A DNA stretch of 64,000 nucleotides from NCBI RefSeq assembly GCF_000025865.1, contig NC_014002.1, positions 1,364,001 through 1,428,000 of the forward strand, given 5' to 3'. The notes beneath the pieces are model-generated. The model was given only the letters and a program-made list of their open reading frames with translations, had not been told where the DNA came from and made no database searches. Shown here in pieces: positions 1 to 64,000 of this stretch; the first letter of the stretch is position 1, and every line of letters starts with the position of its first letter. Source of the stretch: Methanohalophilus mahii DSM 5219. Its GTDB lineage: Archaea > Halobacteriota > Methanosarcinia > Methanosarcinales > Methanosarcinaceae. The translations under genes were made by a program, and so were the position numbers.

Positions 1-280
1 AAGTGTTATCGGAAGGTATAGTAATAATATCCATTATCCCTACGGGTAAACGAACGTCTTTGCGTACTACACCGTCAACCAGAACTTTCCCTTCGGAAAG
101 GACTCTTTTTGCCTCTGCCCTGTTATCCACTATGCCAAGCATATCACGCAGCACTACGGCAAGAGGTACGCTCTGTTCTTTGCTGTGAGGGCCTGGCCTG
201 GTAGAGGTTATCCATTTTCTAGATTTCTTGGATATCTGCCAGCTTTTCGGGACAGATATTCTCTTTTGATGTTTGCCCAC
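1..280 (-). CDS. rps4e: 30S ribosomal protein S4e (partial, C-terminus outside window)
   Basis: This is the 5' part of the gene for archaeal/eukaryotic-type small-subunit protein S4e. About 93 codons are visible, reading [19 protein letters not shown] and continuing into an S4-like RNA-binding segment ([20 protein letters not shown]). The start is GTG at 278-280. It lies 4 nt after the rpl24 stop, whose last codons supply the AGGTGA ribosome-binding site. It is the most distal visible gene of the ribosomal operon, so translation is probably coupled to rpl24. No ATG-initiated frame exists on this strand, so the GTG start must be accepted to see the gene. Confidence 0.93.
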
Positions 281-284
281 ACTA

Positions 285-638
285 TCACCTGCTCTTTAGT
301 AATCTTGATTCTCTCTGTTTATCGTTCAAATCCAGTGATGTAATCATTAAATTCGACGGATAAAGCGGCCTGGGTACTTCTGTCCCATCTGCCTTGGTAA
401 CGTAGACGCCCTCAATCACGACCATTCCAGTTTTTAGAGAAGCACCTTCTACCAATCCTTTTGTTCCTGCATGGTCACCACGCATTACCTGTACGGTATC
501 GCCTACCGATACAGTTGCATTGCGTCCGTACTTGGAACGCAGGTCCTTGGAAAGAGGAGCTTTCATGTATTTTTGTTTGACGTGGAGAGGGGCAGTGCCA
601 CGTGCCTTTCTCTGTTTTCTTGGCTGTTTTGACACCAT
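285..638 (-). CDS. rpl24: 50S ribosomal protein L24 (uL24)
   Basis: Large-subunit protein L24 with a KOW motif (residues ~45-75: [19 protein letters not shown]), which binds 23S rRNA and helps start 50S assembly. The start is set at the ATG at 636-638 ([11 protein letters not shown]), six codons inside a longer open frame, because GAGGTAATC precedes it and the basic N-terminus matches the archaeal family. The product is 117 aa. It lies between rpl14 (10 nt upstream) and rps4e in the conserved archaeal order. Confidence 0.95.
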
Positions 639-648
639 ATTGATTACC

Positions 649-1047
649 TCACACAATCATTGATGCTGTAGTCCCTATCTTGGGGAAACGTTCTGCGACT
701 TCCCTGGCAATGGGACCCTTAATATCTGTTCCTTTGGGGAAACCGGTGGGATCTGTAATTACCACTGCGTTATCCTCAAAGCTAACCCGGGTTCCATCAG
801 GTCTGCGGAATTCTTTTTTCTGCCTGACAACTACTGCGTGGAGTATCTGCCTTCTCATTTCAGGAGTTCCTTTCTTGACTGAGACGACACACATATCACC
901 CAAACCTGCTTTTGGCTGGCGGTTTTTCACACCACGGTATTTCTTGACAGAAATAATTTCCACAGTCCTTGCACCGGTATTGTCAACACAGTCGATACGT
1001 GCACCGGCATTAAGGCATTTGGGGACACTGGAACGCATTCCTTTCAT
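649..1047 (-). CDS. rpl14: 50S ribosomal protein L14 (uL14)
   Basis: Full-length L14 (132 aa), located at the subunit interface. The family signature is visible around residues 70-115 ([16 protein letters not shown] and [13 protein letters not shown]). Its ATG overlaps the rps17 TGA as ATGA, so the two are translationally coupled. Nothing is unusual compared with other Methanosarcinales. Confidence 0.96.
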
Positions 1048-1373
1048 ACATGTGCCTCCGTCTTAACAACTACGTAAGCTTTGGTCTTGCTCAGGGGACG
1101 ACATTCTGCTATTGTTACAATGTCCCCTTCCTTTGCATCAATGCAAGGAGGGTTGTGAGCATGTATCTTTGACTGACGTTTCTCGTACCGCTGGTACTTA
1201 TTGATGAATTTATCATATTTTCGCTGGATTACAACTGTCCTATCCATACTGTCACTGACTACCTTTCCAGACAACACCTGCCCCCTTACGGGAAGTGTGC
1301 CATGGAAAGGACAATTTATGTCGTCACATTCTTCGGAAGGTTCAGGAACATCCAATCCAATGTTTCGTGCCAT
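1044..1373 (-). CDS. rps17: 30S ribosomal protein S17 (uS17)
   Basis: Small-subunit protein S17 (109 aa), which binds 16S rRNA early in assembly. The open frame runs further upstream, but the ATG at 1371-1373 ([12 protein letters not shown]) is the start: it begins the archaeal-type N-terminus, which carries the short acidic/cysteine segment [11 protein letters not shown], and it follows a GAGGTAAT ribosome-binding site. It sits 5 nt after the rnp1 stop codon. Confidence 0.95.
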
Positions 1374-1378
1374 GATTA

Positions 1379-1687
1379 TTACCTCATGCGTAATTTCCTG
1401 ATATTCTTGGTCCTGTTTTCGGGTTGTGAGAGCAAGAGGATGCCCCCGACCTCTACTGATGTGGCCGGGGAACACCCAGAACCAACTGGTAGATGAAACA
1501 CAAATTTGGAACCAGATTTTGGTACTTGTTTTTCGTACATATCTTCGACCTCGATTACCAACATGTTCCGCGTCTCATCTACTACTTTTCCATTAATGCC
1601 TGCAAGATATTGATTGGTAGAATCAACCACATCAACCATCAATCCTATCAATTCGTGATAGATCAGGTTTTGTGGTGATATATCCAA
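1379..1687 (-). CDS. rnp1: Ribonuclease P protein component 1 (Rpp29/POP4 family)
   Basis: Protein subunit of archaeal RNase P, which removes 5' leaders from pre-tRNA with the RNase P RNA and other Rpp subunits. The 102-aa product has the Sm-like Rpp29 core (residues ~10-60, [20 protein letters not shown] and [12 protein letters not shown]). The start is TTG at 1685-1687, preceded at good spacing by AAGGAGAT. It lies one nucleotide after the rpl29 stop. Location between rpl29 and rps17 is the usual archaeal arrangement and couples RNase P to ribosome synthesis. Confidence 0.93.
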
Positions 1688-1688
1688 T

Positions 1689-1892
1689 TTATATCTCCTT
1701 CATTTCCCTCTGGATGGTTTTTATTCTCGCAATCGTCCTTCTGAGTTCCTTAATACGACCGGGATTTTCAGGTGCGCCACCCGCAGAGGAAAGGGCACGT
1801 TCCTTGATAAGCTCGTTCATGAGTTTTTCAAGTTCATCTATTTTTTCATTGGGAGACATATCCCTGATTTCCTTTACACGAAGGATTGCCAT
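1689..1892 (-). CDS. rpl29: 50S ribosomal protein L29 (uL29)
   Basis: Short helical L29 protein (67 aa), located near the polypeptide exit tunnel. It starts [17 protein letters not shown] and has the [15 protein letters not shown] signature at the C-terminus. Its ATG overlaps the rps3 TGA by ATGA, which implies coupled translation. Confidence 0.96.
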
Positions 1893-2836
1893 CAGTTATC
1901 CCCCCTATGAACACGTGCCATGGGATGCCAGTAATCATGTTCTTCATGCTTGTGCTGCCATACCCCTTCAACAAGCCTACGCTGCTCACCTGGAAGTTGT
2001 TCATCTTCAGGTTCCGGAACATTTTCGTCGGAGCCTGTAGCGGATTCAACTTCTTCTGATTCTGCTTTTACTTCCGGTTCTGCTTCAGGTACTTCTTCAG
2101 CAGCTTTTGCTTCTGTTGCTTCTTCTGTGGATTCGACATCTTCAGCTTCTGCAACTTCTCCGGTTGCTTCTGCTTTAACAAGTTCTTCAACGCCGGAACT
2201 TTCAGATTCTTCAGGAGCAACTTCTGCAACTGCCTCTTCCACAATCTCTTTTAGATGGTAGGAATCTGGCAATACGGCACCCGGATGGATAATTCTCACT
2301 TTACAGCCAATTGTACCGAGTTTTTTAACGGCTACTGCGAACCCTTCGTCCACAATATCATCAACAGGTTTTCCTGCGTGTTTGATATAACCATTTACCA
2401 TTTTCTCGACTCTTGACCTTGCACCGGTAACCTTTCCGGAGAGGATTATTTCACAACCAAGAGCACCGGAATTCATAATGGCACGCATTGCATTGTGACC
2501 TGCTTTCCTGAAATACCAGCCACGTTCAATGGAAGAAGCAAGCCGTGTTGCCATCATCTGGGCATTCAGTTCTGGCCTCTTTACTTCCTGTGCGTCAATC
2601 TGGGGGTTATCAAGATTATAAAGGCGTCCGACATCCCTTGTAAGTTTGCGGATGACCTTTCCGGCCTTGCCTATAACCATACCGGGTTTTTCGGAATAAA
2701 CAACAATCTGTGTCCCCATAGGGGTTCGATTGATCTCCATGCCACCATAACCGGCCCGGCTCAGCTGGTTTGCGAAATATTCATCAAGCGAGGCTTTTAC
2801 AAAACCATCCTCAACAAATTTCTTCTCTACTGCCAT
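1892..2836 (-). CDS. rps3: 30S ribosomal protein S3 (uS3) with long acidic C-terminal tail
   Basis: Small-subunit S3, part of the mRNA entry site. The N-terminal KH domain carries the GxxG loop (VIGKAGKV, residues ~54-61), followed by the S3 C-terminal domain to ~residue 198. From ~200 to ~283 the protein is almost all Glu, Ala, Val and Ser. It then ends in a His/Trp-rich 25-residue motif ([13 protein letters not shown]). The total of 314 aa is about 80 longer than the globular S3. Acidic tails on archaeal S3 are seen in other Methanosarcinales; the length here may fit a salt-adapted proteome (inference). The start codon is one nucleotide from the rpl22 stop. Confidence 0.96.
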
Positions 2837-3292
2837 TTAGCGCACCTCGCTCAGAATAATTTCAATATTTACGGTTTCCGTATTCTTGGGAGTGGCCCTT
2901 CCACGAGCCCGGGGGCGCATTCCATGGATAACCCTGCCTTTCTTTGTAGAAACATGGTTTATGTACATGTGAGAAGGATCAAGACCCTTGTATTCCGCAT
3001 TGCTCTCAGCGTTCTCTAAAAGTTTGAGAACTTCTGCAGCCACTTTTACAGGATAACGACCTGCTGCCATTGGACCTTTCTTGTGTCCAAGACTGTCATT
3101 GTGCCTCCTGAATGGTACAGCCCTTTTGAAAGAGATTACCTCTTCAAGATAATTCTTTGCAGATGTAGTACGCATTCCTTTAAGTTCACGACAGAGTTCA
3201 CGTGACTTCTTGGGGGAGATATGTAACTCTGAACCCATAGCTCTGGCACTTGTTGCTGGCTCAAGTTCTGTTGAATAATCAATTCTTGCCAT
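2837..3292 (-). CDS. rpl22: 50S ribosomal protein L22 (uL22)
   Basis: Archaeal L22 (151 aa), which lines the exit tunnel. Its conserved C-terminal hook is visible ([16 protein letters not shown]). The start is placed at the ATG at 3290-3292 (MARIDYSTE), two codons inside the longest frame, because GGTGATT lies just upstream. It sits 11 nt downstream of rps19. Confidence 0.95.
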
Positions 3293-3303
3293 TAACAATC
3301 ACC

Positions 3304-3717
3304 TTACTTAAGTGGTACGAATTTACTGGAACGGGTTGCACCAACACCAGCGCTTCCGTGGGAAACCCTGCCTCTTGTCTGTGCGAATTCTCCAAACCTG
3401 TGACCTACCATCTCAGGCTGTACATCTACATTTACGAATTCTTTACCGTTGTAAACCGCAATTTGCTTACCTACCATTTCAGGGAATATTATCATTGACC
3501 TGTGGTGAGTTCGCACACTATCCTTTCCAGCCCTGAATTTATCCAGGACTTTTTTATGCCCATCGGGAAGCCCACGGCGAATGGTCCTCCTTTCCCTTGC
3601 GGGAAGAAGTTCGGCAAATTGCTCAATACTCAATTCCTTGAGCTCATCCACAGATTTGCCCCGATAGGTATATTCTCCTTTCCTCTTTGGTAATCTTGAT
3701 GAAGATTTTTTAGCCAT
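3304..3717 (-). CDS. rps19: 30S ribosomal protein S19 (uS19)
   Basis: Archaeal S19 (137 aa), in the 30S head next to S13. The signature is at residues ~90-125 ([18 protein letters not shown] then [13 protein letters not shown]). The N-terminus is basic ([20 protein letters not shown]), as usual for the archaeal/eukaryotic S15e-like form. GAGGTG lies upstream of the ATG. Confidence 0.96.
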
Positions 3718-3730
3718 ATATACACCTCAT

Positions 3731-4444
3731 TTAACGCTTTCCGGTCCTCCGGGCTGCAATCTGTCCTACTTTCCTGCCAGGCGGGGCGTTCCTGCCTACG
3801 GTAGTTGGTTTACCGGGATGCTGCCTGTTACCTCCACCGAACGGATGGTCAATAACATTCATTGCAACACCGGAAACTCTCGGATACTTGGCTGCCCTTG
3901 ATCTCAACTTGTGATATTTCTTACCGGCCTTCAAAAACGGCTTCTCGGCACGTCCGCCACCAGCAACAACACCAATAGAGGCCCTGCATTTTGGATTCAG
4001 CCATTTCATTTCACCTGAAGGAAGCTGGACAACTGTCCTATTCCTTTCATGACCCACAAGGGTAGCATAGGCACCGGATGAACGAGCAAAAGCTCCACCA
4101 TCGTTTGGTTTGGATTCTATGTTGCAGAGTGGTACACCTTCCGGAATCTCAGCCAGCGGGAGGATGTTACCCTGTTTAATCTCTGCGGAGATACCGCATT
4201 CAATGCGATCTCCTATACCGATACTTTCCGGAACGAGAATTAAACGTTCTTCGCCACTTTCAAAGGAAACCCTTGCAATTGGAGCGGATCTTGCTGGATC
4301 ATGGACAATTTCCACCACATCGGCAAAAATTGTGCTACCTTCTTCTACTGAAGGATGCTTAAGAGCAGCTTTATAGCGATGTGAAGGTGCCCTGTATGTA
4401 GGTGTTCCACGACCCCTGTTCTGTGATATAATTCGTCTTGCCAT
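3731..4444 (-). CDS. rpl2: 50S ribosomal protein L2 (uL2)
   Basis: L2 (237 aa), a peptidyl-transferase-centre protein that bridges the subunits. It has the OB-fold/SH3-like domains and the C-terminal signature [15 protein letters not shown], whose His is the conserved residue near the active centre. Length and order (rpl23-rpl2-rps19) are standard for archaea. Confidence 0.97.
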
Positions 4445-4455
4445 AAATCAACACC

Positions 4456-4704
4456 TCACATCAAACCAATACGTGTAGCAATCTCATGTGCTGCATCTAC
4501 TTCATCAAATGTGACAAGAGCCTTCTTTTCTCCCTTCATTGTTGTCGTTGTGCAAACGGACTTTACGGGAAAGCCGTAGATCTTTATCACATCTTCCTTG
4601 ATCTGGCTCTTGTTGGCGCGAGTGTCGACAACAAACTGAAGTTTGTTATCTTCCATATGCGTCATAGCTTTTTCGGTGATGAACGGGAACTTAATAGCGC
4701 TCAT
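4456..4704 (-). CDS. rpl23: 50S ribosomal protein L23 (uL23)
   Basis: L23 (82 aa), the exit-tunnel docking site for signal recognition particle and chaperones. The longest frame starts further upstream, but the ATG at 4702-4704 ([14 protein letters not shown]) matches the family and overlaps the rpl4 stop as ATGA. The upstream GAGGAC inside rpl4 can serve as ribosome-binding site. Confidence 0.95.
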
Positions 4705-5462
4705 ATGAACATGTCCTCCAGACTGGATATTGCGGATTCTGTCCATACCGTCAGTCGTCCTGCCTTTGCACCGGGTGCAAGTAATTCAGTATAAAGTGAA
4801 TCTACTGTTGTAACATCCACACCTGACAAATTACGTGCCGAGCGGAATATCGGACTTTCTGAACCGGCAACGATCAGAACACTTTTCTTGTGTTTGTATT
4901 TCCTTCCTCTCATCTTACCCTTACCGGCCCTGATGGAACGGCTGTCTTTGGCACGCAGGACATCATCATAAGCACCTGCTGTTTTGAGGAATTTAATAAC
5001 TTCTGCTGTTTTCTCAACATCCTGCAAAGCATCTTCTGCTACAATCGGCAGGGAAGAGTCACATACATGACCGCGTCCTTTCACGAGTTCTGCATTAATT
5101 GTAGCTGCTATTGCAGAGCGAACTGCAAGACGTTTTTCTTTTTTGTTAACCTTCTCTGTCCTGTCAGCCTCAGGTTTTGGTGGATGGGTTCGCCTTCCGC
5201 CTACTGCCTGGGGTACTCTTGCAACCCGGCTTCCGTTGACAAGCCTTGGAATCTGAGCAACACCTCTCCCGGACCCCCAGGAGACTGCAGATGTTTCCAT
5301 TCCGGCATACATCTTGGGACCATAGGGCTGGTACCTTTTAGACTGGGAAGAAAGCACGGTCCTTTTGATAAGATCCGGCCTGTAAATCTCTTCGAAAACA
5401 TCGGGTAAGGTTATTTCACCTTTGGAATTACCTGAAATATCAAGAATATTTGCTGTGACCAT
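4701..5462 (-). CDS. rpl4: 50S ribosomal protein L4 (uL4/L1e type)
   Basis: Archaeal L4 (253 aa) with the long tunnel-facing loop (residues ~55-95, [20 protein letters not shown]). In bacteria L4 is also an autogenous repressor of its operon; nothing here shows that directly. It lies 5 nt downstream of rpl3 and overlaps rpl23 by 4 nt. Confidence 0.96.
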
Positions 5463-5467
5463 TTATC

Positions 5468-6481
5468 TCACCCCTGCCTGGACTGTGTATTTATATGCAT
5501 AAGCTGAGGCTCTCCCACAGCGGATGTCTTTGGCCTGGTTGGTTCCCTGAGCCTGATAAGTCTCTTGGAAGGACCGGGTACAGTACCCTTCACAAGGATA
5601 TAATCTCCGCCGACAAGGCCGTAGTTCACAAATCCTCCTGCAGGATTTACTTCATCCACATCAGAAGATACTTTCAGGATACGCTTATTATACTCGGTAC
5701 GCTGATGGTAACCGGCCTGGCCCATTTGTGGAACTCTCCAGCTTACATGTGGTGGATTCCACGGCCCAAGAGTACCAACCTGACGCAGACTACTCTGACG
5801 AGAGTGTTTGTTCTTTGCCAGCTGGATACCCCATCTTTTCACAGGCCCTTCAGTACCGTAGCCTCTTGTGATAGCGGCTACATCGATGATGTTGCCTTCC
5901 GAGAAAATATCAGAAATTGCAACCTTGCTGCCAAGTATGTACTTTGCATACTCAAACTTGGCTTTTACATCAGAACCACTAACTGCAGTTTCCATAATAT
6001 CTGCTTTCTTCTTGGGAATTCCACTTACTGAAGATGGGATTGTATATGTGATCACACGAATCTCAGAAACTTTCCCTTCTTCCACCAGGGAAGCCATATT
6101 TTCAAGTGATTTTTCCGTATTGTAATTTTTGGGAGTCTTTATCCTGCGTCCAATGTCGCCGTCCAGATTTGCTGACCATGCCTCTGAAATCGTTTTTTCT
6201 CCGTAAGGAGTGTCCTTATAGGCACGTATTGCGGCAATACCGATCTGCGGTGTTTCGATAACAGTAACCGGTACGGCAATCTCAGCGCCTTCAGTCAAGC
6301 TGTTTTTGGCATCGTCAATCATAATTACATGGGTCATTCCGACCTTGTAACCTGCAAATCCCTGCAATTTTGGCTCACCCTCAGCCTCAGGCCATGACCT
6401 GAACCTAGGGATGTGGCTCTTTGCTCTTTTGCGTGGACTGAACGCTAGAGAACCTCGCCTTGGTCTGTGTATTGTTGGCAC
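5468..6481 (-). CDS. rpl3: 50S ribosomal protein L3 (uL3)
   Basis: L3 (337 aa), the first gene of the operon, with the archaeal N-terminus ([19 protein letters not shown]) and the basic loop that reaches the peptidyl-transferase centre (residues ~215-260, [20 protein letters not shown]). The start codon is GTG at 6479-6481, preceded by AAGGAGAA. No gene lies within 400 nt upstream, so the operon promoter is in that gap. Confidence 0.96.
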
Positions 6482-6885
6482 TTGTATTCTCCTTGAATTT
6501 TTTTATGTTCAATCGCTTACGCAGGTTGAAATAACAAAAAAGTGTGTTGGGCCACCTATCAAGGTTTGAGCTCAACATGGATATTCTACGTTATGCGGAT
6601 AGGAGCAGCAATACTGCAACATCATCACAAAAAGATTTACACATCTACCATCCACACATACACAACGCGCATGCATGGGGGCTTTCATTGAATTGGCCCA
6701 CTGATGATCTATGTTAAATCCTACATTTCCACACTTTTTGCCTACCTGCGAAGTATGTACCATATACATACTATATTCTCAGCTTGGGCTGTATGATGTT
6801 ATATTAGGTATATAAATGCTTTGGGCCAAAAACAGTCATACAGGAAACAACACCTTTAAAAGTACCAATAAACCATTGGACTGCA
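6482..6885. promoter_or_regulatory. Divergent intergenic region: ribosomal operon leader and methyltransferase promoter
   Basis: This 404-bp gap has no credible gene. On the minus strand a textbook archaeal TATA box (TTTATATA, 6809-6816) would place the transcription start near 6785, giving rpl3 a leader of about 300 nt. That leader contains a perfect hairpin (GTATGTA..TACATAC, 6753-6771). On the plus strand CTTTAAAAG (6854-6862) lies about 25 nt before the ATG at 6886, the spacing of a leaderless or near-leaderless transcript. Transcription starts are inferred, not seen. Confidence 0.55.
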
Positions 6886-7938
6886 ATGAAAAACAAAGAC
6901 AAATTCACCAAACCGATAAGTTCTGACCATGATGGATTGCGCTTTGCTACTCCAGAGATTGTGGCAGAGTACCGGGCAAGGAGACTTAAGTGTGATGTTC
7001 TGGCGGATATAAGTTGTGGTATAGGCGGACAAACCATTTTCTTTGCAAAAGAGTGTAAAAAAGTATATGCCATCGAAATAGACCCTGTAAAAATAGAACA
7101 TGCCAAAAGGAATTGCCAGCTATATGGAGTGAACAATGTAGAATTTATATGTGGTGACGCCCTCGACCCCGAAGTAATACAGAAACTCCCTGAACTGGAT
7201 GTCGTATTTTCTGATCCTGAAAGGCCCCAAAAGGAAAAGAGGCGCCTACTTTCAAGCATTACACCAGACCTGGAAGACATGATTGGTGCTTATTCATCCC
7301 GGACAAAAGGATTCGCCTTTGAAGTACCCCCTCAGCTGACCCCAGAAAGGATTCCTTTTAATTGTGAAATGGAATACCTGTCCCTTAATGGTAAAATCAA
7401 TCGCCTTACATTATACTTCAACCATCTCAAGAAATGCAATAGATCCGCCATCACACTGCCCTCCGGGGAATCATTATGTAGCAGTGGGACAGGAGACATC
7501 TCCGAATCAGAAATAATGAAAAAATTTGCATATGAACCGGAACCATCTGTTGTAAAAGCAGAACTGCTACCTGAACTTGCAGAAAAAATGAGCAAGGGAG
7601 ATAATAAGACATACTTATTCCAAATTGATTCGAAAAGGGCATTAATGACATCTGACGAAAAATTGAAGTCCCCATTACTTAAAAATCAGTACGCTGTGCT
7701 GGCAGAGACAAATGTATCTGTTGAAGACATCAATAGGAAGCTTAAAGAATTAAATGCCAAAAATGCATTGATAAGAGGAAAAATAGATCCTGACAATTAC
7801 TGGAATTTGCGTAATAGTATAGAAGCCGGATTAAATGGCGATAAAGCAATTCACCTCTATATTACTGACAGCTCTGCGATTATCTGTCAACCACTTGTTG
7901 AAAAGATTAATCCAGAAGACTACAAACACTTTTTATGA
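6886..7938 (+). CDS. Class I SAM-dependent methyltransferase, THUMP-like/RNA methyltransferase type
   Basis: A 350-aa protein with a Rossmann methyltransferase core near the N-terminus. Motif I is ADISCGIGGQ (residues ~40-49), the acidic ribose-binding strand is VYAIEID (~60-66), motif III is FICGDALD (~87-94) and motif IV is FSDPERP (~108-114). The SDPERP form resembles the THUMP-like/TGS1-related group of predicted RNA guanine methyltransferases rather than NPPY-type adenine enzymes. The C-terminal 200 residues resemble the companion domain of that group. The substrate is unknown. Its 3' end overlaps the convergent response regulator by 32 bp. Confidence 0.75.
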   Translation: MKNKDKFTKPISSDHDGLRFATPEIVAEYRARRLKCDVLADISCGIGGQTIFFAKECKKVYAIEIDPVKIEHAKRNCQLYGVNNVEFICGDALDPEVIQKLPELDVVFSDPERPQKEKRRLLSSITPDLEDMIGAYSSRTKGFAFEVPPQLTPERIPFNCEMEYLSLNGKINRLTLYFNHLKKCNRSAITLPSGESLCSSGTGDISESEIMKKFAYEPEPSVVKAELLPELAEKMSKGDNKTYLFQIDSKRALMTSDEKLKSPLLKNQYAVLAETNVSVEDINRKLKELNAKNALIRGKIDPDNYWNLRNSIEAGLNGDKAIHLYITDSSAIICQPLVEKINPEDYKHFL

Positions 7939-8278
7939 GTTCATCATTGTCAAAAGGTTTGGTAATATAACCCTCAACTTTGAGAATATCCAATCCCATC
8001 ATCTTGTCAAAATCATGGTTCCTGACAGTCAGAAGGACAACCGGCAAATGTTCGTACTTTTCCTTAATACGGTGGAAAACTTCCCACCCATCCATACCCG
8101 GCATCATAACATCAAGAAGGACAAGGTCCGGCAGGGAAGATTCAAGCATCAAAAGACATTCTTCTCCACTGGAAGCACACGATGTGGACAGACCATTCAA
8201 TTCCAACAAACTTTGAAGAATTTCACGCAAATGCGCTTCGTCATCCACTACAAGTACATTTTTCCCAAAACAACTCAT
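7907..8278 (-). CDS. Single-domain response regulator (CheY-like receiver)
   Basis: A 123-aa stand-alone receiver domain. The acidic pocket is D12/D13, the phospho-acceptor D56 lies in LVLLDVMMPGMDG, the switch Thr is T84 and the conserved Lys is K107 (YITKPF). There is no output domain, so it probably acts by protein-protein contact, as in many methanogen two-component systems. The ATG at 8276-8278 is preferred over a TTG five codons upstream. No kinase is adjacent. Its end overlaps the convergent methyltransferase gene. Confidence 0.9.
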   Translation of the reverse strand: MSCFGKNVLVVDDEAHLREILQSLLELNGLSTSCASSGEECLLMLESSLPDLVLLDVMMPGMDGWEVFHRIKEKYEHLPVVLLTVRNHDFDKMMGLDILKVEGYITKPFDNDELIKSVCSLLD

Positions 8279-8312
8279 CCGATGCACCAGCAAAATAAAT
8301 TAATGCGAAAAG

Positions 8313-8846
8313 TCAATTAATTTTAATATCTACTTTCGCGGTTTCTTCCATAACAGAAAATATTACCTCGAGAACACCATTTTTGAAAGTTGCTTTTGCA
8401 CTATTCGGATCTACTTTTAGTGGCATTTCGAGAGTTTCGGAATATGTATAATATTTATTGGAAGCATCGATCTCCAGATACTGGTCTGTTGCACAGACTG
8501 AAATATCATCTCTGGACATACCCGAAATTTCGGCGGTAACATACACTTTTCCATCCATTTCAAGAACATCTACCAGAGGTTTTTTCTCATCTATGGATAG
8601 GGGGCCATCTAAAGGATCAATTTCTTCTTCGAAATCATTATAATCAGAAGGAATGTTACCGAATTCCCTGATTTCAGGATCTTCATTGGCACGTTGTGTA
8701 ATAGAAAAACCATAAATGAAAGGTTCATCAGAGAATTCTTCTATACCTACTCCGAATCTCTGTAACATCTGTTCGATCATATCAGTAATATCACTGAAAG
8801 AATCATCACTTCCAGACGGATTGTTTCCTTTCTTTTTATCTGCCAT
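8313..8846 (-). CDS. Hsp20/alpha-crystallin-like protein
   Basis: A 177-aa protein with a short Ser/Asp-rich start, a low-complexity acidic stretch (residues ~60-85) and a C-terminal alpha-crystallin-like beta-sandwich (~88-177: VDVLEMDGKVYVTAEISGM, then FKNGVLEVIFSV). The I-x-I/V tail typical of oligomerising small heat-shock proteins is reduced to VDIKIN. The same architecture occurs in archaeal Hsp20 and gas-vesicle-associated GvpH-like proteins. A chaperone role is likely; a gas-vesicle role has no support from neighbours. Confidence 0.75.
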   Translation of the reverse strand: MADKKKGNNPSGSDDSFSDITDMIEQMLQRFGVGIEEFSDEPFIYGFSITQRANEDPEIREFGNIPSDYNDFEEEIDPLDGPLSIDEKKPLVDVLEMDGKVYVTAEISGMSRDDISVCATDQYLEIDASNKYYTYSETLEMPLKVDPNSAKATFKNGVLEVIFSVMEETAKVDIKIN

Positions 8847-8925
8847 ATTGACCCGTTCCGTAAATAAATAAGTAAATACTTGTCACTTAGAGATATTTGG
8901 CCATAAAGCCGCACATAAGCAAGGA

Positions 8926-9132
8926 TTACTTACCCTTGCGTTTATCGGCAGAAAGTAAATCAGATTTATAATATAATTCAGAAGAGCGCCGGGACAACCC
9001 ATAATCCCTATTGCATTTAACCTCATCATCCATGTCATCCATCTTATGGGATAGGGACGAAAGGTCTTCGTGCAACTTTTTAGTTTTTTCTACCATATTC
9101 CTGAATTCTGCAATGTCGAGGGTTTTTGGCAT
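8926..9132 (-). CDS. Small hypothetical coiled-coil protein
   Basis: A 68-aa charged protein starting MPKTLDIAEFRNMVEKTKK. Residues ~10-45 have a heptad-like helical pattern (MVEKTKKLHEDLSSLSHKM) and the C-terminus is basic. The ATG at 9130-9132 is chosen because GGTGATT precedes it by five nucleotides. I do not recognise a family. It lies between the Hsp20-like gene and the FilR1 regulator on the same strand, in its own transcription unit or a loose operon. Confidence 0.6.
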   Translation of the reverse strand: MPKTLDIAEFRNMVEKTKKLHEDLSSLSHKMDDMDDEVKCNRDYGLSRRSSELYYKSDLLSADKRKGK

Positions 9133-9223
9133 CGAATCACCACTCTTCAAGCTTTAAATCCACCATTATCATATAAATACTATTTCGTTTCATGTATTAA
9201 TAATGAACGCAGGACAATAGTAA

Positions 9224-10003
9224 TCATGTCTTTTTCCGTGAATCAAGGCAACAGTATTCGAACAGGTCATACCCCCAAATTACAGCTTCTTCACTGGTAC
9301 TGATAAGTTTATTGTGATCATATATTCCCTTCTTGTTAAGGAAGGAAACCAGGAAAAAACCGTCCGCACAGACCATACTAACTACCGGCAAATCGCCCTT
9401 GTGGATATATATTTTGGTGTTATCCATTCCGAAGAAAATTTTTGCTTCTTCCCCATAATCTTCAACAATGCGTTCATAGACATCATTGGTAAAAATCAAG
9501 TCCATCTTCACTCCTTTTTTAGCCAATTCCACAAAATGTTTAACATAATAAGGATGGAAATAAGAAGTAATGGCTGTAACATACCGACTTACAAGCAGAT
9601 GGTCTATTAATTCCTGAGGCGGATCAAAAAGAGAGTTGATATCCGGTTCAATGACCTCTGAATCGCCCAGGTCACCCAGCCTTTCCATAAATTGCATTGG
9701 GAGAGCCGAAATATCCCTGGAAAACCAGTATTCAGGATTCTTTTCAAGTGTATTAGTCAGTTTAAAAATCGGCAATATTTTCTGCACTACAATATTACCA
9801 AAAATAGACAGTTCATATTCATCATCTTTCTGCACAAGAATGCCATTATCCTTAAGAAGCTTTATCTGAGGAAGCACACCGGTTGATGTGACATCAAGAG
9901 CCTTTTTGATAGCGGCCAGATTCTGAGGGCCATCTTTTAGATAGACAAGCAAGTTTTTCCGTTTTTCCGAGCGACATACGAGCTCGATTATAGATACACC
10001 CAT
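9224..10003 (-). CDS. FilR1-family (COG4742) winged-helix transcriptional regulator
   Basis: A predicted DNA-binding regulator. The N-terminal winged helix (residues ~10-75: SEKRKNLLVYLKDGPQNL..LPQIKLLKDNGIL) is followed by a C-terminal FilR1/DUF1724 domain (~95-255) thought to sense a ligand. The family is greatly expanded in Methanosarcinales and includes the Msr regulators of methanol methyltransferase genes. I set the start at the ATG at 10001-10003, because family members begin about ten residues before SEKRK. An alternative GTG at 10052-10054 would overlap the upstream HD gene by 29 nt. Its target is unknown. Confidence 0.8.
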   Translation of the reverse strand: MGVSIIELVCRSEKRKNLLVYLKDGPQNLAAIKKALDVTSTGVLPQIKLLKDNGILVQKDDEYELSIFGNIVVQKILPIFKLTNTLEKNPEYWFSRDISALPMQFMERLGDLGDSEVIEPDINSLFDPPQELIDHLLVSRYVTAITSYFHPYYVKHFVELAKKGVKMDLIFTNDVYERIVEDYGEEAKIFFGMDNTKIYIHKGDLPVVSMVCADGFFLVSFLNKKGIYDHNKLISTSEEAVIWGYDLFEYCCLDSRKKT

Positions 10004-10025
10004 ATTCGTACCACAAAGTAAAAAA

Positions 10026-10913
10026 TCAGGTATCACTGAAGAACTGTTCGACACATCCTTTCAATTGTTTATACATTGGACTATCGATAATACTATGGGG
10101 TTGGGATTCAAAGGACCGTAGCAATCGGCCATAATACCATTTATGAGATTCTTTTCCTACTATAAAATGGTCCCATATTATATTCCCGTGAATATTTTCC
10201 CCGTCCATCATATCCCTTATGCTGGCAAGTTTATCTGCACAGAATAAGAGTTTGACATCCCTTCCAACAGCTTCAAGTGCTTTCAGGCAGGCTTCATTGC
10301 GCTCCTTCCACATATTTTCATCAACAGATAACAGGGAGGGATCATCAGTTTGGTCCAGTTCAGATACTGCCCTTACAAAAGTTAAAACAGTCTCACCGAA
10401 CTTATTCTCCACTTCACCCATATCGATTTTAGGCTCTTTTTTGATCGAATGCAACAGACCGGCAATTACAACTACATCGGGGGCACTGTTCTTTAAGAGT
10501 ATGGAGGCAACATCCATTGGATGAGATATATAGGGCGTCCTGGAAAATCGTCTTGCCGTATCCCTGTGTGCATTATAGGCAAATTCGAAAGCTTCGGGTA
10601 CTGAAAGAACGAAATGGCCTGCTCGTGAGGAGGTCTCGTATTTCTCTTCCAGATCCAGCAGATGAATCCGGAAGTTGGCTTTTCTGAGATGTTCGTGTAT
10701 GATGAGTTGACCATTTTCATGAATCAATACTGACTGGTACGGTTCACTTTTCCATATACGTCTGGAAGGCACATCAGACCACTCAGCCATGTAGAAAAAG
10801 CGATCCGGTATTTCAGGAAGTTCATCTCCTATATATGCACTATGAACTATGACGCCTGTTGGCTTTTTCTTAGAATCAGTACAATAAGTGGCTATATAAT
10901 TTCTCAGATTCAT
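10026..10913 (-). CDS. RelA/SpoT-like HD-domain protein with altered HD motif
   Basis: A 295-aa protein. Residues ~1-105 are not recognised. Residues ~108-235 match the metal-dependent HD fold of SpoT/MESH1-type (p)ppGpp hydrolases: AHRDTARR, then TPYISHPMDVASILL, then AGLLHSIKKEP. In active enzymes the last motif is LLHDxxED; here the metal-binding Asp is Ser (H155-S156) and the ED pair is missing, so hydrolase activity is doubtful. It lies 22 nt upstream of the FilR1 regulator and is probably co-transcribed with it, which suggests a sensing or partner role (inference). Confidence 0.7.
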   Translation of the reverse strand: MNLRNYIATYCTDSKKKPTGVIVHSAYIGDELPEIPDRFFYMAEWSDVPSRRIWKSEPYQSVLIHENGQLIIHEHLRKANFRIHLLDLEEKYETSSRAGHFVLSVPEAFEFAYNAHRDTARRFSRTPYISHPMDVASILLKNSAPDVVVIAGLLHSIKKEPKIDMGEVENKFGETVLTFVRAVSELDQTDDPSLLSVDENMWKERNEACLKALEAVGRDVKLLFCADKLASIRDMMDGENIHGNIIWDHFIVGKESHKWYYGRLLRSFESQPHSIIDSPMYKQLKGCVEQFFSDT

Positions 10914-10952
10914 GATAAACCTCGTTTTTATATTAATATAATTGTAAAGGAA

Positions 10953-12089
10953 TTAAACATTTCTTTTTACAATCCAGCAAGTAACTCTTACCCAGTTATC
11001 AATTATTGATTCTTTTGGATCCAGCAAGTAATCATAAGGGACATCTACACTCAAATTCAAAATATTGTTAAGTTGAGCCATCTGGGAAAAAGCTACTTTC
11101 TTTGCACTGTTTTCAGGGATCAAACCCCACCTTACTTCATCGACAAGATGGAGAATAGAAGAAATCAATGCAACCATAGCAGGATTACGTGAAATATTCC
11201 TGAGCTTGTCATAAAATGGACCCTTTTTATTATCTCCCTCAAGGGATGTCGAAACTTTCCAGAAATATTTTTCATCAATTCCAAACCTATCAAGCCTTAC
11301 AAGCATATCCCTCTGGGAAACAGCTGATATACCTGATTGTTGATCCAGGGCTTTGAAAAGGACTTGTTTTATACATTTACAGATCAGCTCACCAAGTTTG
11401 GAATGGGGACCTGCGTCAGTCAATTTCAGAGAGGCAGAATCGTTGGATACAATCGCCATCATATCAGTCCCGGTTCCGGTAGCCAGTTCCTCAGAAAAAC
11501 GGCTTGGAATCATTAATTGATGCAGAACTGCTGATTTTGCTTCAGTAGCTGTCATCCAGGCCCTGGTAAGAGCATATGACGGCAAATTTGCATCTATTAG
11601 AAGAATTAGGTTTATTGTTCCGCCAAAAGTTTCCCATCTACCATTTTCCTGATAATAGGAAGCAGGGTCTGCAGGACTGCATGCATTTACTTCAACGCCT
11701 GCAGTCGCAATTGTTGTTATTTCAAGTCCACGGAAAGAGTGAGTAACAAAAGCAACATTTTCCATACTTGCAGCAGTTAGCAATGCAGATGCATTTGATG
11801 CAGAATAGCCAAGTTGCTCCACCACATGAGCGAGATAGCCTTCGACACTCCCTTCCTCCAGGTCATCCTCACTTCCAACATGCCTTCCTATTCGCTGATT
11901 GATGAGGACATTGATATCATCACGGATACCACCATTGAGCCAGGAATTGGAAATTATTCTCCTGCCCTTTGGTAGTGAAACTATAACGGAATCTTTGCCC
12001 GATCTGAAAATTTTTTCACCGGCAGATGTTTCAAGAAGAGGTTCACAATCCCCGTCACAACTATTTACGGCCAACTCATTTCTGGTCAT
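10953..12089 (-). CDS. cbiZ: Adenosylcobinamide amidohydrolase CbiZ
   Basis: A cobinamide-salvage enzyme: CbiZ cleaves the aminopropanol side chain of adenosylcobinamide to give adenosylcobyric acid, letting archaea rebuild B12 from scavenged corrinoids. The family features SNSWLNGG (residues ~47-54) and TAGVEVNACSPADPA (~130-144) are present. At 378 aa it is longer than the minimal domain, with an extra C-terminal helical part of about 150 residues. GGAAGGTG precedes the ATG. A corrinoid salvage role fits an organism that relies on methyl-corrinoid chemistry. Confidence 0.85.
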   Translation of the reverse strand: MTRNELAVNSCDGDCEPLLETSAGEKIFRSGKDSVIVSLPKGRRIISNSWLNGGIRDDINVLINQRIGRHVGSEDDLEEGSVEGYLAHVVEQLGYSASNASALLTAASMENVAFVTHSFRGLEITTIATAGVEVNACSPADPASYYQENGRWETFGGTINLILLIDANLPSYALTRAWMTATEAKSAVLHQLMIPSRFSEELATGTGTDMMAIVSNDSASLKLTDAGPHSKLGELICKCIKQVLFKALDQQSGISAVSQRDMLVRLDRFGIDEKYFWKVSTSLEGDNKKGPFYDKLRNISRNPAMVALISSILHLVDEVRWGLIPENSAKKVAFSQMAQLNNILNLSVDVPYDYLLDPKESIIDNWVRVTCWIVKRNV

Positions 12090-12203
12090 GCACCTTCCTC
12101 TGAATATAAATCAACACCGGATCTTGAAGTAAAAAACAAAAGCCTCAGAACTCATAGGGCTCATCACTATCTCAGAAGAGAATCTCATCACTGGCTTTTA
12201 TCC

Positions 12204-12851
12204 TTAAATACCGATCCCGTTAACAAGTTCCATGGCTGTTTCTTTGGGGTGTTCTGAATTATAAATACTTCGACCCACAATAATCCAGTTCGCACCTGCT
12301 GCGATCACATCAGAGGCTTTACCTCCCTGTGCACCTACACCCGGAGAAATAATAGAAAGCTCATCACCTATTATAGAACGCAGGTGCTTTACCCTTTCTG
12401 GCCGGGTAGCCGGTGCGACAATACCTGTAGCACCGAATTCATACGCCATTGAAGCAATTTCATCGGCTATCGGCTGGAAATACTTCGCACCTCCGGGATG
12501 GCTCATTTCAGAGACTACATAGATATCCCCACCATAAAGTCGGGACACATCTATACAGGCTTTCAGGCTATCCTCGCCTGTAAAACCATGTACTATTACA
12601 CCACTGGCACCGGCCTTGAACACCTGCTCACAGATAAGTTCATCCGTGTTTGGAATGTCAGCAACCTTAAAGTCAGCAATGACAGGAGCATAGTCGGCAA
12701 GTCTTGATATTACACTCAAACCTTCTGAAAGCACCAGGGGATAGCCCACCTTAATGGCATCCACACATTCAGCAACTTCGCTGGCAATCTCGACGGCACG
12801 ATCCATACGCGTAACATCCATTGCAACTATAAGGCCGGTATTCCTTTCCAT
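12204..12851 (-). CDS. pyrF: Orotidine 5'-phosphate decarboxylase
   Basis: Catalyses the last step of UMP synthesis, OMP to UMP. This is a 215-aa TIM barrel with the catalytic D60-x-K62-x-x-D65 triad in [10 protein letters not shown] and the phosphate-binding VGRSIYNS loop near the C-terminus. Length and motifs are those of the archaeal enzyme. It lies 27 nt downstream of acs on the same strand, but the functions are unrelated. Confidence 0.96.
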
Positions 12852-12878
12852 GAAATTAAACCTCTAGGGGTTTGAATG

Positions 12879-14819
12879 TTAATCTGATAGATTAACTTTT
12901 CTTTTGAGTTCTTCAACCACATCAGGATTCTGCAGAGTGGACACATCCCCGGGGTCGGTATTATTTGTGATCGCGCGCAGTACCCGGCGCATGATCTTTC
13001 CACTACGTGTTTTTGGAAGGTCATCAGCAAAGATAATGTCTGCCGGACGGGCAATAGGACCGATCTCATCGGCTACATGCTTGCGGAGTTCCTCTTTCAG
13101 TTTATCGCTTGCAGAAGCACCGGTTTCCAAAACAACATATCCAACGATCACTTCACCTTTTATTTCATCCTTCTTTCCTTCAACAGCTGCTTCCGCAACA
13201 TCCGAATGGGCTACAAGCGAACTTTCGATCTCCATAGTACCGAGCCTGTGCCCGGATACTTTTATCACATCATCAAGTCTTCCGAGAATCCAGACATAAC
13301 CGTCACTGTCAGTATGAGCACCATCACCCGACATATAGGTATCTTTGCCCCACATACTCCAGTAAGTTTCAATGAAGCGTTCCTCATCCCCATAAATGGC
13401 ACGAATCATGCTCGGCCAAGGTTTCTTGATTGCCAGATATCCACCATGTCCTTCTGGAACCGCATTTCCTTCTTCATCGAGAATGGATACCTTGATTCCC
13501 GGGAACGGTCTCACAGCACTACCGGGTTTCATCGGAGTAATCCCCGGAAGGGGCGTGATCATTATCATACCTGTTTCTGTCTGCCACCATGTATCAACTA
13601 TCGGGCATTTCTTGTCCCCGATATGCTCATAGTACCAGAGCCATGCCTTCGGGTTGATGGGTTCACCGACACTTCCCAGCAGCCGCAACGAGGAAAGGTC
13701 ATGCTTTGCAGGCAATTGTTTGCCCCATTTCATGAATGTCCGGATGGCTGTAGGTGCCGTATAAAAAATCGTCACTCCATAATTTTCAATTATACTCCAG
13801 AACCTGTCCTTTTCTGGATAATCCGGTGCTCCCTCATACATCAGCACAGTTGCACCATTCAGCAGGGGACCATATGCAATATAGGAATGGCCCGTAATCC
13901 AGCCCACATCCGCAGTACACCAGTAAACATCATCATCTTTCAGGTCAAAGACCCATTTGGCAGTGATCGCTGTTCCGACAAGGTAACCTCCGGTGCTGTG
14001 GACCACACCCTTGGGTTTGCCTGTGGTTCCGCTGGTATACATTAAGAAAAGTGTATCTTCGGAATCCATGTGTTCAGGCGGACAGTCATAATCAACCTGT
14101 TTTTCGATGTCGTGCCACCACACATCCCGACCCTCAGTGAAAAATACAGAATTTGCCGCATGATTGACAACCAGTACATGCTCGATGTTATCTAATTTCT
14201 CAAGTGCATTATCGGTTTTTTCCTTCTGGTCAACCAGTTTACCTTTGTGATAGTAACCATCACAGGTAATTACGAATTGACTGCCTGCGTCCTCAACACG
14301 TTGGGCGAGTGCCTCATGGGAAAATCCGGCAAATACCACACTGTGAGGGGCACCGATTCTTGCACAGGCAAGCATGGCAATAACAGCCTCGGGTATCATC
14401 GGAAGATAAATTGTAACAATATCCCCTTTTTTAACCCCGAGTTCTTTCAATGCATTGGCAAAGCGACATGTGGAGTAATACAATTCATCATAGGTAAAGG
14501 TGCGATTGTTTTCCATCTCCCCTTCCCAGATAATGGCTGTCTTATCACCCTTTGAAGAAAGATGCCTGTCAAGACAGTTATATGATGCGTTAAGACTGCC
14601 ATTAAGGAACCATTTACTATGCGGAGGTTTCCATTCGAAGACTTTATCCCACTTTTCAAACCAGTCAATATCTTCTGCAACTGAAGCCCAGAAACCTTCA
14701 AAATCCTCTTCAGCCTTCCTGTAAATACCGGGATCGTTCATATTGGCACGGGCCTTGAAATCTTCAGATGGTTCAAAAACACGTTCCTCTGCAAGTGACG
14801 ATTCTATTGTTTCCTTCAT
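12879..14819 (-). CDS. acs: Acetyl-CoA synthetase (AMP-forming)
   Basis: Activates acetate with ATP and CoA to acetyl-CoA. The 646-aa product has the ANL-superfamily P-loop ([15 protein letters not shown], residues ~263-277), the core motif [10 protein letters not shown] (~415-424), the hinge [13 protein letters not shown] (~520-532) and the C-terminal catalytic lysine in [10 protein letters not shown] (~611-620), a site of acetyl regulation in other organisms. In a methylotrophic methanogen the likely role is acetate assimilation through CODH/ACS-linked metabolism. Confidence 0.97.
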
Positions 14820-14898
14820 AGGTTATGCCATCCTCTAAAATTGCATGGATCTATAATGATTATTCATGTATATGTTTAGTGGTCGCAGGAAAGAATAA

Positions 14899-15885
14899 TC
14901 ACAAAACTCTGTAGTAAGAGGTATTGCATTCCCGGATCACCTCAATCGTTCCCCTGTATTTCATATTCTCAATAACAGGAATAAGGTTTTCCCTACTAAT
15001 ATCAAGTGAGTCAATCAACTGCTCGTTAGTGCAGGGACGACGGAGAATCAGGTCATACACTTCCTCTTCAATATTCTCGTGTTTGAGTACGGAGCGGCCC
15101 CTTTTTATACCTTGCAATACAAGACGCACTTTATTCCTTCCAAGTTTATCGTCAAAATATCTGGCAATTTCCTTCAACCTTTTCTCATCAACAGCATGTA
15201 CGGAAGATTCAGCAGGAGGCCGGGTTACGGTCAAGACTTCAACTTCATCCGGATCGATGTATTCCAGAACTTCTACAAGACGTGAAATTTCCCTATCGGA
15301 TGAGTTGCCTGGAAACTCGTTACTTTCTACAAACATGGCCTCTATGGAAAGCCTGCAGCCATCCAGCAAAGAAAGAGCCGCAAGTCCCTCTATAACTTCC
15401 TCCAGGTGAATACCCGGAGCAGGTCTGTTAATATTCCGGAATGAATCTTCATAACCCGATACTAGAGTAGCAACCACCAGATCTGCCTTTGCAAGATTCT
15501 GGCGCACATCCTTTCTGCCAACAAGGGAAGAATTGGTAATGACACATATAGGCACATCAGAAATATCACGGATACTGTCGATCATCTCTCCAAGCCATAG
15601 GTTGAGGGTTGGTTCACAGGTTCCTGAGAATGTAATGTAGTCAATATCTTCTATACTGCGATGATAATGCCGAATACCTTCAACAACTTCGGAACATGTA
15701 ACGCATCCCACAGCATCCTCTGGAGATTGGATTTTATCTGTAACTGAGCCAAGCTGACAGTAGACACAGTCAAAATTGCAGTTTTTCCGGCTGGAAGGAT
15801 TGCGGATAACATCCACACCCAGAGACCTGCCCAATCTTCGTGAGAGGATTGGACCATAAATTATTCTGGACTTTCGCTTTCCCAC
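14899..15885 (-). CDS. Radical SAM protein (COG0731-like)
   Basis: A 328-aa radical SAM enzyme. The [4Fe-4S] cluster motif is C36-NFD-C40-VY-C43, introduced by the typical YGPILSRRLGRSLGVD segment of the COG0731 group, which is related to TYW1-type wyosine enzymes. SAM-binding features follow (TFSGTCEPTL ~85-94, VITNSS ~114-119). The C-terminal ~70 residues resemble a winged helix (LILRRPCTNEQLIDSLDIS). The substrate is unknown. It lacks the flavodoxin domain of bacterial TYW1. Confidence 0.85.
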   Translation of the reverse strand: MGKRKSRIIYGPILSRRLGRSLGVDVIRNPSSRKNCNFDCVYCQLGSVTDKIQSPEDAVGCVTCSEVVEGIRHYHRSIEDIDYITFSGTCEPTLNLWLGEMIDSIRDISDVPICVITNSSLVGRKDVRQNLAKADLVVATLVSGYEDSFRNINRPAPGIHLEEVIEGLAALSLLDGCRLSIEAMFVESNEFPGNSSDREISRLVEVLEYIDPDEVEVLTVTRPPAESSVHAVDEKRLKEIARYFDDKLGRNKVRLVLQGIKRGRSVLKHENIEEEVYDLILRRPCTNEQLIDSLDISRENLIPVIENMKYRGTIEVIRECNTSYYRVL

Positions 15886-15906
15886 AGAAATTCCCCTAAA
15901 ATAAAA

Positions 15907-15925
15907 AGAGGATCAGACATCCTCT
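15907..15925 (-). terminator. Hairpin terminator overlapping the DUF5320 stop codon
   Basis: A perfect 7-bp stem (AGAGGAT / ATCCTCT) with a 5-nt loop. On the minus strand it is followed directly by TTTTTATTTTA. The stop codon of the DUF5320 gene lies inside the hairpin. It separates this gene from the radical SAM gene downstream. Confidence 0.65.
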
Positions 15926-16233
15926 GATCCCTTCCCCGAAAGTTGGGTTTTCAATTGTTCTATACGCTGGGAAAGCAAGTCCTTTTCTCTTTCAAGCGCT
16001 TCAAGCTCGCTTTGCAGGGATACAGGCTGAGAAGGAGTCGCAAATGGACCCCGTCTATAGTAACCCATGCCTTGTTTGAAAGGGCCACCAAATCTGTAAA
16101 AACCTCCCCTGAAGGAGTTTGCTCTTAGCAATCGATTCTGCCATCCTGGAATATCATATCCGGTGCAATAACCTGCACCTCTTCCTGTCATTGGCCCCAT
16201 TCCCCTGGGACCGGTTCTGTTTCCACCGGGCAT
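15913..16233 (-). CDS. DUF5320 family protein
   Basis: A 106-aa small protein. The N-terminal Gly/Met-rich signature MPGGNRTGPRGMGPMTGRG (residues 1-19) and the GYCTGYDIPGW segment are typical of DUF5320. The C-terminal third is a predicted coiled coil (LQSELEALEREKDLLSQRIE). Proteins of this group often sit beside DUF134 regulators and dinitrogenase-iron-molybdenum-cofactor-like proteins; the function is unknown, with metal handling a common guess. Here it lies just downstream of a DUF134 gene and is probably in its operon. Confidence 0.85.
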   Translation of the reverse strand: MPGGNRTGPRGMGPMTGRGAGYCTGYDIPGWQNRLLRANSFRGGFYRFGGPFKQGMGYYRRGPFATPSQPVSLQSELEALEREKDLLSQRIEQLKTQLSGKGSEDV

Positions 16234-16282
16234 ATTAATACAACCTCCTTTGTCGTTCTAGCATTGTTTCCATTCTATAAAT

Positions 16283-16780
16283 TCAACCTCGCACCATCTG
16301 AGAACCGCATTCAGGACATTTGGCCTGACTGCACGGTACACCCGGCTGGTGTAGTTCAAGATGTCCACATGAAGGACACCTGCAATTCTGCGGAGCTGCA
16401 GCTCCGCGGCCCGGGCGATTTCCACCACCTCTGCGACCCTGTCCTCTGGCCCCTATCGGACCACTTCCATCTGGACCTGTGCCATCTCCTCCAGGCATAT
16501 TGAGTTCACCTCCTTCTAAAGAAATACCTTTTCCATTGACCAGTGCATCCGTTACTTTTTCAAGACCCCTGCGAAGGGTTCTTTGAAATGTAGACTGATG
16601 GACTCCCATTTTCTGTGCTGCCTGCCCCTGAGACAATTTTTCTAAAATATTCAGTCTCATGGATTCCAGTTCATCTACACCGACATCAACAACGGGCATA
16701 TTTTCATTCGTGTCATCGGGACTGAAACGCCGACACCTGTGACGGAAGCCTACCATTCTCTTTTTCCTGGGACGCACCAT
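16283..16780 (-). CDS. DUF134 helix-turn-helix protein fused to DUF5320-like segment and zinc ribbon
   Basis: A predicted regulator of 165 aa in three parts. Residues ~1-90 are the DUF134 HTH domain (PRKKRMVGFRHRCRRF, then KLSQGQAAQKMGVHQSTFQRTLRRG). Residues ~93-122 repeat the DUF5320 theme (MPGGDGTGPDGSGPIGARG). Residues ~131-162 form a zinc ribbon with four Cys (CRCPSCGH..CPECG). The middle block resembles the start of the neighbouring DUF5320 protein. The promoter carries tandem ATGCAT sites, so autoregulation is plausible. Its ligand is unknown. Confidence 0.82.
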   Translation of the reverse strand: MVRPRKKRMVGFRHRCRRFSPDDTNENMPVVDVGVDELESMRLNILEKLSQGQAAQKMGVHQSTFQRTLRRGLEKVTDALVNGKGISLEGGELNMPGGDGTGPDGSGPIGARGQGRRGGGNRPGRGAAAPQNCRCPSCGHLELHQPGVPCSQAKCPECGSQMVRG

Positions 16781-16815
16781 AATAATGCATCATAATGCAT
16801 AACTATATAAATTTA
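16781..16815 (-). promoter_or_regulatory. DUF134 promoter with tandem operator-like repeats
   Basis: On the minus strand TTTATATA (16804-16811) lies 23-24 nt before the ATG, the distance expected if transcription starts at the start codon (leaderless). The segment between holds two copies of TAATGCAT spaced exactly 10 bp apart (plus-strand 16793-16810 region), each with a palindromic ATGCAT core. A protein bound there would cover the start site, fitting repression by the DUF134 product itself (inference). Confidence 0.5.
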
Positions 16816-16888
16816 ACTACAAGAACAGATTGGATGCGAAACACAAGTAAAGCAGGACATAAAATTAAACATAATTGATTACTGAGAG

Positions 16889-17332
16889 TCATTGTTTTTC
16901 ATAAAACAGATTTGGGATCGAATCCATACTACCCATATCCTTTGAAGGGCCTGCGGGATAAATAGCTACAAGAGAACCAACTTGTCTTCCAAGTTTCTTC
17001 TCATCATGAAGATAGAAATTTTCACTTTCCCGGGATACATTTTTAAGTAAAAATCTGGAATGGCCCCTTCCGAGTTCTATAACCTTAAATTCTTCAAAAT
17101 CGTAGAAAAAGGCTTCGAATTCAGGTTTAAGATGGCGACTGCCTAACGCAAAAATATACACATCCCCGAAAAAATCCAGATCATAGAATAGATCAACTGT
17201 GGCATCAGTACCTGAAAAGCGAACCTGCATACTTGAAATATGTATATAATCCCTGCTATCCTCAGCCGCAAGTGCCCCTGATACAGGACACAGGAGCAGC
17301 AAAGTTACGAGTATAAGCCCTGCCATCCTCAT
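16889..17332 (-). CDS. Secreted hypothetical protein
   Basis: A 147-aa protein with a clear signal peptide (residues 1-22, hydrophobic LILVTLLLLCPVSGALA, cleavage after ALA). The mature part is predicted beta-rich with many aromatic residues (FEAFFYDFEEFKV). There is no lipobox cysteine after the signal and no recognised domain. It is a single gene with no obvious operon partners; similar small exported proteins occur in Methanosarcinales. Confidence 0.65.
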   Translation of the reverse strand: MRMAGLILVTLLLLCPVSGALAAEDSRDYIHISSMQVRFSGTDATVDLFYDLDFFGDVYIFALGSRHLKPEFEAFFYDFEEFKVIELGRGHSRFLLKNVSRESENFYLHDEKKLGRQVGSLVAIYPAGPSKDMGSMDSIPNLFYEKQ

Positions 17333-17619
17333 TGGTACAGGATAATACGTTATAATTAATATGTCTATTCATATCTGTAGTGCATATAAAAGGTAAAACA
17401 TTAATACTAACAAAAATATGTTAGGACAAATCGAACATGGCACACATCAATCTAAAAATTTTGAAACGTTAATTTCTTATTAGGTGTGTTCTATTTCAAT
17501 CTGCCTTTGTGGCACCACTAAAGATTAATAATTATAGGTAAAGGGCAACTGGAACTTCCATCTGTCTGATAACCATCATAGCATTATCATAAAAATCAAA
17601 CAAATATAGGAGAACAATA

Positions 17620-19638
17620 ATGCAGGATATAATATACCTCGCCCCTCTGGCAGGTATCGTAAGTCTGGTATTTGCTGTATTTTTCGCAACCCGTATCTTC
17701 AAGGAAGGAACCGGTAACGAAAAAATGCAGGAAATTGCCACCGCGATACAGGAAGGGGCCATGGCATATCTGAACCGTCAATATAAAACAGTAGCTATAG
17801 TTGCTGTAATATTGGCTTTTCTGATATATGTATTGCTGGAAGAAAACAGTGGAAAAATTGCTATTGGATTCATAGTAGGAGCTATAAGTTCCGCTGCTGC
17901 AGGATATATCGGAATGAATGTATCTGTAAGAGCAAATGTTAGAACAGCAAACGCTGCATCAGAAGGACTGAAAAAAGCTATGCAAGTCGCAGTTCATGGT
18001 GGTGCAGTATCAGGTTTTGCGGTAGTAGGTTTGGCTCTGCTTGGTACCAGTGTATTTTACATCATGTTCGGTGATGTGGATCAAATAATCGGATTTGCCT
18101 TTGGTGCAAGCCTTATCAGCCTTTTTGCAAGAGTTGGTGGCGGTATATACACCAAAGCCGCTGATGTCGGAGCAGATCTTGTAGGTAAAGTTGAAGCAGG
18201 CATCCCTGAAGATGATCCGCGAAACGCTGGTGTAATTGCTGATAATGTAGGAGATAATGTAGGGGATTGTGCTGGTATGGGAGCAGATCTTTTTGAGACA
18301 TATGTGGTTACTGTAATTGCAGCTATGCTGCTTGGTACCCAGATTCTGCAAGCCTATCCCAACGCAGTGATCTACCCATTAATTCTCGGTGCAGTCGCTG
18401 TTTTTGCATCCATCATATCAATTTTCTTCATACGTATAGGAAATGATAATAAGATCATGAAAGCACTCTACAAGGGAGTGGCAGTATCTGCAATTCTTTG
18501 TCTTGTTGCATTCTATTTCGTAACAGACATGCTTATAGGTAACATCAATATCTATTATGCAGCTCTTGTAGGTGTGGTCATCATGGTATTGATGGTCCTG
18601 GTCACCGAATATTATACTTCAACGAGTTACAGACCGGTTAAAAAGGTAGCAGAGGCTTCTGAAACGGGTGCAGGTACAAATGTAATTTCGGGTCTGGCAA
18701 TGGGATTTGAAAGTACTGCCCTACCCGTTCTAATTATAGTAAGTGGTATCCTGGGCTCCTTTTTTGTTGCAGGCGGGGCAGCGGACCCGGCAATGGGACT
18801 TTACGGAATAGCAATCGCAGCAGCAGCAATGCTTTCCACGACTGGAATGATTGTTACTCTGGATTCCTATGGCCCAATAACCGACAATGCCGGTGGTATT
18901 GCCGAAATGGCCGGCCTTCCTTCGGAAATACGTGAAGTTACAGATGCCCTTGATGCAGTTGGTAACACAACAAAAGCTGTAACAAAAGGATATGCAATTG
19001 GTTCAGCGGCTCTTGGTGCATTGGCTCTTTTTGCAGATTACAGATACAAGGTAAATCTGGAAATGGGAGAACTTGCTCTTGACAACCCGGTAGTTCTGGC
19101 AGGCCTGTTGATAGGTGCTCTGTTGCCGTTCATATTCAGTGCAGTAACAATGCAGGCTGTCGGAAAAGCTGCTTTTGCAGTTATCAATGAAGTCAGGCGT
19201 CAGTTCAAAGAGATCCCTGGCATAATGGAAAGTACTTCCAAACCCGAGTATGGGAAATGTGTAGACATTGTAACCGCCACGGCCATTCGAGAAATGGCAA
19301 TTCCAGGGGTCATTGCTGTAGCCACCCCATTGATTGTAGGTTACGTTCTTGGACCGCTGGCATTGGGAGGTCTTCTTATAGGAATTATCGCATCTGGTTT
19401 ACTCCTTGCATTAACAATGAATAATGGAGGAGGTGCATGGGATAATGCGAAAAAACTTATCGAAGACGGATTCCATGGTGGAAAAGGTTCCGAAGCTCAC
19501 AAAGCAGCTGTTGTGGGAGATACCGTAGGAGATCCATTTAAAGACACGGCAGGACCTGCAATAAATCCACTGATAAAAGTGGTAAACGTAGTTGCAATCC
19601 TGTTCTCTTCCCTGTTTATCGGGGCAGGAATATTCTGA
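17620..19638 (+). CDS. hppA: Membrane-bound proton-translocating pyrophosphatase
   Basis: Couples PPi hydrolysis to ion pumping across the cell membrane. The 672-aa product has about 16 membrane segments, the PPi/Mg-binding loop [19 protein letters not shown] (~residues 210-228), [10 protein letters not shown] (~423-432) and the C-terminal [15 protein letters not shown]. At the site that decides potassium need it reads [10 protein letters not shown], with Lys452 and Thr455. In characterised homologues Lys at this site marks K+-independent H+ pumps (Ala in K+-dependent ones), so this resembles the Mvp2-type enzyme. AGGAG precedes the ATG. Confidence 0.95.
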
Positions 19639-19667
19639 AGGTCTATTGACCTTCATTTTTCTTTTTT
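19637..19667 (+). terminator. Terminator of hppA overlapping its stop codon
   Basis: GAAGGTC-TATT-GACCTTC (19637-19654) is a perfect stem, extendable to 8 bp by the flanking T/A, that includes the last bases of the TGA. It is followed by ATTTTTCTTTTTT. This is one of the clearest intrinsic-type terminators in the window. Confidence 0.75.
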
Positions 19668-19765
19668 ATATATAATAACATAAAACAAAATCGTATAAAC
19701 TATCCTACAATTATTTACTTAAAAATTATAGAGATTATCCTATTGATAATTACTAATGGGGAAAA

Positions 19766-19835
19766 GCTGACGGGTTTGAAGGGGGTTTAATATTTGGGGA
19801 GTGGGGGTTTAGGAAAAGAAAGACAACCCGTCAGC
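19766..19835 (-). repeat. 11-bp inverted repeat enclosing a G-rich tract
   Basis: GCTGACGGGTT (19766-19776) and AACCCGTCAGC (19825-19835) are perfect inverted repeats around a 48-nt loop. On the plus strand the first arm and loop have four runs of three or more G (GGG, GGGGG, GGGG, GGGGG), enough for a G-quadruplex. On the minus strand the structure lies downstream of the TudS-like gene and its second arm is followed by TTTTCCCC, so it could act as that gene's terminator. Confidence 0.55.
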
Positions 19836-19867
19836 AACCCCCGTGATGACTACATATTATATATATA

Positions 19868-20329
19868 TTACGGTTTGTAGTAATCCTGCATACTATAACA
19901 TATCCCCCGCCTGACCAGTTCCATTTCGATTTCTTCAAAAAAAACTCCCCTACCAGCAACATGTTCATGTGTGAAGTTTGACACCCTGCCCACAGGACCG
20001 GCTACAGTTGTGAGGTCTGCAGCACAGGAGGGACTTTTTCCCACACCCACAAATTCAATGGAAAAACCCCTGCGATAAAATTCCTCAATCATATCTGCAA
20101 TGGGGTCGAATAATTGTCTGCAGAATTTCCTGTATGCCGAATGGATTAACTGGTCCCTGGTAATTTCCCGGCGACTTGAACCAAAATATATCAGTTCCGG
20201 ACAGGGAAGTTGAATTACATTGTTTTTCCCGGGAGAAAACGTTCCAGGTTTTTTAATCCCTGTAAGACGCGACTCAGGGTTGAGAAGACAGTGGGAAACT
20301 ACCATAATTTTATCATTTTCAGCATCCAT
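19868..20329 (-). CDS. TudS/DUF523-related protein
   Basis: A 153-aa protein with three separated conserved cysteines: C14 in VSHCLLNPESR, C43 in IQLPCPEL and C102 in GKSPSC. This spacing resembles the DUF523/TudS family, where three Cys hold a [4Fe-4S] cluster used for desulfuration of thiouracil. The GVGKSPSC motif is close to the canonical one, but overall it belongs to a divergent archaeal branch, so the substrate is uncertain. The start is the ATG at 20327-20329, preceded by AGGTGATTC; a longer frame starting ten codons upstream is less likely. Confidence 0.65.
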   Translation of the reverse strand: MDAENDKIMVVSHCLLNPESRLTGIKKPGTFSPGKNNVIQLPCPELIYFGSSRREITRDQLIHSAYRKFCRQLFDPIADMIEEFYRRGFSIEFVGVGKSPSCAADLTTVAGPVGRVSNFTHEHVAGRGVFFEEIEMELVRRGICYSMQDYYKP

Positions 20330-20444
20330 TGAATCACCTGTATGAGAATCTTTATACAATAAGAAGCCTTATGGAGACACAGTTGTATCCATAGGGAAAC
20401 TTCCATATAACTACCACGATATGGTAATCGGGAGATAATATTTA

Positions 20445-21353
20445 ATGGAAAATATAAATACGGTTCTGAGAAAAGGTTTTCAGACCTGGACACACAATCT
20501 CAATATTTGCATCCCATTCTTTTTGAACATATTTGCAGGCATATTTGCAATGTTTGCCATTTTCATGGTTACAGTCGTTATATTTATTATGCCTGCAATG
20601 CAGGACATTACATCAGACCCCGCAAATATCAACCCCGAAATGGCATTTGAAGTTCTCACAGCCGCCTTTTATGGTAATATGGGATTGTTCATACTCCTGT
20701 TTATAGCAGCATTCTTAATATCCATTCTTATAAGTTCCTATTTTTACGGCGGAGCCATAGGAATGGCAAAAAAAGCGCTCAAAGACGGCTCCACCAGTAT
20801 CAATGAGATGTTTAAATCAGGAAAAAAGAACCTGGTCAACCTCTTCCTTACCAGGTTCATAGTAATGCTGATTATCCTCGCAGGAATAATCTTCGTGGTA
20901 CCTGGAATACTGGCAATTGGGGATCTGAGCATATTGATGCAAAACCCCGAAGAAGCACTCTCGGGCACATTAATCCTTGTTTTTGGAATATTTATCTGGA
21001 TATTCTATGCTATCGTGGTAAAGCTGGTCTTTACTTTTGCAGAATATGCACTGGTTGTCGGTGGGCTGGAGCCCCTGGAAGCCCTGGAAGAAGGATTCTC
21101 ATTTTTCATGGACAATAAACTTGACACAGTCATCCTATGGCTGGTCCTGATTGGCCTGTCAATACTCACAGGAGTGGTCGGGGAAGTCCTGAATTCCATT
21201 GAAATACTCAGCACATTCTGGTCCTTTGCCGATTTTGTCCTGTCCTTTGCAGTAATCCAGCCTCTGACAGTACTGTGGTGGACAAGGATGTATTTAAGCG
21301 GCAAAAGTACACAATTTTATGATATTGATGACTATCTGAAATTTCAGCGTTAA
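20445..21353 (+). CDS. Integral membrane protein (DUF4013/GDPD-membrane-domain-like)
   Basis: A 302-aa protein with about six hydrophobic segments (residues ~20-50, 75-105, 135-160, 175-205, 225-245 and 255-285). It resembles the archaeal membrane family related to the membrane domain of glycerophosphodiester phosphodiesterases (conserved YGGAIGMAKKALKDG loop). No catalytic residues are evident. GGGAG lies upstream of the ATG at somewhat long spacing. Its TAA abuts the convergent ncsA stop. Confidence 0.6.
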   Translation: MENINTVLRKGFQTWTHNLNICIPFFLNIFAGIFAMFAIFMVTVVIFIMPAMQDITSDPANINPEMAFEVLTAAFYGNMGLFILLFIAAFLISILISSYFYGGAIGMAKKALKDGSTSINEMFKSGKKNLVNLFLTRFIVMLIILAGIIFVVPGILAIGDLSILMQNPEEALSGTLILVFGIFIWIFYAIVVKLVFTFAEYALVVGGLEPLEALEEGFSFFMDNKLDTVILWLVLIGLSILTGVVGEVLNSIEILSTFWSFADFVLSFAVIQPLTVLWWTRMYLSGKSTQFYDIDDYLKFQR

Positions 21354-22271
21354 TCAGGTCTTGCCAAGAAGCCGACAGGCCTGACAGACATCAGTAGTGC
21401 AGGCCTGTCCGCAAATTGTGCACTTTTTAATTTCCGCCTGAGGAAATTCCTTTGCAAGTATTCCCACCATTTTATCAAAACCCTTCTGGAGTGAATATTT
21501 CGTACCAGGATGTCTTTGTTCAAAGTCGTCAAGCATCAGTCTTACTTCATTACGCAAGGCCTCATGCTTGTAAGGACACAGGCTTATATCCACCGGGATA
21601 TCATTGACCTTTGCATACAATTCCACTTCATTTTCAGGAATCTTGCGTAAAGGTTTTGCACGTAGGACCAAACCCTCGAGTTCTCTTGGCGGAGAGAGAC
21701 GTATCATCCGCTCCACATCACCCCCCAGGTGGTTCATCATTATCGTCTGGGCTTCATCATCAAGATTATGGCCTGTCACAAGTCGTTTTGCCCCGATATC
21801 AAGAGCTATCCTGTTAACCAGGGATTTGCGCAGCACACCACAATAACTGCAGGCACCATGTACCCTTTCCTTTGCTGCCAGTTCATCAAGTGATGTATCG
21901 TATTCATCAGCAAAACTATGGATAAGATGCTTTACACCAATATCGGAGGTCAGTTTTCTGGCATACTCTATTGAGCGTTCCCTGTAAACAGAAATACCTT
22001 CATCAACTGTAATTGCAACAAGTTCCAGGTCCCTGCGTTTGCCAAAAATCTTGTTCAAAATATACAGGGCCACACAGCTATCCTTACCACCGCTCAAGGC
22101 AACTGCAATTTTTTCGTTTTTACCAATATTGTAATTCTTACGAATCGTAAGCTTGACCTTGCGTTCTACATCTTCTGAAAAATGTTTTTTGCACAGGTGC
22201 ATACCGGAATATGGCTGGTAAATGATAGCTTCATGATTGCATTTCATACACCTGGTTTTGTCTTCGGCCAT
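21354..22271 (-). CDS. ncsA: tRNA 2-thiouridine synthesis protein NcsA (TtuA/Ncs6 family)
   Basis: A tRNA thiolation enzyme that adenylates U34 and replaces its oxygen with sulfur, probably with a SAMP-type sulfur carrier. The 305-aa product has an N-terminal zinc finger (C8, C11, C27, H30), the PP-loop ATP-binding motif SGGKDS (60-65), the catalytic/cluster cysteines CSYC (C141, C144) and CPYK, and a C-terminal zinc finger (CTICGQAC..CQAC). All key residues of the family are present. Confidence 0.9.
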   Translation of the reverse strand: MAEDKTRCMKCNHEAIIYQPYSGMHLCKKHFSEDVERKVKLTIRKNYNIGKNEKIAVALSGGKDSCVALYILNKIFGKRRDLELVAITVDEGISVYRERSIEYARKLTSDIGVKHLIHSFADEYDTSLDELAAKERVHGACSYCGVLRKSLVNRIALDIGAKRLVTGHNLDDEAQTIMMNHLGGDVERMIRLSPPRELEGLVLRAKPLRKIPENEVELYAKVNDIPVDISLCPYKHEALRNEVRLMLDDFEQRHPGTKYSLQKGFDKMVGILAKEFPQAEIKKCTICGQACTTDVCQACRLLGKT

Positions 22272-22401
22272 AGGAGCACATTCAATTTAATCTAGTATAA
22301 ATACTTACGTCACACATTGGATACAAATAAAAATAATAAACTAATAAAATATTAATATAAACAAAAATATAAATATTGTTATGAATGAATAACGGAACAT
22401 A

Positions 22402-23718
22402 ATGACAGTTGAAATATCCCTGATACTTTTGTCAATCCTTACAGGATTTCTGCTGGGAATTGTTTCCGGTCTTATCCCGGGCATACATACAAACAATTTC
22501 GCCCTGATACTGGTAGGATTGAGCCCCCTTCTTTTGAACCAGGGAATCGAACCTCTTTATGTAGCAATAATTGTATTATCCAACTCCATATCTCATACTT
22601 TCCATGATATTATACCTGCCATTTTTCTGGGTGCACCTAACGATGACATGGCCCTTGCAGTCCTGCCCGGGCACAGGTTGCTACTGGATGGATATGGAGC
22701 TGAAGCTGTCAGACTTTCTGCCCTTGGAAGTGCAGGTTCTGTTGCCTTTGCCCTCATAATGGCATACCCCCTGGTATTTTTCTTCACAAATTCCTATGAT
22801 ACCATACAGGAGAATATGGCCTGGATACTCATAATCATATCAGCCATACTTATCCTGACCGAGAAAGGAGAATATATCACAGGACAGGGATCACTTGCCT
22901 CATTTAGATACAAAGGTTATGCTCTTTGCCTCTTTATCCTGAGCGGATTGCTGGGATATTTTGCATTTGAGATGGAATACTTGGCAACACCAGTCTTAAA
23001 ATTTGGTGAAACGTCCATTCTGTTACCTATTTTGAGTGGTTTGTTCGGTGCCTCACAACTAGCAATTAGCCTGATGTCAGATTCTCATATCCCTTCTGAA
23101 AATATATCCCGCATGCAACTTTCAGTAAAGAGAATATTACGTGGCATAATATCAGGCAGTTTTGCTGGATCAATTGTTGCGTGGCTGCCCGGCATATCAG
23201 CTTCAATTGCCACAGTGATTGCAAGACTTACTATTCCAAACGAAATTGACAGGGATGATATTGAAGATGAGATGGATGATTCAAAAGAGTTTATAATATC
23301 AATCTCCGGGGTTAATACAGCAAATTCTATTTTCGGCCTTTTTGCCCTGGCTATGATAGATAAAACAAGAAGCGGTGCTATGGTAGCAGTCAACCGTTTA
23401 CTTGATACTGCAACAATTGAAAGCCGCTCAATAATTCTTTTCCTGATAGCAATAGTTGCAGCAGCCCTGCTATCCTACCTATCTACCATAGCCATTGGAA
23501 ACAATATTCATCATGTCCTCAAGAAAATAGAATACAGGAAACTCTGTTTTGCTGTCATAGCCGGACTTACTATAATGGTGGCACTCTTTACCGGAGTTTT
23601 CGGAATACTTCTTTTTTTGACAGCTACCACAATCGGCATGCTTCCCCCTTTCATGAAAGTCAGGAGGAGTCATCTTATGGGAGTTATTTTGCTGCCTGTT
23701 ATCCTTTACTTCATTTAA
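22402..23718 (+). CDS. TctA-like membrane transporter (COG1784)
   Basis: A 438-aa polytopic membrane protein with the duplicated TctA fold. The first half has GIVSGLIPGIHTNNFALIL (residues ~18-36) and the second SGSFAGSIVAWLPGISASIA (~251-270); the paired G-x-x-PG-I motif is diagnostic of the DUF112/TctA superfamily. Bacterial TctA works with TctB and a periplasmic TctC; no such partners are near, as is usual for the archaeal branch. The substrate is unknown. It overlaps the convergent cooC gene by 4 bp. Confidence 0.8.
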   Translation: MTVEISLILLSILTGFLLGIVSGLIPGIHTNNFALILVGLSPLLLNQGIEPLYVAIIVLSNSISHTFHDIIPAIFLGAPNDDMALAVLPGHRLLLDGYGAEAVRLSALGSAGSVAFALIMAYPLVFFFTNSYDTIQENMAWILIIISAILILTEKGEYITGQGSLASFRYKGYALCLFILSGLLGYFAFEMEYLATPVLKFGETSILLPILSGLFGASQLAISLMSDSHIPSENISRMQLSVKRILRGIISGSFAGSIVAWLPGISASIATVIARLTIPNEIDRDDIEDEMDDSKEFIISISGVNTANSIFGLFALAMIDKTRSGAMVAVNRLLDTATIESRSIILFLIAIVAAALLSYLSTIAIGNNIHHVLKKIEYRKLCFAVIAGLTIMVALFTGVFGILLFLTATTIGMLPPFMKVRRSHLMGVILLPVILYFI

Positions 23719-24482
23719 GCATCATGGAAAGACGTAATCATATCCACCATATTGTCCCTGACATTTTTGATAGAATCCAATGCCTCCCCATCCAGGTCAA
23801 TGGGTGACATACCCTGCAGGTCGGCTTCTATAAAGTCCGGGGAAAAAGGAATCTCGCCAAGTACGGGAATACCGATATCCTCCAGCACAGTGGACATGTC
23901 GGCTTCATTGCTCTTGTTAATGACCGCAGCAATATGCTTGATACCGATCTCGTCAGAGAGTTTCTTTATGCGTGATGCGGTTTCAATGGAACGTTTGCCC
24001 GGCTCCACAACAATCAGCATCAAATCAATGCCTTTTGTAGTACCCCTGCCCAGATGTTCTATACCGGCTTCCATATCCATTATGACAGCACTGCTGTCCT
24101 TGAGCACCACATGTCGCAGCAGGGCGCGCAAAAATGCTGACGCAGGGCACATACAGCCACTCCCACCCCGTTCTACCGTACCCATTACAAGCATTTTTAC
24201 ATTATCCGGACCCACTGCTCCGAATCTTTCAACTACATCATCCACTTTCGGGTTGTATTTGAACATGCCTCCTGTCTGACCCGCACGTTCCTCGATCATT
24301 TCCCTGTATTCGGTCAATGGTTTGGGAGGAGAGGTTATACCCAGTGAGGAAGCCAGGTTCATATCCGGGTCCGCATCTATTGCCAGCACATCATACCCGT
24401 CCCTGGCCAGTAAACGTGCAATCGTACCTGAGATGGTGGTTTTTCCCACACCGCCTTTGCCTGTAATCGCAACTTTGAACAT
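23715..24482 (-). CDS. cooC: CooC-type nickel-insertion ATPase
   Basis: A 255-aa SIMIBI-class ATPase with a deviant Walker A motif (GKGGVGKTT, residues 8-16), the switch AIDADPDMN and the metal-binding GCMCP motif (C110, C112) that distinguishes CooC from MinD/NifH relatives. CooC proteins load nickel into the C-cluster of CO dehydrogenase, here presumably the CODH/ACS complex of methanogenesis. No CODH gene is adjacent. It is transcribed alone from the 24.5-kb divergent promoter region. Confidence 0.88.
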   Translation of the reverse strand: MFKVAITGKGGVGKTTISGTIARLLARDGYDVLAIDADPDMNLASSLGITSPPKPLTEYREMIEERAGQTGGMFKYNPKVDDVVERFGAVGPDNVKMLVMGTVERGGSGCMCPASAFLRALLRHVVLKDSSAVIMDMEAGIEHLGRGTTKGIDLMLIVVEPGKRSIETASRIKKLSDEIGIKHIAAVINKSNEADMSTVLEDIGIPVLGEIPFSPDFIEADLQGMSPIDLDGEALDSIKNVRDNMVDMITSFHDA

Positions 24483-24574
24483 CTTATATTCACCCTGTTA
24501 ACGAAATAACGGAAAATCAATATACATCTTAATTAAAGTAGTATCTAAATGTAGCAAACAGGACTTAAATAATT

Positions 24575-25456
24575 ATGATGGATTCCTCTACAGATAAATA
24601 CCGGTTAATAAGATCGATACTTATTAAGATACTTGTACTTAACCTGGTAGTATCCTTTGCCAAAATAGGCTACGGTTCTTTTACCAACACCTTAAGTATG
24701 GAATCCGACGGTTATCATTCCCTTTTTGATGGTATCTCCAACATAATAGGTATTCTCGGAATCCAGATCGCAGCAAGGCCACCTGACCGAAGGCATCCCT
24801 ACGGACACCAAAAGTATGAATCCCTGGCTTCGGTTTTTATTGCAGTATTGCTGTTCATAGTAGCCGTGGAAATAATCTCCAAATCAGTTGATCGTTTTAT
24901 TTCACCATCCACACCGGAAATCACCAGCTTAAGTTTTGTTGTAATGCTACTTACCATTGCAGTCAACCTCTTTGTAACAATATACGAGAAAAGAGAAGGA
25001 GAGAAACTGAAAAGCGACATCCTGATTGCAGATTCCATGCATACGAGAAGCGACATCTACGTATCCATATCAGTCATCGCAGGCCTGCTTGCTGTAAAAG
25101 GTGGATACCCCCTTATCGATCCGGTAATAGCTGTCATTATCTCCCTGTTCATAATCCGTGCGGCGATCAATATTATCAAAAGCAGCAGCAAAACCCTCTG
25201 TGATGAATCAAGACTTGATGAAGATATAATATGCAACATAGCTTTTGAAGTTGATGGCGTCATGGAATGCCACAGGATACGCACAAGAGGGACAAAAGGA
25301 GAATATTATATCGACCTGCATATAGAGGTGGACCCAAAAATGCCGGTTGATCAGGCACACAGCATATCCCATCAGGTGAGTGATAAAATCAAGCAGTACA
25401 TAGAGGGTGCAAAAGATGTGGTTGTACATATGGAGCCACATGAAAAGCAGGATTGA
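24575..25456 (+). CDS. Cation diffusion facilitator (CDF) transporter
   Basis: A 293-aa metal/H+ antiporter. It has six membrane segments, the CDF signature SMESDGYHSLFDGISN (~residues 43-58), HPYGHQKYE (~76-84) and DSMHTRSDIYVS (~153-164), whose Asp/His residues form the transport metal site. A cytoplasmic ferredoxin-like C-terminal domain follows (~205-293). The first site reads YHSLFDG, i.e. H/D, compatible with Zn, Fe or Mn. The specificity cannot be read from sequence alone. Confidence 0.9.
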   Translation: MMDSSTDKYRLIRSILIKILVLNLVVSFAKIGYGSFTNTLSMESDGYHSLFDGISNIIGILGIQIAARPPDRRHPYGHQKYESLASVFIAVLLFIVAVEIISKSVDRFISPSTPEITSLSFVVMLLTIAVNLFVTIYEKREGEKLKSDILIADSMHTRSDIYVSISVIAGLLAVKGGYPLIDPVIAVIISLFIIRAAINIIKSSSKTLCDESRLDEDIICNIAFEVDGVMECHRIRTRGTKGEYYIDLHIEVDPKMPVDQAHSISHQVSDKIKQYIEGAKDVVVHMEPHEKQD

Positions 25457-25494
25457 AGCAAATTGATAAATAACGGAGTGTGTAACATAATAGC

Positions 25495-26595
25495 ATGGCA
25501 GGAAACACGTTTGGCCATTCATTCAGGATAACCACCTGGGGAGAATCCCATGGAAAAGCCCTTGGAGTAGTTGTGGACGGAACTCCTGCGGGGTTGACAC
25601 TTGATGAAGCGGATATACAGAAGGAACTGGACCGCCGCCGACCGGGACAGAGTAGCGCCGCAACAGCCCGTAAAGAAAAGGACAGTGTAGAAATTCTGTC
25701 GGGAGTTTTTGAAGGTATTACAACAGGCACCCCAATATCACTTATTGTTTACAATAAGGATGCAAATTCCAGTTCCTATGACAAATTGCGCGATAAACCC
25801 AGACCCGGTCATGCAGATTTCCCATATATGGAAAAATACGGCCACAGGGACCACAGAGGAGGAGGACGCTCTTCGGGCCGTGAGACCATTGGCAGGGTAG
25901 CAGCCGGCGCAATTGCAAAAAAATTACTTGAAGCATACGGTATTGAAGTAGTCGCACATGTAATAGAACTCGGAGGAATCCGGGCAGAAAATATCGATCC
26001 GGATATCAAAACTGCAATCGAAAAGAATCCTGTACGCTGCGCCGACCGGACAGCTGCAGTAAAAATGCTTGAAATGATAGAAAAAATGCGCAAATGCGGG
26101 GAAAGCACCGGAGGAATTGTGGAAATCCTTACCACAGGTGCACCGGCAGGAATGGGAGAACCGGTATTCAATAAGATCGATGCCGATATTGCGGCTGCAA
26201 TGATGAGTATTGGTGCAGTCAAAGGAATTGAATTTGGTGCCGGCTTCAAAGCTGCCCGAATGAGGGGCAGTGAAATGAACGATGCCTTTGAAGTTGAGAA
26301 CGAAACAATAAAGCCCCTTACCAACAACGCAGGCGGAGTACTCGGAGGACTTACCACAGGCATGCCAATAATTTGTCGCTGTGCTGTAAAACCCACCCCA
26401 TCAATCTCATTGCCCCAGCGTACGGCAGATATGGTGACAAAAAAAGAAGAAATTATAGAAATAAAGGGGCGACATGATCCGACTATCCCCCCGAGAATGG
26501 TGCCTGTTGCCGAAGCCATGATGGCAATTGTACTGGCCGATCATATGATACAGAGCGGCCGTATAAATCCGGATAGGATACTGCCTGAAAAATAA
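25495..26595 (+). CDS. aroC: Chorismate synthase
   Basis: The last step of the shikimate pathway: EPSP to chorismate with reduced FMN. The 366-aa product carries the family signatures [14 protein letters not shown] (~13-26), RPGHADF (~102-108), [15 protein letters not shown] (~125-139) and [12 protein letters not shown]. There is no flavin reductase domain, so it is the monofunctional type. It starts 38 nt after the CDF gene and may be co-transcribed with it. Confidence 0.97.
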
Positions 26596-26615
26596 AAAGG
26601 AAAAGGAAAAAAGGA

Positions 26616-27773
26616 TTACAAATCCAGTTTTTCCATTCTTCCTACGGCTTCTTCTATACGTTCAACTGTCTGGGTGAGAGCAAACCTGATATAGCCTTCA
26701 CCATAGTCTCCAAATCCTACCCCCGGCGTCGCGACAATTCCAGCTTCTTCAAGCAAGAGGGAAGAAAAGTCAATTGAACTGTATTTCTCGGGAACCCGGG
26801 CCCATACGTAGAAGGTGGCCTTTGGTGGGTTTACAGCAAGACCCATCGCATCAAGACCTTTCAGAAGGGTATCTCGTCTTTGCTTGTATACATTATTCAT
26901 ATCGGTGACACACTGCTGGGAACTGTCCAGTGCAGTAATTCCTGCCTTCTGAACTGCCTCGAATGCACCTGAATCTATGTTTGACTTGACCTTGCCAAAA
27001 CCGGTTATTATATCCTTGTTACCCACGGCAAAGGCAATTCTCCAGCCTGTCATATTGTAAGTCTTGGAAAGGGAATAGAATTCAACACCAACATCCATCG
27101 CACCGTCTACATTCAGGAAACTTGGAGCCTCATAACCATCATACACCATGTCTGAATAAGCATTATCATGAACAATCACAACCTCATTTTCCCGGGCAAA
27201 GTCCACAACCTCTTCAAAGAACTTGAGACTTGCCGTGGCTGAAGTCGGGTTGTTGGGATAATTCATGAACATGAGTTTGGTTTTCTCAAGTACATCCTTT
27301 GGAATTGAATCCAGATCGGGAAGAAAATCATTTTCCTCGAGCAGAGGCATAATGTGAGGTACACCACCTGCAAATTGGGTACCTATCTTGTACACCGGGT
27401 AGGCAGGATCGGGCACAAGGGCTACGTCGCCGGGGTTGAGGAAAGCAAGAGGGATATGTGCTACACCTTCCTTGGAGCCGATCATTGTAAGGGCTTCAGT
27501 GGCCGGATCGATATCAATTCCCTTTGTCTCCTTACACCAACGAGCCGCTGCCTCCCTGAAAGCCGGCATACCAGAATAGGATGGATACCTGTGGGTTGAG
27601 GGATCGCGGACAGCCTCACACATAGAATCGACGATATGCTGATGAGTAGGTTGATCAGGGTCACCGACACCAAGGTCTATTACATCCACGCCCTGTTCTT
27701 TGACTTTGGCTTTGGCTTCGTCTATCGTTGCAAACAAATACGGTGGTAGTGCATTTATTCTGTCTGAGTACAT
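26616..27773 (-). CDS. dapL: LL-diaminopimelate aminotransferase
   Basis: A class I PLP aminotransferase making LL-diaminopimelate from tetrahydrodipicolinate in the one-step lysine route used by methanogens. The 385-aa product has the [10 protein letters not shown] motif (~35-44), the NYPNNPTSA motif (~170-178), [12 protein letters not shown] (~202-213) and the PLP lysine in [12 protein letters not shown] (~235-246). The sequence fits the archaeal DapL group better than plain aspartate aminotransferases. Confidence 0.88.
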
Positions 27774-27878
27774 TGCTTCACCTGAATTACAATCAAAATA
27801 TTCGATATATCAGTATCAGTGGTCATATTGTAACGAAGCTATTTAAGAATCATGGGTGGCAAAAAGGAAAAAGGTTAC

Positions 27879-28676
27879 TTATTGCTCAATGGCTTCAAGG
27901 GTATCCTTATTCCCGGGTAATGTTTCAGAGAAAGATGAAGATTCAGGAAGTGACAGGGTGAAATCGTATGTATAATCCAGTTCAACTAAGCCAGAAGTCA
28001 GATTACAGGCAAGAACATGGCCTCCGACTGTTTTGTTTGCATCTATGAAGTGGAAATGATAACCCGGCACATTGATATTTTCAATATAATAGGGGAGAAG
28101 GAAACCAACCATTGTACCATTTATATTTTCATGATAATACACAGTTTCCTCTTCTGCCACCACTTCCAGTAGAGGGCGATAGGGCTTACTTTGGGCAGGT
28201 ACACTTCGTATACTTATGTTTTCAAATGTCCCTTCTATTTTCAATGCATACATGAGATTTGGGCCGGGAATCGTTTCTTTAATGATGGATTGGAGAGACG
28301 CATAATCTGTATTTGACCCAATTGTAATCGTGTCATCTGCTTCAAAGAAGGTGACTGCTGCAAAAGGAGTGGTAATCGTATCGTTTACCTGATAAATGTG
28401 CCCATCTGCTTTTGCCTGGTAAATTTCACCGTCCATAACTATCATTTCACCATCCAGTCGATCAAAAGTACCCAATCCGAAGCCACCCTGTTCTTTAAGA
28501 TCGCAAACCTGCATATCCCCGTCATAGGAACCGGCAATTAAAGAGTCAATTGTAGATGTCTGGAAAAGAACATCATTATTAGAAACGTAAGTTTCATCCG
28601 TTGTTGCGGTGCAACCTGAAAAAGCAAGAAATAACAGAATACTCAACAGGACAATACGCCAGACGTTATTACTCAT
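27879..28676 (-). CDS. Exported alpha-acetolactate decarboxylase (lipoprotein)
   Basis: Predicted to decarboxylate 2-acetolactate to acetoin. The 265-aa product has a lipoprotein signal (hydrophobic VLLSILLFLAFSGC, lipobox Cys22) followed by a full ALDC domain: GEMIVMDGEIYQ (~76-87), ENISIRSVPAQSKPY (~152-166) and the zinc ligands H207, H209 (GYHFHF) and H220 (GGHV). The ATG at 28674-28676 is chosen because the longer frame would bury the signal peptide; TTTATATA lies about 25 nt upstream, implying a leaderless mRNA. No acetoin-pathway genes are nearby. Confidence 0.85.
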   Translation of the reverse strand: MSNNVWRIVLLSILLFLAFSGCTATTDETYVSNNDVLFQTSTIDSLIAGSYDGDMQVCDLKEQGGFGLGTFDRLDGEMIVMDGEIYQAKADGHIYQVNDTITTPFAAVTFFEADDTITIGSNTDYASLQSIIKETIPGPNLMYALKIEGTFENISIRSVPAQSKPYRPLLEVVAEEETVYYHENINGTMVGFLLPYYIENINVPGYHFHFIDANKTVGGHVLACNLTSGLVELDYTYDFTLSLPESSSFSETLPGNKDTLEAIEQ

Positions 28677-28903
28677 AGTGAAGTGTATAAAGATAAATAT
28701 ATAAATATTTTTTTTGTTTTGGGATGATATTGTAGCCATTTCACAAACATTGGAATCATGAATGTGGCTGTGCATTTATAGCAATTTACAAACTCATTTT
28801 TTGACCAATACCAAAAATACCAAAAGATTTAAACTTGAAACACAATATATAATGGATTAATCAGAATTGTTTATATATAAAGAACATAAAAGAGAGGTAT
28901 TAT

Positions 28904-29830
28904 ATGATGAAGATTTTTAGTGATCTTATTTTTTGGTCAGATGCCAAAAAAGCATTTTTGCTTCTGTTAACAATAGTCTTAATTGCCACTTCAGGCTGTA
29001 TGGAGGAAAATGATGCAGACGCAGGAGGCCAGGAGAAGATAACAGTCGCTGTAAGCGTTCTCCCCCAGGCAGAATTTGTGGAAAAGGTAGGAGGAGACCG
29101 CGTGGAAGTTGTCGTGATGATACCCCCTGGTGCAAGTCCCCACTCCTATGAACCGCGACCAAGTCAGCTTACAGAACTTAGCAATGCAGAAATGTATGCA
29201 ATGGTTGGTTCCGGGATTCCAATGGAAGATTCCATGATGAGTAAACTTGCAGATTTAAATCCTGACATGCTTGTTGTCGATTGTTCTGATGGCATTGATT
29301 TCCTTAAGGAAGAACACGACCACACTCATGAAAACGACCATATGGATCTGGACCCTCATATATGGACATCACCTGATAATGCTAAAATAATGGTAGAGAA
29401 TATATATAGTGGGCTTGTAGAAATTGATCCTGAAAATCAGGAGACTTATTCAAAAAATAAGAACACCTATATTTCAGAACTGGATGCATTGGATGAACAG
29501 ATAAAGAAAAATATTGAAGGCAAAGAAGGAAGCAGTTTCATGGTCTACCATCCTGCATGGGGATATTTTGCAGAAAGGTACGACCTTAATATGGTACCCA
29601 TCGAAACCGAAGGAAAGGAAGCAAGTGCCAGACAGCTCAGTGAGATCATAACTTTTGCAAAACAGGAAAACATAACTGTTATCTTCGTGCAGGCCCAATT
29701 CAGTACACAGAGTGCAGAGGCCGTTGCAGAGGAAATAGATGGCAAAGTTGTGAAAGTGGATCCTCTTGCCCGCAACTATACAGAAAATATGTATAAAGTA
29801 TCCGAGGCATTCCGTGAAGGACTCAAATAA
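28904..29830 (+). CDS. znuA: Metal ABC transporter substrate-binding lipoprotein (ZnuA-like)
   Basis: A cluster A-I solute-binding protein for zinc or manganese. The 308-aa product has a lipoprotein signal (LLLLTIVLIATSGC, Cys32), the metal-ligand motif ASPHSYEPRPSQ (~76-87) and a His-rich mobile loop EEHDHTHENDHMDLDPHIW (~130-148), which points to zinc. TTTATATATAAAG lies about 34 nt upstream of the ATG and GAGAGG is the ribosome-binding site. It is the first gene of a three-gene import operon. Confidence 0.9.
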   Translation: MMKIFSDLIFWSDAKKAFLLLLTIVLIATSGCMEENDADAGGQEKITVAVSVLPQAEFVEKVGGDRVEVVVMIPPGASPHSYEPRPSQLTELSNAEMYAMVGSGIPMEDSMMSKLADLNPDMLVVDCSDGIDFLKEEHDHTHENDHMDLDPHIWTSPDNAKIMVENIYSGLVEIDPENQETYSKNKNTYISELDALDEQIKKNIEGKEGSSFMVYHPAWGYFAERYDLNMVPIETEGKEASARQLSEIITFAKQENITVIFVQAQFSTQSAEAVAEEIDGKVVKVDPLARNYTENMYKVSEAFREGLK

Positions 29831-30581
29831 CCACCAAAATGCAGTGGAAATTAAAGATGTGTGGTCGTACTACCACGATGTACCTGCCCTCAAAGAAATA
29901 AACCTTGACGTGCAGGAAGGAACTTTCCTGGGAATCATTGGACCTAACGGCGGAGGAAAAAGTACTTTATTAAAAGTAATTCTCGGCCTTATAGAACCAG
30001 ATAGGGGTGATGTCCGTGTATTCGGTAAAAAACCGAAGGAAGGGAGGAAAACCATAGGTTATGTCCCCCAGCACAGTGCATCCAAACTGGATTTCCCGAT
30101 CAATGTCTGGGATGTGGTTATGATGGGACGCATTGGAAAAACGTCCCTTTTCAGTAAATATAATCCTAATGACCGGAAAGTAGTGAAAGAATCCCTTGAA
30201 AAGGTTAAAATGTATGAATACAGGGACCGCCATATTGCCGAGCTTTCCGGGGGGCAGAGGCAGAGAGTTTTCATAGCCCGGGCACTTGCCTCAGAGCCAA
30301 AACTGTTGCTTCTCGATGAACCGGTGGCCGGAATAGACACAACTATGCAAAAGGAGTTCTACGAAATGCTTGAAGAACTCAAATCCCGTGTAACAATCAT
30401 AATGGTCACCCACGATATTAGTGCGGTCTCGATATATGTTGATAAAGTGGCCTGTCTGAACCAGAAACTCTACTACCATGGTACAAAGGAACTGAAACCC
30501 GAAGACCTTGAAGAAGCCTACAAGTGTCCCGTAGAAATGATAGCACATGGTGTACCCCACCGGGTATTGAAAGCACATTAA
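29814..30581 (+). CDS. znuC: Metal ABC transporter ATP-binding protein (ZnuC-like)
   Basis: The ATPase of the importer (255 aa). Walker A is GPNGGGKST, the signature motif is ELSGGQRQRVFIARAL, Walker B is LLLLDEPVAGID and the switch His is in TIIMVTHD. The best start is GTG at 29814-29816, overlapping the end of znuA by 17 nt with GAGG just upstream. A longer frame from 29766 lies wholly inside znuA and has no family match at its N-terminus. Confidence 0.92.
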   Translation: MKDSNNHQNAVEIKDVWSYYHDVPALKEINLDVQEGTFLGIIGPNGGGKSTLLKVILGLIEPDRGDVRVFGKKPKEGRKTIGYVPQHSASKLDFPINVWDVVMMGRIGKTSLFSKYNPNDRKVVKESLEKVKMYEYRDRHIAELSGGQRQRVFIARALASEPKLLLLDEPVAGIDTTMQKEFYEMLEELKSRVTIIMVTHDISAVSIYVDKVACLNQKLYYHGTKELKPEDLEEAYKCPVEMIAHGVPHRVLKAH

Positions 30582-30592
30582 GGGGATGGAAC

Positions 30593-31405
30593 ATGCTGGA
30601 GATCTTACAATACACATTCATGCAAAATGCTGTCGTTGCGGGCCTGCTGGCCAGCATAGCTTGCGGGATAATCGGGGTATATGTGGTTGTCAGGAAAATC
30701 GTATTCATAAGTGGAGGGATTGCCCATGCCTCTTTTGGCGGTATTGGTCTGGGTTATTACTTGGGAATGAATCCCCTTTTCAGTGTATTGCCTTTCAGCC
30801 TGCTTTCTGCACTGGTAATAGGACTTGTCAACAGACGTACCAATATCGCCGAAGATACTGCAATCGGAATACTATGGTCTGTAGGTATGGCACTGGGAGT
30901 CCTATTCATAGGCCTTACACCGGGATATGCACCGGATCTTATGACCTACCTTTTTGGCAATATATTGACAGTTCCTGTAAATGATATCTATCTGATGCTA
31001 CTAATTGATACCCTGATTATTGCAAGTGTCTATCTGCTCTATAAGGAATTCATGGCCATAAGTTTTGATGAAGAATTTGCACAGGTCTCAGGTCTGCCGG
31101 TTGAAAAACTGGGTCTGTACATGCTTTGCCTGATAGCCCTTACCATAATAGTCATGATCAGAGTTGTAGGATTGATTCTTGTTATAGCCCTGTTAACAAT
31201 ACCGGCATCATTGAGCCGTGAATTTACAGACCGACTCGACAGGATGATGATGCTTGCCGTTATATTTGGCACGATATTTACTTTTACAGGCCTGTTTTTA
31301 TCCTACTACTTGAACGTACCTTCCGGAGCCACGATTATATTAACAATGGCAGCGGGATATATGCTGCATTTCCCATTCAAGGGAAAAAATAAAAAGACAG
31401 CATGA
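30593..31405 (+). CDS. znuB: Metal ABC transporter permease (ZnuB-like)
   Basis: An ABC-3 family permease (270 aa, about eight membrane segments) with the family segment VYVVVRKIVFISGGIAHASF and IRVVGLILVIALLTIPAS. The ATG at 30593 is preceded by AAGGGGATG at good spacing, so the upstream in-frame extension that overlaps znuC is rejected. It completes the znuABC operon, 11 nt after znuC. Confidence 0.92.
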   Translation: MLEILQYTFMQNAVVAGLLASIACGIIGVYVVVRKIVFISGGIAHASFGGIGLGYYLGMNPLFSVLPFSLLSALVIGLVNRRTNIAEDTAIGILWSVGMALGVLFIGLTPGYAPDLMTYLFGNILTVPVNDIYLMLLIDTLIIASVYLLYKEFMAISFDEEFAQVSGLPVEKLGLYMLCLIALTIIVMIRVVGLILVIALLTIPASLSREFTDRLDRMMMLAVIFGTIFTFTGLFLSYYLNVPSGATIILTMAAGYMLHFPFKGKNKKTA

Positions 31406-31460
31406 GACTAATGATAAAATATTAATTGAATCAGCCAGATATCATTTATTGTAATTTTTT

Positions 31461-34400
31461 ATGGGCGAGATGACAAAGGGTACTACAATGGAAAATCTTC
31501 TGGAAAGGATACTTGACACGATTTGCAAAGGCATGTGGGCCGTTGACAAAGACGAAGTTTTCATCTATTTTGACAAGGGAATGGAAGAAATCACCGGTAT
31601 CAAAAGCGAAGAAGTGGTAGGCAAAAAACTAGAACAATATATGTCTGCTTCACGCCACAGCGTCGGTGATGAAGCCCATTTCAGGGAAATGTTCCTGAGA
31701 GCGAGAGATTCCCTAAAACCCATACCCTACAAAACCATGCCAATAGTTACAAAGGGTGGCAACTTAAGTTTCCAGACAGGCAGATTAATTCCTTTACTCG
31801 ACAGGAAAGGAAATTATGACGGGATGATCTGTACTGTAGAAAGCGTCAGCGAGCAGAAGATCAGCCAGAAAACCCTGCGTAAAAGACTCCGTTCGGACAG
31901 GAAACTCGAAGAGATCTATAAAAACAGTCCTGTGGTGGCTTTTCTGTGGACTGCAGAAAAAGACTGGCCTGTGGAATTCGTATCCGGAAACATTTCCCAG
32001 TTTGGTTATACACCCGAAGATTTCACTTCCGGCAAACTTGTCTATGGAGATATAATATGTCCCGAGGACCTCGACATGGTACGCAGCGAGGTCAACGAAC
32101 ATGAAATTGAAGGCAAAATATTTTTTTCCAAGGAATACCGCATACTCACCAAATCCGGAGAAATACGTTGGGTGATCGAGCGGTCCTTCATAGGAAGAGA
32201 TGAAGTTGGAGAACCTTCTTACTATCAGGGTATTATTATTGATATTACAGACCGTAAAATGGCCGAAGAGGCTATGCGGGAATCTGAAAAGAAATATAGA
32301 TTGATCTTTGAGAATTCACCCCTGGGAATATTCCATTTTGATGAAAATGGGATAATCACCCATTGTAATGAAAAATTCCCTGAAATCATTGCTGCATCAA
32401 GAGAAGATATCATTGGCTTTAATATGGTGACATCCATCTAGGATGAACAAATGAGAGCCGCTGTTAAAGCGGCCCTCTCAAGAAAACCAGGTTATTATGA
32501 AGGCAAATATCTCACTGCCATCAGTGGTAAGCTCATTTCAATTAAAGCCGATTATAACCCGAATATATCGGAAGACGGTATTCTGCTGGGAGGTATAGGT
32601 ATCTTTGAAGATATCAGCGACCGCATGAAAGCCGAAGAGGCTATGCGAGAGTCTGAAAAGAAATACAGATTGATCTTTGAGAATTCTCCCCTGGGAATAT
32701 TCCATTTCGATGAAAATGGTGTGATAACCCACTGCAATGAGAACATAATGCATATTCTCGACGTGACCAGGGACCAAATAATCGGTTTCAACATGCTTAA
32801 AGATTTAAAAGACAAAAAGATGTATGAAGCCGTAAAAGCAGTATTCCAGAGACGCTCCGGTCATTATGAAGGAAAGTATCATTCCACCACAGGCAAAAAG
32901 GCAACACCCATAAAAGCAGACTACAGCCCCTACATATCAGAAGATGGCGAGTTGTTGGGAGGGGTCGGGATTGTTGAAGATATCAGTGACCGCATGAAGG
33001 CAGAAGAAGCCCTGCACCTGGATGAATCACGCCTGGAAACCCTTGTAAAGCTTAACCAGATGACAGAGGCCTCCCTGGAAGAAATCATCGATTTTGCAAG
33101 AGCTGAAGGAGTGCGACTTACAGAAAGCAAGATTGGCTATCTTGCATTTGTGGATGAAGACATAGGTACCATACAATTGAAATCCTGGTCCGATACCCCA
33201 ATGAACCGTTGTAAAATTAAAAACAAAAAGGTAGAATACAAGATCGAAGACGTAGGACTCTGGGGAGAGAGTATACGGCAGAGGCGGCCATTTATAAACA
33301 ATGATTACAAAAAACCACATCCCAGGAAAAGCGGATACCCAAAGGATCATGTGGAACTTATTCGCCATATGGATGTACCCATTTTTGAGCAGGGCAAGAT
33401 TGTAGCCCTTGCCGGTGTGGGGAATAAGAATGAAAATTATGACAGTTCTGATGTAAGACAGCTTACCCTCCTCATGCAGGGAATGTGGAGAATTGTACAG
33501 CGCCGCAAAACTGAAAAGGAACTTGAAAAATCAGAAGATAAGTTTCGCACAATTTTTGCCAGTACCAATGATGCAATCTTTGTGCATGACCTTAAAGGCA
33601 ACATCATGGAAGTTAATAAGGCGGCCTGTGAAACCACGGGTTACAGCAGGGATGAATTGCTCCGCATGAAGACAAAGGACATAAACACCGGCCTTTCTAT
33701 GGAAGAGATACCCCAGAGGATCAAAGAGGTCAAAGAAAAAGGGCATGCCATCTTTGAGGCAACATTCAGACGCGAGGATGACACTACAATTCCTGTAGAA
33801 ATCAGTGCCCGTATGATAGAATACAATGATAAACCTACAATACTGGTTGTGGCCCGTGATATTACCGAACGTAAAAGGGCCGAAGAAGAACTCAGGAAAT
33901 ATGCACAAGACCTGTCAAAGGCAAACGAGGAATTGAAGTCACTGGATAAAATGAAAGATGAGTTCCTTTCCAATGTGAGTCATGAATTGAAAACACCCCT
34001 CACATCGATCATAGGTTATACAGAACTTCTAAATGACGGCAGCCTCGGAGAACTGGGAGAAGAACAGAAACATGCAGAAGAAACCGTGATGCGTAATACA
34101 AAAAGGCTGCAGAGACTCGTGGATTCGCTGCTATATCTCAGTCGCACACAGGCAGGCACTGTTCAGTATGATTTTGAAACCTTGAATATATCCGAACTGA
34201 CAGATCAGATTATAGAGGACCTGCAAATCCAGACAGAAGAGAAAAATCTGGAAATGATTAAGAAAATAGAACCGGACCTTCCTCAAATAAAAGGAGACCG
34301 GGACAAACTTACCGATATGTTTACCAACATAATAGATAATTCTATCAAATTCACTCCAAAGGGCGGTTCAATTACTATCTTTGCAAACAAAGAAGATGAA

Positions 34401-34640
34401 TACATACATATCAATATCAAAGATACGGGAATTGGCATACCTAAAGATATGATAGACAATTTATTCCAGAGATTTTACCAGATAGATTCTTCCCAGAAAC
34501 GTAAATACGGTGGTACCGGACTTGGCCTCTATATAACCAAGACCATAGTAGAGGCACACGAGGGGGAAATCTGGGTGGAAAGTGAAGGTAAAGGAAAAGG
34601 AACAGAAGTGCATATTAAACTTCCTGTAGCCGAAAATTAA
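31461..34640 (+). CDS. Multi-PAS/GAF sensor histidine kinase with in-frame amber codon (possible pyrrolysine protein)
   Basis: One open frame of 1,060 codons interrupted only by TAG at 32439-32441 (codon 327). Order of domains: PAS1 (~10-130), PAS2 (~150-270), PAS3 (~272-390, containing the TAG), PAS4 (~395-515), GAF-like (~525-680), PAS5 (~685-805), then HisKA with the phospho-His in SNVSHELKTPL and a HATPase domain (NIIDNSIKF, DTGIGIP, GGTGLGLYI). No membrane segment is seen, so it is cytoplasmic. Read through as Pyl (or Lys/Gln) it gives a complete kinase; ended at TAG it gives a PAS-only fragment, and the rest could restart at the ATG at 32451. An alternative start is the ATG at 31488 with AAAGGGT upstream. 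Confidence 0.8.
32263..32990 (+). repeat. Tandem duplication of a PAS-domain segment inside the kinase gene
   Basis: Two copies of a unit of about 360 bp, starting near 32263 and 32630, encode PAS3 and PAS4. The DNA is nearly identical over the first ~110 bp (encoding MRESEKKYRLIFENSPLGIF) and diverges later, indicating a fairly recent duplication. The amber codon in the first copy aligns with a Lys codon (AAA) in the second. Confidence 0.75.
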
Positions 34641-34766
34641 AGAATTACATTATCAGAACAGCTACTTTTATTTGCTAAGACCTTAAATAGAAGGGCAGTT
34701 AGAAAGTCCCGCTAAATCATTTTTCTTGTGGGCATATCTTTAAACTTGTTCATTTGAGGAATAATC

Positions 34767-36245
34767 ATGAGTGATATTTTACGAAGAGGACGCCTTGATT
34801 CTCTCCCGGACGAGGAAATAATGCGTTATACTTCGTCCATGGAAGACGATAAATGGATATTTGATTCTGATGTCCTGGTGGATTTTGCCCACACAGTCAT
34901 GTTGAAGGAGCAGGGAATAATCCCCGCAGACGATTGTGCCAAAATTCTGGAGGGATTGAAACGCATCCGTGAAGAGGGAATCGATTCCCTTGACCATAGT
35001 TACGAAGATATACACATATCCCTGGAATCCCGGCTTATTGATATGGCAGGAGAAGACGTAGGTGGAAGGATGCATTCCGGCCGCTCCCGCAATGATGAAG
35101 TAGCCACCTGTATTCGTCTTAGACTGCGCAAAGAGATACTGGAACTGGCAGAAGAAATGTTGCAGCTTGTTACGACAATGACAAGAATTGCTTCTGAAAA
35201 CTATGACACCATCATGCCTGGATATACACACCTGCAGCATGCCCAACCCACCACACTGGCCCACCATATCATGGGGCACGCGGAAAGCCTGGGAAGGGAT
35301 GTGGAACGGATACTTGGATGTCTTGACAGGATCAATCGCTGCCCTCTTGGAGCTGCGGCTTTTGCTTCCACAGGCTTTCCGATTAACAGGAGCAGGACTG
35401 CAGAGTTACTCGGGTTTGAAGAAGTAATGCAAAATTCCATGGATGCGGTCAGTGGCCGGGATTTCCTGCTGGAAACGGCTTCTGTGCTTGCAAATATTAT
35501 GATCGAGATGAGCAGGATTTCAGAGGAACTTGTCATGTGGTCTTCTACAGAATTCGGTTTTATTGAACTATCCGACCAATATGCATCCACCTCATCAATA
35601 ATGCCACAGAAAAAGAATCCTGATACTGCAGAACTTGTGAGAGGGAAAAGTGGGATCGCTGTAGGAAGCCTGATGTCATTACTTACGGTCTGCAAATCCC
35701 TTCCAATGAGTTATAACAGGGATATGCAGGATGCCAGCCCCCATATCTGGAAATCTGTGGAAACCACACGTGCATCGGTGAGGATCATGGCAGGTATGCT
35801 GGATAGCATGAAAGTTAACAATAATACTATGAAATTGCAGGCTTCAACCGGATTTACTACCGCCACCGAACTTGCCGACACCCTGGTCAGGGAATGCGGG
35901 ATTCCTTTCAGGACCGCACACCAGATTGTGGGTATCCTGGCAAAAGGAGATAATGAGCCGACCCTGGAAGATGTGGACGCTGTAGGTCGCACGGTTCTCG
36001 GGGAAAGCCTGGTAGAAAAGGGGTTGGATGAAGATATGGTAAAGCAGGCCCTGGACCCGATGCTCAATATACAGAAGAGAAAAATCATTGGAGGACCTGC
36101 ACCCGAAGCCATGAAAATATCGATAGACAACTTTGGTACAAAAACGGGAATGTGGGGCGAAGAAGTTGAAAGAATCAGGGACCATACCGAAAATTCCATT
36201 GAAAAACTGATGCAGGTTGTCGAAGATTACATACAGCAAAAATAA
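34767..36245 (+). CDS. argH: Argininosuccinate lyase
   Basis: The final step of arginine synthesis: argininosuccinate to arginine and fumarate. The 492-aa product has the fumarase/aspartase superfamily signature SSIMPQKKNPDTAE (~280-293), the N-terminal HSGRSRNDE (~98-106) and TPGYTHLQHAQPTT-like segment (~151-163). Its length is normal. It is followed 27 nt later by gatD, likely in the same transcript. Confidence 0.96.
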   Translation: MSDILRRGRLDSLPDEEIMRYTSSMEDDKWIFDSDVLVDFAHTVMLKEQGIIPADDCAKILEGLKRIREEGIDSLDHSYEDIHISLESRLIDMAGEDVGGRMHSGRSRNDEVATCIRLRLRKEILELAEEMLQLVTTMTRIASENYDTIMPGYTHLQHAQPTTLAHHIMGHAESLGRDVERILGCLDRINRCPLGAAAFASTGFPINRSRTAELLGFEEVMQNSMDAVSGRDFLLETASVLANIMIEMSRISEELVMWSSTEFGFIELSDQYASTSSIMPQKKNPDTAELVRGKSGIAVGSLMSLLTVCKSLPMSYNRDMQDASPHIWKSVETTRASVRIMAGMLDSMKVNNNTMKLQASTGFTTATELADTLVRECGIPFRTAHQIVGILAKGDNEPTLEDVDAVGRTVLGESLVEKGLDEDMVKQALDPMLNIQKRKIIGGPAPEAMKISIDNFGTKTGMWGEEVERIRDHTENSIEKLMQVVEDYIQQK

Positions 36246-36272
36246 GATGATAAATTCATTGCAGGGATAATT

Positions 36273-37517
36273 ATGGATTACAAAGAAGGAGACAGGATAA
36301 GGGTCGAGAAGGGTGGAGCTGCATATGAAGGAGTTGTAATGCCCAGTGTCACCGGCCACATTGTGCTGAAGATGGTCAGTGGATACAATGTAGGAATAGA
36401 GCCCGATGGTGCAGAGATTACTTTCCTGGAGCCTAAAAAGGAAATGAAAAAGGTCGAAAAGCAAGGCAAGGTTACCAAAGATAAAGGACTTAAAAATGTG
36501 GTTTTCATTTCCACGGGAGGTACCATTGCCAGCAAGATCGATTACCGTAGCGGTGCTGTGAGCTCACAGTGCTCTGCAGATGATATTGTCCGGACAATCC
36601 CCGAACTTGATGATATTGCCAATATCAGAGGCCGGGTTGTTACAAATATCCTGTCCGAGAACATGAAGCCGCAGGTATGGACTGAACTTGCCCGGGCCGT
36701 ATATGAAGAAATTAATAACGGAGCAGACGGAATAGTGATTGCCCATGGCACCGATACGATGATGTATTCCGCAGCAGCCCTGGCATTCATGCTTGACACA
36801 CCGGTTCCCGTTGTTTTTGTAGGCTCACAGCGCAGTGCAGACAGGCCAAGCAGTGACAATGTGATGAATGCGATCTGTGCAACGAAGGTTGCTGTCAGTG
36901 ACATTGCTGAAGTTTGCACGGTCATGCATGAGAGCAGTTCCGATGATCGCTGTGCCATCCATTATGCCACCAGAGTCAGGAAGATGCACACCTCACGCAG
37001 GGATGCTTTCCAGTCCATTAATTCCCTCCCGATCGGTTTTGTGGATTATGCCACAGGAAAGATCACCACAGAATCAGAATACAACGCACGCGGAGAAACA
37101 GAACTGATCCTGAAAGATAAGATCGAACCTGAATGTGCTATTGTAAAATTCACACCTGGTGCAAAACCCGAAATCCTGGGTCATTATATCGATGCAGGTT
37201 ATAAGGGAATTGTAATAGAAGGAACCGGCCTGGGCCATGTGTCCACCGACTGGGTACCTGAAATCAAGCGTGCAACACAAACAAACATACCGATAGTGAT
37301 CGCATCCCAGTGCCTGCACGGACGTGTCTGTGACCGTGTTTATGACACCGGCACGGATATGCTCAAAGCCGGAGCTATCGAAGCCGAAGACATGTTACCG
37401 GAAGTTGCCCTTGTAAAACTTATGTGTGTACTGGGCCAGACATCCGACCTTTCAGAAGTGCAAAAATTGATACAGGAGAAAAAGGCTAACGAGATATCAT
37501 ACTGCAGTCTTGAGTGA
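36273..37517 (+). CDS. gatD: Glutamyl-tRNA(Gln) amidotransferase subunit D
   Basis: The glutaminase subunit of the archaeal GatDE amidotransferase, which turns Glu-tRNA(Gln) into Gln-tRNA(Gln). The 414-aa product has the small N-terminal beta-barrel domain (~1-60) that separates GatD from plain asparaginases, then the asparaginase-type active-site motifs TGGTIASK (81-88) and [12 protein letters not shown] (~160-171). The partner gatE is not next to it and must lie elsewhere in the genome. Confidence 0.94.
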
Positions 37518-37527
37518 GAACATGGTT

Positions 37528-37551
37528 GCCGCCCACAAGGCGGCTCTTTTT
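37528..37551 (+). terminator. Terminator of the argH-gatD unit
   Basis: GCCGCC-CACAA-GGCGGC (37528-37544) is a perfect 6-bp GC stem with a 5-nt loop, followed by TCTTTTT. It lies 10 nt after the gatD stop codon. Confidence 0.75.
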
Positions 37552-37572
37552 AAAAAATTTCATTGCAGGCCA

Positions 37573-37790
37573 TCAATTCCCGATGGACTGAATCTCGGCC
37601 TGTGAAAAGGCACGGTTGTATATCTGCAACTCATCGATGCAGCCGGTGAACTTGCGGCTACCATATGAACTGCCGATTCAGAAAGATATATCATATTTCT
37701 TCATATCACCCGAATTTTTCTAGGCAACTTCTTTTTTTCCTCTCACATAGAGAGCCATTTCGGAATCGTTGTGTGCCCCTACAAATTTTT
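37573..37790 (-). pseudogene. Remnant of a LamG/concanavalin-A-like domain gene
   Basis: One minus-strand frame gives a recognisable LamG C-terminal end: SEMALYVRGKKEVA, then after one stop DMKKYDISF, then after another stop IGSSYGSRKFTGCIDELQ continuing IYNRAFSQAEIQSIGN and a final TGA. The conserved G-x-IDE-x-xIYNRALS-type ending is diagnostic. It has an internal TAG and an internal TGA and lacks any start or N-terminal part, so it is a dead fragment rather than a Pyl gene. Confidence 0.7.
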
Positions 37791-37865
37791 AGCAAGTATC
37801 CATTTTGGGACTTTCATGAGAGTATAAATTCTGCCAATTAATTATATAAACAAAATTGGTTATTT

Positions 37866-37915
37866 CAAAAAAGAGAAAATGGTTGACGCATGTGCTGCGA
37901 TGGGTGTTAGGTAAA
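37866..37915 (-). repeat. Degenerate copy of the pilin terminator module
   Basis: The segment GCATGTGCTGCGATGGGTGTTAGG closely resembles the sequence after the pilin gene at 42244-42276 (plus-strand orientation), including the preceding GAGAAAA-rich tract. Its stem is broken here (GACGCA against TGCGAT). It is probably left from a lost pilin-type gene, or serves as a weak terminator for the BCCT gene 85 nt upstream. Confidence 0.5.
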
Positions 37916-37999
37916 GGTTTACGATGAAATGAAAAACAAGAAGGAAAAGGGATGATGTAGCTTCTATCAATCACCCCTTTAAAGTTCAAATTTCAGTTC

Positions 38000-39604
38000 T
38001 CACTCTTTATCCTTTTTATCTTCCCGTATTTTTATGTCATTAATTGTTGCCCTTAATTTAGCCCTCTCTAACGGTAGCGACTCTTCTTGCAATTCCATAA
38101 ACAATGCTTTCAATAAGCAATAGAGCATCAAAAGCATGACTATCATGAAGGGGAAACCACCGATTACCGAAGCTGTCTGGAGGGCACCCAGTCCCCCGGC
38201 GAGTAGAAGAACCGCTGCAAACGCCCCTTCAAGACTACCCCAGATAATCCTCAGGGGGAGAGGAGGATTTGGATTGCCTTTAGAAGTCAGCATTCCTATG
38301 ACATAAGTACCTGAGTCTGAGGAAGTTATGAAAAAGATCGCTACTGAGAACATTGCAACTGCAATAAGGATGTCAGAGAAAGGAAAAAAACTGAGCATAC
38401 TGAAAAAACCAAGTGCAGAATCAACCTCAACAGCTTCAGCAATTCCACCGGCTCCGAAATGCTCGATGAACAGAGCAGATCCTCCAAAGATACTGAACCA
38501 TACCATACTGACAACTGTAGGAGCAAGCATTACCCCCACAACAAAACTTCTGATTGTCCTGCCTCTTGAAACCCTGGCAATGAATGATCCGACAAATGGA
38601 GCCCAGGCAATCCACCATGCCCAATAGAAGACAGTCCATGAGTCACCCCAGCCTTCAGCTCCTACTCCTGCAGGATCTGTTCCAAAGGACATCTGGAGCA
38701 AGTTTTGCAAATAACCCCCAACTGAATTAGTAAACAGCTCAAGGGTAAATAGCGTTGGTCCAAGAATGAATACCAGAATCATTAAAAGAGCGGCCACGCC
38801 CAGATTGATCTGACTCAACCATTTTATACCCCGGTCAATACCGGATGCTGTGGACATTATCGCAAGAATCGTAACAACAGTAATTATTAGTACCCATAAA
38901 GTAGGTCCGCTGGAATAACCGAATAAATTCTCAAGTCCGGCGCCTATTTGCATAACACCTAAACCAAGAGTTGTCGCAATACCAAACAGGGTTGCAAGCA
39001 CACCGATGGTATTAACAGCAATACCCCATTTTCCATCAATGCCCTCTCTTCCCAGGATAGGTTCCAGGGTAGAACTCAATAACATTGGCAATCCCTTCCT
39101 GTAGGAAAAATATGCTAATGAGCCCGCAACTACAGAATATATTGCCCAGGGGTGGAAGCCCCAGTGGAAGAAAGAATATCTCATGGCTGCATGCAGGGAT
39201 TCAGCTGTATTGGGTTGTTCATAAAGAGGCCACATATAATGCCATATCGGTTCTGAAACACCCCAGAAAAGGAGGCCAATACCCATTCCGCAACTGAAAA
39301 GCATGGCAAACCATGAAAGATTGGAATACGCAGGTTTTTCATAGTCCCCACCCAGTTTTATATCTCCAAGCGGACTTAGCATCAAATATACAATTAACAA
39401 TAAAAATATACTGCCACCAAACAGGAAAGACCAGCCAAGATTTCCAACCATCCAATTAAAAGTAAAATCCATATATTCCTCGAAGCGCTCTGAAAAGATC
39501 GTTCCGGCTAAAACAAATGCAACAGATAAAAATAACGACACCAATAGTGTCGGTGTCTTTAAAGTGTCTGAAAACTCTGTAAGTCCTTTTTGCATTTTTC
39601 TCAT
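38000..39604 (-). CDS. BCCT-family glycine betaine/choline/carnitine transporter
   Basis: A secondary transporter of quaternary ammonium compounds. The 534-aa product has 12 membrane segments and the BCCT signature (DSWTVFYWAWWIAWAPFVGS, ~residues 322-341), whose Trp box forms the trimethylammonium-binding site, followed by RVSRGRTIR. A short hydrophilic C-terminal tail is charged (KIREDKKDKE), as in osmotically activated members such as BetP. AAAGGAGG lies upstream of the ATG. It is divergent from the MtmB-like gene across 381 bp. Uptake of betaine as osmolyte or as a methyl substrate are both possible. Confidence 0.93.
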   Translation of the reverse strand: MRKMQKGLTEFSDTLKTPTLLVSLFLSVAFVLAGTIFSERFEEYMDFTFNWMVGNLGWSFLFGGSIFLLLIVYLMLSPLGDIKLGGDYEKPAYSNLSWFAMLFSCGMGIGLLFWGVSEPIWHYMWPLYEQPNTAESLHAAMRYSFFHWGFHPWAIYSVVAGSLAYFSYRKGLPMLLSSTLEPILGREGIDGKWGIAVNTIGVLATLFGIATTLGLGVMQIGAGLENLFGYSSGPTLWVLIITVVTILAIMSTASGIDRGIKWLSQINLGVAALLMILVFILGPTLFTLELFTNSVGGYLQNLLQMSFGTDPAGVGAEGWGDSWTVFYWAWWIAWAPFVGSFIARVSRGRTIRSFVVGVMLAPTVVSMVWFSIFGGSALFIEHFGAGGIAEAVEVDSALGFFSMLSFFPFSDILIAVAMFSVAIFFITSSDSGTYVIGMLTSKGNPNPPLPLRIIWGSLEGAFAAVLLLAGGLGALQTASVIGGFPFMIVMLLMLYCLLKALFMELQEESLPLERAKLRATINDIKIREDKKDKE

Positions 39605-39985
39605 TACATGCCTCCTTTAATAATTATAAGAAATACGCATATTATACATGCATAATGAAATTAATTGTCCGTGTAAATATGACCAAAAACACTTTGGTTT
39701 TACGCCTTAATTGAACAATAAAGTATCCTTCTATTATATATCTAACTTTTAGAAGTGGCGTATTTATATTAAATGAAACACAAAATTATTTTACTTATTT
39801 TTCAAAATGTATAATTATAAAATATATAGTTATCAAATAGTAGTATTAAATATTATGTACATATTATATTTGTTTATAATCTAACAAGCAATAAATATAA
39901 TTTAATGAAATTTTAGATGTTGCATGTAGATTATCAGTTATTGATATAAGGCAAAAAGTAGTAGGAAAGATAAGAGGTATGCTAA
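39605..39985. promoter_or_regulatory. Divergent control region between BCCT and MtmB-like genes
   Basis: An AT-rich 381-bp region with no gene. Two palindromes stand out: ATTATACATGCATAAT (39641-39656, one mismatched pair), 37 bp before the BCCT start, and ACCAAA-AACAC-TTTGGT (39682-39698, perfect). On the plus strand ATAAATATAATTTAATG near 39890 could be the TATA region of the methyltransferase gene, giving a 5' untranslated region of roughly 60 nt. Protein binding is inferred only from symmetry. Confidence 0.45.
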
Positions 39986-41359
39986 ATGTCAGACATATAT
40001 AAATATTTAAGAAACTCTTTTTCAGGTGAAGAAAAAAGTGAAGATGCACATAAGGAAGATGTTTTAAAAATATCCAACGAACTGGCTGCTGATTATGATA
40101 TAATAAAAGATGGTGAAGAATTCATACCATACGAACTTGATATGGCAGATGCTGTCTTTTCAGCAGCTATCGAACTTCTGACAAATGTGGGAATATACTG
40201 CACTGATACGGGCAGAACTATCCAGATCAATAACGATGAAATATTGAAGTCTCTTGGTACACCCAATGCCATGGACATCGGGAGATTCAAGGAAAAAATA
40301 AATGTTGTTAACAGGACAGAAATGGATTGCCAGCCCCCTGTGATTATAGGAGGACCAATGGGTGGAAAAGTTTCTGAGAAAAACTTCCTGAATATTCATA
40401 TCAGTTCTGCAATTGAGCCTATAGTCCAGGGACTCTATCCAGGATCCATGCAAACAATCAATGACGGCCCTATAAGAACCAAGACCCCAGAGGAAATGTT
40501 TGTAGCTTTAGAAGAAGCAAGACTTGAAAGAATGGCTACAAAAATAGCTGGCAGGGAAGGGTTGACCCTTGTAGGTCCGGCAACACCAAAAACATCACAG
40601 GCACATATGGTCGTGTCTTCAAATGAACTGTATTCAAGAAATGATATTCATGAGGTATATCAAGCTGATGACCTGAAAACAGACTTTGAAACATTTCATA
40701 AATCAATATTCCATCAGGAGCATGGGAATAATTTCATAAGTTGCCAGTGCCCCGTTCTGGGTAAAGATGCTATAGATACACCTGAAGCACTGGCAATTAT
40801 TGATGTTGCTGAAACCATACAATCCCGGCTGGTCACAAGTGCAAGCATACATGCCTGCGGAGCAATTGATTCGGCTACAAATTCCTCCTCTACTAAAGAA
40901 ATATTGTGGGCTTCAAATATTTCCTCGCTCGCTGTTTCGCGTAATATGCAGCATTCTACAGCAAAATACTACCGCAACGTTGCCGGGTGCTGTACTGACA
41001 TGATGTTCTATGAAACCGCAGCTCAGGCCATAGGTGATACGGTTTGTGGCAGAGAAATGTTGATCGGACCTCTTGGTGGTAGAGGAGAAAAAGTAGACCA
41101 TTCGACTGGCCTGGAATCAAGATTTATGGGCGAGGTGAGCAAGATGGGCCTGAATCTGGATCTGGCAGAGGCAAATGAAATTATCGAAATGCTCTATTCC
41201 AAATATGTAGACCGACTTTCAGATGCCCTGCAAGGAAAAGATTTCGAATCATGCTATGATGTGAATTCGAAATATGAAATGAAACCAACTGATGAATACA
41301 TGAATATGTATTCTGAAATTATTGGAGATATTGACGAATTTTATAGAGGTCTGTTTTGA
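39986..41359 (+). CDS. MtmB-family corrinoid methyltransferase lacking pyrrolysine
   Basis: A 457-aa homologue of monomethylamine methyltransferase MtmB across its full length: GIYCTDT (69-75; same in MtmB), GGPMGGKVSE (122-131), AGREGL (188-193), GCCTDMMFYETAAQ (334-347) and CYDVNSKYE near the end. In MtmB the catalytic amber-encoded Pyl202 lies in AGRPGMGV-O-GPET; here the aligned residue is Val196 in AGREGLTLVGPAT, and the gene has no internal TAG. It cannot use the Pyl imine mechanism on methylamine, so the substrate is probably different (inference). No corrinoid protein gene is adjacent. AGAGGTATG is a plausible ribosome-binding site. Confidence 0.88.
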   Translation: MSDIYKYLRNSFSGEEKSEDAHKEDVLKISNELAADYDIIKDGEEFIPYELDMADAVFSAAIELLTNVGIYCTDTGRTIQINNDEILKSLGTPNAMDIGRFKEKINVVNRTEMDCQPPVIIGGPMGGKVSEKNFLNIHISSAIEPIVQGLYPGSMQTINDGPIRTKTPEEMFVALEEARLERMATKIAGREGLTLVGPATPKTSQAHMVVSSNELYSRNDIHEVYQADDLKTDFETFHKSIFHQEHGNNFISCQCPVLGKDAIDTPEALAIIDVAETIQSRLVTSASIHACGAIDSATNSSSTKEILWASNISSLAVSRNMQHSTAKYYRNVAGCCTDMMFYETAAQAIGDTVCGREMLIGPLGGRGEKVDHSTGLESRFMGEVSKMGLNLDLAEANEIIEMLYSKYVDRLSDALQGKDFESCYDVNSKYEMKPTDEYMNMYSEIIGDIDEFYRGLF

Positions 41360-41426
41360 AATGGACAGATGAAGATATTCATCAATTCTTTTTTAACCCC
41401 CTTCTGTCAATTTGAAAAAATACCAT

Positions 41427-42071
41427 TCAACCTGTCAGCATCATCAGAAAACCTGAAAAAACAGGCAACAACAAGTTGTCATTTTTCATCAGGTTGAATG
41501 CCTTTTTTATTGAGGAATCCGTATTCAGGTCTCTGCCGATTATACTTTCCAGCAGCATACTTCCTGCACTTGCTACAAGTGCCTGCAGGAAAGAGACAAA
41601 AAGTGCTGCCCCTAAAAAGGCGGCTATTGAACCTGTAATTGTTCCTTCAACAGATTTGCTTTTGGAATAGGGTAATTTATGTTTACCGATCTTTTTGCCG
41701 GAAATTGTTGCGATCCCGTCGCCCATGGCAGTTATGGCTATCGAGGCATAGACGATAGAGATGGGAAAAAGCAATAACGATATGGCAATACCTATGTGTA
41801 ATAAAAATGTTGGTTTTAGAGGAATATAATTTTCATTTTCCCGACCCCAACATCTAATCAATTCATAAACCGGCCGGTAATGCATTCTATTAAGGATTAA
41901 AAGTGACACGATTACAAGAACATAAATTAATGCAAGTAAAACCAGCACTTCAAACGCAAAGGGTCCTGAGATATAAATAAGCGGGATATAAAGCAGACCG
42001 GATAGTATATGTATGGATTTGCGTACCAGATCACCTTTTAGATCTCTATCAATATTTTGTATCTCTGCCAT
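41427..42071 (-). CDS. Polyprenol/phytol/dolichol kinase-like membrane protein
   Basis: A 214-aa protein with about six membrane segments and the CTP-dependent lipid-kinase signature ITAMGDGIATISGKKIGKHK (~residues 111-130), followed by KSVEGTITG. These match the SEC59/phytol kinase/diacylglycerol kinase superfamily. The N-terminal DLVRKSIHILSGLLY is also typical. In archaea it may phosphorylate dolichol or geranylgeraniol for lipid or glycan synthesis. The ATG at 42069-42071 is preferred over a TTG seven codons upstream. Confidence 0.78.
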   Translation of the reverse strand: MAEIQNIDRDLKGDLVRKSIHILSGLLYIPLIYISGPFAFEVLVLLALIYVLVIVSLLILNRMHYRPVYELIRCWGRENENYIPLKPTFLLHIGIAISLLLFPISIVYASIAITAMGDGIATISGKKIGKHKLPYSKSKSVEGTITGSIAAFLGAALFVSFLQALVASAGSMLLESIIGRDLNTDSSIKKAFNLMKNDNLLLPVFSGFLMMLTG

Positions 42072-42224
42072 GTTCCAATGGCTTAAACTCAATAATTTGT
42101 AATGTACTTTTTGTTTTATCTTCCGATAGGAATTGCCGGACCGATTAATGACCGGATAAATCGAAGTTACATGACAACATGAGTCCCTAAGGATTCATGG
42201 CATACGCAAAACAGAGTTGGTTTG

Positions 42225-42260
42225 GAAAAAGAGAAAAAGTGGTGCCGCATGTGCTGCGGC
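42225..42260 (-). terminator. Terminator of the pilin operon
   Basis: On the minus strand GCCGCA-GCACA-TGCGGC (42244-42260) forms a perfect 6-bp stem with a 5-nt loop. It is followed by ACCACTTTTTCTCTTTTT, 17 nt after the pilin stop. Confidence 0.75.
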
Positions 42261-42277
42261 GGGTGTAGGTGTTAGGT

Positions 42278-42679
42278 TTAGATGTCTGCAGTGAAAGATG
42301 CTATTGGTTGATTAGAATCATCATCAATAAACCTAATAGAATCTCCATCTGTTAGAGATGTATTAACCCATAGTTCTCCTCCAACAGAGAAAGTATCATT
42401 ACCATCAATTGCAGTGGTTCTATCGGCACCAGCAATCATCAATTTAGTGTCATTGTTTTCAAAAGAGATTTGGTCTCCACCCTGATGTTCGATATCAAAA
42501 CCACTAGAAGTCATGTTACTGGCTTTGATACTTGCCTGTGGTGCTGTCTCAGGACTGCCAAGTCCGAATACGAACGCTGCTATAACCGCTGCGAGGATGA
42601 CAGTAATGGCGACCATCAGGATTACACCGATGACCGGGGATACCGCATCGTCTTTTTTAAACATTTCAGGAACTTGCAT
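42278..42679 (-). CDS. Type IV pilin-like protein (archaeal Pilin_N/DUF1628)
   Basis: A 133-aa surface protein with a class III signal: a short basic leader, KKDDAVSPVIGVILMVAITV, and a hydrophobic helix to ~residue 40. Cleavage by an EppA-like prepilin peptidase is expected before AVSPVIG. The C-terminal domain is small, beta-rich and acidic. The ATG at 42677-42679 (MQVPEMFKKDD) follows GGAGA; the longer frame overlaps the upstream gene. It is the second gene of a two-gene operon now cut off from its promoter by the IS element. Confidence 0.88.
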   Translation of the reverse strand: MQVPEMFKKDDAVSPVIGVILMVAITVILAAVIAAFVFGLGSPETAPQASIKASNMTSSGFDIEHQGGDQISFENNDTKLMIAGADRTTAIDGNDTFSVGGELWVNTSLTDGDSIRFIDDDSNQPIASFTADI

Positions 42680-42693
42680 TAGATCTCTCCTTT

Positions 42694-42894
42694 TCAGTAT
42701 TTCTGGTTCTTTTTCTGTACGACCTTCTCCAGCTTGCGAGTCCACATTTCATCATTCAGATCAGTGTACTCACACTCAAGGTAATGTTGAACTGCAATAC
42801 TGAGCGCATCCTTGGTAGAAGTTTCATTACTTTTCTTCTTCAGTGCCTCGAGTTGCTCGTCAGTCAGTACAGTTTGAGCATGTACGATTTTCAT
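42694..42894 (-). CDS. DUF5371-like small protein
   Basis: A 66-aa protein (MKIVHAQTVLTDEQLEALKK) with the pattern of the DUF5371 family of Methanosarcinales. It has predicted helices, resembles a ribbon-helix-helix or antitoxin-size protein, and has no known function. It lies 15 nt upstream of the pilin gene. Its ATG (42892-42894) is the first three bases of the left 8-bp target duplication of the IS, so no Shine-Dalgarno sequence remains at normal distance. Expression is probably impaired or now driven from the IS end. Confidence 0.8.
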   Translation of the reverse strand: MKIVHAQTVLTDEQLEALKKKSNETSTKDALSIAVQHYLECEYTDLNDEMWTRKLEKVVQKKNQKY

Positions 42895-42899
42895 TTATA
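42892..42899. repeat. Left 8-bp target site duplication of the IS
   Basis: CATTATA-type octamer CATTTATA directly left of the IS, identical to the copy at 43904-43911. It includes the start codon of the DUF5371-like gene (minus strand). Confidence 0.88.
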
Positions 42900-43903
42900 G
42901 GCTCTGTAGAAACCCTTTCCTCTAACTTCCACTAATACATTATTATTTTTATAAGAAGAGGTCCCCAATGTGATTTTGACCATAAAAAACACAAAGGGGA
43001 TGAATGTGTTTTGTCAAGCGATTACTTAAACTTTATCGATACAGCTATGTCTGTAGCTGGAAGATCTCATCTTCCAATCTACAGTTGTAAGTATTCCAAA
43101 CGAAAATATACTCAGCATCAGTTATTGACTTTGGTATTGGTCAAAGAGTACACAGGTAAGAACTATAGAGATGTTGTTAGACTTGTTGAGTTAATGGATA
43201 GAGTTCAGTCCAAGATTGGTATAAAACACGTACCTCACTTCACAACATTACATAAATTTACCAATAGAATATCTTCTTTCTATTTCAATAGCTTACTTCA
43301 CCAAACTCTGAAACTATTCTATTCACATGGTGAAAAAATACCTCTGATTGCTATTGATTCAAGTGGATTTACAGGTGGACATTGTAGTTACTATTATTCT
43401 GTGAGAACAGGAAAGAAAAGACGGTCGTATCTGAAAACAAGTATAGCTGTTGACGTTGAGAAGTTCATTGTAACTGGTTTTAAGATTTCAGGTAAGCCTG
43501 TGCATGATGCAAAGCATGCATTGACATTGCTTAGACAATGTCACAAAAGGAGAAAAGCTGATTGTTATCTGATGGATAAAGGATATGATTCTGAGAAGAT
43601 ACATGCTCTAATCAATGAAGAATTGAAAGCAGAAGCCATCATACCTGTAAGATGTAGAAAAAGGAAGAAGATCAAAGGAAAATATCGTCGAAAAATGAGA
43701 GATGAGTTTGATGAAGACATCTATCATTATAGAAACCTGGTAGAGACGATGTTTTCTGTTTTGAAAAGGAAGTATAGGGAAGAACTGAGGGCAACAAAAT
43801 ACAGAAATCAGGTCAAAGAGGTCAAGTTCAAATTATTAATTCATAATATAGATAGGGCTATCTCTGTTTCAATAATTATTCAAATGAGGATTTCTACAGA
43901 GCC
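42900..43903 (+). mobile_element. IS5-family insertion sequence (ISH1-type), complete
   Basis: A 1,004-bp element with terminal inverted repeats GGCTCTGTAGAAAYCCT (one mismatch in 17 bp) at 42900-42916 and 43887-43903. It is flanked by perfect 8-bp duplications. Eight-base duplications and this size are known for the ISH1 subgroup of IS5. It encodes one DDE transposase. The intact ends and perfect duplication indicate a recent insertion. Confidence 0.92.
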
Positions 43904-43928
43904 CATTTATAACACTCCCAATATATAA
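43011..43928 (+). CDS. IS5-family (ISH1-type) transposase
   Basis: A DDE transposase of 305 aa. The catalytic residues are visible in AIDSSGFT (first Asp), [12 protein letters not shown] (second Asp) and [16 protein letters not shown] (Glu, in the Y-(2)-R-(3)-E-(6)-K arrangement of IS4/IS5 enzymes). It starts at TTG 43011 after AAAGGGG; no in-frame ATG is available. The frame crosses the right inverted repeat and stops 25 bp into host DNA at 43926-43928, so the C-terminus depends on the insertion site. Confidence 0.92.
43904..43911. repeat. Right 8-bp target site duplication of the IS
   Basis: A second copy of CATTTATA. To its right lies the original upstream region of the DUF5371-pilin operon. 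Confidence 0.88.
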
Positions 43929-43975
43929 ATTGTGAGTACAGGTTCAGGTTCCTTCTCATTATTATAATAATGGAA
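43912..43975 (-). promoter_or_regulatory. Orphaned promoter and ribosome-binding site of the pilin operon
   Basis: On the minus strand this region reads TATA-like TTATAATAAT (near 43965), a second TTTATATA (near 43925) and then GGGAGTGTTATAA directly before the ATG contained in the right target duplication. Before the IS arrived, GGGAGTG was the Shine-Dalgarno sequence seven bases from the DUF5371 start codon. It now leads into the right end of the IS. Confidence 0.7.
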
Positions 43976-44084
43976 TCAAGGTATAAGAGTCTTGCTAACC
44001 AAGAGTAGTCGGAAGAACACAAAGGTATAAATAAAATGATGTTACGGCAAATTAGCCGCATCATCCTGCTAAAAAAACTTCTAA

Positions 44085-45242
44085 TCAGGTTACTATTTTA
44101 TCCAGCTGTTCCGTCTCAATGGCCCTTCTGACCTCGTAAGCCACCCTGCGTCCTGTGCTCATGGGTTTTCTCCACAGGGTGTTGCCGTAAGGGTGGCCCA
44201 CAGACATGTGTACATTGGTACCACCGCCAACCCGGGGTGCCACATCGTAGATGTAGAAGTTCAGGTCCTTATCCACACAGGTCTGCAGGCAGAATGGGCC
44301 GATTACACCGGGATCATAGTATTCCCTGGAAGCATCCACATACATTTCCGCCAGTTCGAACACCTTTTCCAGCAGGGATTCCCTCAGGGTTGCAGTATTG
44401 TGCCCACAGACTGTATACTCGGGTGTCAATTGGTGCTCTGCCAGGGCCATCTGCTGCGGTGCGGGCAGCCTCACATGCCCATCCAGGCTCGTCTCGAACC
44501 TCCAGTCGATTCCCAGCAACTCGATCGGGTTCATTTCTTCTTCCAGAGGGGAATAGAACAGGTCAAAATTGAACACCGGACCTATGATATAGCGCTCAAT
44601 ACGTGCCTCTGCAAGTGCGTCCCGGGTGATGACCCCCTGTTTGATCAGGGATTCGGATTTTTCAAGATATTCCTCATAACTTGAAGCCGTAAAGAATCCT
44701 CGCTCCAGTTTTTTCACAGCATGGGGCAGTTTGACAATACAGAGTTCATCGATATCCTGTGGATCACCGATCTTTTCCGGGAAAGGCATTCCCGCCTTTT
44801 CCAGAAGCCAGTAATAGTCCTTCTCCAGTCCCCTTTCCTCACTGCGCAACATATTCCTGCTGCCCACAAGCGGAACTGCAAAATCATTCTCGATCTCATC
44901 GATTCCGCAGTAGGAGGTAAAAGAGCGGTTGGGGACGAAAAGCACGTCATTGTCCACAAGGCTTTTCTGGTTTTTTTCAAGCAGGATCTCATCGAAATTA
45001 TCATAATTCACATAATCATCGACCACGCCACGTACAACATTGTCGTTCTGATCCCTTTGGGCGCGGAAATAATCCGTATAGGTCTTTTCACGGCCCTTCC
45101 TGCATATGGCATGAGTGTGGAAGCCTTCCTCGACAGCCCCGTCAAAAACATCAAGAGCCGAGTGGGAAGCTACTGTACCTATCCGAATATTGTCCGTGTT
45201 ATAATCATTAACTATATCGATGATCTCTTTCCTGTCAATCAT
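44085..45242 (-). CDS. purP: 5-formaminoimidazole-4-carboxamide ribonucleotide synthetase (PurP family)
   Basis: An ATP- and formate-dependent enzyme of archaeal purine synthesis that converts AICAR to FAICAR. The 385-aa ATP-grasp protein begins MIDRKEIIDIVNDYN and has VASHSALDVFDGA (~25-37), the archaeal PurP motif SYCGIDEIE (~109-117), LLGIDWRFET and DVAPRVGGGTNVHM at the C-terminus, which holds metal ligands. The start is the ATG at 45240-45242, with GAGG upstream; the longer frame adds 27 residues that do not fit the family. Methanogens often have two PurP paralogues, and I cannot tell which one this is. Confidence 0.9.
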   Translation of the reverse strand: MIDRKEIIDIVNDYNTDNIRIGTVASHSALDVFDGAVEEGFHTHAICRKGREKTYTDYFRAQRDQNDNVVRGVVDDYVNYDNFDEILLEKNQKSLVDNDVLFVPNRSFTSYCGIDEIENDFAVPLVGSRNMLRSEERGLEKDYYWLLEKAGMPFPEKIGDPQDIDELCIVKLPHAVKKLERGFFTASSYEEYLEKSESLIKQGVITRDALAEARIERYIIGPVFNFDLFYSPLEEEMNPIELLGIDWRFETSLDGHVRLPAPQQMALAEHQLTPEYTVCGHNTATLRESLLEKVFELAEMYVDASREYYDPGVIGPFCLQTCVDKDLNFYIYDVAPRVGGGTNVHMSVGHPYGNTLWRKPMSTGRRVAYEVRRAIETEQLDKIVT

Positions 45243-45309
45243 GGGAAAATCCTCGTGAATCTTTCTGGAACATAATAGGAATCTGCAATAAAAGATTTGT
45301 TGTAAGCCC

Positions 45310-45924
45310 TCAGATAAGGGCAATGAACATGGGTGTAACGAATGTCTCGATCACTGACGCTACCAGCAAGAGAGGAGCGACAAAACGTATAAAAACAGCC
45401 ACACCTGCTGTTATTTCCCGTTTTACCGATACTGTCTGGCCCTGCAGCTTGGCAAGAGTGGTCAATCCTATGCGTACTCCGATGGCAACCGAGATAAATA
45501 TCATAGGCAGCTCGATCAAGCCATGAGGGATTATCGCCAGTAATACAAATGAAAGGCCCTCCTCGGCACCCGTCACATAAGCCACTGCACCCAGCACATA
45601 ACCGTTATAGGCCAGAAACAGAAGGGGAATGACACCCAGACTTACGCCCAGCAGGATGACCGCCAGGCTTTTCAGGGCATTGTTCAGGAAAATAAAGAGC
45701 ATGATCTGCAGGGGAGAAAGTTCCTTGATGATATCCACCAGGTTTTGCAGCTCCTGCAGGGACATGTCAGCCGAGGCAGGATTCATGGAAGTATAAATAT
45801 AGCCCGCCAATGCCGAGATGAAAAATACCGCAATGGACAAGAGAAAAAGACTTTTCAGTGAAATAAAGTATCTCTGCAGGTCTTCAGCAACCAGAGAGCC
45901 GGGAAAGATATTATTGCGTTTCAT
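45310..45924 (-). CDS. SpoIIM-like (DUF95) membrane protein
   Basis: A 204-aa protein with five or six membrane segments and the DUF95/SpoIIM motif PHGLIELPMIFISVAIGVRIG (residues ~133-153, read in two parts PHGLIELP and AIGVRIG). In Bacilli SpoIIM takes part in engulfment; archaeal members have unknown roles, perhaps in envelope or transport. It directly follows the DUF63 gene (1-nt gap), so the two form an operon. Confidence 0.82.
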   Translation of the reverse strand: MKRNNIFPGSLVAEDLQRYFISLKSLFLLSIAVFFISALAGYIYTSMNPASADMSLQELQNLVDIIKELSPLQIMLFIFLNNALKSLAVILLGVSLGVIPLLFLAYNGYVLGAVAYVTGAEEGLSFVLLAIIPHGLIELPMIFISVAIGVRIGLTTLAKLQGQTVSVKREITAGVAVFIRFVAPLLLVASVIETFVTPMFIALI

Positions 45925-45925
45925 T

Positions 45926-46777
45926 TCAGATACCCAGTGCCATCCTCAGTGTGTTTCTCGTAGCAGGGGACAATCCCAGTACAATAATAACCATCTTTAC
46001 GAAAGTTCTTAAAGATATTGATTCCTCGCTATCGTTAAACTGGGTGTCCAGCACATATATGACCGGGATGAAGATAGCAAGTTTGAGAGGATACATCACA
46101 AGTGCTGTACCTGTCAGATCGATCAGGTAGGCAGGCACAACATGTTTTTCGTAATATCCCAGCATATCAATACCGATAAATGTGGAAGATGCATCCATTA
46201 AATGAGCCAATAGGATGGTGAAATTGAGCCTGTCTGTGATCAGGCCGATTCCCTGCCAGCGTGCCAGGCCGTAAATGGAAAAAGCAACCAGTGTTCCTAT
46301 CACCAGAATCAGTACAAGCGCATCGGGCCTTACAATGTCCTCTAAATAGAGAAGAGCAGTGAGGTTGGCTAAAAACCACAATCCTCCTGCAGCGGCAAAT
46401 GTCTTTTTCCAGTCGCCTGCAACACCTAAGTCATAGAGTTTTTTGGATACTACCAGACAGGCAAGTGTCACAACAAAAACCACAAAGTAGATGTTGGGGG
46501 TAATAATGAGATATTTCAGGGGAGCACTGAATGCATTGGCATCCTCAAGCACCCTCAGGGACGACCCTGCCAGAACAAAGGGAATTATGGAATAAATGAA
46601 CCGTTCATCCACTTCAACTTTCATCCGGTCAAGCAACTTTATAACACCAAAGACACAGACACCAAGTATCAGGGCCCATGTTAGTGTATTAACCGGGTTG
46701 TAACCACTATCATAGATAATGGGCTCAATATAATACTTATTTACAAATTGCAAAATCTTATCAGTAAACGTATTCAT
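45926..46777 (-). CDS. DUF63 family membrane protein
   Basis: A 283-aa protein with seven or eight membrane segments. The family features PIIYDSGYNPVNTLTWA (~residues 18-34) and AHLMDASSTFIGIDMLGYYEKH (in two parts: AHLMDASSTFIGID and GYYEKH) are typical of DUF63, a euryarchaeal family of unknown function with conserved His, Asp and Glu in the membrane. It is the first gene of the DUF63-SpoIIM operon. Confidence 0.85.
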   Translation of the reverse strand: MNTFTDKILQFVNKYYIEPIIYDSGYNPVNTLTWALILGVCVFGVIKLLDRMKVEVDERFIYSIIPFVLAGSSLRVLEDANAFSAPLKYLIITPNIYFVVFVVTLACLVVSKKLYDLGVAGDWKKTFAAAGGLWFLANLTALLYLEDIVRPDALVLILVIGTLVAFSIYGLARWQGIGLITDRLNFTILLAHLMDASSTFIGIDMLGYYEKHVVPAYLIDLTGTALVMYPLKLAIFIPVIYVLDTQFNDSEESISLRTFVKMVIIVLGLSPATRNTLRMALGI

Positions 46778-46901
46778 CTATAAATCACAATCCGAAAAAT
46801 CCCGTTGGGGCTAATATACAGAAGAGTCCGGCGGAAAACACAATTATAGAAGAGATAGATATAATATAAGTGTTTTCATAAATAAGAGCAGGGTAATTCA
46901 A

Positions 46902-47963
46902 TTGAACGAACTCAAAAGCAACAAATGGATGCAACTGCCCCGGGACGTTCTGGTCGGCAGCGACATGTTAGGCAAAGTGGCCGATGTATGCAGTGATCTT
47001 AAACTCGGCCACAATGCGCTGATCGTAACGGGCCAGAAAACCCGGGATATCGCAGGCATGAAGGTCGCAGAGGAACTTGAAGAGACCGGCAGGAATGTAC
47101 AGATCCATGTATCGGGCAGTGCTTCCATGGAAGAAGTGGAAAATGTCATGGAAATTGCCAGAGAGATGAATACAGATTTCCTGCTGGGAGTTGGCAGCGG
47201 CAAATCCATTGATGTGGCCAAACTGGCTGCTACCAGACACAATGTACCTTTTCTGAGCATACCCACAGCCGCTTCCCATGATGGCATCGTGTCGTCCAGG
47301 GCTTCCATAACACATAACGGAGAAACAACTTCCATTCAGGCAAGTGCACCAATGGCAGTAATCGCTGACACCGAAGTCATCGCAAAAGCCCCTTTCAGGT
47401 TACTTGCAGCGGGCTGCGGGGATATTATTTCCAATTGTACGGCAGTACTTGACTGGGAACTGGCACACAGATTACAGAATGTTACATTCAGTGAATACTC
47501 CGCAGCTTTGGCCAGTATGACCGCAAACATTCTCATAGAATCTGCAGACTCCATAAAGCCTGAGCTTGAAAGTTCAGTCCGCATCGTTGTCAAAGCCCTT
47601 GTATCAAGTGGAGTTGCCATGAGTATCGCAGGTTCATCCCGACCCGCTTCGGGCTCGGAGCACATGTTCAGCCATGCATTAAACCGCATAGCTCCAAATC
47701 CTGCCCTTCACGGAGAACAATGTGGTGTGGGGACAATCCTGATGATGTACCTGCATGGCGGGGATTGGCGGGAAATAAGGGATGGCCTCAGGATGATTGG
47801 TGCTCCCACAACTGCTCATGAAATGGGAATCGAAGATAAATATATATTACAAGCGCTTGTTGAGTCTCATAAAATTAGGCCGGAAAGGTACACAATACTC
47901 GGGACCGGGATAACACCTGACGCAGCCGAGGTGGTGGCAAGGACCACCGGAGTAATTTCATGA
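46902..47963 (+). CDS. egsA: sn-Glycerol-1-phosphate dehydrogenase
   Basis: Makes the archaeal glycerol backbone, dihydroxyacetone phosphate to sn-glycerol-1-phosphate with NAD(P)H. The 353-aa product has the cofactor motif [15 protein letters not shown] (~104-118) and zinc-site residues in [10 protein letters not shown] (~126-135) and [10 protein letters not shown] (~266-275). The start is TTG at 46902-46904 with AGGGTAA upstream; the resulting [19 protein letters not shown] matches the family. It is essential for ether lipids. Confidence 0.95.
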
Positions 47964-47988
47964 TAATTGGTCATTACAGGTGATGCTT

Positions 47989-48432
47989 ATGGATGAAGAA
48001 GATACCATGATTACACTCATCGGAACTCAACTTGCCCGGGAAGGGGAAGAGTTCATATTTGAAGGGGAAGCTCCTGAATGCAATAAATGCAAACTCAGGA
48101 ATACATGCATGAATCTGGAAAAAGGACGCAAGTATGTAGTCCGGAAAATAAGGACAAATACCCTGCACGAATGTTTTGTTCATGAACAAGGAGCATACGT
48201 GGTTGATGTTGCAAAAGCTCCGATAGTTGCTGCCATTGATTCACGTAATGCTGTAGAAGGTTCCACTATCCAATATAAGGAACCCAAATGTGACACAAAT
48301 GACCAGGAATTATACGACCTGTTCCACCCTGCAGGAATTAAAAATGGTGATAAATGTACAGTTGCAGAAGTCATGGGAAACATTGAAAGTGACCAATGCA
48401 GCGGACATAAGAAAGTCAAACTTAAGTTTTGA
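47989..48432 (+). CDS. UPF0179 family protein
   Basis: A 147-aa euryarchaeal protein of unknown function with six or seven conserved cysteines (CNKCKLRNTC at ~35-44, then CFVHE, CDTND, CTVAE and C near the end), suggesting metal or Fe-S binding. The start is placed at the ATG at 47989, with AGGTGAT at normal spacing; GTG 47980 and ATG 47983 are too close to that site. It lies 25 nt after egsA. Confidence 0.85.
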   Translation: MDEEDTMITLIGTQLAREGEEFIFEGEAPECNKCKLRNTCMNLEKGRKYVVRKIRTNTLHECFVHEQGAYVVDVAKAPIVAAIDSRNAVEGSTIQYKEPKCDTNDQELYDLFHPAGIKNGDKCTVAEVMGNIESDQCSGHKKVKLKF

Positions 48433-48468
48433 AAAATCCCGGTATAATTTATAATGAGAGGGGCTAGA

Positions 48469-49095
48469 ATGCCAGAAACTAGTGATAAACAGATATTTCA
48501 TGAATTTTATACGGAAAAGCGATGGAACAACTGGCTTCAAAAAGTTGGAGAAAGCAATTTCAAACTTGAAGAATCCGGGGACACTCCTGAGAAGGATAGT
48601 GCTATTTTTGTGAACATGCAGGATGATGTGATCCTTGCATGCCTGAAAGTCATAGCTACCTGCCAGCGTGGAGAAAACTCTGTAGAAGAAACCCTTGATA
48701 TCCTCTCCAGCATCGAAGAAATCGTTCTTAAAAAGGTAGATTCTATATCCGAAGATACCGATATGATGATCGAATCCCTGCAGAATTCTTTACTGGCAAC
48801 ATTCGTCTCCTTCGAATGTTACCTGAACGGGGACTTTGACCAGGAATCAGAAATATCCGACCTCATAAAAGGTGCAGTCGAAGCTGAACAGGATGAAGAT
48901 TTCGAGGCCGCCCTGGGATATGTTGCAAGGATAGGTGCCCTTGTACTGGATGGTAAGGAACTTCCGGGCAAAGAAATGGAAGATATGCCCTATGGCATTG
49001 TTGCCGAATGGATGGACGGAATTGATTCCATAGAAGCCGCAATGGTAGGTACTGACAGTTACAAGGAAGATGACGGAGACTACGAGGTTGTCTGA
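48469..49095 (+). CDS. DUF2150 family protein
   Basis: A 208-aa acidic helical protein starting MPETSDKQIFHEFYTEKRWN. It matches the DUF2150 family of methanogens; the function is unknown. No membrane segments or metal motifs are visible. The C-terminus is rich in Asp/Glu. The ATG at 48469 follows GAGAGGGG; an in-frame ATG at 48454 lies before that site. It precedes the cfb operon on the same strand but is separated from it by 174 bp with promoter-like features. Confidence 0.82.
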   Translation: MPETSDKQIFHEFYTEKRWNNWLQKVGESNFKLEESGDTPEKDSAIFVNMQDDVILACLKVIATCQRGENSVEETLDILSSIEEIVLKKVDSISEDTDMMIESLQNSLLATFVSFECYLNGDFDQESEISDLIKGAVEAEQDEDFEAALGYVARIGALVLDGKELPGKEMEDMPYGIVAEWMDGIDSIEAAMVGTDSYKEDDGDYEVV

Positions 49096-49269
49096 ATTTC
49101 AATCTTTTTGATCCCCTCCCACCCTATTTTTAATAAAAGTTCACCCTGCAAAATCGATCCGAATTATTTTTATGCGATTACTCAGTTCTAGGGAGTAACA
49201 CAAACACCCTGCGAAAGTAAGACTGGTGTTTTTATACGTACCTTACACTGACAGAAAAGAGGTATTCCA
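49096..49269 (+). promoter_or_regulatory. Promoter region of the F430 (cfb) operon
   Basis: Two TATA-like boxes are seen: ATTATTTTTATG (49163-49174) and GTTTTTATACG (49228-49238). Between them are two inverted repeats, TTACTC-N8-GAGTAA (49179-49198) and AAACACC-N16-GGTGTTT (49202-49231). The second could be an attenuator hairpin for a transcript from the first box, or an operator overlapping the second box. AAGAGG precedes the cfbA ATG. Confidence 0.45.
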
Positions 49270-49665
49270 ATGAGTGAAAAAATAGGAATTCTAGCAATCG
49301 GACATGGAAGCAGACTACCCTACAACAAAGAAGTAGTTACAAACATCGCCAACACCATCGCAGAAAAACATCCTGAATATGTGATCCGTACAGGTTTCAT
49401 GGAAAACTGCGGCCCCTCCGTGCAAGAAGCCATGAAGGAATTCGAGGGAACCGGCGTTACCAGGATCGCAGCAGTACCGGTATTTCTGGCATCAGGCATA
49501 CACATCACCGAAGATATTCCAGAGATTCTCAAACTCGACCCGCAAACAAATGAAGGAAAAATTGAGGTCGATGGCAATGAAGTTCCCGTTGTTTACGGGA
49601 AACCCCTCGGTAACCATGAAATGCTGGCAGACCTTGTCTTTGAAAGGGCAAAGGAAGTTATCTAA
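49270..49665 (+). CDS. cfbA: Sirohydrochlorin nickelochelatase CfbA
   Basis: Inserts Ni2+ into sirohydrochlorin, the first dedicated step of coenzyme F430 synthesis (it can also insert Co2+). The 131-aa protein is the small, homodimeric CbiXS-type chelatase with the two metal-binding histidines H12 (AIGHGSRLP) and H78 ([13 protein letters not shown]). It is first in the cfbA-E-D-C-B operon. Operon context favours the nickel role. Confidence 0.95.
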
Positions 49666-49682
49666 ATCATTTCTGAGACCAC

Positions 49683-51017
49683 ATGACAGCAGGGCAGAGA
49701 CATTTTATAGTGCTTGACCTGAATCACGGTGGCCTGTTGATAAGCAGTAAACTTGCAGGCCACGGATACAGAGTAACCGCAGTGGACGTTTACGGTACAC
49801 TGCCAAAAGAAGCATTCTCTGATCTGCCTGCTGGAATAGAGGTGGTTAGTAAGCCACCTCTGCCGGCTAAAAACGCTATTATAGTCACACCTGTTCATCT
49901 GGATCCCGCATATCCTGTTCTTGAAAAGGCCAGAACACAGGGAAATACTATCTATTCTCATCATGCAATCACCGGCCAGATCCTGCGTGAGGAAGGTATA
50001 TTCGATCAAGCAAAAGTAATCGAGATCACCGGGGTTAAAGCCAAGACCAGTACTGTAACCCTTCTGGCCAGGATACTTGCCTTAAAAGAAAAAGTCATAC
50101 TGCATACGACCCGGGGTATAGAATACCTCTCAGAAAACCAACACATCATGCTCCATAAAGGTCTCAGTATAACTCCCGCTAGTATACTTGAAGTTATTAA
50201 TATTGTCAAAGGCCAAGAAATTGATCCATCGGTTTATGTCCTGGAAGAATCCCTGGGCACAACTGGCATAGGGGAAATTGGCATATTCACAACCCTCACC
50301 CCTGACTACAGGATCGCTTCAAACAGCAAATGGGCAAGTGAAGCCAAAATGCAGATTATGAGCCACCTTGTTGTGATAATGAATCATCAGGACACCAGGC
50401 TCATAGAAAATAACAGAAATACTGAGATCATAACATTTGCTAGCGATAATCAAAAAGCCGATCTTATCAGCCGGATATCCGGAGAAAATATCAGTATTAT
50501 TTCTGATGGGAAAACAATCGAATGCAAACTTCAACACGGTTACAATCCTGAAGAATATGCAATTGCTTTTGCAGCCAGTGCGTGTGCCGGGCTGCAGGCA
50601 GGTGCAGACCCCGACGATATCCGGAAAACCTTCGAGGAATTTAGAGGCATAGAAGGCAGAATGCGGCTAACAAAGTTTCGACAAAGAAGACTCATTGATA
50701 ATTCCAGTTCGGGATTGAATATTGATTCAGCAAGATCGGCCATTGAAATGGGATTAGATAAATCTGCAAAGAACGTGCTGATTATCGGAGAACATGCCGC
50801 ACAGGTATGCGAAGGCTTTCCTCCGCAAAATGTTCAGATACTGCTTTCAGAATACAAACAGTTCCTTGACCATGTGATCCTGATAGGCAAACGCATGGAA
50901 AATTTAAGTTCACAGAATATCATTCACCGGAAAAATCTGCAGGAAGGCCTGGAATGTGCCCTTTCGTTAACCGACAGCGGCGACACCATTATATCCTGCG
51001 TTAAATGTTTCAGGTAA
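49683..51017 (+). CDS. cfbE: Coenzyme F430 synthetase CfbE (Mur ligase-like)
   Basis: The last enzyme of the pathway: ATP-dependent cyclisation of the acetate side chain of 15,17-3-seco-F430-17-acid to form the F430 ring F. The 444-aa protein has a MurF-like fold with a modified P-loop (ITGVKAKTST, residues ~115-124) and the C-terminal ligase segment FRGIEGRMRLTKF followed by DNSSSGLNIDSA. It lies 17 nt after cfbA. Confidence 0.92.
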   Translation: MTAGQRHFIVLDLNHGGLLISSKLAGHGYRVTAVDVYGTLPKEAFSDLPAGIEVVSKPPLPAKNAIIVTPVHLDPAYPVLEKARTQGNTIYSHHAITGQILREEGIFDQAKVIEITGVKAKTSTVTLLARILALKEKVILHTTRGIEYLSENQHIMLHKGLSITPASILEVINIVKGQEIDPSVYVLEESLGTTGIGEIGIFTTLTPDYRIASNSKWASEAKMQIMSHLVVIMNHQDTRLIENNRNTEIITFASDNQKADLISRISGENISIISDGKTIECKLQHGYNPEEYAIAFAASACAGLQAGADPDDIRKTFEEFRGIEGRMRLTKFRQRRLIDNSSSGLNIDSARSAIEMGLDKSAKNVLIIGEHAAQVCEGFPPQNVQILLSEYKQFLDHVILIGKRMENLSSQNIIHRKNLQEGLECALSLTDSGDTIISCVKCFR

Positions 51018-51032
51018 AAAAGAGGAGAAAAA

Positions 51033-52142
51033 ATGCAGCAGAAGAACCTTTCTATCATGCACCCCCGCCCGAGTTCCATTGTAGCGGCGCTGTACACTTT
51101 GAGAGACCTTAATGTAGAAGTCGCAATTCTCCACGGGCCACCGGGTTGTTCTTTCAAGCACGCGAGACTGCTGGAAGAGGACGGCATCCGGGTTGTAACA
51201 ACTGCCCTGGATGAGAACGGTTTCGTGTTCGGAGGACATGACCGACTTGTGGATATGTTACAGAAAGTCGAAGAAAGGTTCAGCCCGAAACGCATCGGGG
51301 TCGTCGGGACCTGTGTGAGCATGATAATAGGCGAGGAACTCCATGAAGCGGTCATGGAAGCAAACCTCGATGCCCCTGTAATCGAAGTAGAGGTGCATGC
51401 TGGCTACAATGACAATACCAAAGGAGTCTTGTTTGCCCTGGAATCCGCCCTTGATGTCGGAATTATCGACAGGCAGGAATTTGAAAGACAGCAGCATCTT
51501 CTCAATGAAGCCACAAATGTCGAAAAAAAATATGGGGCTGCCAGCAAGGAGTATCTTGAACCTTCCCGTGGCGATGTAAAATATACTGTGGCAAAAAGAG
51601 TCATAGAAATGCTCAAAGCAGGCAAGAAGGGGATTTGCATCCTCAATGCCAAAAAAGAGACCGCCTACATGTTTGCCGATATAACGGTGGCCCTGCAGGA
51701 AGTAGCCGAAAAACTAGGTGTTGAGGACAACATTGTCAATTTCGCAAATCTTGATACCGGACTTGGTTTACCCCGGGTACGCCAGCATGCAGAACATATC
51801 CTTGCAGATATGCATGATAACGTAAAAATAGATGAAATTATAGGCGGACTTGATGAATATCCCATTGCAGGCCAGCAGGTCAGGCAACTTATAGAAGCAA
51901 AATACAAAGATTTCGATTTTGCCGTTATTGCCGGAGTACCCCATGCAATACCAATGGAATCGCTTGAAGGCATGGAACTTATTTCAATCACAAACGGCCC
52001 CAGGCAGGTTCATCCCCTGAAAGATATGGGCCATGAGCATGTGCTTGTGGAAATCGACCTCCATCCAAAAACACTGGGTGTGACAAATATCGTGGAATCC
52101 GAATTCGGAGCCACAGTAAGACAGCTTGCCCGGGAGGAGTAA
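51033..52142 (+). CDS. cfbD: Ni-sirohydrochlorin a,c-diamide reductive cyclase, catalytic subunit CfbD
   Basis: The NifD-like component that carries out the six-electron reduction and lactam cyclisation. The 369-aa product has conserved Cys in GPPGCSF (C39) and VGTCVSM (C94), the ligands for a [4Fe-4S] cluster at the homodimer interface. It is shorter than nitrogenase NifD, as expected for CfbD, and has no NifK-like partner. It ends one nucleotide before cfbC. Confidence 0.95.
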
Positions 52143-52143
52143 A

Positions 52144-52941
52144 ATGAATCCGCAGAAAAGAATTGCAATCTATGGCAAAGGCGGTATCGGTAAATCAAGC
52201 ACTGCATCCAATGTAGCCGCTGCCTGTGCCGATGAGGGCTATAATGTCATGATAATCGGATGTGACCCAAAAAGCGATTCATCCATAACACTCTTGGGAG
52301 GAAAACGTATCCCCACTATCCTGGACCTACTCAGAGAGGGCATGGAGATAGAAGAGGAAGGAGACGTTGTTTTTGAGGGATACAAGGCAGTGAAATGTGT
52401 AGAGGTCGGTGGACCTGAACCGGGCATCGGTTGTGCCGGCAGGGGGATTATTGTTGCCATCCAGAAACTCAAAAAGATATCCCAATCCATGAAAGAAATG
52501 GACCTTATCATTTATGATGTGCCCGGGGATATTGTCTGTGGCGGATTTGTCGCCCCGATCAGAAAAGGACTGGTCAATGAGGCCTATGTCCTCACCTCCG
52601 GGGAATACATGCCACTGTATGCAGCCAACAACATTTGCAAGGGACTGTCCCGTATCAATACGAAACTTAGCGGTGTAATCTGTAACTCACGCAGCGTCAG
52701 CCGGGAAAAGGAGATAGTGAGCAAATTTGCAAATGAGATCGGAAGTGAACTGGTGGCCTTTATACCAAAGGAACAGATCGTGCAGGACTGCGAAAGGGAT
52801 GGTTATTCAGTGCTTGAAAAGGCAGGAGGCACAGATATTGCTGAAGTGTATCGCGCCCTTGCAAGAAATATAATGAGCAGTGATTGTGCAGTTGACCCCC
52901 GGGCACTGACAGATGAGCGGCTCAGGGAACTTACCCGGTAA
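52144..52941 (+). CDS. cfbC: Ni-sirohydrochlorin a,c-diamide reductive cyclase reductase CfbC
   Basis: The NifH-like iron protein that delivers electrons to CfbD with ATP hydrolysis. The 265-aa product has Walker [12 protein letters not shown] (residues 10-20) and the two cysteines that bridge a [4Fe-4S] cluster between monomers, C97 (GIGCAGRG) and C132 (DIVCGGF). The ATG at 52144 follows GGAGG directly after cfbD; a longer frame from 52126 lies in that site. Confidence 0.95.
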
Positions 52942-52950
52942 GGAATTGGT

Positions 52951-54396
52951 ATGCCTGATCAAAACCTTATGGAGATGCCTCGTCTGCTGATATCCGCAGA
53001 TCGCTCCTCTTCCGGTAAGACAACAATTGTTGCCGGAATGTTAGCAGCTCTTACTGCCAGAGGATACAGGGTACAGCCTTTCAAGGTCGGCCTGGACTAC
53101 ATTGATCCCAGTTATCATTCTGAGATCACAGGCCGGAATGCCCGCAATATAGACGGCTACCTCATGGACGAGGAAGGAATTCGTGATGTATTCACCCATG
53201 GATGTGAAACTGACGAAATGGCAGATGTTGCCATCATCGAAGGTGTAAGGGGACTCTATGAAGGCTTTGATAGTTTCACCGATACCGGCAGTACTGCCCA
53301 GATAGCAAAAATACTCAACTGCCCTGTAGTGCTGGTAATCAATGCCCGCAGTATTACACGTTCAGCCGCAGCCCTTGTGAAAGGTTACACTTCTTTTGAT
53401 GAAAGTATAAACATCGCAGGAGTAATCCTGAATAATATCGGAAACCCCCGCCATGCAAAAAAGGCCAGTGAAGCAATTGAACACTACACCGGGATTCCCG
53501 TACTTGGAACCATCCGCAGGGACAATGCAATGCAGATATCCATGCGCCATCTGGGACTGATCCCGGCTCTTGAAGGACGCAGGTGTATCAGTGACCTGGA
53601 CCAGCGAATCGGGACTATCCGGGACAGGGTGGATGAAGGGGTGGATATTGCAGAGATACTTAATATCGCAAGATCTGCAGAACCTGTCGAAAAACCTCCA
53701 AAAACCATGTTCACATCCCGTGATATAAAAGGAAAGAGCCCTAAAATCGGTGTGGCACTGGACGAGGCTTTCAATTTTTATTATTATGATAACATCGAAC
53801 TGCTCCAGTTAGCAGGTGCAGACCTGGAATATTTCAGCCCGGTCCATGATAGTAAGTTACCCGATGTTGATGGATTGTATATTGGGGGAGGATATCCCGA
53901 ACTTTTTGCCCCCCAGCTTCAGGACAACGAACCCCTGCGCCGGGAGATTCGCGAAGCGTCCAGAGCAGGAATGCCCATTTATGCAGAATGCGGCGGACTT
54001 ATGTACCTGACAGAAAAGCTCACTACCGGCGTAAAAGGCAAAGGCACATACCATATGGCAGAGATGCCCGAAGCCACCACCGAAATGGTAGGAGCATTAC
54101 CCGGCCACACCCTCATGGGACATACCCGTGTGGTTAGTTACAATAACGGCCAGATCGTAAAGGATGCGATCATAGGCAAAAAGGGAAATACATTCAGGGG
54201 TCATGAATTCCATCATTCCGAAATAAGGGATATTCCGGATAATACGGATTTTGCCATTAAACTTTCCCGGGGAATCGGAATCAAAGGTGAGTGGGACGGG
54301 ATGACAGTAGGAAATACACTGGGCTCCTATGCACATCTGGAAGGTATTTCCTATCGTGAATTTGCCAGTTCCTTTGTGGATTCTATACTGGAATGA
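52951..54396 (+). CDS. cfbB: Ni-sirohydrochlorin a,c-diamide synthase CfbB
   Basis: Amidates the a and c acetate groups of Ni-sirohydrochlorin using glutamine and ATP. The 481-aa product has the CobB/CbiA architecture: an N-terminal dethiobiotin-synthetase-like domain with the P-loop SADRSSSGKTTIVAG (~13-27) and a C-terminal class I glutaminase domain with the nucleophile Cys in YAECGGLMYL (~346-355). Sequence alone cannot fully separate it from cobyrinate diamide synthase, but its place in the operon 9 nt after cfbC makes CfbB the better call. Confidence 0.92.
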   Translation: MPDQNLMEMPRLLISADRSSSGKTTIVAGMLAALTARGYRVQPFKVGLDYIDPSYHSEITGRNARNIDGYLMDEEGIRDVFTHGCETDEMADVAIIEGVRGLYEGFDSFTDTGSTAQIAKILNCPVVLVINARSITRSAAALVKGYTSFDESINIAGVILNNIGNPRHAKKASEAIEHYTGIPVLGTIRRDNAMQISMRHLGLIPALEGRRCISDLDQRIGTIRDRVDEGVDIAEILNIARSAEPVEKPPKTMFTSRDIKGKSPKIGVALDEAFNFYYYDNIELLQLAGADLEYFSPVHDSKLPDVDGLYIGGGYPELFAPQLQDNEPLRREIREASRAGMPIYAECGGLMYLTEKLTTGVKGKGTYHMAEMPEATTEMVGALPGHTLMGHTRVVSYNNGQIVKDAIIGKKGNTFRGHEFHHSEIRDIPDNTDFAIKLSRGIGIKGEWDGMTVGNTLGSYAHLEGISYREFASSFVDSILE

Positions 54397-54427
54397 AACC
54401 AACTTATAAATAAAATCAAATCTCATT

Positions 54428-55516
54428 GTGCCATCGCTATTTACTGTTTACCGGGTGCTCGGCTTGATAGGAAAATTGAAAGAAGACAGAGTTGTTGCCG
54501 GCAAAGAGGCAATTGAAGAGATATATGAAACCAGTTATTACGGCAGACCCAAAAACGACAAATTAATACTCACCCTGGTTGAAGCAGCACACCTGCTTTA
54601 CCGTGAGAAACTCGAAATTGAAAAAGAAGGCGTATCACTTGGATTTGAAGAATATTTCAAGAGTGCCTCCCTGTTAAACCCTAATTTTGAACTCAAGTAC
54701 ATTGTATATAAAGACCTTCGAGAGCGTGGATTTTACGTTCAGCCGGGAGTTGCGGATTTCAGGGTATATCCACGGGGTGGCAAACCCGGAAAATCCTCAT
54801 CCCGCAGTTATGTGTATGTTCATTCAGAAAGAGTGGCCCTTCCCCTATCTGTCCTTCTGAAAAACCTGGAATCAGCATGCAACGTGCGCAAACAGCTCAT
54901 AATTGCAGTTGTGGACGAAGAAAGCGATATCACCTATTATGAAGTGCAGGAATCAGACCCTTCAGGAAATATGGAACAACTGTATCCTTCACTGCAAACT
55001 CCTGCAACAATGCTTGAGGACCGTGTCATTATCTGGGACGGTGAAGCTTCCGGTAAACTTCATGAAAATGGCTTTTATGGCAAGCCCCTGGATCAAAAAA
55101 GGCTACAACTGTCCCTTGTAGAGGGTGCCTTCCTGCTAAAGAATAACATAATTGAAGTAACCACAAGATACAATCGCGACAAACTGGGTTTCAGTGAATT
55201 CTGCGAAAAGGCTGCGCATATAGAGCCTCTTTTCCAGAGGAAATACCGGGTATACGAAGACCTCAGGAACCGCAAACTCGTACCTAAAACCGGATTCAAA
55301 TTCGGTACACATTTCAGGGTCTACAGCGAAGTTAAGTCCGCATCAAAGATTCCTCATTCCGAATACCTGACCCACTCTATAGGTACACAACATGAATTTT
55401 CCCTGCCGGTTATGTCAAGGGCAATCAGGCTGGCCAACAGTGTGCGTAAAAAAATGCTTTTTGCGATTATAGCTAACACAATACGCTACATAGATATAAC
55501 ACGTGTAAAGATGTAA
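54428..55516 (+). CDS. endA: tRNA-splicing endonuclease EndA
   Basis: Cuts bulge-helix-bulge introns from tRNA. The 362-aa protein has two fused copies of the endonuclease fold, the alpha2 (dimeric, duplicated) form found in Methanosarcinales. The C-terminal copy keeps the catalytic residues Tyr (HFRVYSE), His (KIPHSEYLTH) and Lys (NSVRKKMLF). The N-terminal copy is the structural one and reads FRVYPRGGK. It starts at GTG 54428 without a clear Shine-Dalgarno sequence, 31 nt after cfbB. Confidence 0.93.
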   Translation: MPSLFTVYRVLGLIGKLKEDRVVAGKEAIEEIYETSYYGRPKNDKLILTLVEAAHLLYREKLEIEKEGVSLGFEEYFKSASLLNPNFELKYIVYKDLRERGFYVQPGVADFRVYPRGGKPGKSSSRSYVYVHSERVALPLSVLLKNLESACNVRKQLIIAVVDEESDITYYEVQESDPSGNMEQLYPSLQTPATMLEDRVIIWDGEASGKLHENGFYGKPLDQKRLQLSLVEGAFLLKNNIIEVTTRYNRDKLGFSEFCEKAAHIEPLFQRKYRVYEDLRNRKLVPKTGFKFGTHFRVYSEVKSASKIPHSEYLTHSIGTQHEFSLPVMSRAIRLANSVRKKMLFAIIANTIRYIDITRVKM

Positions 55517-55639
55517 TGTGCGCGTAAAATATATTAAAAATTAAAAATAACCACAATTAAAAGTTAAATAGCTAAATTTAGAAGATAAAACAGACAAAAA
55601 ACAGTTGATTTATTTAGAGTACAGGATATTAATGATAGC

Positions 55640-56662
55640 ATGGAAAGTATTAGTTCTGAAAGAAATGGAAGAAGAGCAGTTGCCCTACTCATTATAATTT
55701 TACTTGCAATTGCAATCGGTTATGCGTTATATCCATATATAGGAGCTTTTTTTGCAGCTGTGATAATTTATGTTATAACAAATCCAGTCCACTCATATAT
55801 TACAAAAAAATTAAAGCTTGATATGAGAATAACGTCTATTATGATTATCTTTCTGTCTTTAGTAACTATAATAATTCCTTTATACTATATAATAATCCTT
55901 TTATTAGAACAAGCAAAACAGCTGATGAATATTGCACGTTTGAATTGGGATATTTTAGAAGAAAATATCCAGATAATAGACGAAATCGCCCCTGCCCTGA
56001 ATATCGAACTAAAAATGGCTGAACTTGTACATATAATAGAAGAATTTATCACCGGATTTATATTTGGAACTATTCAGAATCTGGGGAATCAGCTTATAGG
56101 CCTGGCAATAATGGTATTTCTGTTGTATTATCTACTTAGTACAGATAATAAGAAACTTGAAGAGATGGCCTTGAATATATTACCTTTCAGCACTGAAAAT
56201 AAACTACATCTGCTCAATGAAATGCGGAACATAACTTATTCAACAATACTTGGAATTTTGTTTATAGCTCTTTTCCAGGGAGGAGTACTGACAATTACCT
56301 TTCTGTTACTTGGTATTGAAGGTGCACTGTTGTGGGGATTTATCACATTGATACTTTCAATAATACCCTTCATAGGCCCACCCCTTGTATGGGGACCTGC
56401 AACCGTTTATAAAATAATTGAAGGAGATTTTATTGCTGGCACGATAATTTTTGTGGCTGGGATGTTCATAAGCAATTTTGACTATGTACTAAGACCTTAT
56501 ATACAAGAGAAATTTGCCGCAATCCACCCATTAATCTCTTTACTGGGACTTTTTATAGGAATATATCTATTCGGGGCTATAGGACTTGTAGTTGGACCTG
56601 TACTTCTGTCCTGCTTTATACTGATGTTGAAAATGTTTAATCAGGAATATATCAAAGAATAA
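55640..56662 (+). CDS. AI-2E family (UPF0118) membrane transporter
   Basis: A 340-aa polytopic membrane protein with seven or eight segments and the family motifs LILSIIPFIGPPLVWGPATV (in the last third) and PYIQEKFAAIHPLISLLGLF. The family has been linked to AI-2 export and Na+/H+ antiport in bacteria; the archaeal function is unknown. The preceding 123 bp are very AT-rich. Its 3' end overlaps the convergent PHP gene by 11 bp. Confidence 0.85.
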   Translation: MESISSERNGRRAVALLIIILLAIAIGYALYPYIGAFFAAVIIYVITNPVHSYITKKLKLDMRITSIMIIFLSLVTIIIPLYYIIILLLEQAKQLMNIARLNWDILEENIQIIDEIAPALNIELKMAELVHIIEEFITGFIFGTIQNLGNQLIGLAIMVFLLYYLLSTDNKKLEEMALNILPFSTENKLHLLNEMRNITYSTILGILFIALFQGGVLTITFLLLGIEGALLWGFITLILSIIPFIGPPLVWGPATVYKIIEGDFIAGTIIFVAGMFISNFDYVLRPYIQEKFAAIHPLISLLGLFIGIYLFGAIGLVVGPVLLSCFILMLKMFNQEYIKE

Positions 56663-57317
56663 AACCATATTTTTTTTTCCTGATACCCCTGAGCATCTGT
56701 CCTACAACATATTTTGGAGGCGTCAGTTTACCGCCGGGCTTTACACGACCTGTTTTTATCGCAGAGAGGACTGAATCCACAGATCCATCCGTAACATCGA
56801 TGTCAGTATAGGACCTGCCAACCATACGAGGTTCATGGGCATCACTGCCTCCTACTTGCGGCAATCCTAGTTTATCGGCAACTATCTTTGCCCTCGTATT
56901 GGCATAAGGAGTCAAGCAACGGGAATTGAAAACTTCAACCGCATCCACATCCAGACCTTCCAGATACCCGATCCCATGAGAGGTTTTTTTGTAAGGATGA
57001 GGAATAATTACAAGACCGCCCAGGTCATGCGCATATTTGATGGTGGAAAGGACACTCATTGCCGCAGGCACACTTTCCGATGCACCCAGCACAAGCACAT
57101 GGCCTTCAGCAGAACTTACTTCCTGGCCAGGGATTACCAGAATGTCCGAAGCAATTTCTGATGCCCGCCTGGCACAGGCAAAACCACCTTCAACACTGTC
57201 ATGATCACATATAGCAACCCCATCAATACCGTTTTTTTTAGCCCATTCCAGGATGGAATCAAATTGAGAATTACTATCATCTGAAAAACAGGAGTGCACA
57301 TGTAGATCGATCAACAT
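56652..57317 (-). CDS. PHP-domain phosphoesterase-like protein
   Basis: A 221-aa protein starting MLIDLHVHSCFSDDSN, the first PHP metal-binding motif (HxH). It continues with VAICDHDSVEGG (motif with D and H), VIPGQEVSSAEGHVL (Glu) and VGGSDAHEP (final DxH). All expected ligands are present, so it is likely an active metal-dependent phosphoesterase (PHP_HisPPase/RNase-AM-like). The ATG at 57315-57317 is preferred to an upstream TTG. It follows hflX by 25 nt and is probably co-transcribed. Confidence 0.88.
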   Translation of the reverse strand: MLIDLHVHSCFSDDSNSQFDSILEWAKKNGIDGVAICDHDSVEGGFACARRASEIASDILVIPGQEVSSAEGHVLVLGASESVPAAMSVLSTIKYAHDLGGLVIIPHPYKKTSHGIGYLEGLDVDAVEVFNSRCLTPYANTRAKIVADKLGLPQVGGSDAHEPRMVGRSYTDIDVTDGSVDSVLSAIKTGRVKPGGKLTPPKYVVGQMLRGIRKKKYGFIL

Positions 57318-57342
57318 ATAATAAAGGCTATGCAATCTGAAT

Positions 57343-58629
57343 TTATAAATCTTTGGAGGTGGATTCAGCTGTATTACCTGAACTCAATCTTTTTTCGAGG
57401 GATCTAGCTTTGCGATAGACCTCATTCCTGGCCTCCACATCCATAACAATATTATTACCATAATTAACACTGTGCACGATTCCCTCTTCAAAAAGCCAGG
57501 ATACAGCAGACATGCTCTCACCTGACATAGGTAACTCCAGGGTAAACCGTTTCCATTCAGGCAGATGGGAATAAATAACATCCTTGAGTTCATCCAGCCC
57601 TTCAACGGTCTTTGCAGAGACCACCACCGGATTGGGAGCCAGGTAGGCAATCGATTTGAGCCGGGAGCTGAGTTCTTCGGGGGAAAGCCTGTCGGCCTTG
57701 TTGATAGCGGTGATTATTGTGGCTTTTTCGAGCTGTTCCCAGAATATTTCATGGGATACGGCGAGTTTTTTCCTAATGACATCTACCGGCTCACTAATAT
57801 CCACTACAAGCAGTATAATATCCGCCCTGAATACATCTTCCAGGGTTGAGCGGAATGCATCCACCAGAAAGTGAGGGAGATCTTCTATAAATCCCACAGT
57901 GTCTGTGAGCAGGGTCCAACGACCGTTAATGCCCAGATATCTTGTTGTAGGAGATAGGGTGGTAAAAAGCATATTTTCCACCTCCACATTCTCGTCAACC
58001 AGGGCGCGGAATAATGTGCTTTTTCCCGCATTCGTATAACCCGCAAGGCACAACAGGGAAAAACCTTCACCATGCCGGTAACCACGCAGGTTTTCACTAT
58101 CCCTTTGAACTGTGCTGAGTTCTTTTTTAATACGGCTTATACGTTTCTTGATATCCTGCTCATAGGAGTCCTCATAGCCACCCAACCCCATGAAACCGGG
58201 CCGCTCTTCCATTTTTAGCAGGGATACGATTTTCCTGGCTCTGGGAAGCTCATATTCCAGCCGGGCAAGTTCAACCTGCATACGGGAACGCCTGGTGGTG
58301 GCCCGGGTTGCAAAAATTTCCAGGATCAATTGAAACTTATCTATTACCTCGCATTTACACATCTCGGACAGATTATATACCTGGGTTACCGAAAGTGGAT
58401 TGTAGCATATTATTTTTGCAGGTTTTTGTGACAGGGCCAGCTCTGCAAGCTCTTCTGCCTTACCTTTACCTATCTGGTATTGCCTGTCAGGATAACGGGT
58501 CTGGATCACTTCCTGAACTACATTATAATTTCCAGCCCAGGCAAGTTCCCTTAATTCAGCGAGTTTGCGTTGGTTTTCCGACTCACTGCAACGGGGGATT
58601 CTCCTCTGTACAATAATTACATCTTTCAT
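57343..58629 (-). CDS. hflX: GTPase HflX
   Basis: A ribosome-associated GTPase that in bacteria splits stalled ribosomes after stress. The 428-aa product has the HflX N-terminal domain (~1-180, with the conserved GKGKAEELAEL region), a coiled linker with GLGGYEDSYEQD, then the G domain: G1 GYTNAGKST, G3 DTVGFIEDLP, G4 NKAD. The C-terminal extension is short. Confidence 0.95.
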   Translation of the reverse strand: MKDVIIVQRRIPRCSESENQRKLAELRELAWAGNYNVVQEVIQTRYPDRQYQIGKGKAEELAELALSQKPAKIICYNPLSVTQVYNLSEMCKCEVIDKFQLILEIFATRATTRRSRMQVELARLEYELPRARKIVSLLKMEERPGFMGLGGYEDSYEQDIKKRISRIKKELSTVQRDSENLRGYRHGEGFSLLCLAGYTNAGKSTLFRALVDENVEVENMLFTTLSPTTRYLGINGRWTLLTDTVGFIEDLPHFLVDAFRSTLEDVFRADIILLVVDISEPVDVIRKKLAVSHEIFWEQLEKATIITAINKADRLSPEELSSRLKSIAYLAPNPVVVSAKTVEGLDELKDVIYSHLPEWKRFTLELPMSGESMSAVSWLFEEGIVHSVNYGNNIVMDVEARNEVYRKARSLEKRLSSGNTAESTSKDL

Positions 58630-58660
58630 ATGGTTTAACTCTGGATTATGAAAATATAGT

Positions 58661-59068
58661 TTATAGATTATCCTTGATTAGTTCCCATGACTGGGGATCA
58701 AGAAGTAAATTGCGACTGCTGAGGGATATATGGTGAGCGATTTCGATACCCATCCTTTCACTCAGGGATTCGGGATATTTGAAAGATGCGGTAAACATAC
58801 TGTTTGAAAGCCACTCAGGCTGGTTGAAAAAATCCCCTTCCTCTGCCACTATGGTAACCCCCTCCATTCCTTCAACTGTTCTTTCAATCATCTGCACAAC
58901 ATCCACAACCTCAGGAGGGTTGTCACTCACAAACGGTTTGATATTTACACCATGTATCTGTTTCACATGCCCGCCTGACACCGAAAGGGATACAGCGGCA
59001 CATACCATCAGGTATCTGGAATTATGCCGATGGCGACCTGATATATCTACAGCAATTATCCTTTCCAT
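58661..59068 (-). CDS. DUF2209 family protein
   Basis: A 135-aa archaeal protein beginning MERIIAVDISGRHRHNSRYL, with an RNase H-like first strand (AVDISG) and a conserved AEEGDFFNQP segment. This is the pattern of DUF2209, seen in methanogens and of unknown function. An in-frame extension of 53 codons upstream is rejected as poorly matching and unusually basic. GGGAA lies upstream of the ATG at 59066-59068. The 287 bp between it and the next gene are AT-rich with nothing else recognised. Confidence 0.82.
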   Translation of the reverse strand: MERIIAVDISGRHRHNSRYLMVCAAVSLSVSGGHVKQIHGVNIKPFVSDNPPEVVDVVQMIERTVEGMEGVTIVAEEGDFFNQPEWLSNSMFTASFKYPESLSERMGIEIAHHISLSSRNLLLDPQSWELIKDNL

Positions 59069-59355
59069 TTTAAAATTCCCGATTATCTGAAGTATTCTGC
59101 CCTTAGTAAGGGTTTTAGCAATAAAATATTTGTCTTTTTTAACGTGCAGACCTTTAAGAATATATTTTAGATGGGTCTTAAATGATTTCATGTGTTTGAA
59201 AGAAAATGTACCATTTTTTATATGCAAAAATATATGAAAATCCGTAATCTAATTCCGTTTTACCTACATCAAAAATTAGAAAGAAAAGCTGATATTTACG
59301 AAAAACTCAATCAGCTTTGTACCAACATGAACGATGTTGACAAATATGGGGACAT

Positions 59356-60408
59356 TTAGTTTTTATCGCGTATCACTTCATATTCCTCATATCCAATCCT
59401 TATCCCATGTACATAGTAATCAAACTGCACATCGCTCTTGCCATTCATCAGCTCTTCAACCACAATTTTTTGGTTACTTTTGTGTGCCACATACAAACCA
59501 TTGCAATTTCCCAGAGGTGTTACCTGAACGGTCAATCCCTCATCGCTGGCCACAAGTCCAAAGTGTTCAGGGAGCTGGATAGATGCTGAACCGTCTTCAA
59601 GTTGTGCCGTTCCTCTTGTGTAGACCCCAGCTTCATCCCCTTCCAGAGATGTATAGACGATCTCCTTTGATTCGTTTTGGGGATGATCCATCACGAAGGA
59701 CTTCGAGCCCCTCGCAGAGATACCGCCCCTCGAAGAGATTGAACTCGCAGCGATACGTCCATTAGTGAAAACATCTCCGTTCCCACGTACTTTGAAATTT
59801 ATGTCGTCATAATCGCGGCCTGCTCCAAGAGCGTCTCCCATGTAGCCTGGGTTTAAGAATAAGCCACCACAAGCTTCACGAGAAGCTACAGGTAGTCCAG
59901 GAGTTTTGCCCACAACCCCATGGTAGTCCTGGCTGTAAGCAAAAACCCCTTCACTTTTATCGCCATAGGTTCTTGTAAAAAAACCCTCACTGTGACGCCC
60001 ATGGGTCACTGCTTGAAAGCCTTCACTGTTATAGCCATGGGTTGTTGCATAGAAACCTTCACTACTGCTTCCATAGGTTTCTGCCTCAAACCCTTCACTC
60101 TGATTTCCAGCGGTATTTGCAAAGAAACCCTCACTGTGACGCCCACCGGTTACTGCTTGAAAGCCTTCACTGTTATAGCCATGGGTTATCGCAAAAAAAC
60201 CTTCACCACTGCGTCCATAGGTTGTTGCTCTAAAACCTTCACTATTATAGCCTTCGGTTGTTGACTGAAAACCTTCACTGTTATTTCCAGTGGTTATTGC
60301 GTTAAACGCATCAGTGTTATCTTCCTCAGTACTTTCTTCAATTTGTGCATTAACAGCCTGAATTGCACACAGAAACAAAAAACAAAATAAAATCAGCTTC
60401 CATTTCAT
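59356..60408 (-). CDS. Secreted protein with eleven 12-residue repeats
   Basis: A 350-aa exported protein. It has a signal peptide (residues 1-21, LILFCFLFLCAIQAVNA), then residues ~32-163 made of eleven 12-residue units with consensus SEGFxAxTxGxx, a period typical of stacked beta-helix or adhesin-head structures. Residues ~195-350 form a C-terminal region with KSFVMDHPQNESKEIVYTSL and beta-rich segments, resembling the ends of bacterial and phage fibre-like proteins. There is no membrane anchor or S-layer motif. The ATG at 60406-60408 follows GGGGGT. A surface or extracellular role is likely; the partner is unknown. Confidence 0.72.
   Translation of the reverse strand: MKWKLILFCFLFLCAIQAVNAQIEESTEEDNTDAFNAITTGNNSEGFQSTTEGYNSEGFRATTYGRSGEGFFAITHGYNSEGFQAVTGGRHSEGFFANTAGNQSEGFEAETYGSSSEGFYATTHGYNSEGFQAVTHGRHSEGFFTRTYGDKSEGVFAYSQDYHGVVGKTPGLPVASREACGGLFLNPGYMGDALGAGRDYDDINFKVRGNGDVFTNGRIAASSISSRGGISARGSKSFVMDHPQNESKEIVYTSLEGDEAGVYTRGTAQLEDGSASIQLPEHFGLVASDEGLTVQVTPLGNCNGLYVAHKSNQKIVVEELMNGKSDVQFDYYVHGIRIGYEEYEVIRDKN
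59920..60315 (-). repeat. 36-bp coding tandem repeats
   Basis: Eleven degenerate 36-bp units encode the 12-residue repeats. A higher-order period of four units (about 144 bp) is visible: THGYNSEGFQAVTxGRHSEG occurs twice, 48 residues apart, so part of the array arose by block duplication. Confidence 0.8.
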
Positions 60409-60891
60409 ACCTATACCCCCGATTCTTTTAAATTTGACATCCCATAAGTACTTTCCTTTTTTCACCCAACCTAAAAGTTCCTGACTGTACCATACATAAA
60501 AAATGGAAAAGAGACCATATTTTTCATGTAAGCGATACCCTGGAAATAGGAAGGGAAAAGATCGTGCTTGTTTTCAGTAATATGCAGTCTTGTCAGCATG
60601 TTTTTGAATAATCGTGCTTGCAAAAAGTGCTATTATTTTATCCCGTCCAGAAAAAGGGATATTTATAGGTGTTTCAGTCACCTGAAAGACATTGTATTGA
60701 CCTCATTTCACTAAAAATCTGGACTTCTATACTAACTCTCTATAAGAACTCTTGTTGAATTGAAACTGGGATAAAATAAAAAATGTGCATGAAAACCTGA
60801 GGAAAAGCCATTTTGCCTTGCTGTCCACCATCCATTGATGAGTCTGATGGCGGAATTACTCATATTGGTAATTATTAAACAAAAAGACAGT
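60409..60891. other. Intergenic region upstream of the repeat-protein gene
   Basis: About 480 bp without a gene. I see a 10-bp direct repeat ATCGTGCTTG (near 60563 and 60611), a small hairpin AGGTG-N7-CACCT (60667-60683) and AT-rich stretches that could hold the promoter of the repeat-protein gene. Nothing else is supported. Confidence 0.4.
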
Positions 60892-60907
60892 TGACCCGGA
60901 AGGGTCA
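60878..60907 (-). terminator. Terminator of hcp
   Basis: On the minus strand TGACCC-TTCC-GGGTCA (60892-60907) is a perfect 6-bp stem with a 4-nt loop, followed by ACTGTCTTTTTGTTT. It lies 20 nt after the hcp stop codon. Confidence 0.75.
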
Positions 60908-60926
60908 TGTCTCCATTTTTAAGACT

Positions 60927-62546
60927 TTACTTTAAGAGTCTCCCCATGTCCTCTTCTACAGTGGTATTTTGTGTTATGTTGAACTTCTCCACCAGCACAT
61001 TCAACACATTCGGGGAAACAAATGCCGGTAGTCTCGGTCCAAGGGTGATATCCTTTATCCCAAGTCTCAGGAGGGCAAGCAATACAAGGACTGCCTTCTG
61101 TTCATACCATGCGATATTATACGAGATCGGTGCGTCGTTGACATCTTCAAATCCAAGCCTGGCCATGAGTCCCTGTGCAATGATTACCAGTGAAAATGAA
61201 TCGTTGCATTGGCCCGCATCCAGTACTCTGGGAATTCCGTCAATGTCGCCCAGGTTAAGTTTATTATAGCGATATTTTGCACATCCGGCGGTAAGTATAA
61301 CAGTGTCTTCGGGCAGTGCCTCTGCAAAATCTGTGTAGTACTGCCTGTCCTTGTGACGTCCGTCACACCCTGCCATGACAATGAACTTCTTTATTTTGCC
61401 TGCCTTGACAGCATCAACAATCTTGTCTGCATTGGACAATACGGAATTATAGGCAAAACCGCCTGATATGGTACCTTTTTCCAGTTGTACCGGAGGTTCA
61501 CATGTCTTTGCCTGCTCGACTATGGCCGAGAAGTCTTTCTTACCATCTTTAGCCACGATGTGTGTGGCACCGTCATAACCTACAGAGCCTGTAGTGTATA
61601 ATCTGTCAATATAGGTCTTCTTTGGAGGAACTATACAGTTGCTTGTCAGTAATATTGGTCCGTTGAAACTCTCGAATTCTTTCTTCTGTTGCCACCATGA
61701 TCCACCATAGTTGCCCACCAGATGTTCGTACTTCTTGAATTCGGGATAAGAATTGGCAGGCAGCATTTCTCCGTGGGTATATATGTCAACACCAGTGCCT
61801 TCAGTCTGATCCAATAATTGTTTCAGGTCATTCAGATCATGTCCACTGATGAGAATTGCAGGATTGCTTCTGGTTCCAATATTGACCTGGGTTGATTCCG
61901 GATGCCCGAATGTAGTGGTATTTGCCATATCAAGTGCTGCCATCACATCAAAACCTTTTTCCCCACACCTCAGGACCAGGGCGATGAGTTCCTTTTCAGT
62001 TAGGCTGTCATCCGTGGTCGCCACAAGGCCTTCTTCTATAAATGAATTAACTTTTTTATTGGTATTTCCAAGCATCATAGCATGATGTGCATATGCTGCA
62101 ATTCCTTTGATACCAAAGATTAACAGTTCTCTTAATGACCGGATATCTTCGTCCTCTGTCGCAAGTATGCCGGTATTCCTGTCCCTGAGATTTTGCGGGT
62201 TCACAGTTGCTATATCGGGCAGATCATTCTCGTCAAGTGCATTGTTATCCAGAAGTTTCTGCTTGATCTCATTCTGAAGTTCAAATCCCCTATCAATACG
62301 TTCCTGAATACCGGTTGCTCTGAAATCGGTATTCGTTATGGTTGAGAACAATGCATCGAACATAAAATCATCAGTGCTCGCCTCAGAAATGCCTGCCTTT
62401 CTTGCTTTCTGGTTGTAGTATGAAATGCTTTTAAGCACATAGATGAGATCGTCCTGAAGATCTGCAACTTCCCCCTTCTTCCCGCACATACCATTCTTAG
62501 TGCAACCTTCCCCGTTCATTGTTTCTTCACATTGATAGCAGAACAT
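60927..62546 (-). CDS. hcp: Hybrid cluster protein (hydroxylamine/NO reductase)
   Basis: Reduces hydroxylamine in vitro and acts in NO detoxification. The 539-aa product has the N-terminal cluster cysteines C3, C6, C15 and C21 (C-x2-C-x8-C-x5-C), the arrangement of the anaerobe class with a [4Fe-4S] cluster, and hybrid-cluster ligands in [31 protein letters not shown] and [10 protein letters not shown] with DAGQCND. It is full length. It stands alone, with its own terminator and a 292-bp upstream region in which I recognise nothing definite. Confidence 0.95.
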
Positions 62547-62838
62547 TTTGTCACCTTTATTTTTAGTTACGATTGTATATATGCAACCATTTAGCCGTCT
62601 GAGATTGTAGTCGCCACCTTATAAGTCAACACTGACATATCTGAGATAGGACTATTTATAGAGATAGTTTCCACTTCGATACTCAAAAACAAATAATGCT
62701 AAACCTCACTCCTCGATAGGTGAATAAATTTCAAAGCAGTTTTTGTATCGTACCACCATATCCCCAACTGCTTTTAATATCAACTTTATTCATCATTACC
62801 ATAGAAGATTCAGATGAGGATTCCTCAGTCCTAATATA

Positions 62839-63078
62839 TTACAGGTTATTTGCATTGAGTTTTGTGGCCGATGTGTAGGCGTCATACATTGAATATAACC
62901 AGAACAGAGGATAAAGGACAATTCCAATAAGTATGTACATCATCAGGACCAGGCATATTCCGATAACTATGAATAAAACACCTTTTTGTTGCTGGCCAAT
63001 ATAGATTTGCCCCAGTCCAGGGAATATGAATGATAAAATAATAGCAATAAGCGGGCTTTTCTGTTGATTCTGCTCCAT
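62839..63078 (-). CDS. TM2-domain-like small membrane protein
   Basis: A 79-aa protein with two membrane helices joined by a short loop. The first is PLIAIILSFIFPGLGQIYIG, containing the P-G-x-GQ-x-Y-x-G pattern of TM2 proteins; the second is VLFIVIGICLVLMMYILIGI. The ATG at 63076-63078 follows GGGGAG. The function is unknown; such proteins are common in archaea. Confidence 0.8.
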   Translation of the reverse strand: MEQNQQKSPLIAIILSFIFPGLGQIYIGQQQKGVLFIVIGICLVLMMYILIGIVLYPLFWLYSMYDAYTSATKLNANNL

Positions 63079-63280
63079 GAAAACTCCCCTGTGCATAAAT
63101 TTTTACAATTATTGTGATTTACGATCGATTTTCAACAATATTCATCTCCTGAAAGGAAATAATCCACAAGTTGTGATATTTCACTTATTGCCAATTGACC
63201 CCCCAGATAATCATCTATTGAAGCTGATATTTCTTCAATATCTATCAAGTAATTTTTGTTTTCATCATAAATATCATATG

Positions 63281-63721
63281 TCACAACAGGATACCTGCAG
63301 CCTTCCAGGCATTGATACCTCCTTCCATGTTGTACACATCGATGTAACCAGCACCTATCAACGTGCTGCTTGCACTGGCGCTGCGCGTTCCACTTTTACA
63401 GTATACCAGTACTGTTTCTTTATTCGGCACTTCATCAAGTCGGGAAGGCAGCAGGGTGACACCTATCAGATTTGCATACTTGATATGGCCTTCATCAAAT
63501 TCACTTTGTGTCCTTACATCCAGCAGAAAAAGATCTTCAGTATCAAGCATCTGTTTTGCCTGATTTACACCTACATCCGTATATCCGTTTACACTAATAT
63601 CAAATGCAGCTACATTGCTCTGTGTTTGGCGATCTACAGAAGCAGAACCTGCTGTAATTGCTCCCAGTAGAACTAAAATGACCAGGAAAATTACTGTTTT
63701 ATTATACCCTACATATTTTAT
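63281..63721 (-). CDS. Exported rhodanese-domain protein (start uncertain)
   Basis: The C-terminal ~90 residues are a single rhodanese domain, with LLDVRTQSEFDEGHI and the active-site loop CKSGTRS, for sulfur transfer or sensing. Upstream in the same frame is a signal-peptide-like segment (KTVIFLVILVLLGAITAGSA), so the protein is exported. That frame has no ATG, GTG or TTG between the TGA at 63722-63724 and Met at 63548-63550. A TTG with a GGGGGT ribosome-binding site sits just upstream in another frame. Either a one-base frameshift disrupted the N-terminus, or an unusual start (ATA 63719-63721) is used. Confidence 0.65.
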   Translation of the reverse strand: MKYVGYNKTVIFLVILVLLGAITAGSASVDRQTQSNVAAFDISVNGYTDVGVNQAKQMLDTEDLFLLDVRTQSEFDEGHIKYANLIGVTLLPSRLDEVPNKETVLVYCKSGTRSASASSTLIGAGYIDVYNMEGGINAWKAAGILL

Positions 63722-63939
63722 TCAAATACCCCCATTTAAATCGTATGCATTGGCTTTATTCTTTCAAAAATTGTTATGGAATACTCTATCCAAATAGTTT
63801 ATATCATTTTTGAACCCTGGGTTAGGAACACTAATCCTGACCATTGGCAGGTTCTTGATATTTTATCAAATACCAGATGAAAATAAGGACAACTATTTAA
63901 TCATAAAAAATCCAGTTTTATGAGGAGAAAAGCGATATT

Positions 63940-64000
63940 ATGGTAATAAATACTCGATACGATGTAATCATTATCGGAGCCGGGCCTGCCGGGATGTTTG
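63940..64000 (+). CDS. FAD/NAD(P)-dependent oxidoreductase (partial, 3' end outside window)
   Basis: The first 20 codons of a flavoprotein: MVINTRYDVIIIGAGPAGMF, with the GxGxxG dinucleotide-binding motif directly at the N-terminus. GAGGAG lies upstream of the ATG. The fragment is too short to name the family; COG2509-like dehydrogenases and geranylgeranyl-reductase-type flavoproteins both start this way. Confidence 0.7.
   Translation, partial: MVINTRYDVIIIGAGPAGMF

Follow-up and report, generated by a model that had tools for sequence, protein, structure and literature searches.

The genome of Methanohalophilus mahii DSM 5219 contains, within the 64,000-nucleotide stretch that we analyzed (hereafter the window), a gene for a full-length relative of the monomethylamine methyltransferase MtmB in which the catalytic pyrrolysine (Pyl) is replaced by valine. 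A previous sequence-only reading of this DNA had stated that no characterized non-Pyl relative of MtmB is known. This statement has been superseded by MtqB (ACT9XH_RS04775) from Methanococcoides methylutens Q3c, a non-Pyl MtmB homolog that is encoded downstream of the corrinoid protein MtqC and has been termed the first such homolog with a demonstrated function (PMC13044021). MtqB removes methyl groups from tetramethylammonium (37 nmol/min/mg) and choline (42 nmol/min/mg) and possesses weak activity toward monomethylamine (PMC13044021, March 2026). The M. mahii locus poses the question whether its product is a further MtqB or an enzyme of a different kind, and on which type of substrate it might act.

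The open reading frame begins with an ATG codon, terminates with TGA, and was free of in-frame TAG codons when the whole gene was scanned. Its product matches the Pfam family PF05369 with 456 bits (cut-off 25; E 1.6e-136; profile positions 2-447 of 450), and phmmer aligned residues 5-443 with MtmB 1L2Q (E 4.4e-67); the identity to MtmB of Methanosarcina barkeri (1L2Q, 1NTH) is 31%. No Pfam family other than PF05369 was reported for the protein, the MttB profile (PF06253) included, and the NCBIfam models matched neither this protein nor the MtqB-like protein tested. In the literature searched, we found no mention of Mmah_1399, the tag expected beside Mmah_1398. Since the M. mahii genome (2,012,424 bases) carries two Pyl-MtmB genes with one in-frame TAG each, the missing TAG in the window gene does not reflect a want of Pyl. 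The gene is under purifying selection: its orthologs in two Methanohalophilus congeners encode proteins of 94% and 93% identity, dN/dS among the three genes is 0.05-0.09, and third codon positions take 77-80 of the about 100-110 substitutions separating the window gene from these orthologs. Together with its retention across genera, these values rule out a pseudogene and contradict the neutral evolution that the sequence-only reading had named as the outcome that would speak against it.

Table 1. Features of the M. mahii locus (window coordinates)
Feature	Position	Strand	Evidence
BCCT transporter gene, 534 aa, GMGIG motif (betaine type), probably Mmah_1398	38000..39604	-	PF02028 613 bits; motif
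Intergenic region common to the divergent BCCT and MtmB-like genes	39605..39985	.	
GAGGT, likely ribosome-binding site	39974..39978	+	Sequence; kept upstream of orthologs
Non-Pyl MtmB-family methyltransferase gene, 457 aa	39986..41359	+	PF05369 456 bits; AlphaFold2 model vs 1L2Q; no in-frame TAG; dN/dS
Codon GTA, Val196, Pyl202 column	40571..40573	+	Alignment with 22 Pyl-MtmB sequences
Codon GAG, Glu223, equivalent of MtmB Glu229, kept	40652..40654	+	Alignment
Codon TGC, Cys253, equivalent of MtmB Glu259, lost	40742..40744	+	Alignment
Codon TAC, Tyr328, equivalent of MtmB Gln333, lost; Tyr in 31/33 of clade	40967..40969	+	Alignment
Codon CGC, Arg330; Trp in most of clade	40973..40975	+	Alignment
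CTP_transf_1-like membrane protein gene	41427..42092	-	PF01148 20 bits, below cut-off

The segment AGREGLTLVGPAT of the window protein aligns with the Pyl motif AGRPGM..-O-GPETS, which places Val196 in the Pyl column, just as the sequence-only reading had it. Three further residues, Glu229, Glu259, and Gln333, which we take to surround Pyl in the MtmB structure, are invariant in 22/22 Pyl-MtmB sequences; one of them is kept in the window protein (Glu223) and two are replaced (Cys253 and Tyr328). In an alignment of 33 sequences of the clade to which the protein belongs (clade A, see below), the Pyl column is occupied by Met in 25, Phe in three, and Val in three sequences, with others in the remainder, and the 259 column mostly by Gly. 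Judged from this alignment, Val in place of Pyl, correct for the M. mahii protein, is a local variant and not a hallmark of the group, in which Met is commonest; the features common to clade A are the loss of Pyl, the loss of Glu259, and the gain of Tyr. Two positions beyond Tyr328, where the predicted strand that holds both residues ends, 28/33 sequences have Trp as residue 330; the Methanohalophilus and M. bombayensis proteins have Arg or His instead, and Arg330 might possibly contact a carboxylate.

An AlphaFold2 model of the window protein was built on an alignment of 50 diverse family members (mean pLDDT 94, pTM 0.93), which we used instead of a run on the 28-sequence clade alignment (pLDDT 70, poor middle). 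Overlaid on MtmB 1L2Q, the model reveals an intact barrel fold (Z 59.1, rmsd 1.4 Å over 449 residues); the rebuilt active site that had been anticipated is evident from the alignment, with Cys253 for Glu259 and Tyr328 for Gln333. Its best matches in the PDB are the MtmB entries (Z 59, 1.4-1.5 Å, about 450 residues), a result with which Foldseek agrees, followed by MttB and MtgB at Z about 24. Membership in the MtmB fold and family is thus close to certain. We also considered a zinc-dependent reaction via the cysteines at the barrel mouth (Cys253, 255, 291, and 336); since the two congeners and most clade members have Gly in the position of Cys253, and 30/33 sequences have Ser in that of Cys291, there is no conserved set and this candidate was rejected.

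A maximum-likelihood tree of 61 PF05369 sequences places the window protein in clade A (28 distinct sequences, support 100/98), a separate and widespread non-Pyl clade of the type that the sequence-only reading had envisaged. The other groups of the tree are the Pyl clade (100/100), an MtqB-like clade (100/98), and two more non-Pyl groups. Mean identity is 68% inside clade A and falls to 30% against the MtqB-like group and 32% against Pyl-MtmB. Clade A extends over Methanohalophilus, Methanolobus, Methanococcoides, Methanohalobium, Methanosalsum, and a few uncultured lineages; it was found in most sampled Methanolobus and Methanococcoides, and none of the matches listed came from genomes of genus g13 (probably Methanosarcina). 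One genome of the same family (G081) contains five non-Pyl MtmB homologs of several groups (L153-L156), some of which adjoin MttB, corrinoid, or another BCCT gene.

For the comparison with MtqB, we used inferred orthologs (L133-L135; assigned by synteny and identity) and not the Q3c sequence itself. These are the Methanococcoides homologs positioned directly downstream of an MtbC-like corrinoid gene, the arrangement described for mtqB, whose orthologs share 78-87% identity among themselves (PMC13044021). Two of L133-L135 exhibit 77% mutual identity, while the clade A proteins of Methanococcoides share 87-97%. The window protein is about 30% identical to the inferred MtqB orthologs, and the two fall into separate supported clades (26-33% identity). 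Clade A is an uncharacterized Pyl-free clade within PF05369 that is distinct from MtqB; a prior characterization, which would have weighed against the sequence-only reading, exists for MtqB but not for the clade of the M. mahii protein. That the window gene is mtqB itself is not supported, given the identity of about 30%, the different clade, and the missing link to a corrinoid gene.

The most informative neighbor, left out of the sequence-only reading, is a divergently transcribed gene for a betaine-type BCCT transporter. The protein scores 604 bits against the betaine_BCCT model, below its cut-off of 650, and carries the GMGIG motif that is typical of glycine betaine carriers and differs in choline carriers (PMC6562126). 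The divergent BCCT/MtmB-like pair is present in six genomes, those of M. mahii, two more Methanohalophilus, M. bombayensis (L004), and two MAGs (L006, L007), in at least three chromosomal settings. The transporter itself, at an identity of at least 72%, occurs in 10/112 genomes of the family. Both in Methanohalophilus (3/8 genomes) and in Methanolobus (3/27), the genomes with the BCCT are exactly those with the window-type MtmB homolog (simple Fisher test, 0.018 and 0.0003, respectively, ignoring linkage and joint transfer). The five Methanohalophilus genomes that lack the pair possess at the same site gatD directly followed by pilin genes, which indicates that the genes for the BCCT, the MtmB homolog, and the CTP_transf-like protein were gained or lost together. 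An IS5-family transposase gene lies between the pilin and purP genes (window 43011-43928) and was not seen there in the related Methanohalophilus loci.

As the sequence-only reading had assumed, no corrinoid gene is present among the neighboring open reading frames called, mtqC included. Ten B12-binding_2 matches elsewhere in the M. mahii genome represent candidate partners; the corrinoid proteins of this species include two MtmC, two MtbC, MttC, a fused corrinoid/URO-D protein, and one encoded at 21 kb. A dedicated orphan MtqC-like protein was looked for in this genome and not found, so that the enzyme would have to make joint use of a corrinoid protein from another locus. In M. bombayensis, one clade A gene (L014) is located 41 bp downstream of a corrinoid gene whose closest matches in our set (45%) are MtqC-like, an arrangement that supports corrinoid dependence. 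The sole PF06253 match in the M. mahii genome is a TAG-containing gene (1669483-1670907). Since the MttB genes of M. mahii and of the other pair-bearing genomes are TAG-containing only, there is no MtgB-type betaine enzyme in these organisms.

Several further loci bear on the surroundings of such genes. In M. vulcani SLH33 (G102), a betaine-type BCCT gene directly precedes a non-Pyl MttB gene, with corrinoid genes nearby; at this locus (L223:11088-16390), a corrinoid-like gene, the BCCT gene, the non-Pyl MttB gene, and a second corrinoid gene follow each other on one strand, likely a glycine betaine demethylation cluster. The description of M. vulcani names betaine, choline, and dimethylethanolamine as substrates. 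By analogy, the window locus looks like this BCCT/MttB arrangement built with an MtmB-family enzyme. Clade A genes of Methanolobus are found beside MtbA and an MtmBC/MtbB cluster. In Methanococcoides (L008, L010-L012, L137-L140, L142, L143, L157, L159) and in Methanohalophilus G109 (L146), the clade A homolog forms a conserved same-strand cluster with the genes for an Orc1/Cdc6-like AAA protein and an HyuA-like protein. M. mahii possesses an HyuA-like gene with 46% identity to the Methanococcoides one (L206:5030-8952, minus strand; genome about 1,477,030-1,480,950), which adjoins genes for a fused corrinoid/URO-D protein, a thermosome-like protein, and URO-D proteins; we infer that HyuA-like proteins of this family may assist corrinoid methyltransferases. 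Another M. mahii locus (L205:6488-9594, minus strand; genome about 18.5-21.6 kb) encodes a divergent corrinoid protein, then an MtaA/MtbA-like protein and a histidine kinase; no gene for a first methyltransferase adjoins it.

Based on these data, we propose, at a probability of about 0.5, that the window gene encodes a methyltransferase that depends on a corrinoid protein and acts on an osmolyte of the quaternary-ammonium or a related onium type, imported by the BCCT transporter. A role in corrinoid methyl transfer is likely; the dependence on a corrinoid protein, the substrate class, and the partner proteins are what we infer for it. In the proposed route, the betaine-type BCCT would bring in the osmolyte, which would bind at the opening of the TIM barrel, in the place that the methylamine-Pyl adduct occupies in MtmB, within a pocket rebuilt around Val/Met196, Tyr328, and Arg/His/Trp330. 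The Co(I) of a corrinoid protein encoded elsewhere would then attack the methyl group, and MtbA would hand it to coenzyme M. Pyl might be dispensable because a quaternary nitrogen needs no further activation to act as a leaving group. The MtmB fold, the recurrent BCCT/MtmB-like pair, its joint absence from five congeners, the matching occurrence of the two genes in Methanohalophilus and Methanolobus, the GMGIG motif, the lack of an MtgB-type enzyme, the BCCT/MttB precedent in M. vulcani, and the MtqC-like corrinoid gene beside L014 all favor this proposal, as does the activity of the sole characterized non-Pyl MtmB, MtqB, on quaternary amines (PMC13044021). Against it stands the report that M. 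mahii does not grow on choline or betaine (PMC3017947), as do the missing linked corrinoid gene and MtqC-like protein. Moreover, most clade A genes are not positioned beside a BCCT gene, so that the link may inform on a subclade alone; neighboring genes can be transferred jointly without having a common function, and the BCCT may serve osmoprotection alone. The substrate may be dimethylglycine, DMSP, or another compound, and the enzyme may recycle osmolytes without supporting growth. Choline as a clade-wide substrate was set aside, because M. mahii is reported to be choline-negative (PMC3017947).

Among the other explanations, a functional equivalent of MtqB, acting on tetramethylammonium and choline, is unlikely. 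The reported choline-negative phenotype of M. mahii (PMC3017947) and a BCCT motif of the betaine and not the choline type count against it, as do the identity of about 30% to the inferred MtqB orthologs, the separate supported clade, Gln254 and Glu223 in place of Met and Leu/Thr, respectively, and the lack of an adjacent mtqC; the two proteins nevertheless share the Pfam family, the lack of Pyl, and Tyr at the Gln333 column, and an AU test did not reject a tree in which clade A, the MtqB-like group, and group D stand together on the Pyl-free side (p 0.128). It is slightly less probable still that the window protein assists MtmB by demethylating a simple methylamine without Pyl. Methylamine demethylation is considered to require Pyl, two genes for Pyl-MtmB are already present in M. 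mahii, and Glu259 and Gln333 are lost, although the setting of the Methanolobus clade A genes beside methylamine genes and the weak activity of MtqB on monomethylamine without Pyl (PMC13044021) point in this direction.

We give equally little credence to a sulfur compound (DMSP, dimethylsulfide, or methanethiol) as the substrate. DddT-type BCCT carriers import DMSP (PMC13270143), and in some clade A members the putative pocket is lined with Cys and Met residues, but no conserved Cys/His set able to bind zinc is present and M. mahii separately encodes an Mts-type corrinoid/URO-D fusion protein; DMSP, furthermore, overlaps with the onium-osmolyte proposal. We likewise doubt that the protein is a non-catalytic regulator or sensor related to MtmB. 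Such a role would fit the missing cognate corrinoid gene and the Methanococcoides cluster with Cdc6/Orc1-like AAA and HyuA-like proteins; however, the barrel and many MtmB-wide residues are conserved, and the HyuA-like family also adjoins the fused corrinoid methyltransferase of M. mahii, which points to catalysis.

More tentatively than the osmolyte proposal for the window gene, we suggest that clade A could represent a second kind of Pyl-free MtmB-family enzyme beside MtqB, which in halophilic methanogens without MtgB would, coupled to a betaine-type BCCT, directly demethylate an osmolyte such as glycine betaine, dimethylglycine, DMSP, or a similar compound and serve either methane formation or the recycling of compatible solutes. 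Methylated osmolytes feed much of the methane from saline sediments, and new enzymes acting on them directly continue to be discovered. Should our suggestion hold, clade A would constitute an additional Pyl-free group of enzymes that most of the sampled Methanolobus and Methanococcoides have retained, would widen the substrate range of organisms thought to be limited to methanol and simple methylamines, and would allow the origins of the Pyl-dependent and Pyl-free forms of one fold to be compared.

With MtmB (1L2Q, 1NTH), the window protein has the same full-length fold and the Glu229 equivalent in common, whereas Val, Cys, and Tyr are found at the positions of Pyl202, Glu259, and Gln333. With MtqB it shares the PF05369 fold, the lack of Pyl, and the Tyr at the Gln333 column; it differs from MtqB-like proteins by Gln254 (Met there) and Glu223 (Leu or Thr there), and its gene adjoins a BCCT gene instead of mtqC. 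The MtgB-type enzymes (2QNE, 9YCE) and the non-Pyl MttB of M. vulcani are, like the window protein, non-Pyl relatives of methylamine methyltransferases, yet they belong to another sequence family (PF06253; about 10% identity, Z 24). While the M. vulcani MttB gene has linked corrinoid genes and the window gene does not, each is located beside a betaine-type BCCT gene, and the logic of importing a compound and then demethylating it is likely common to both.
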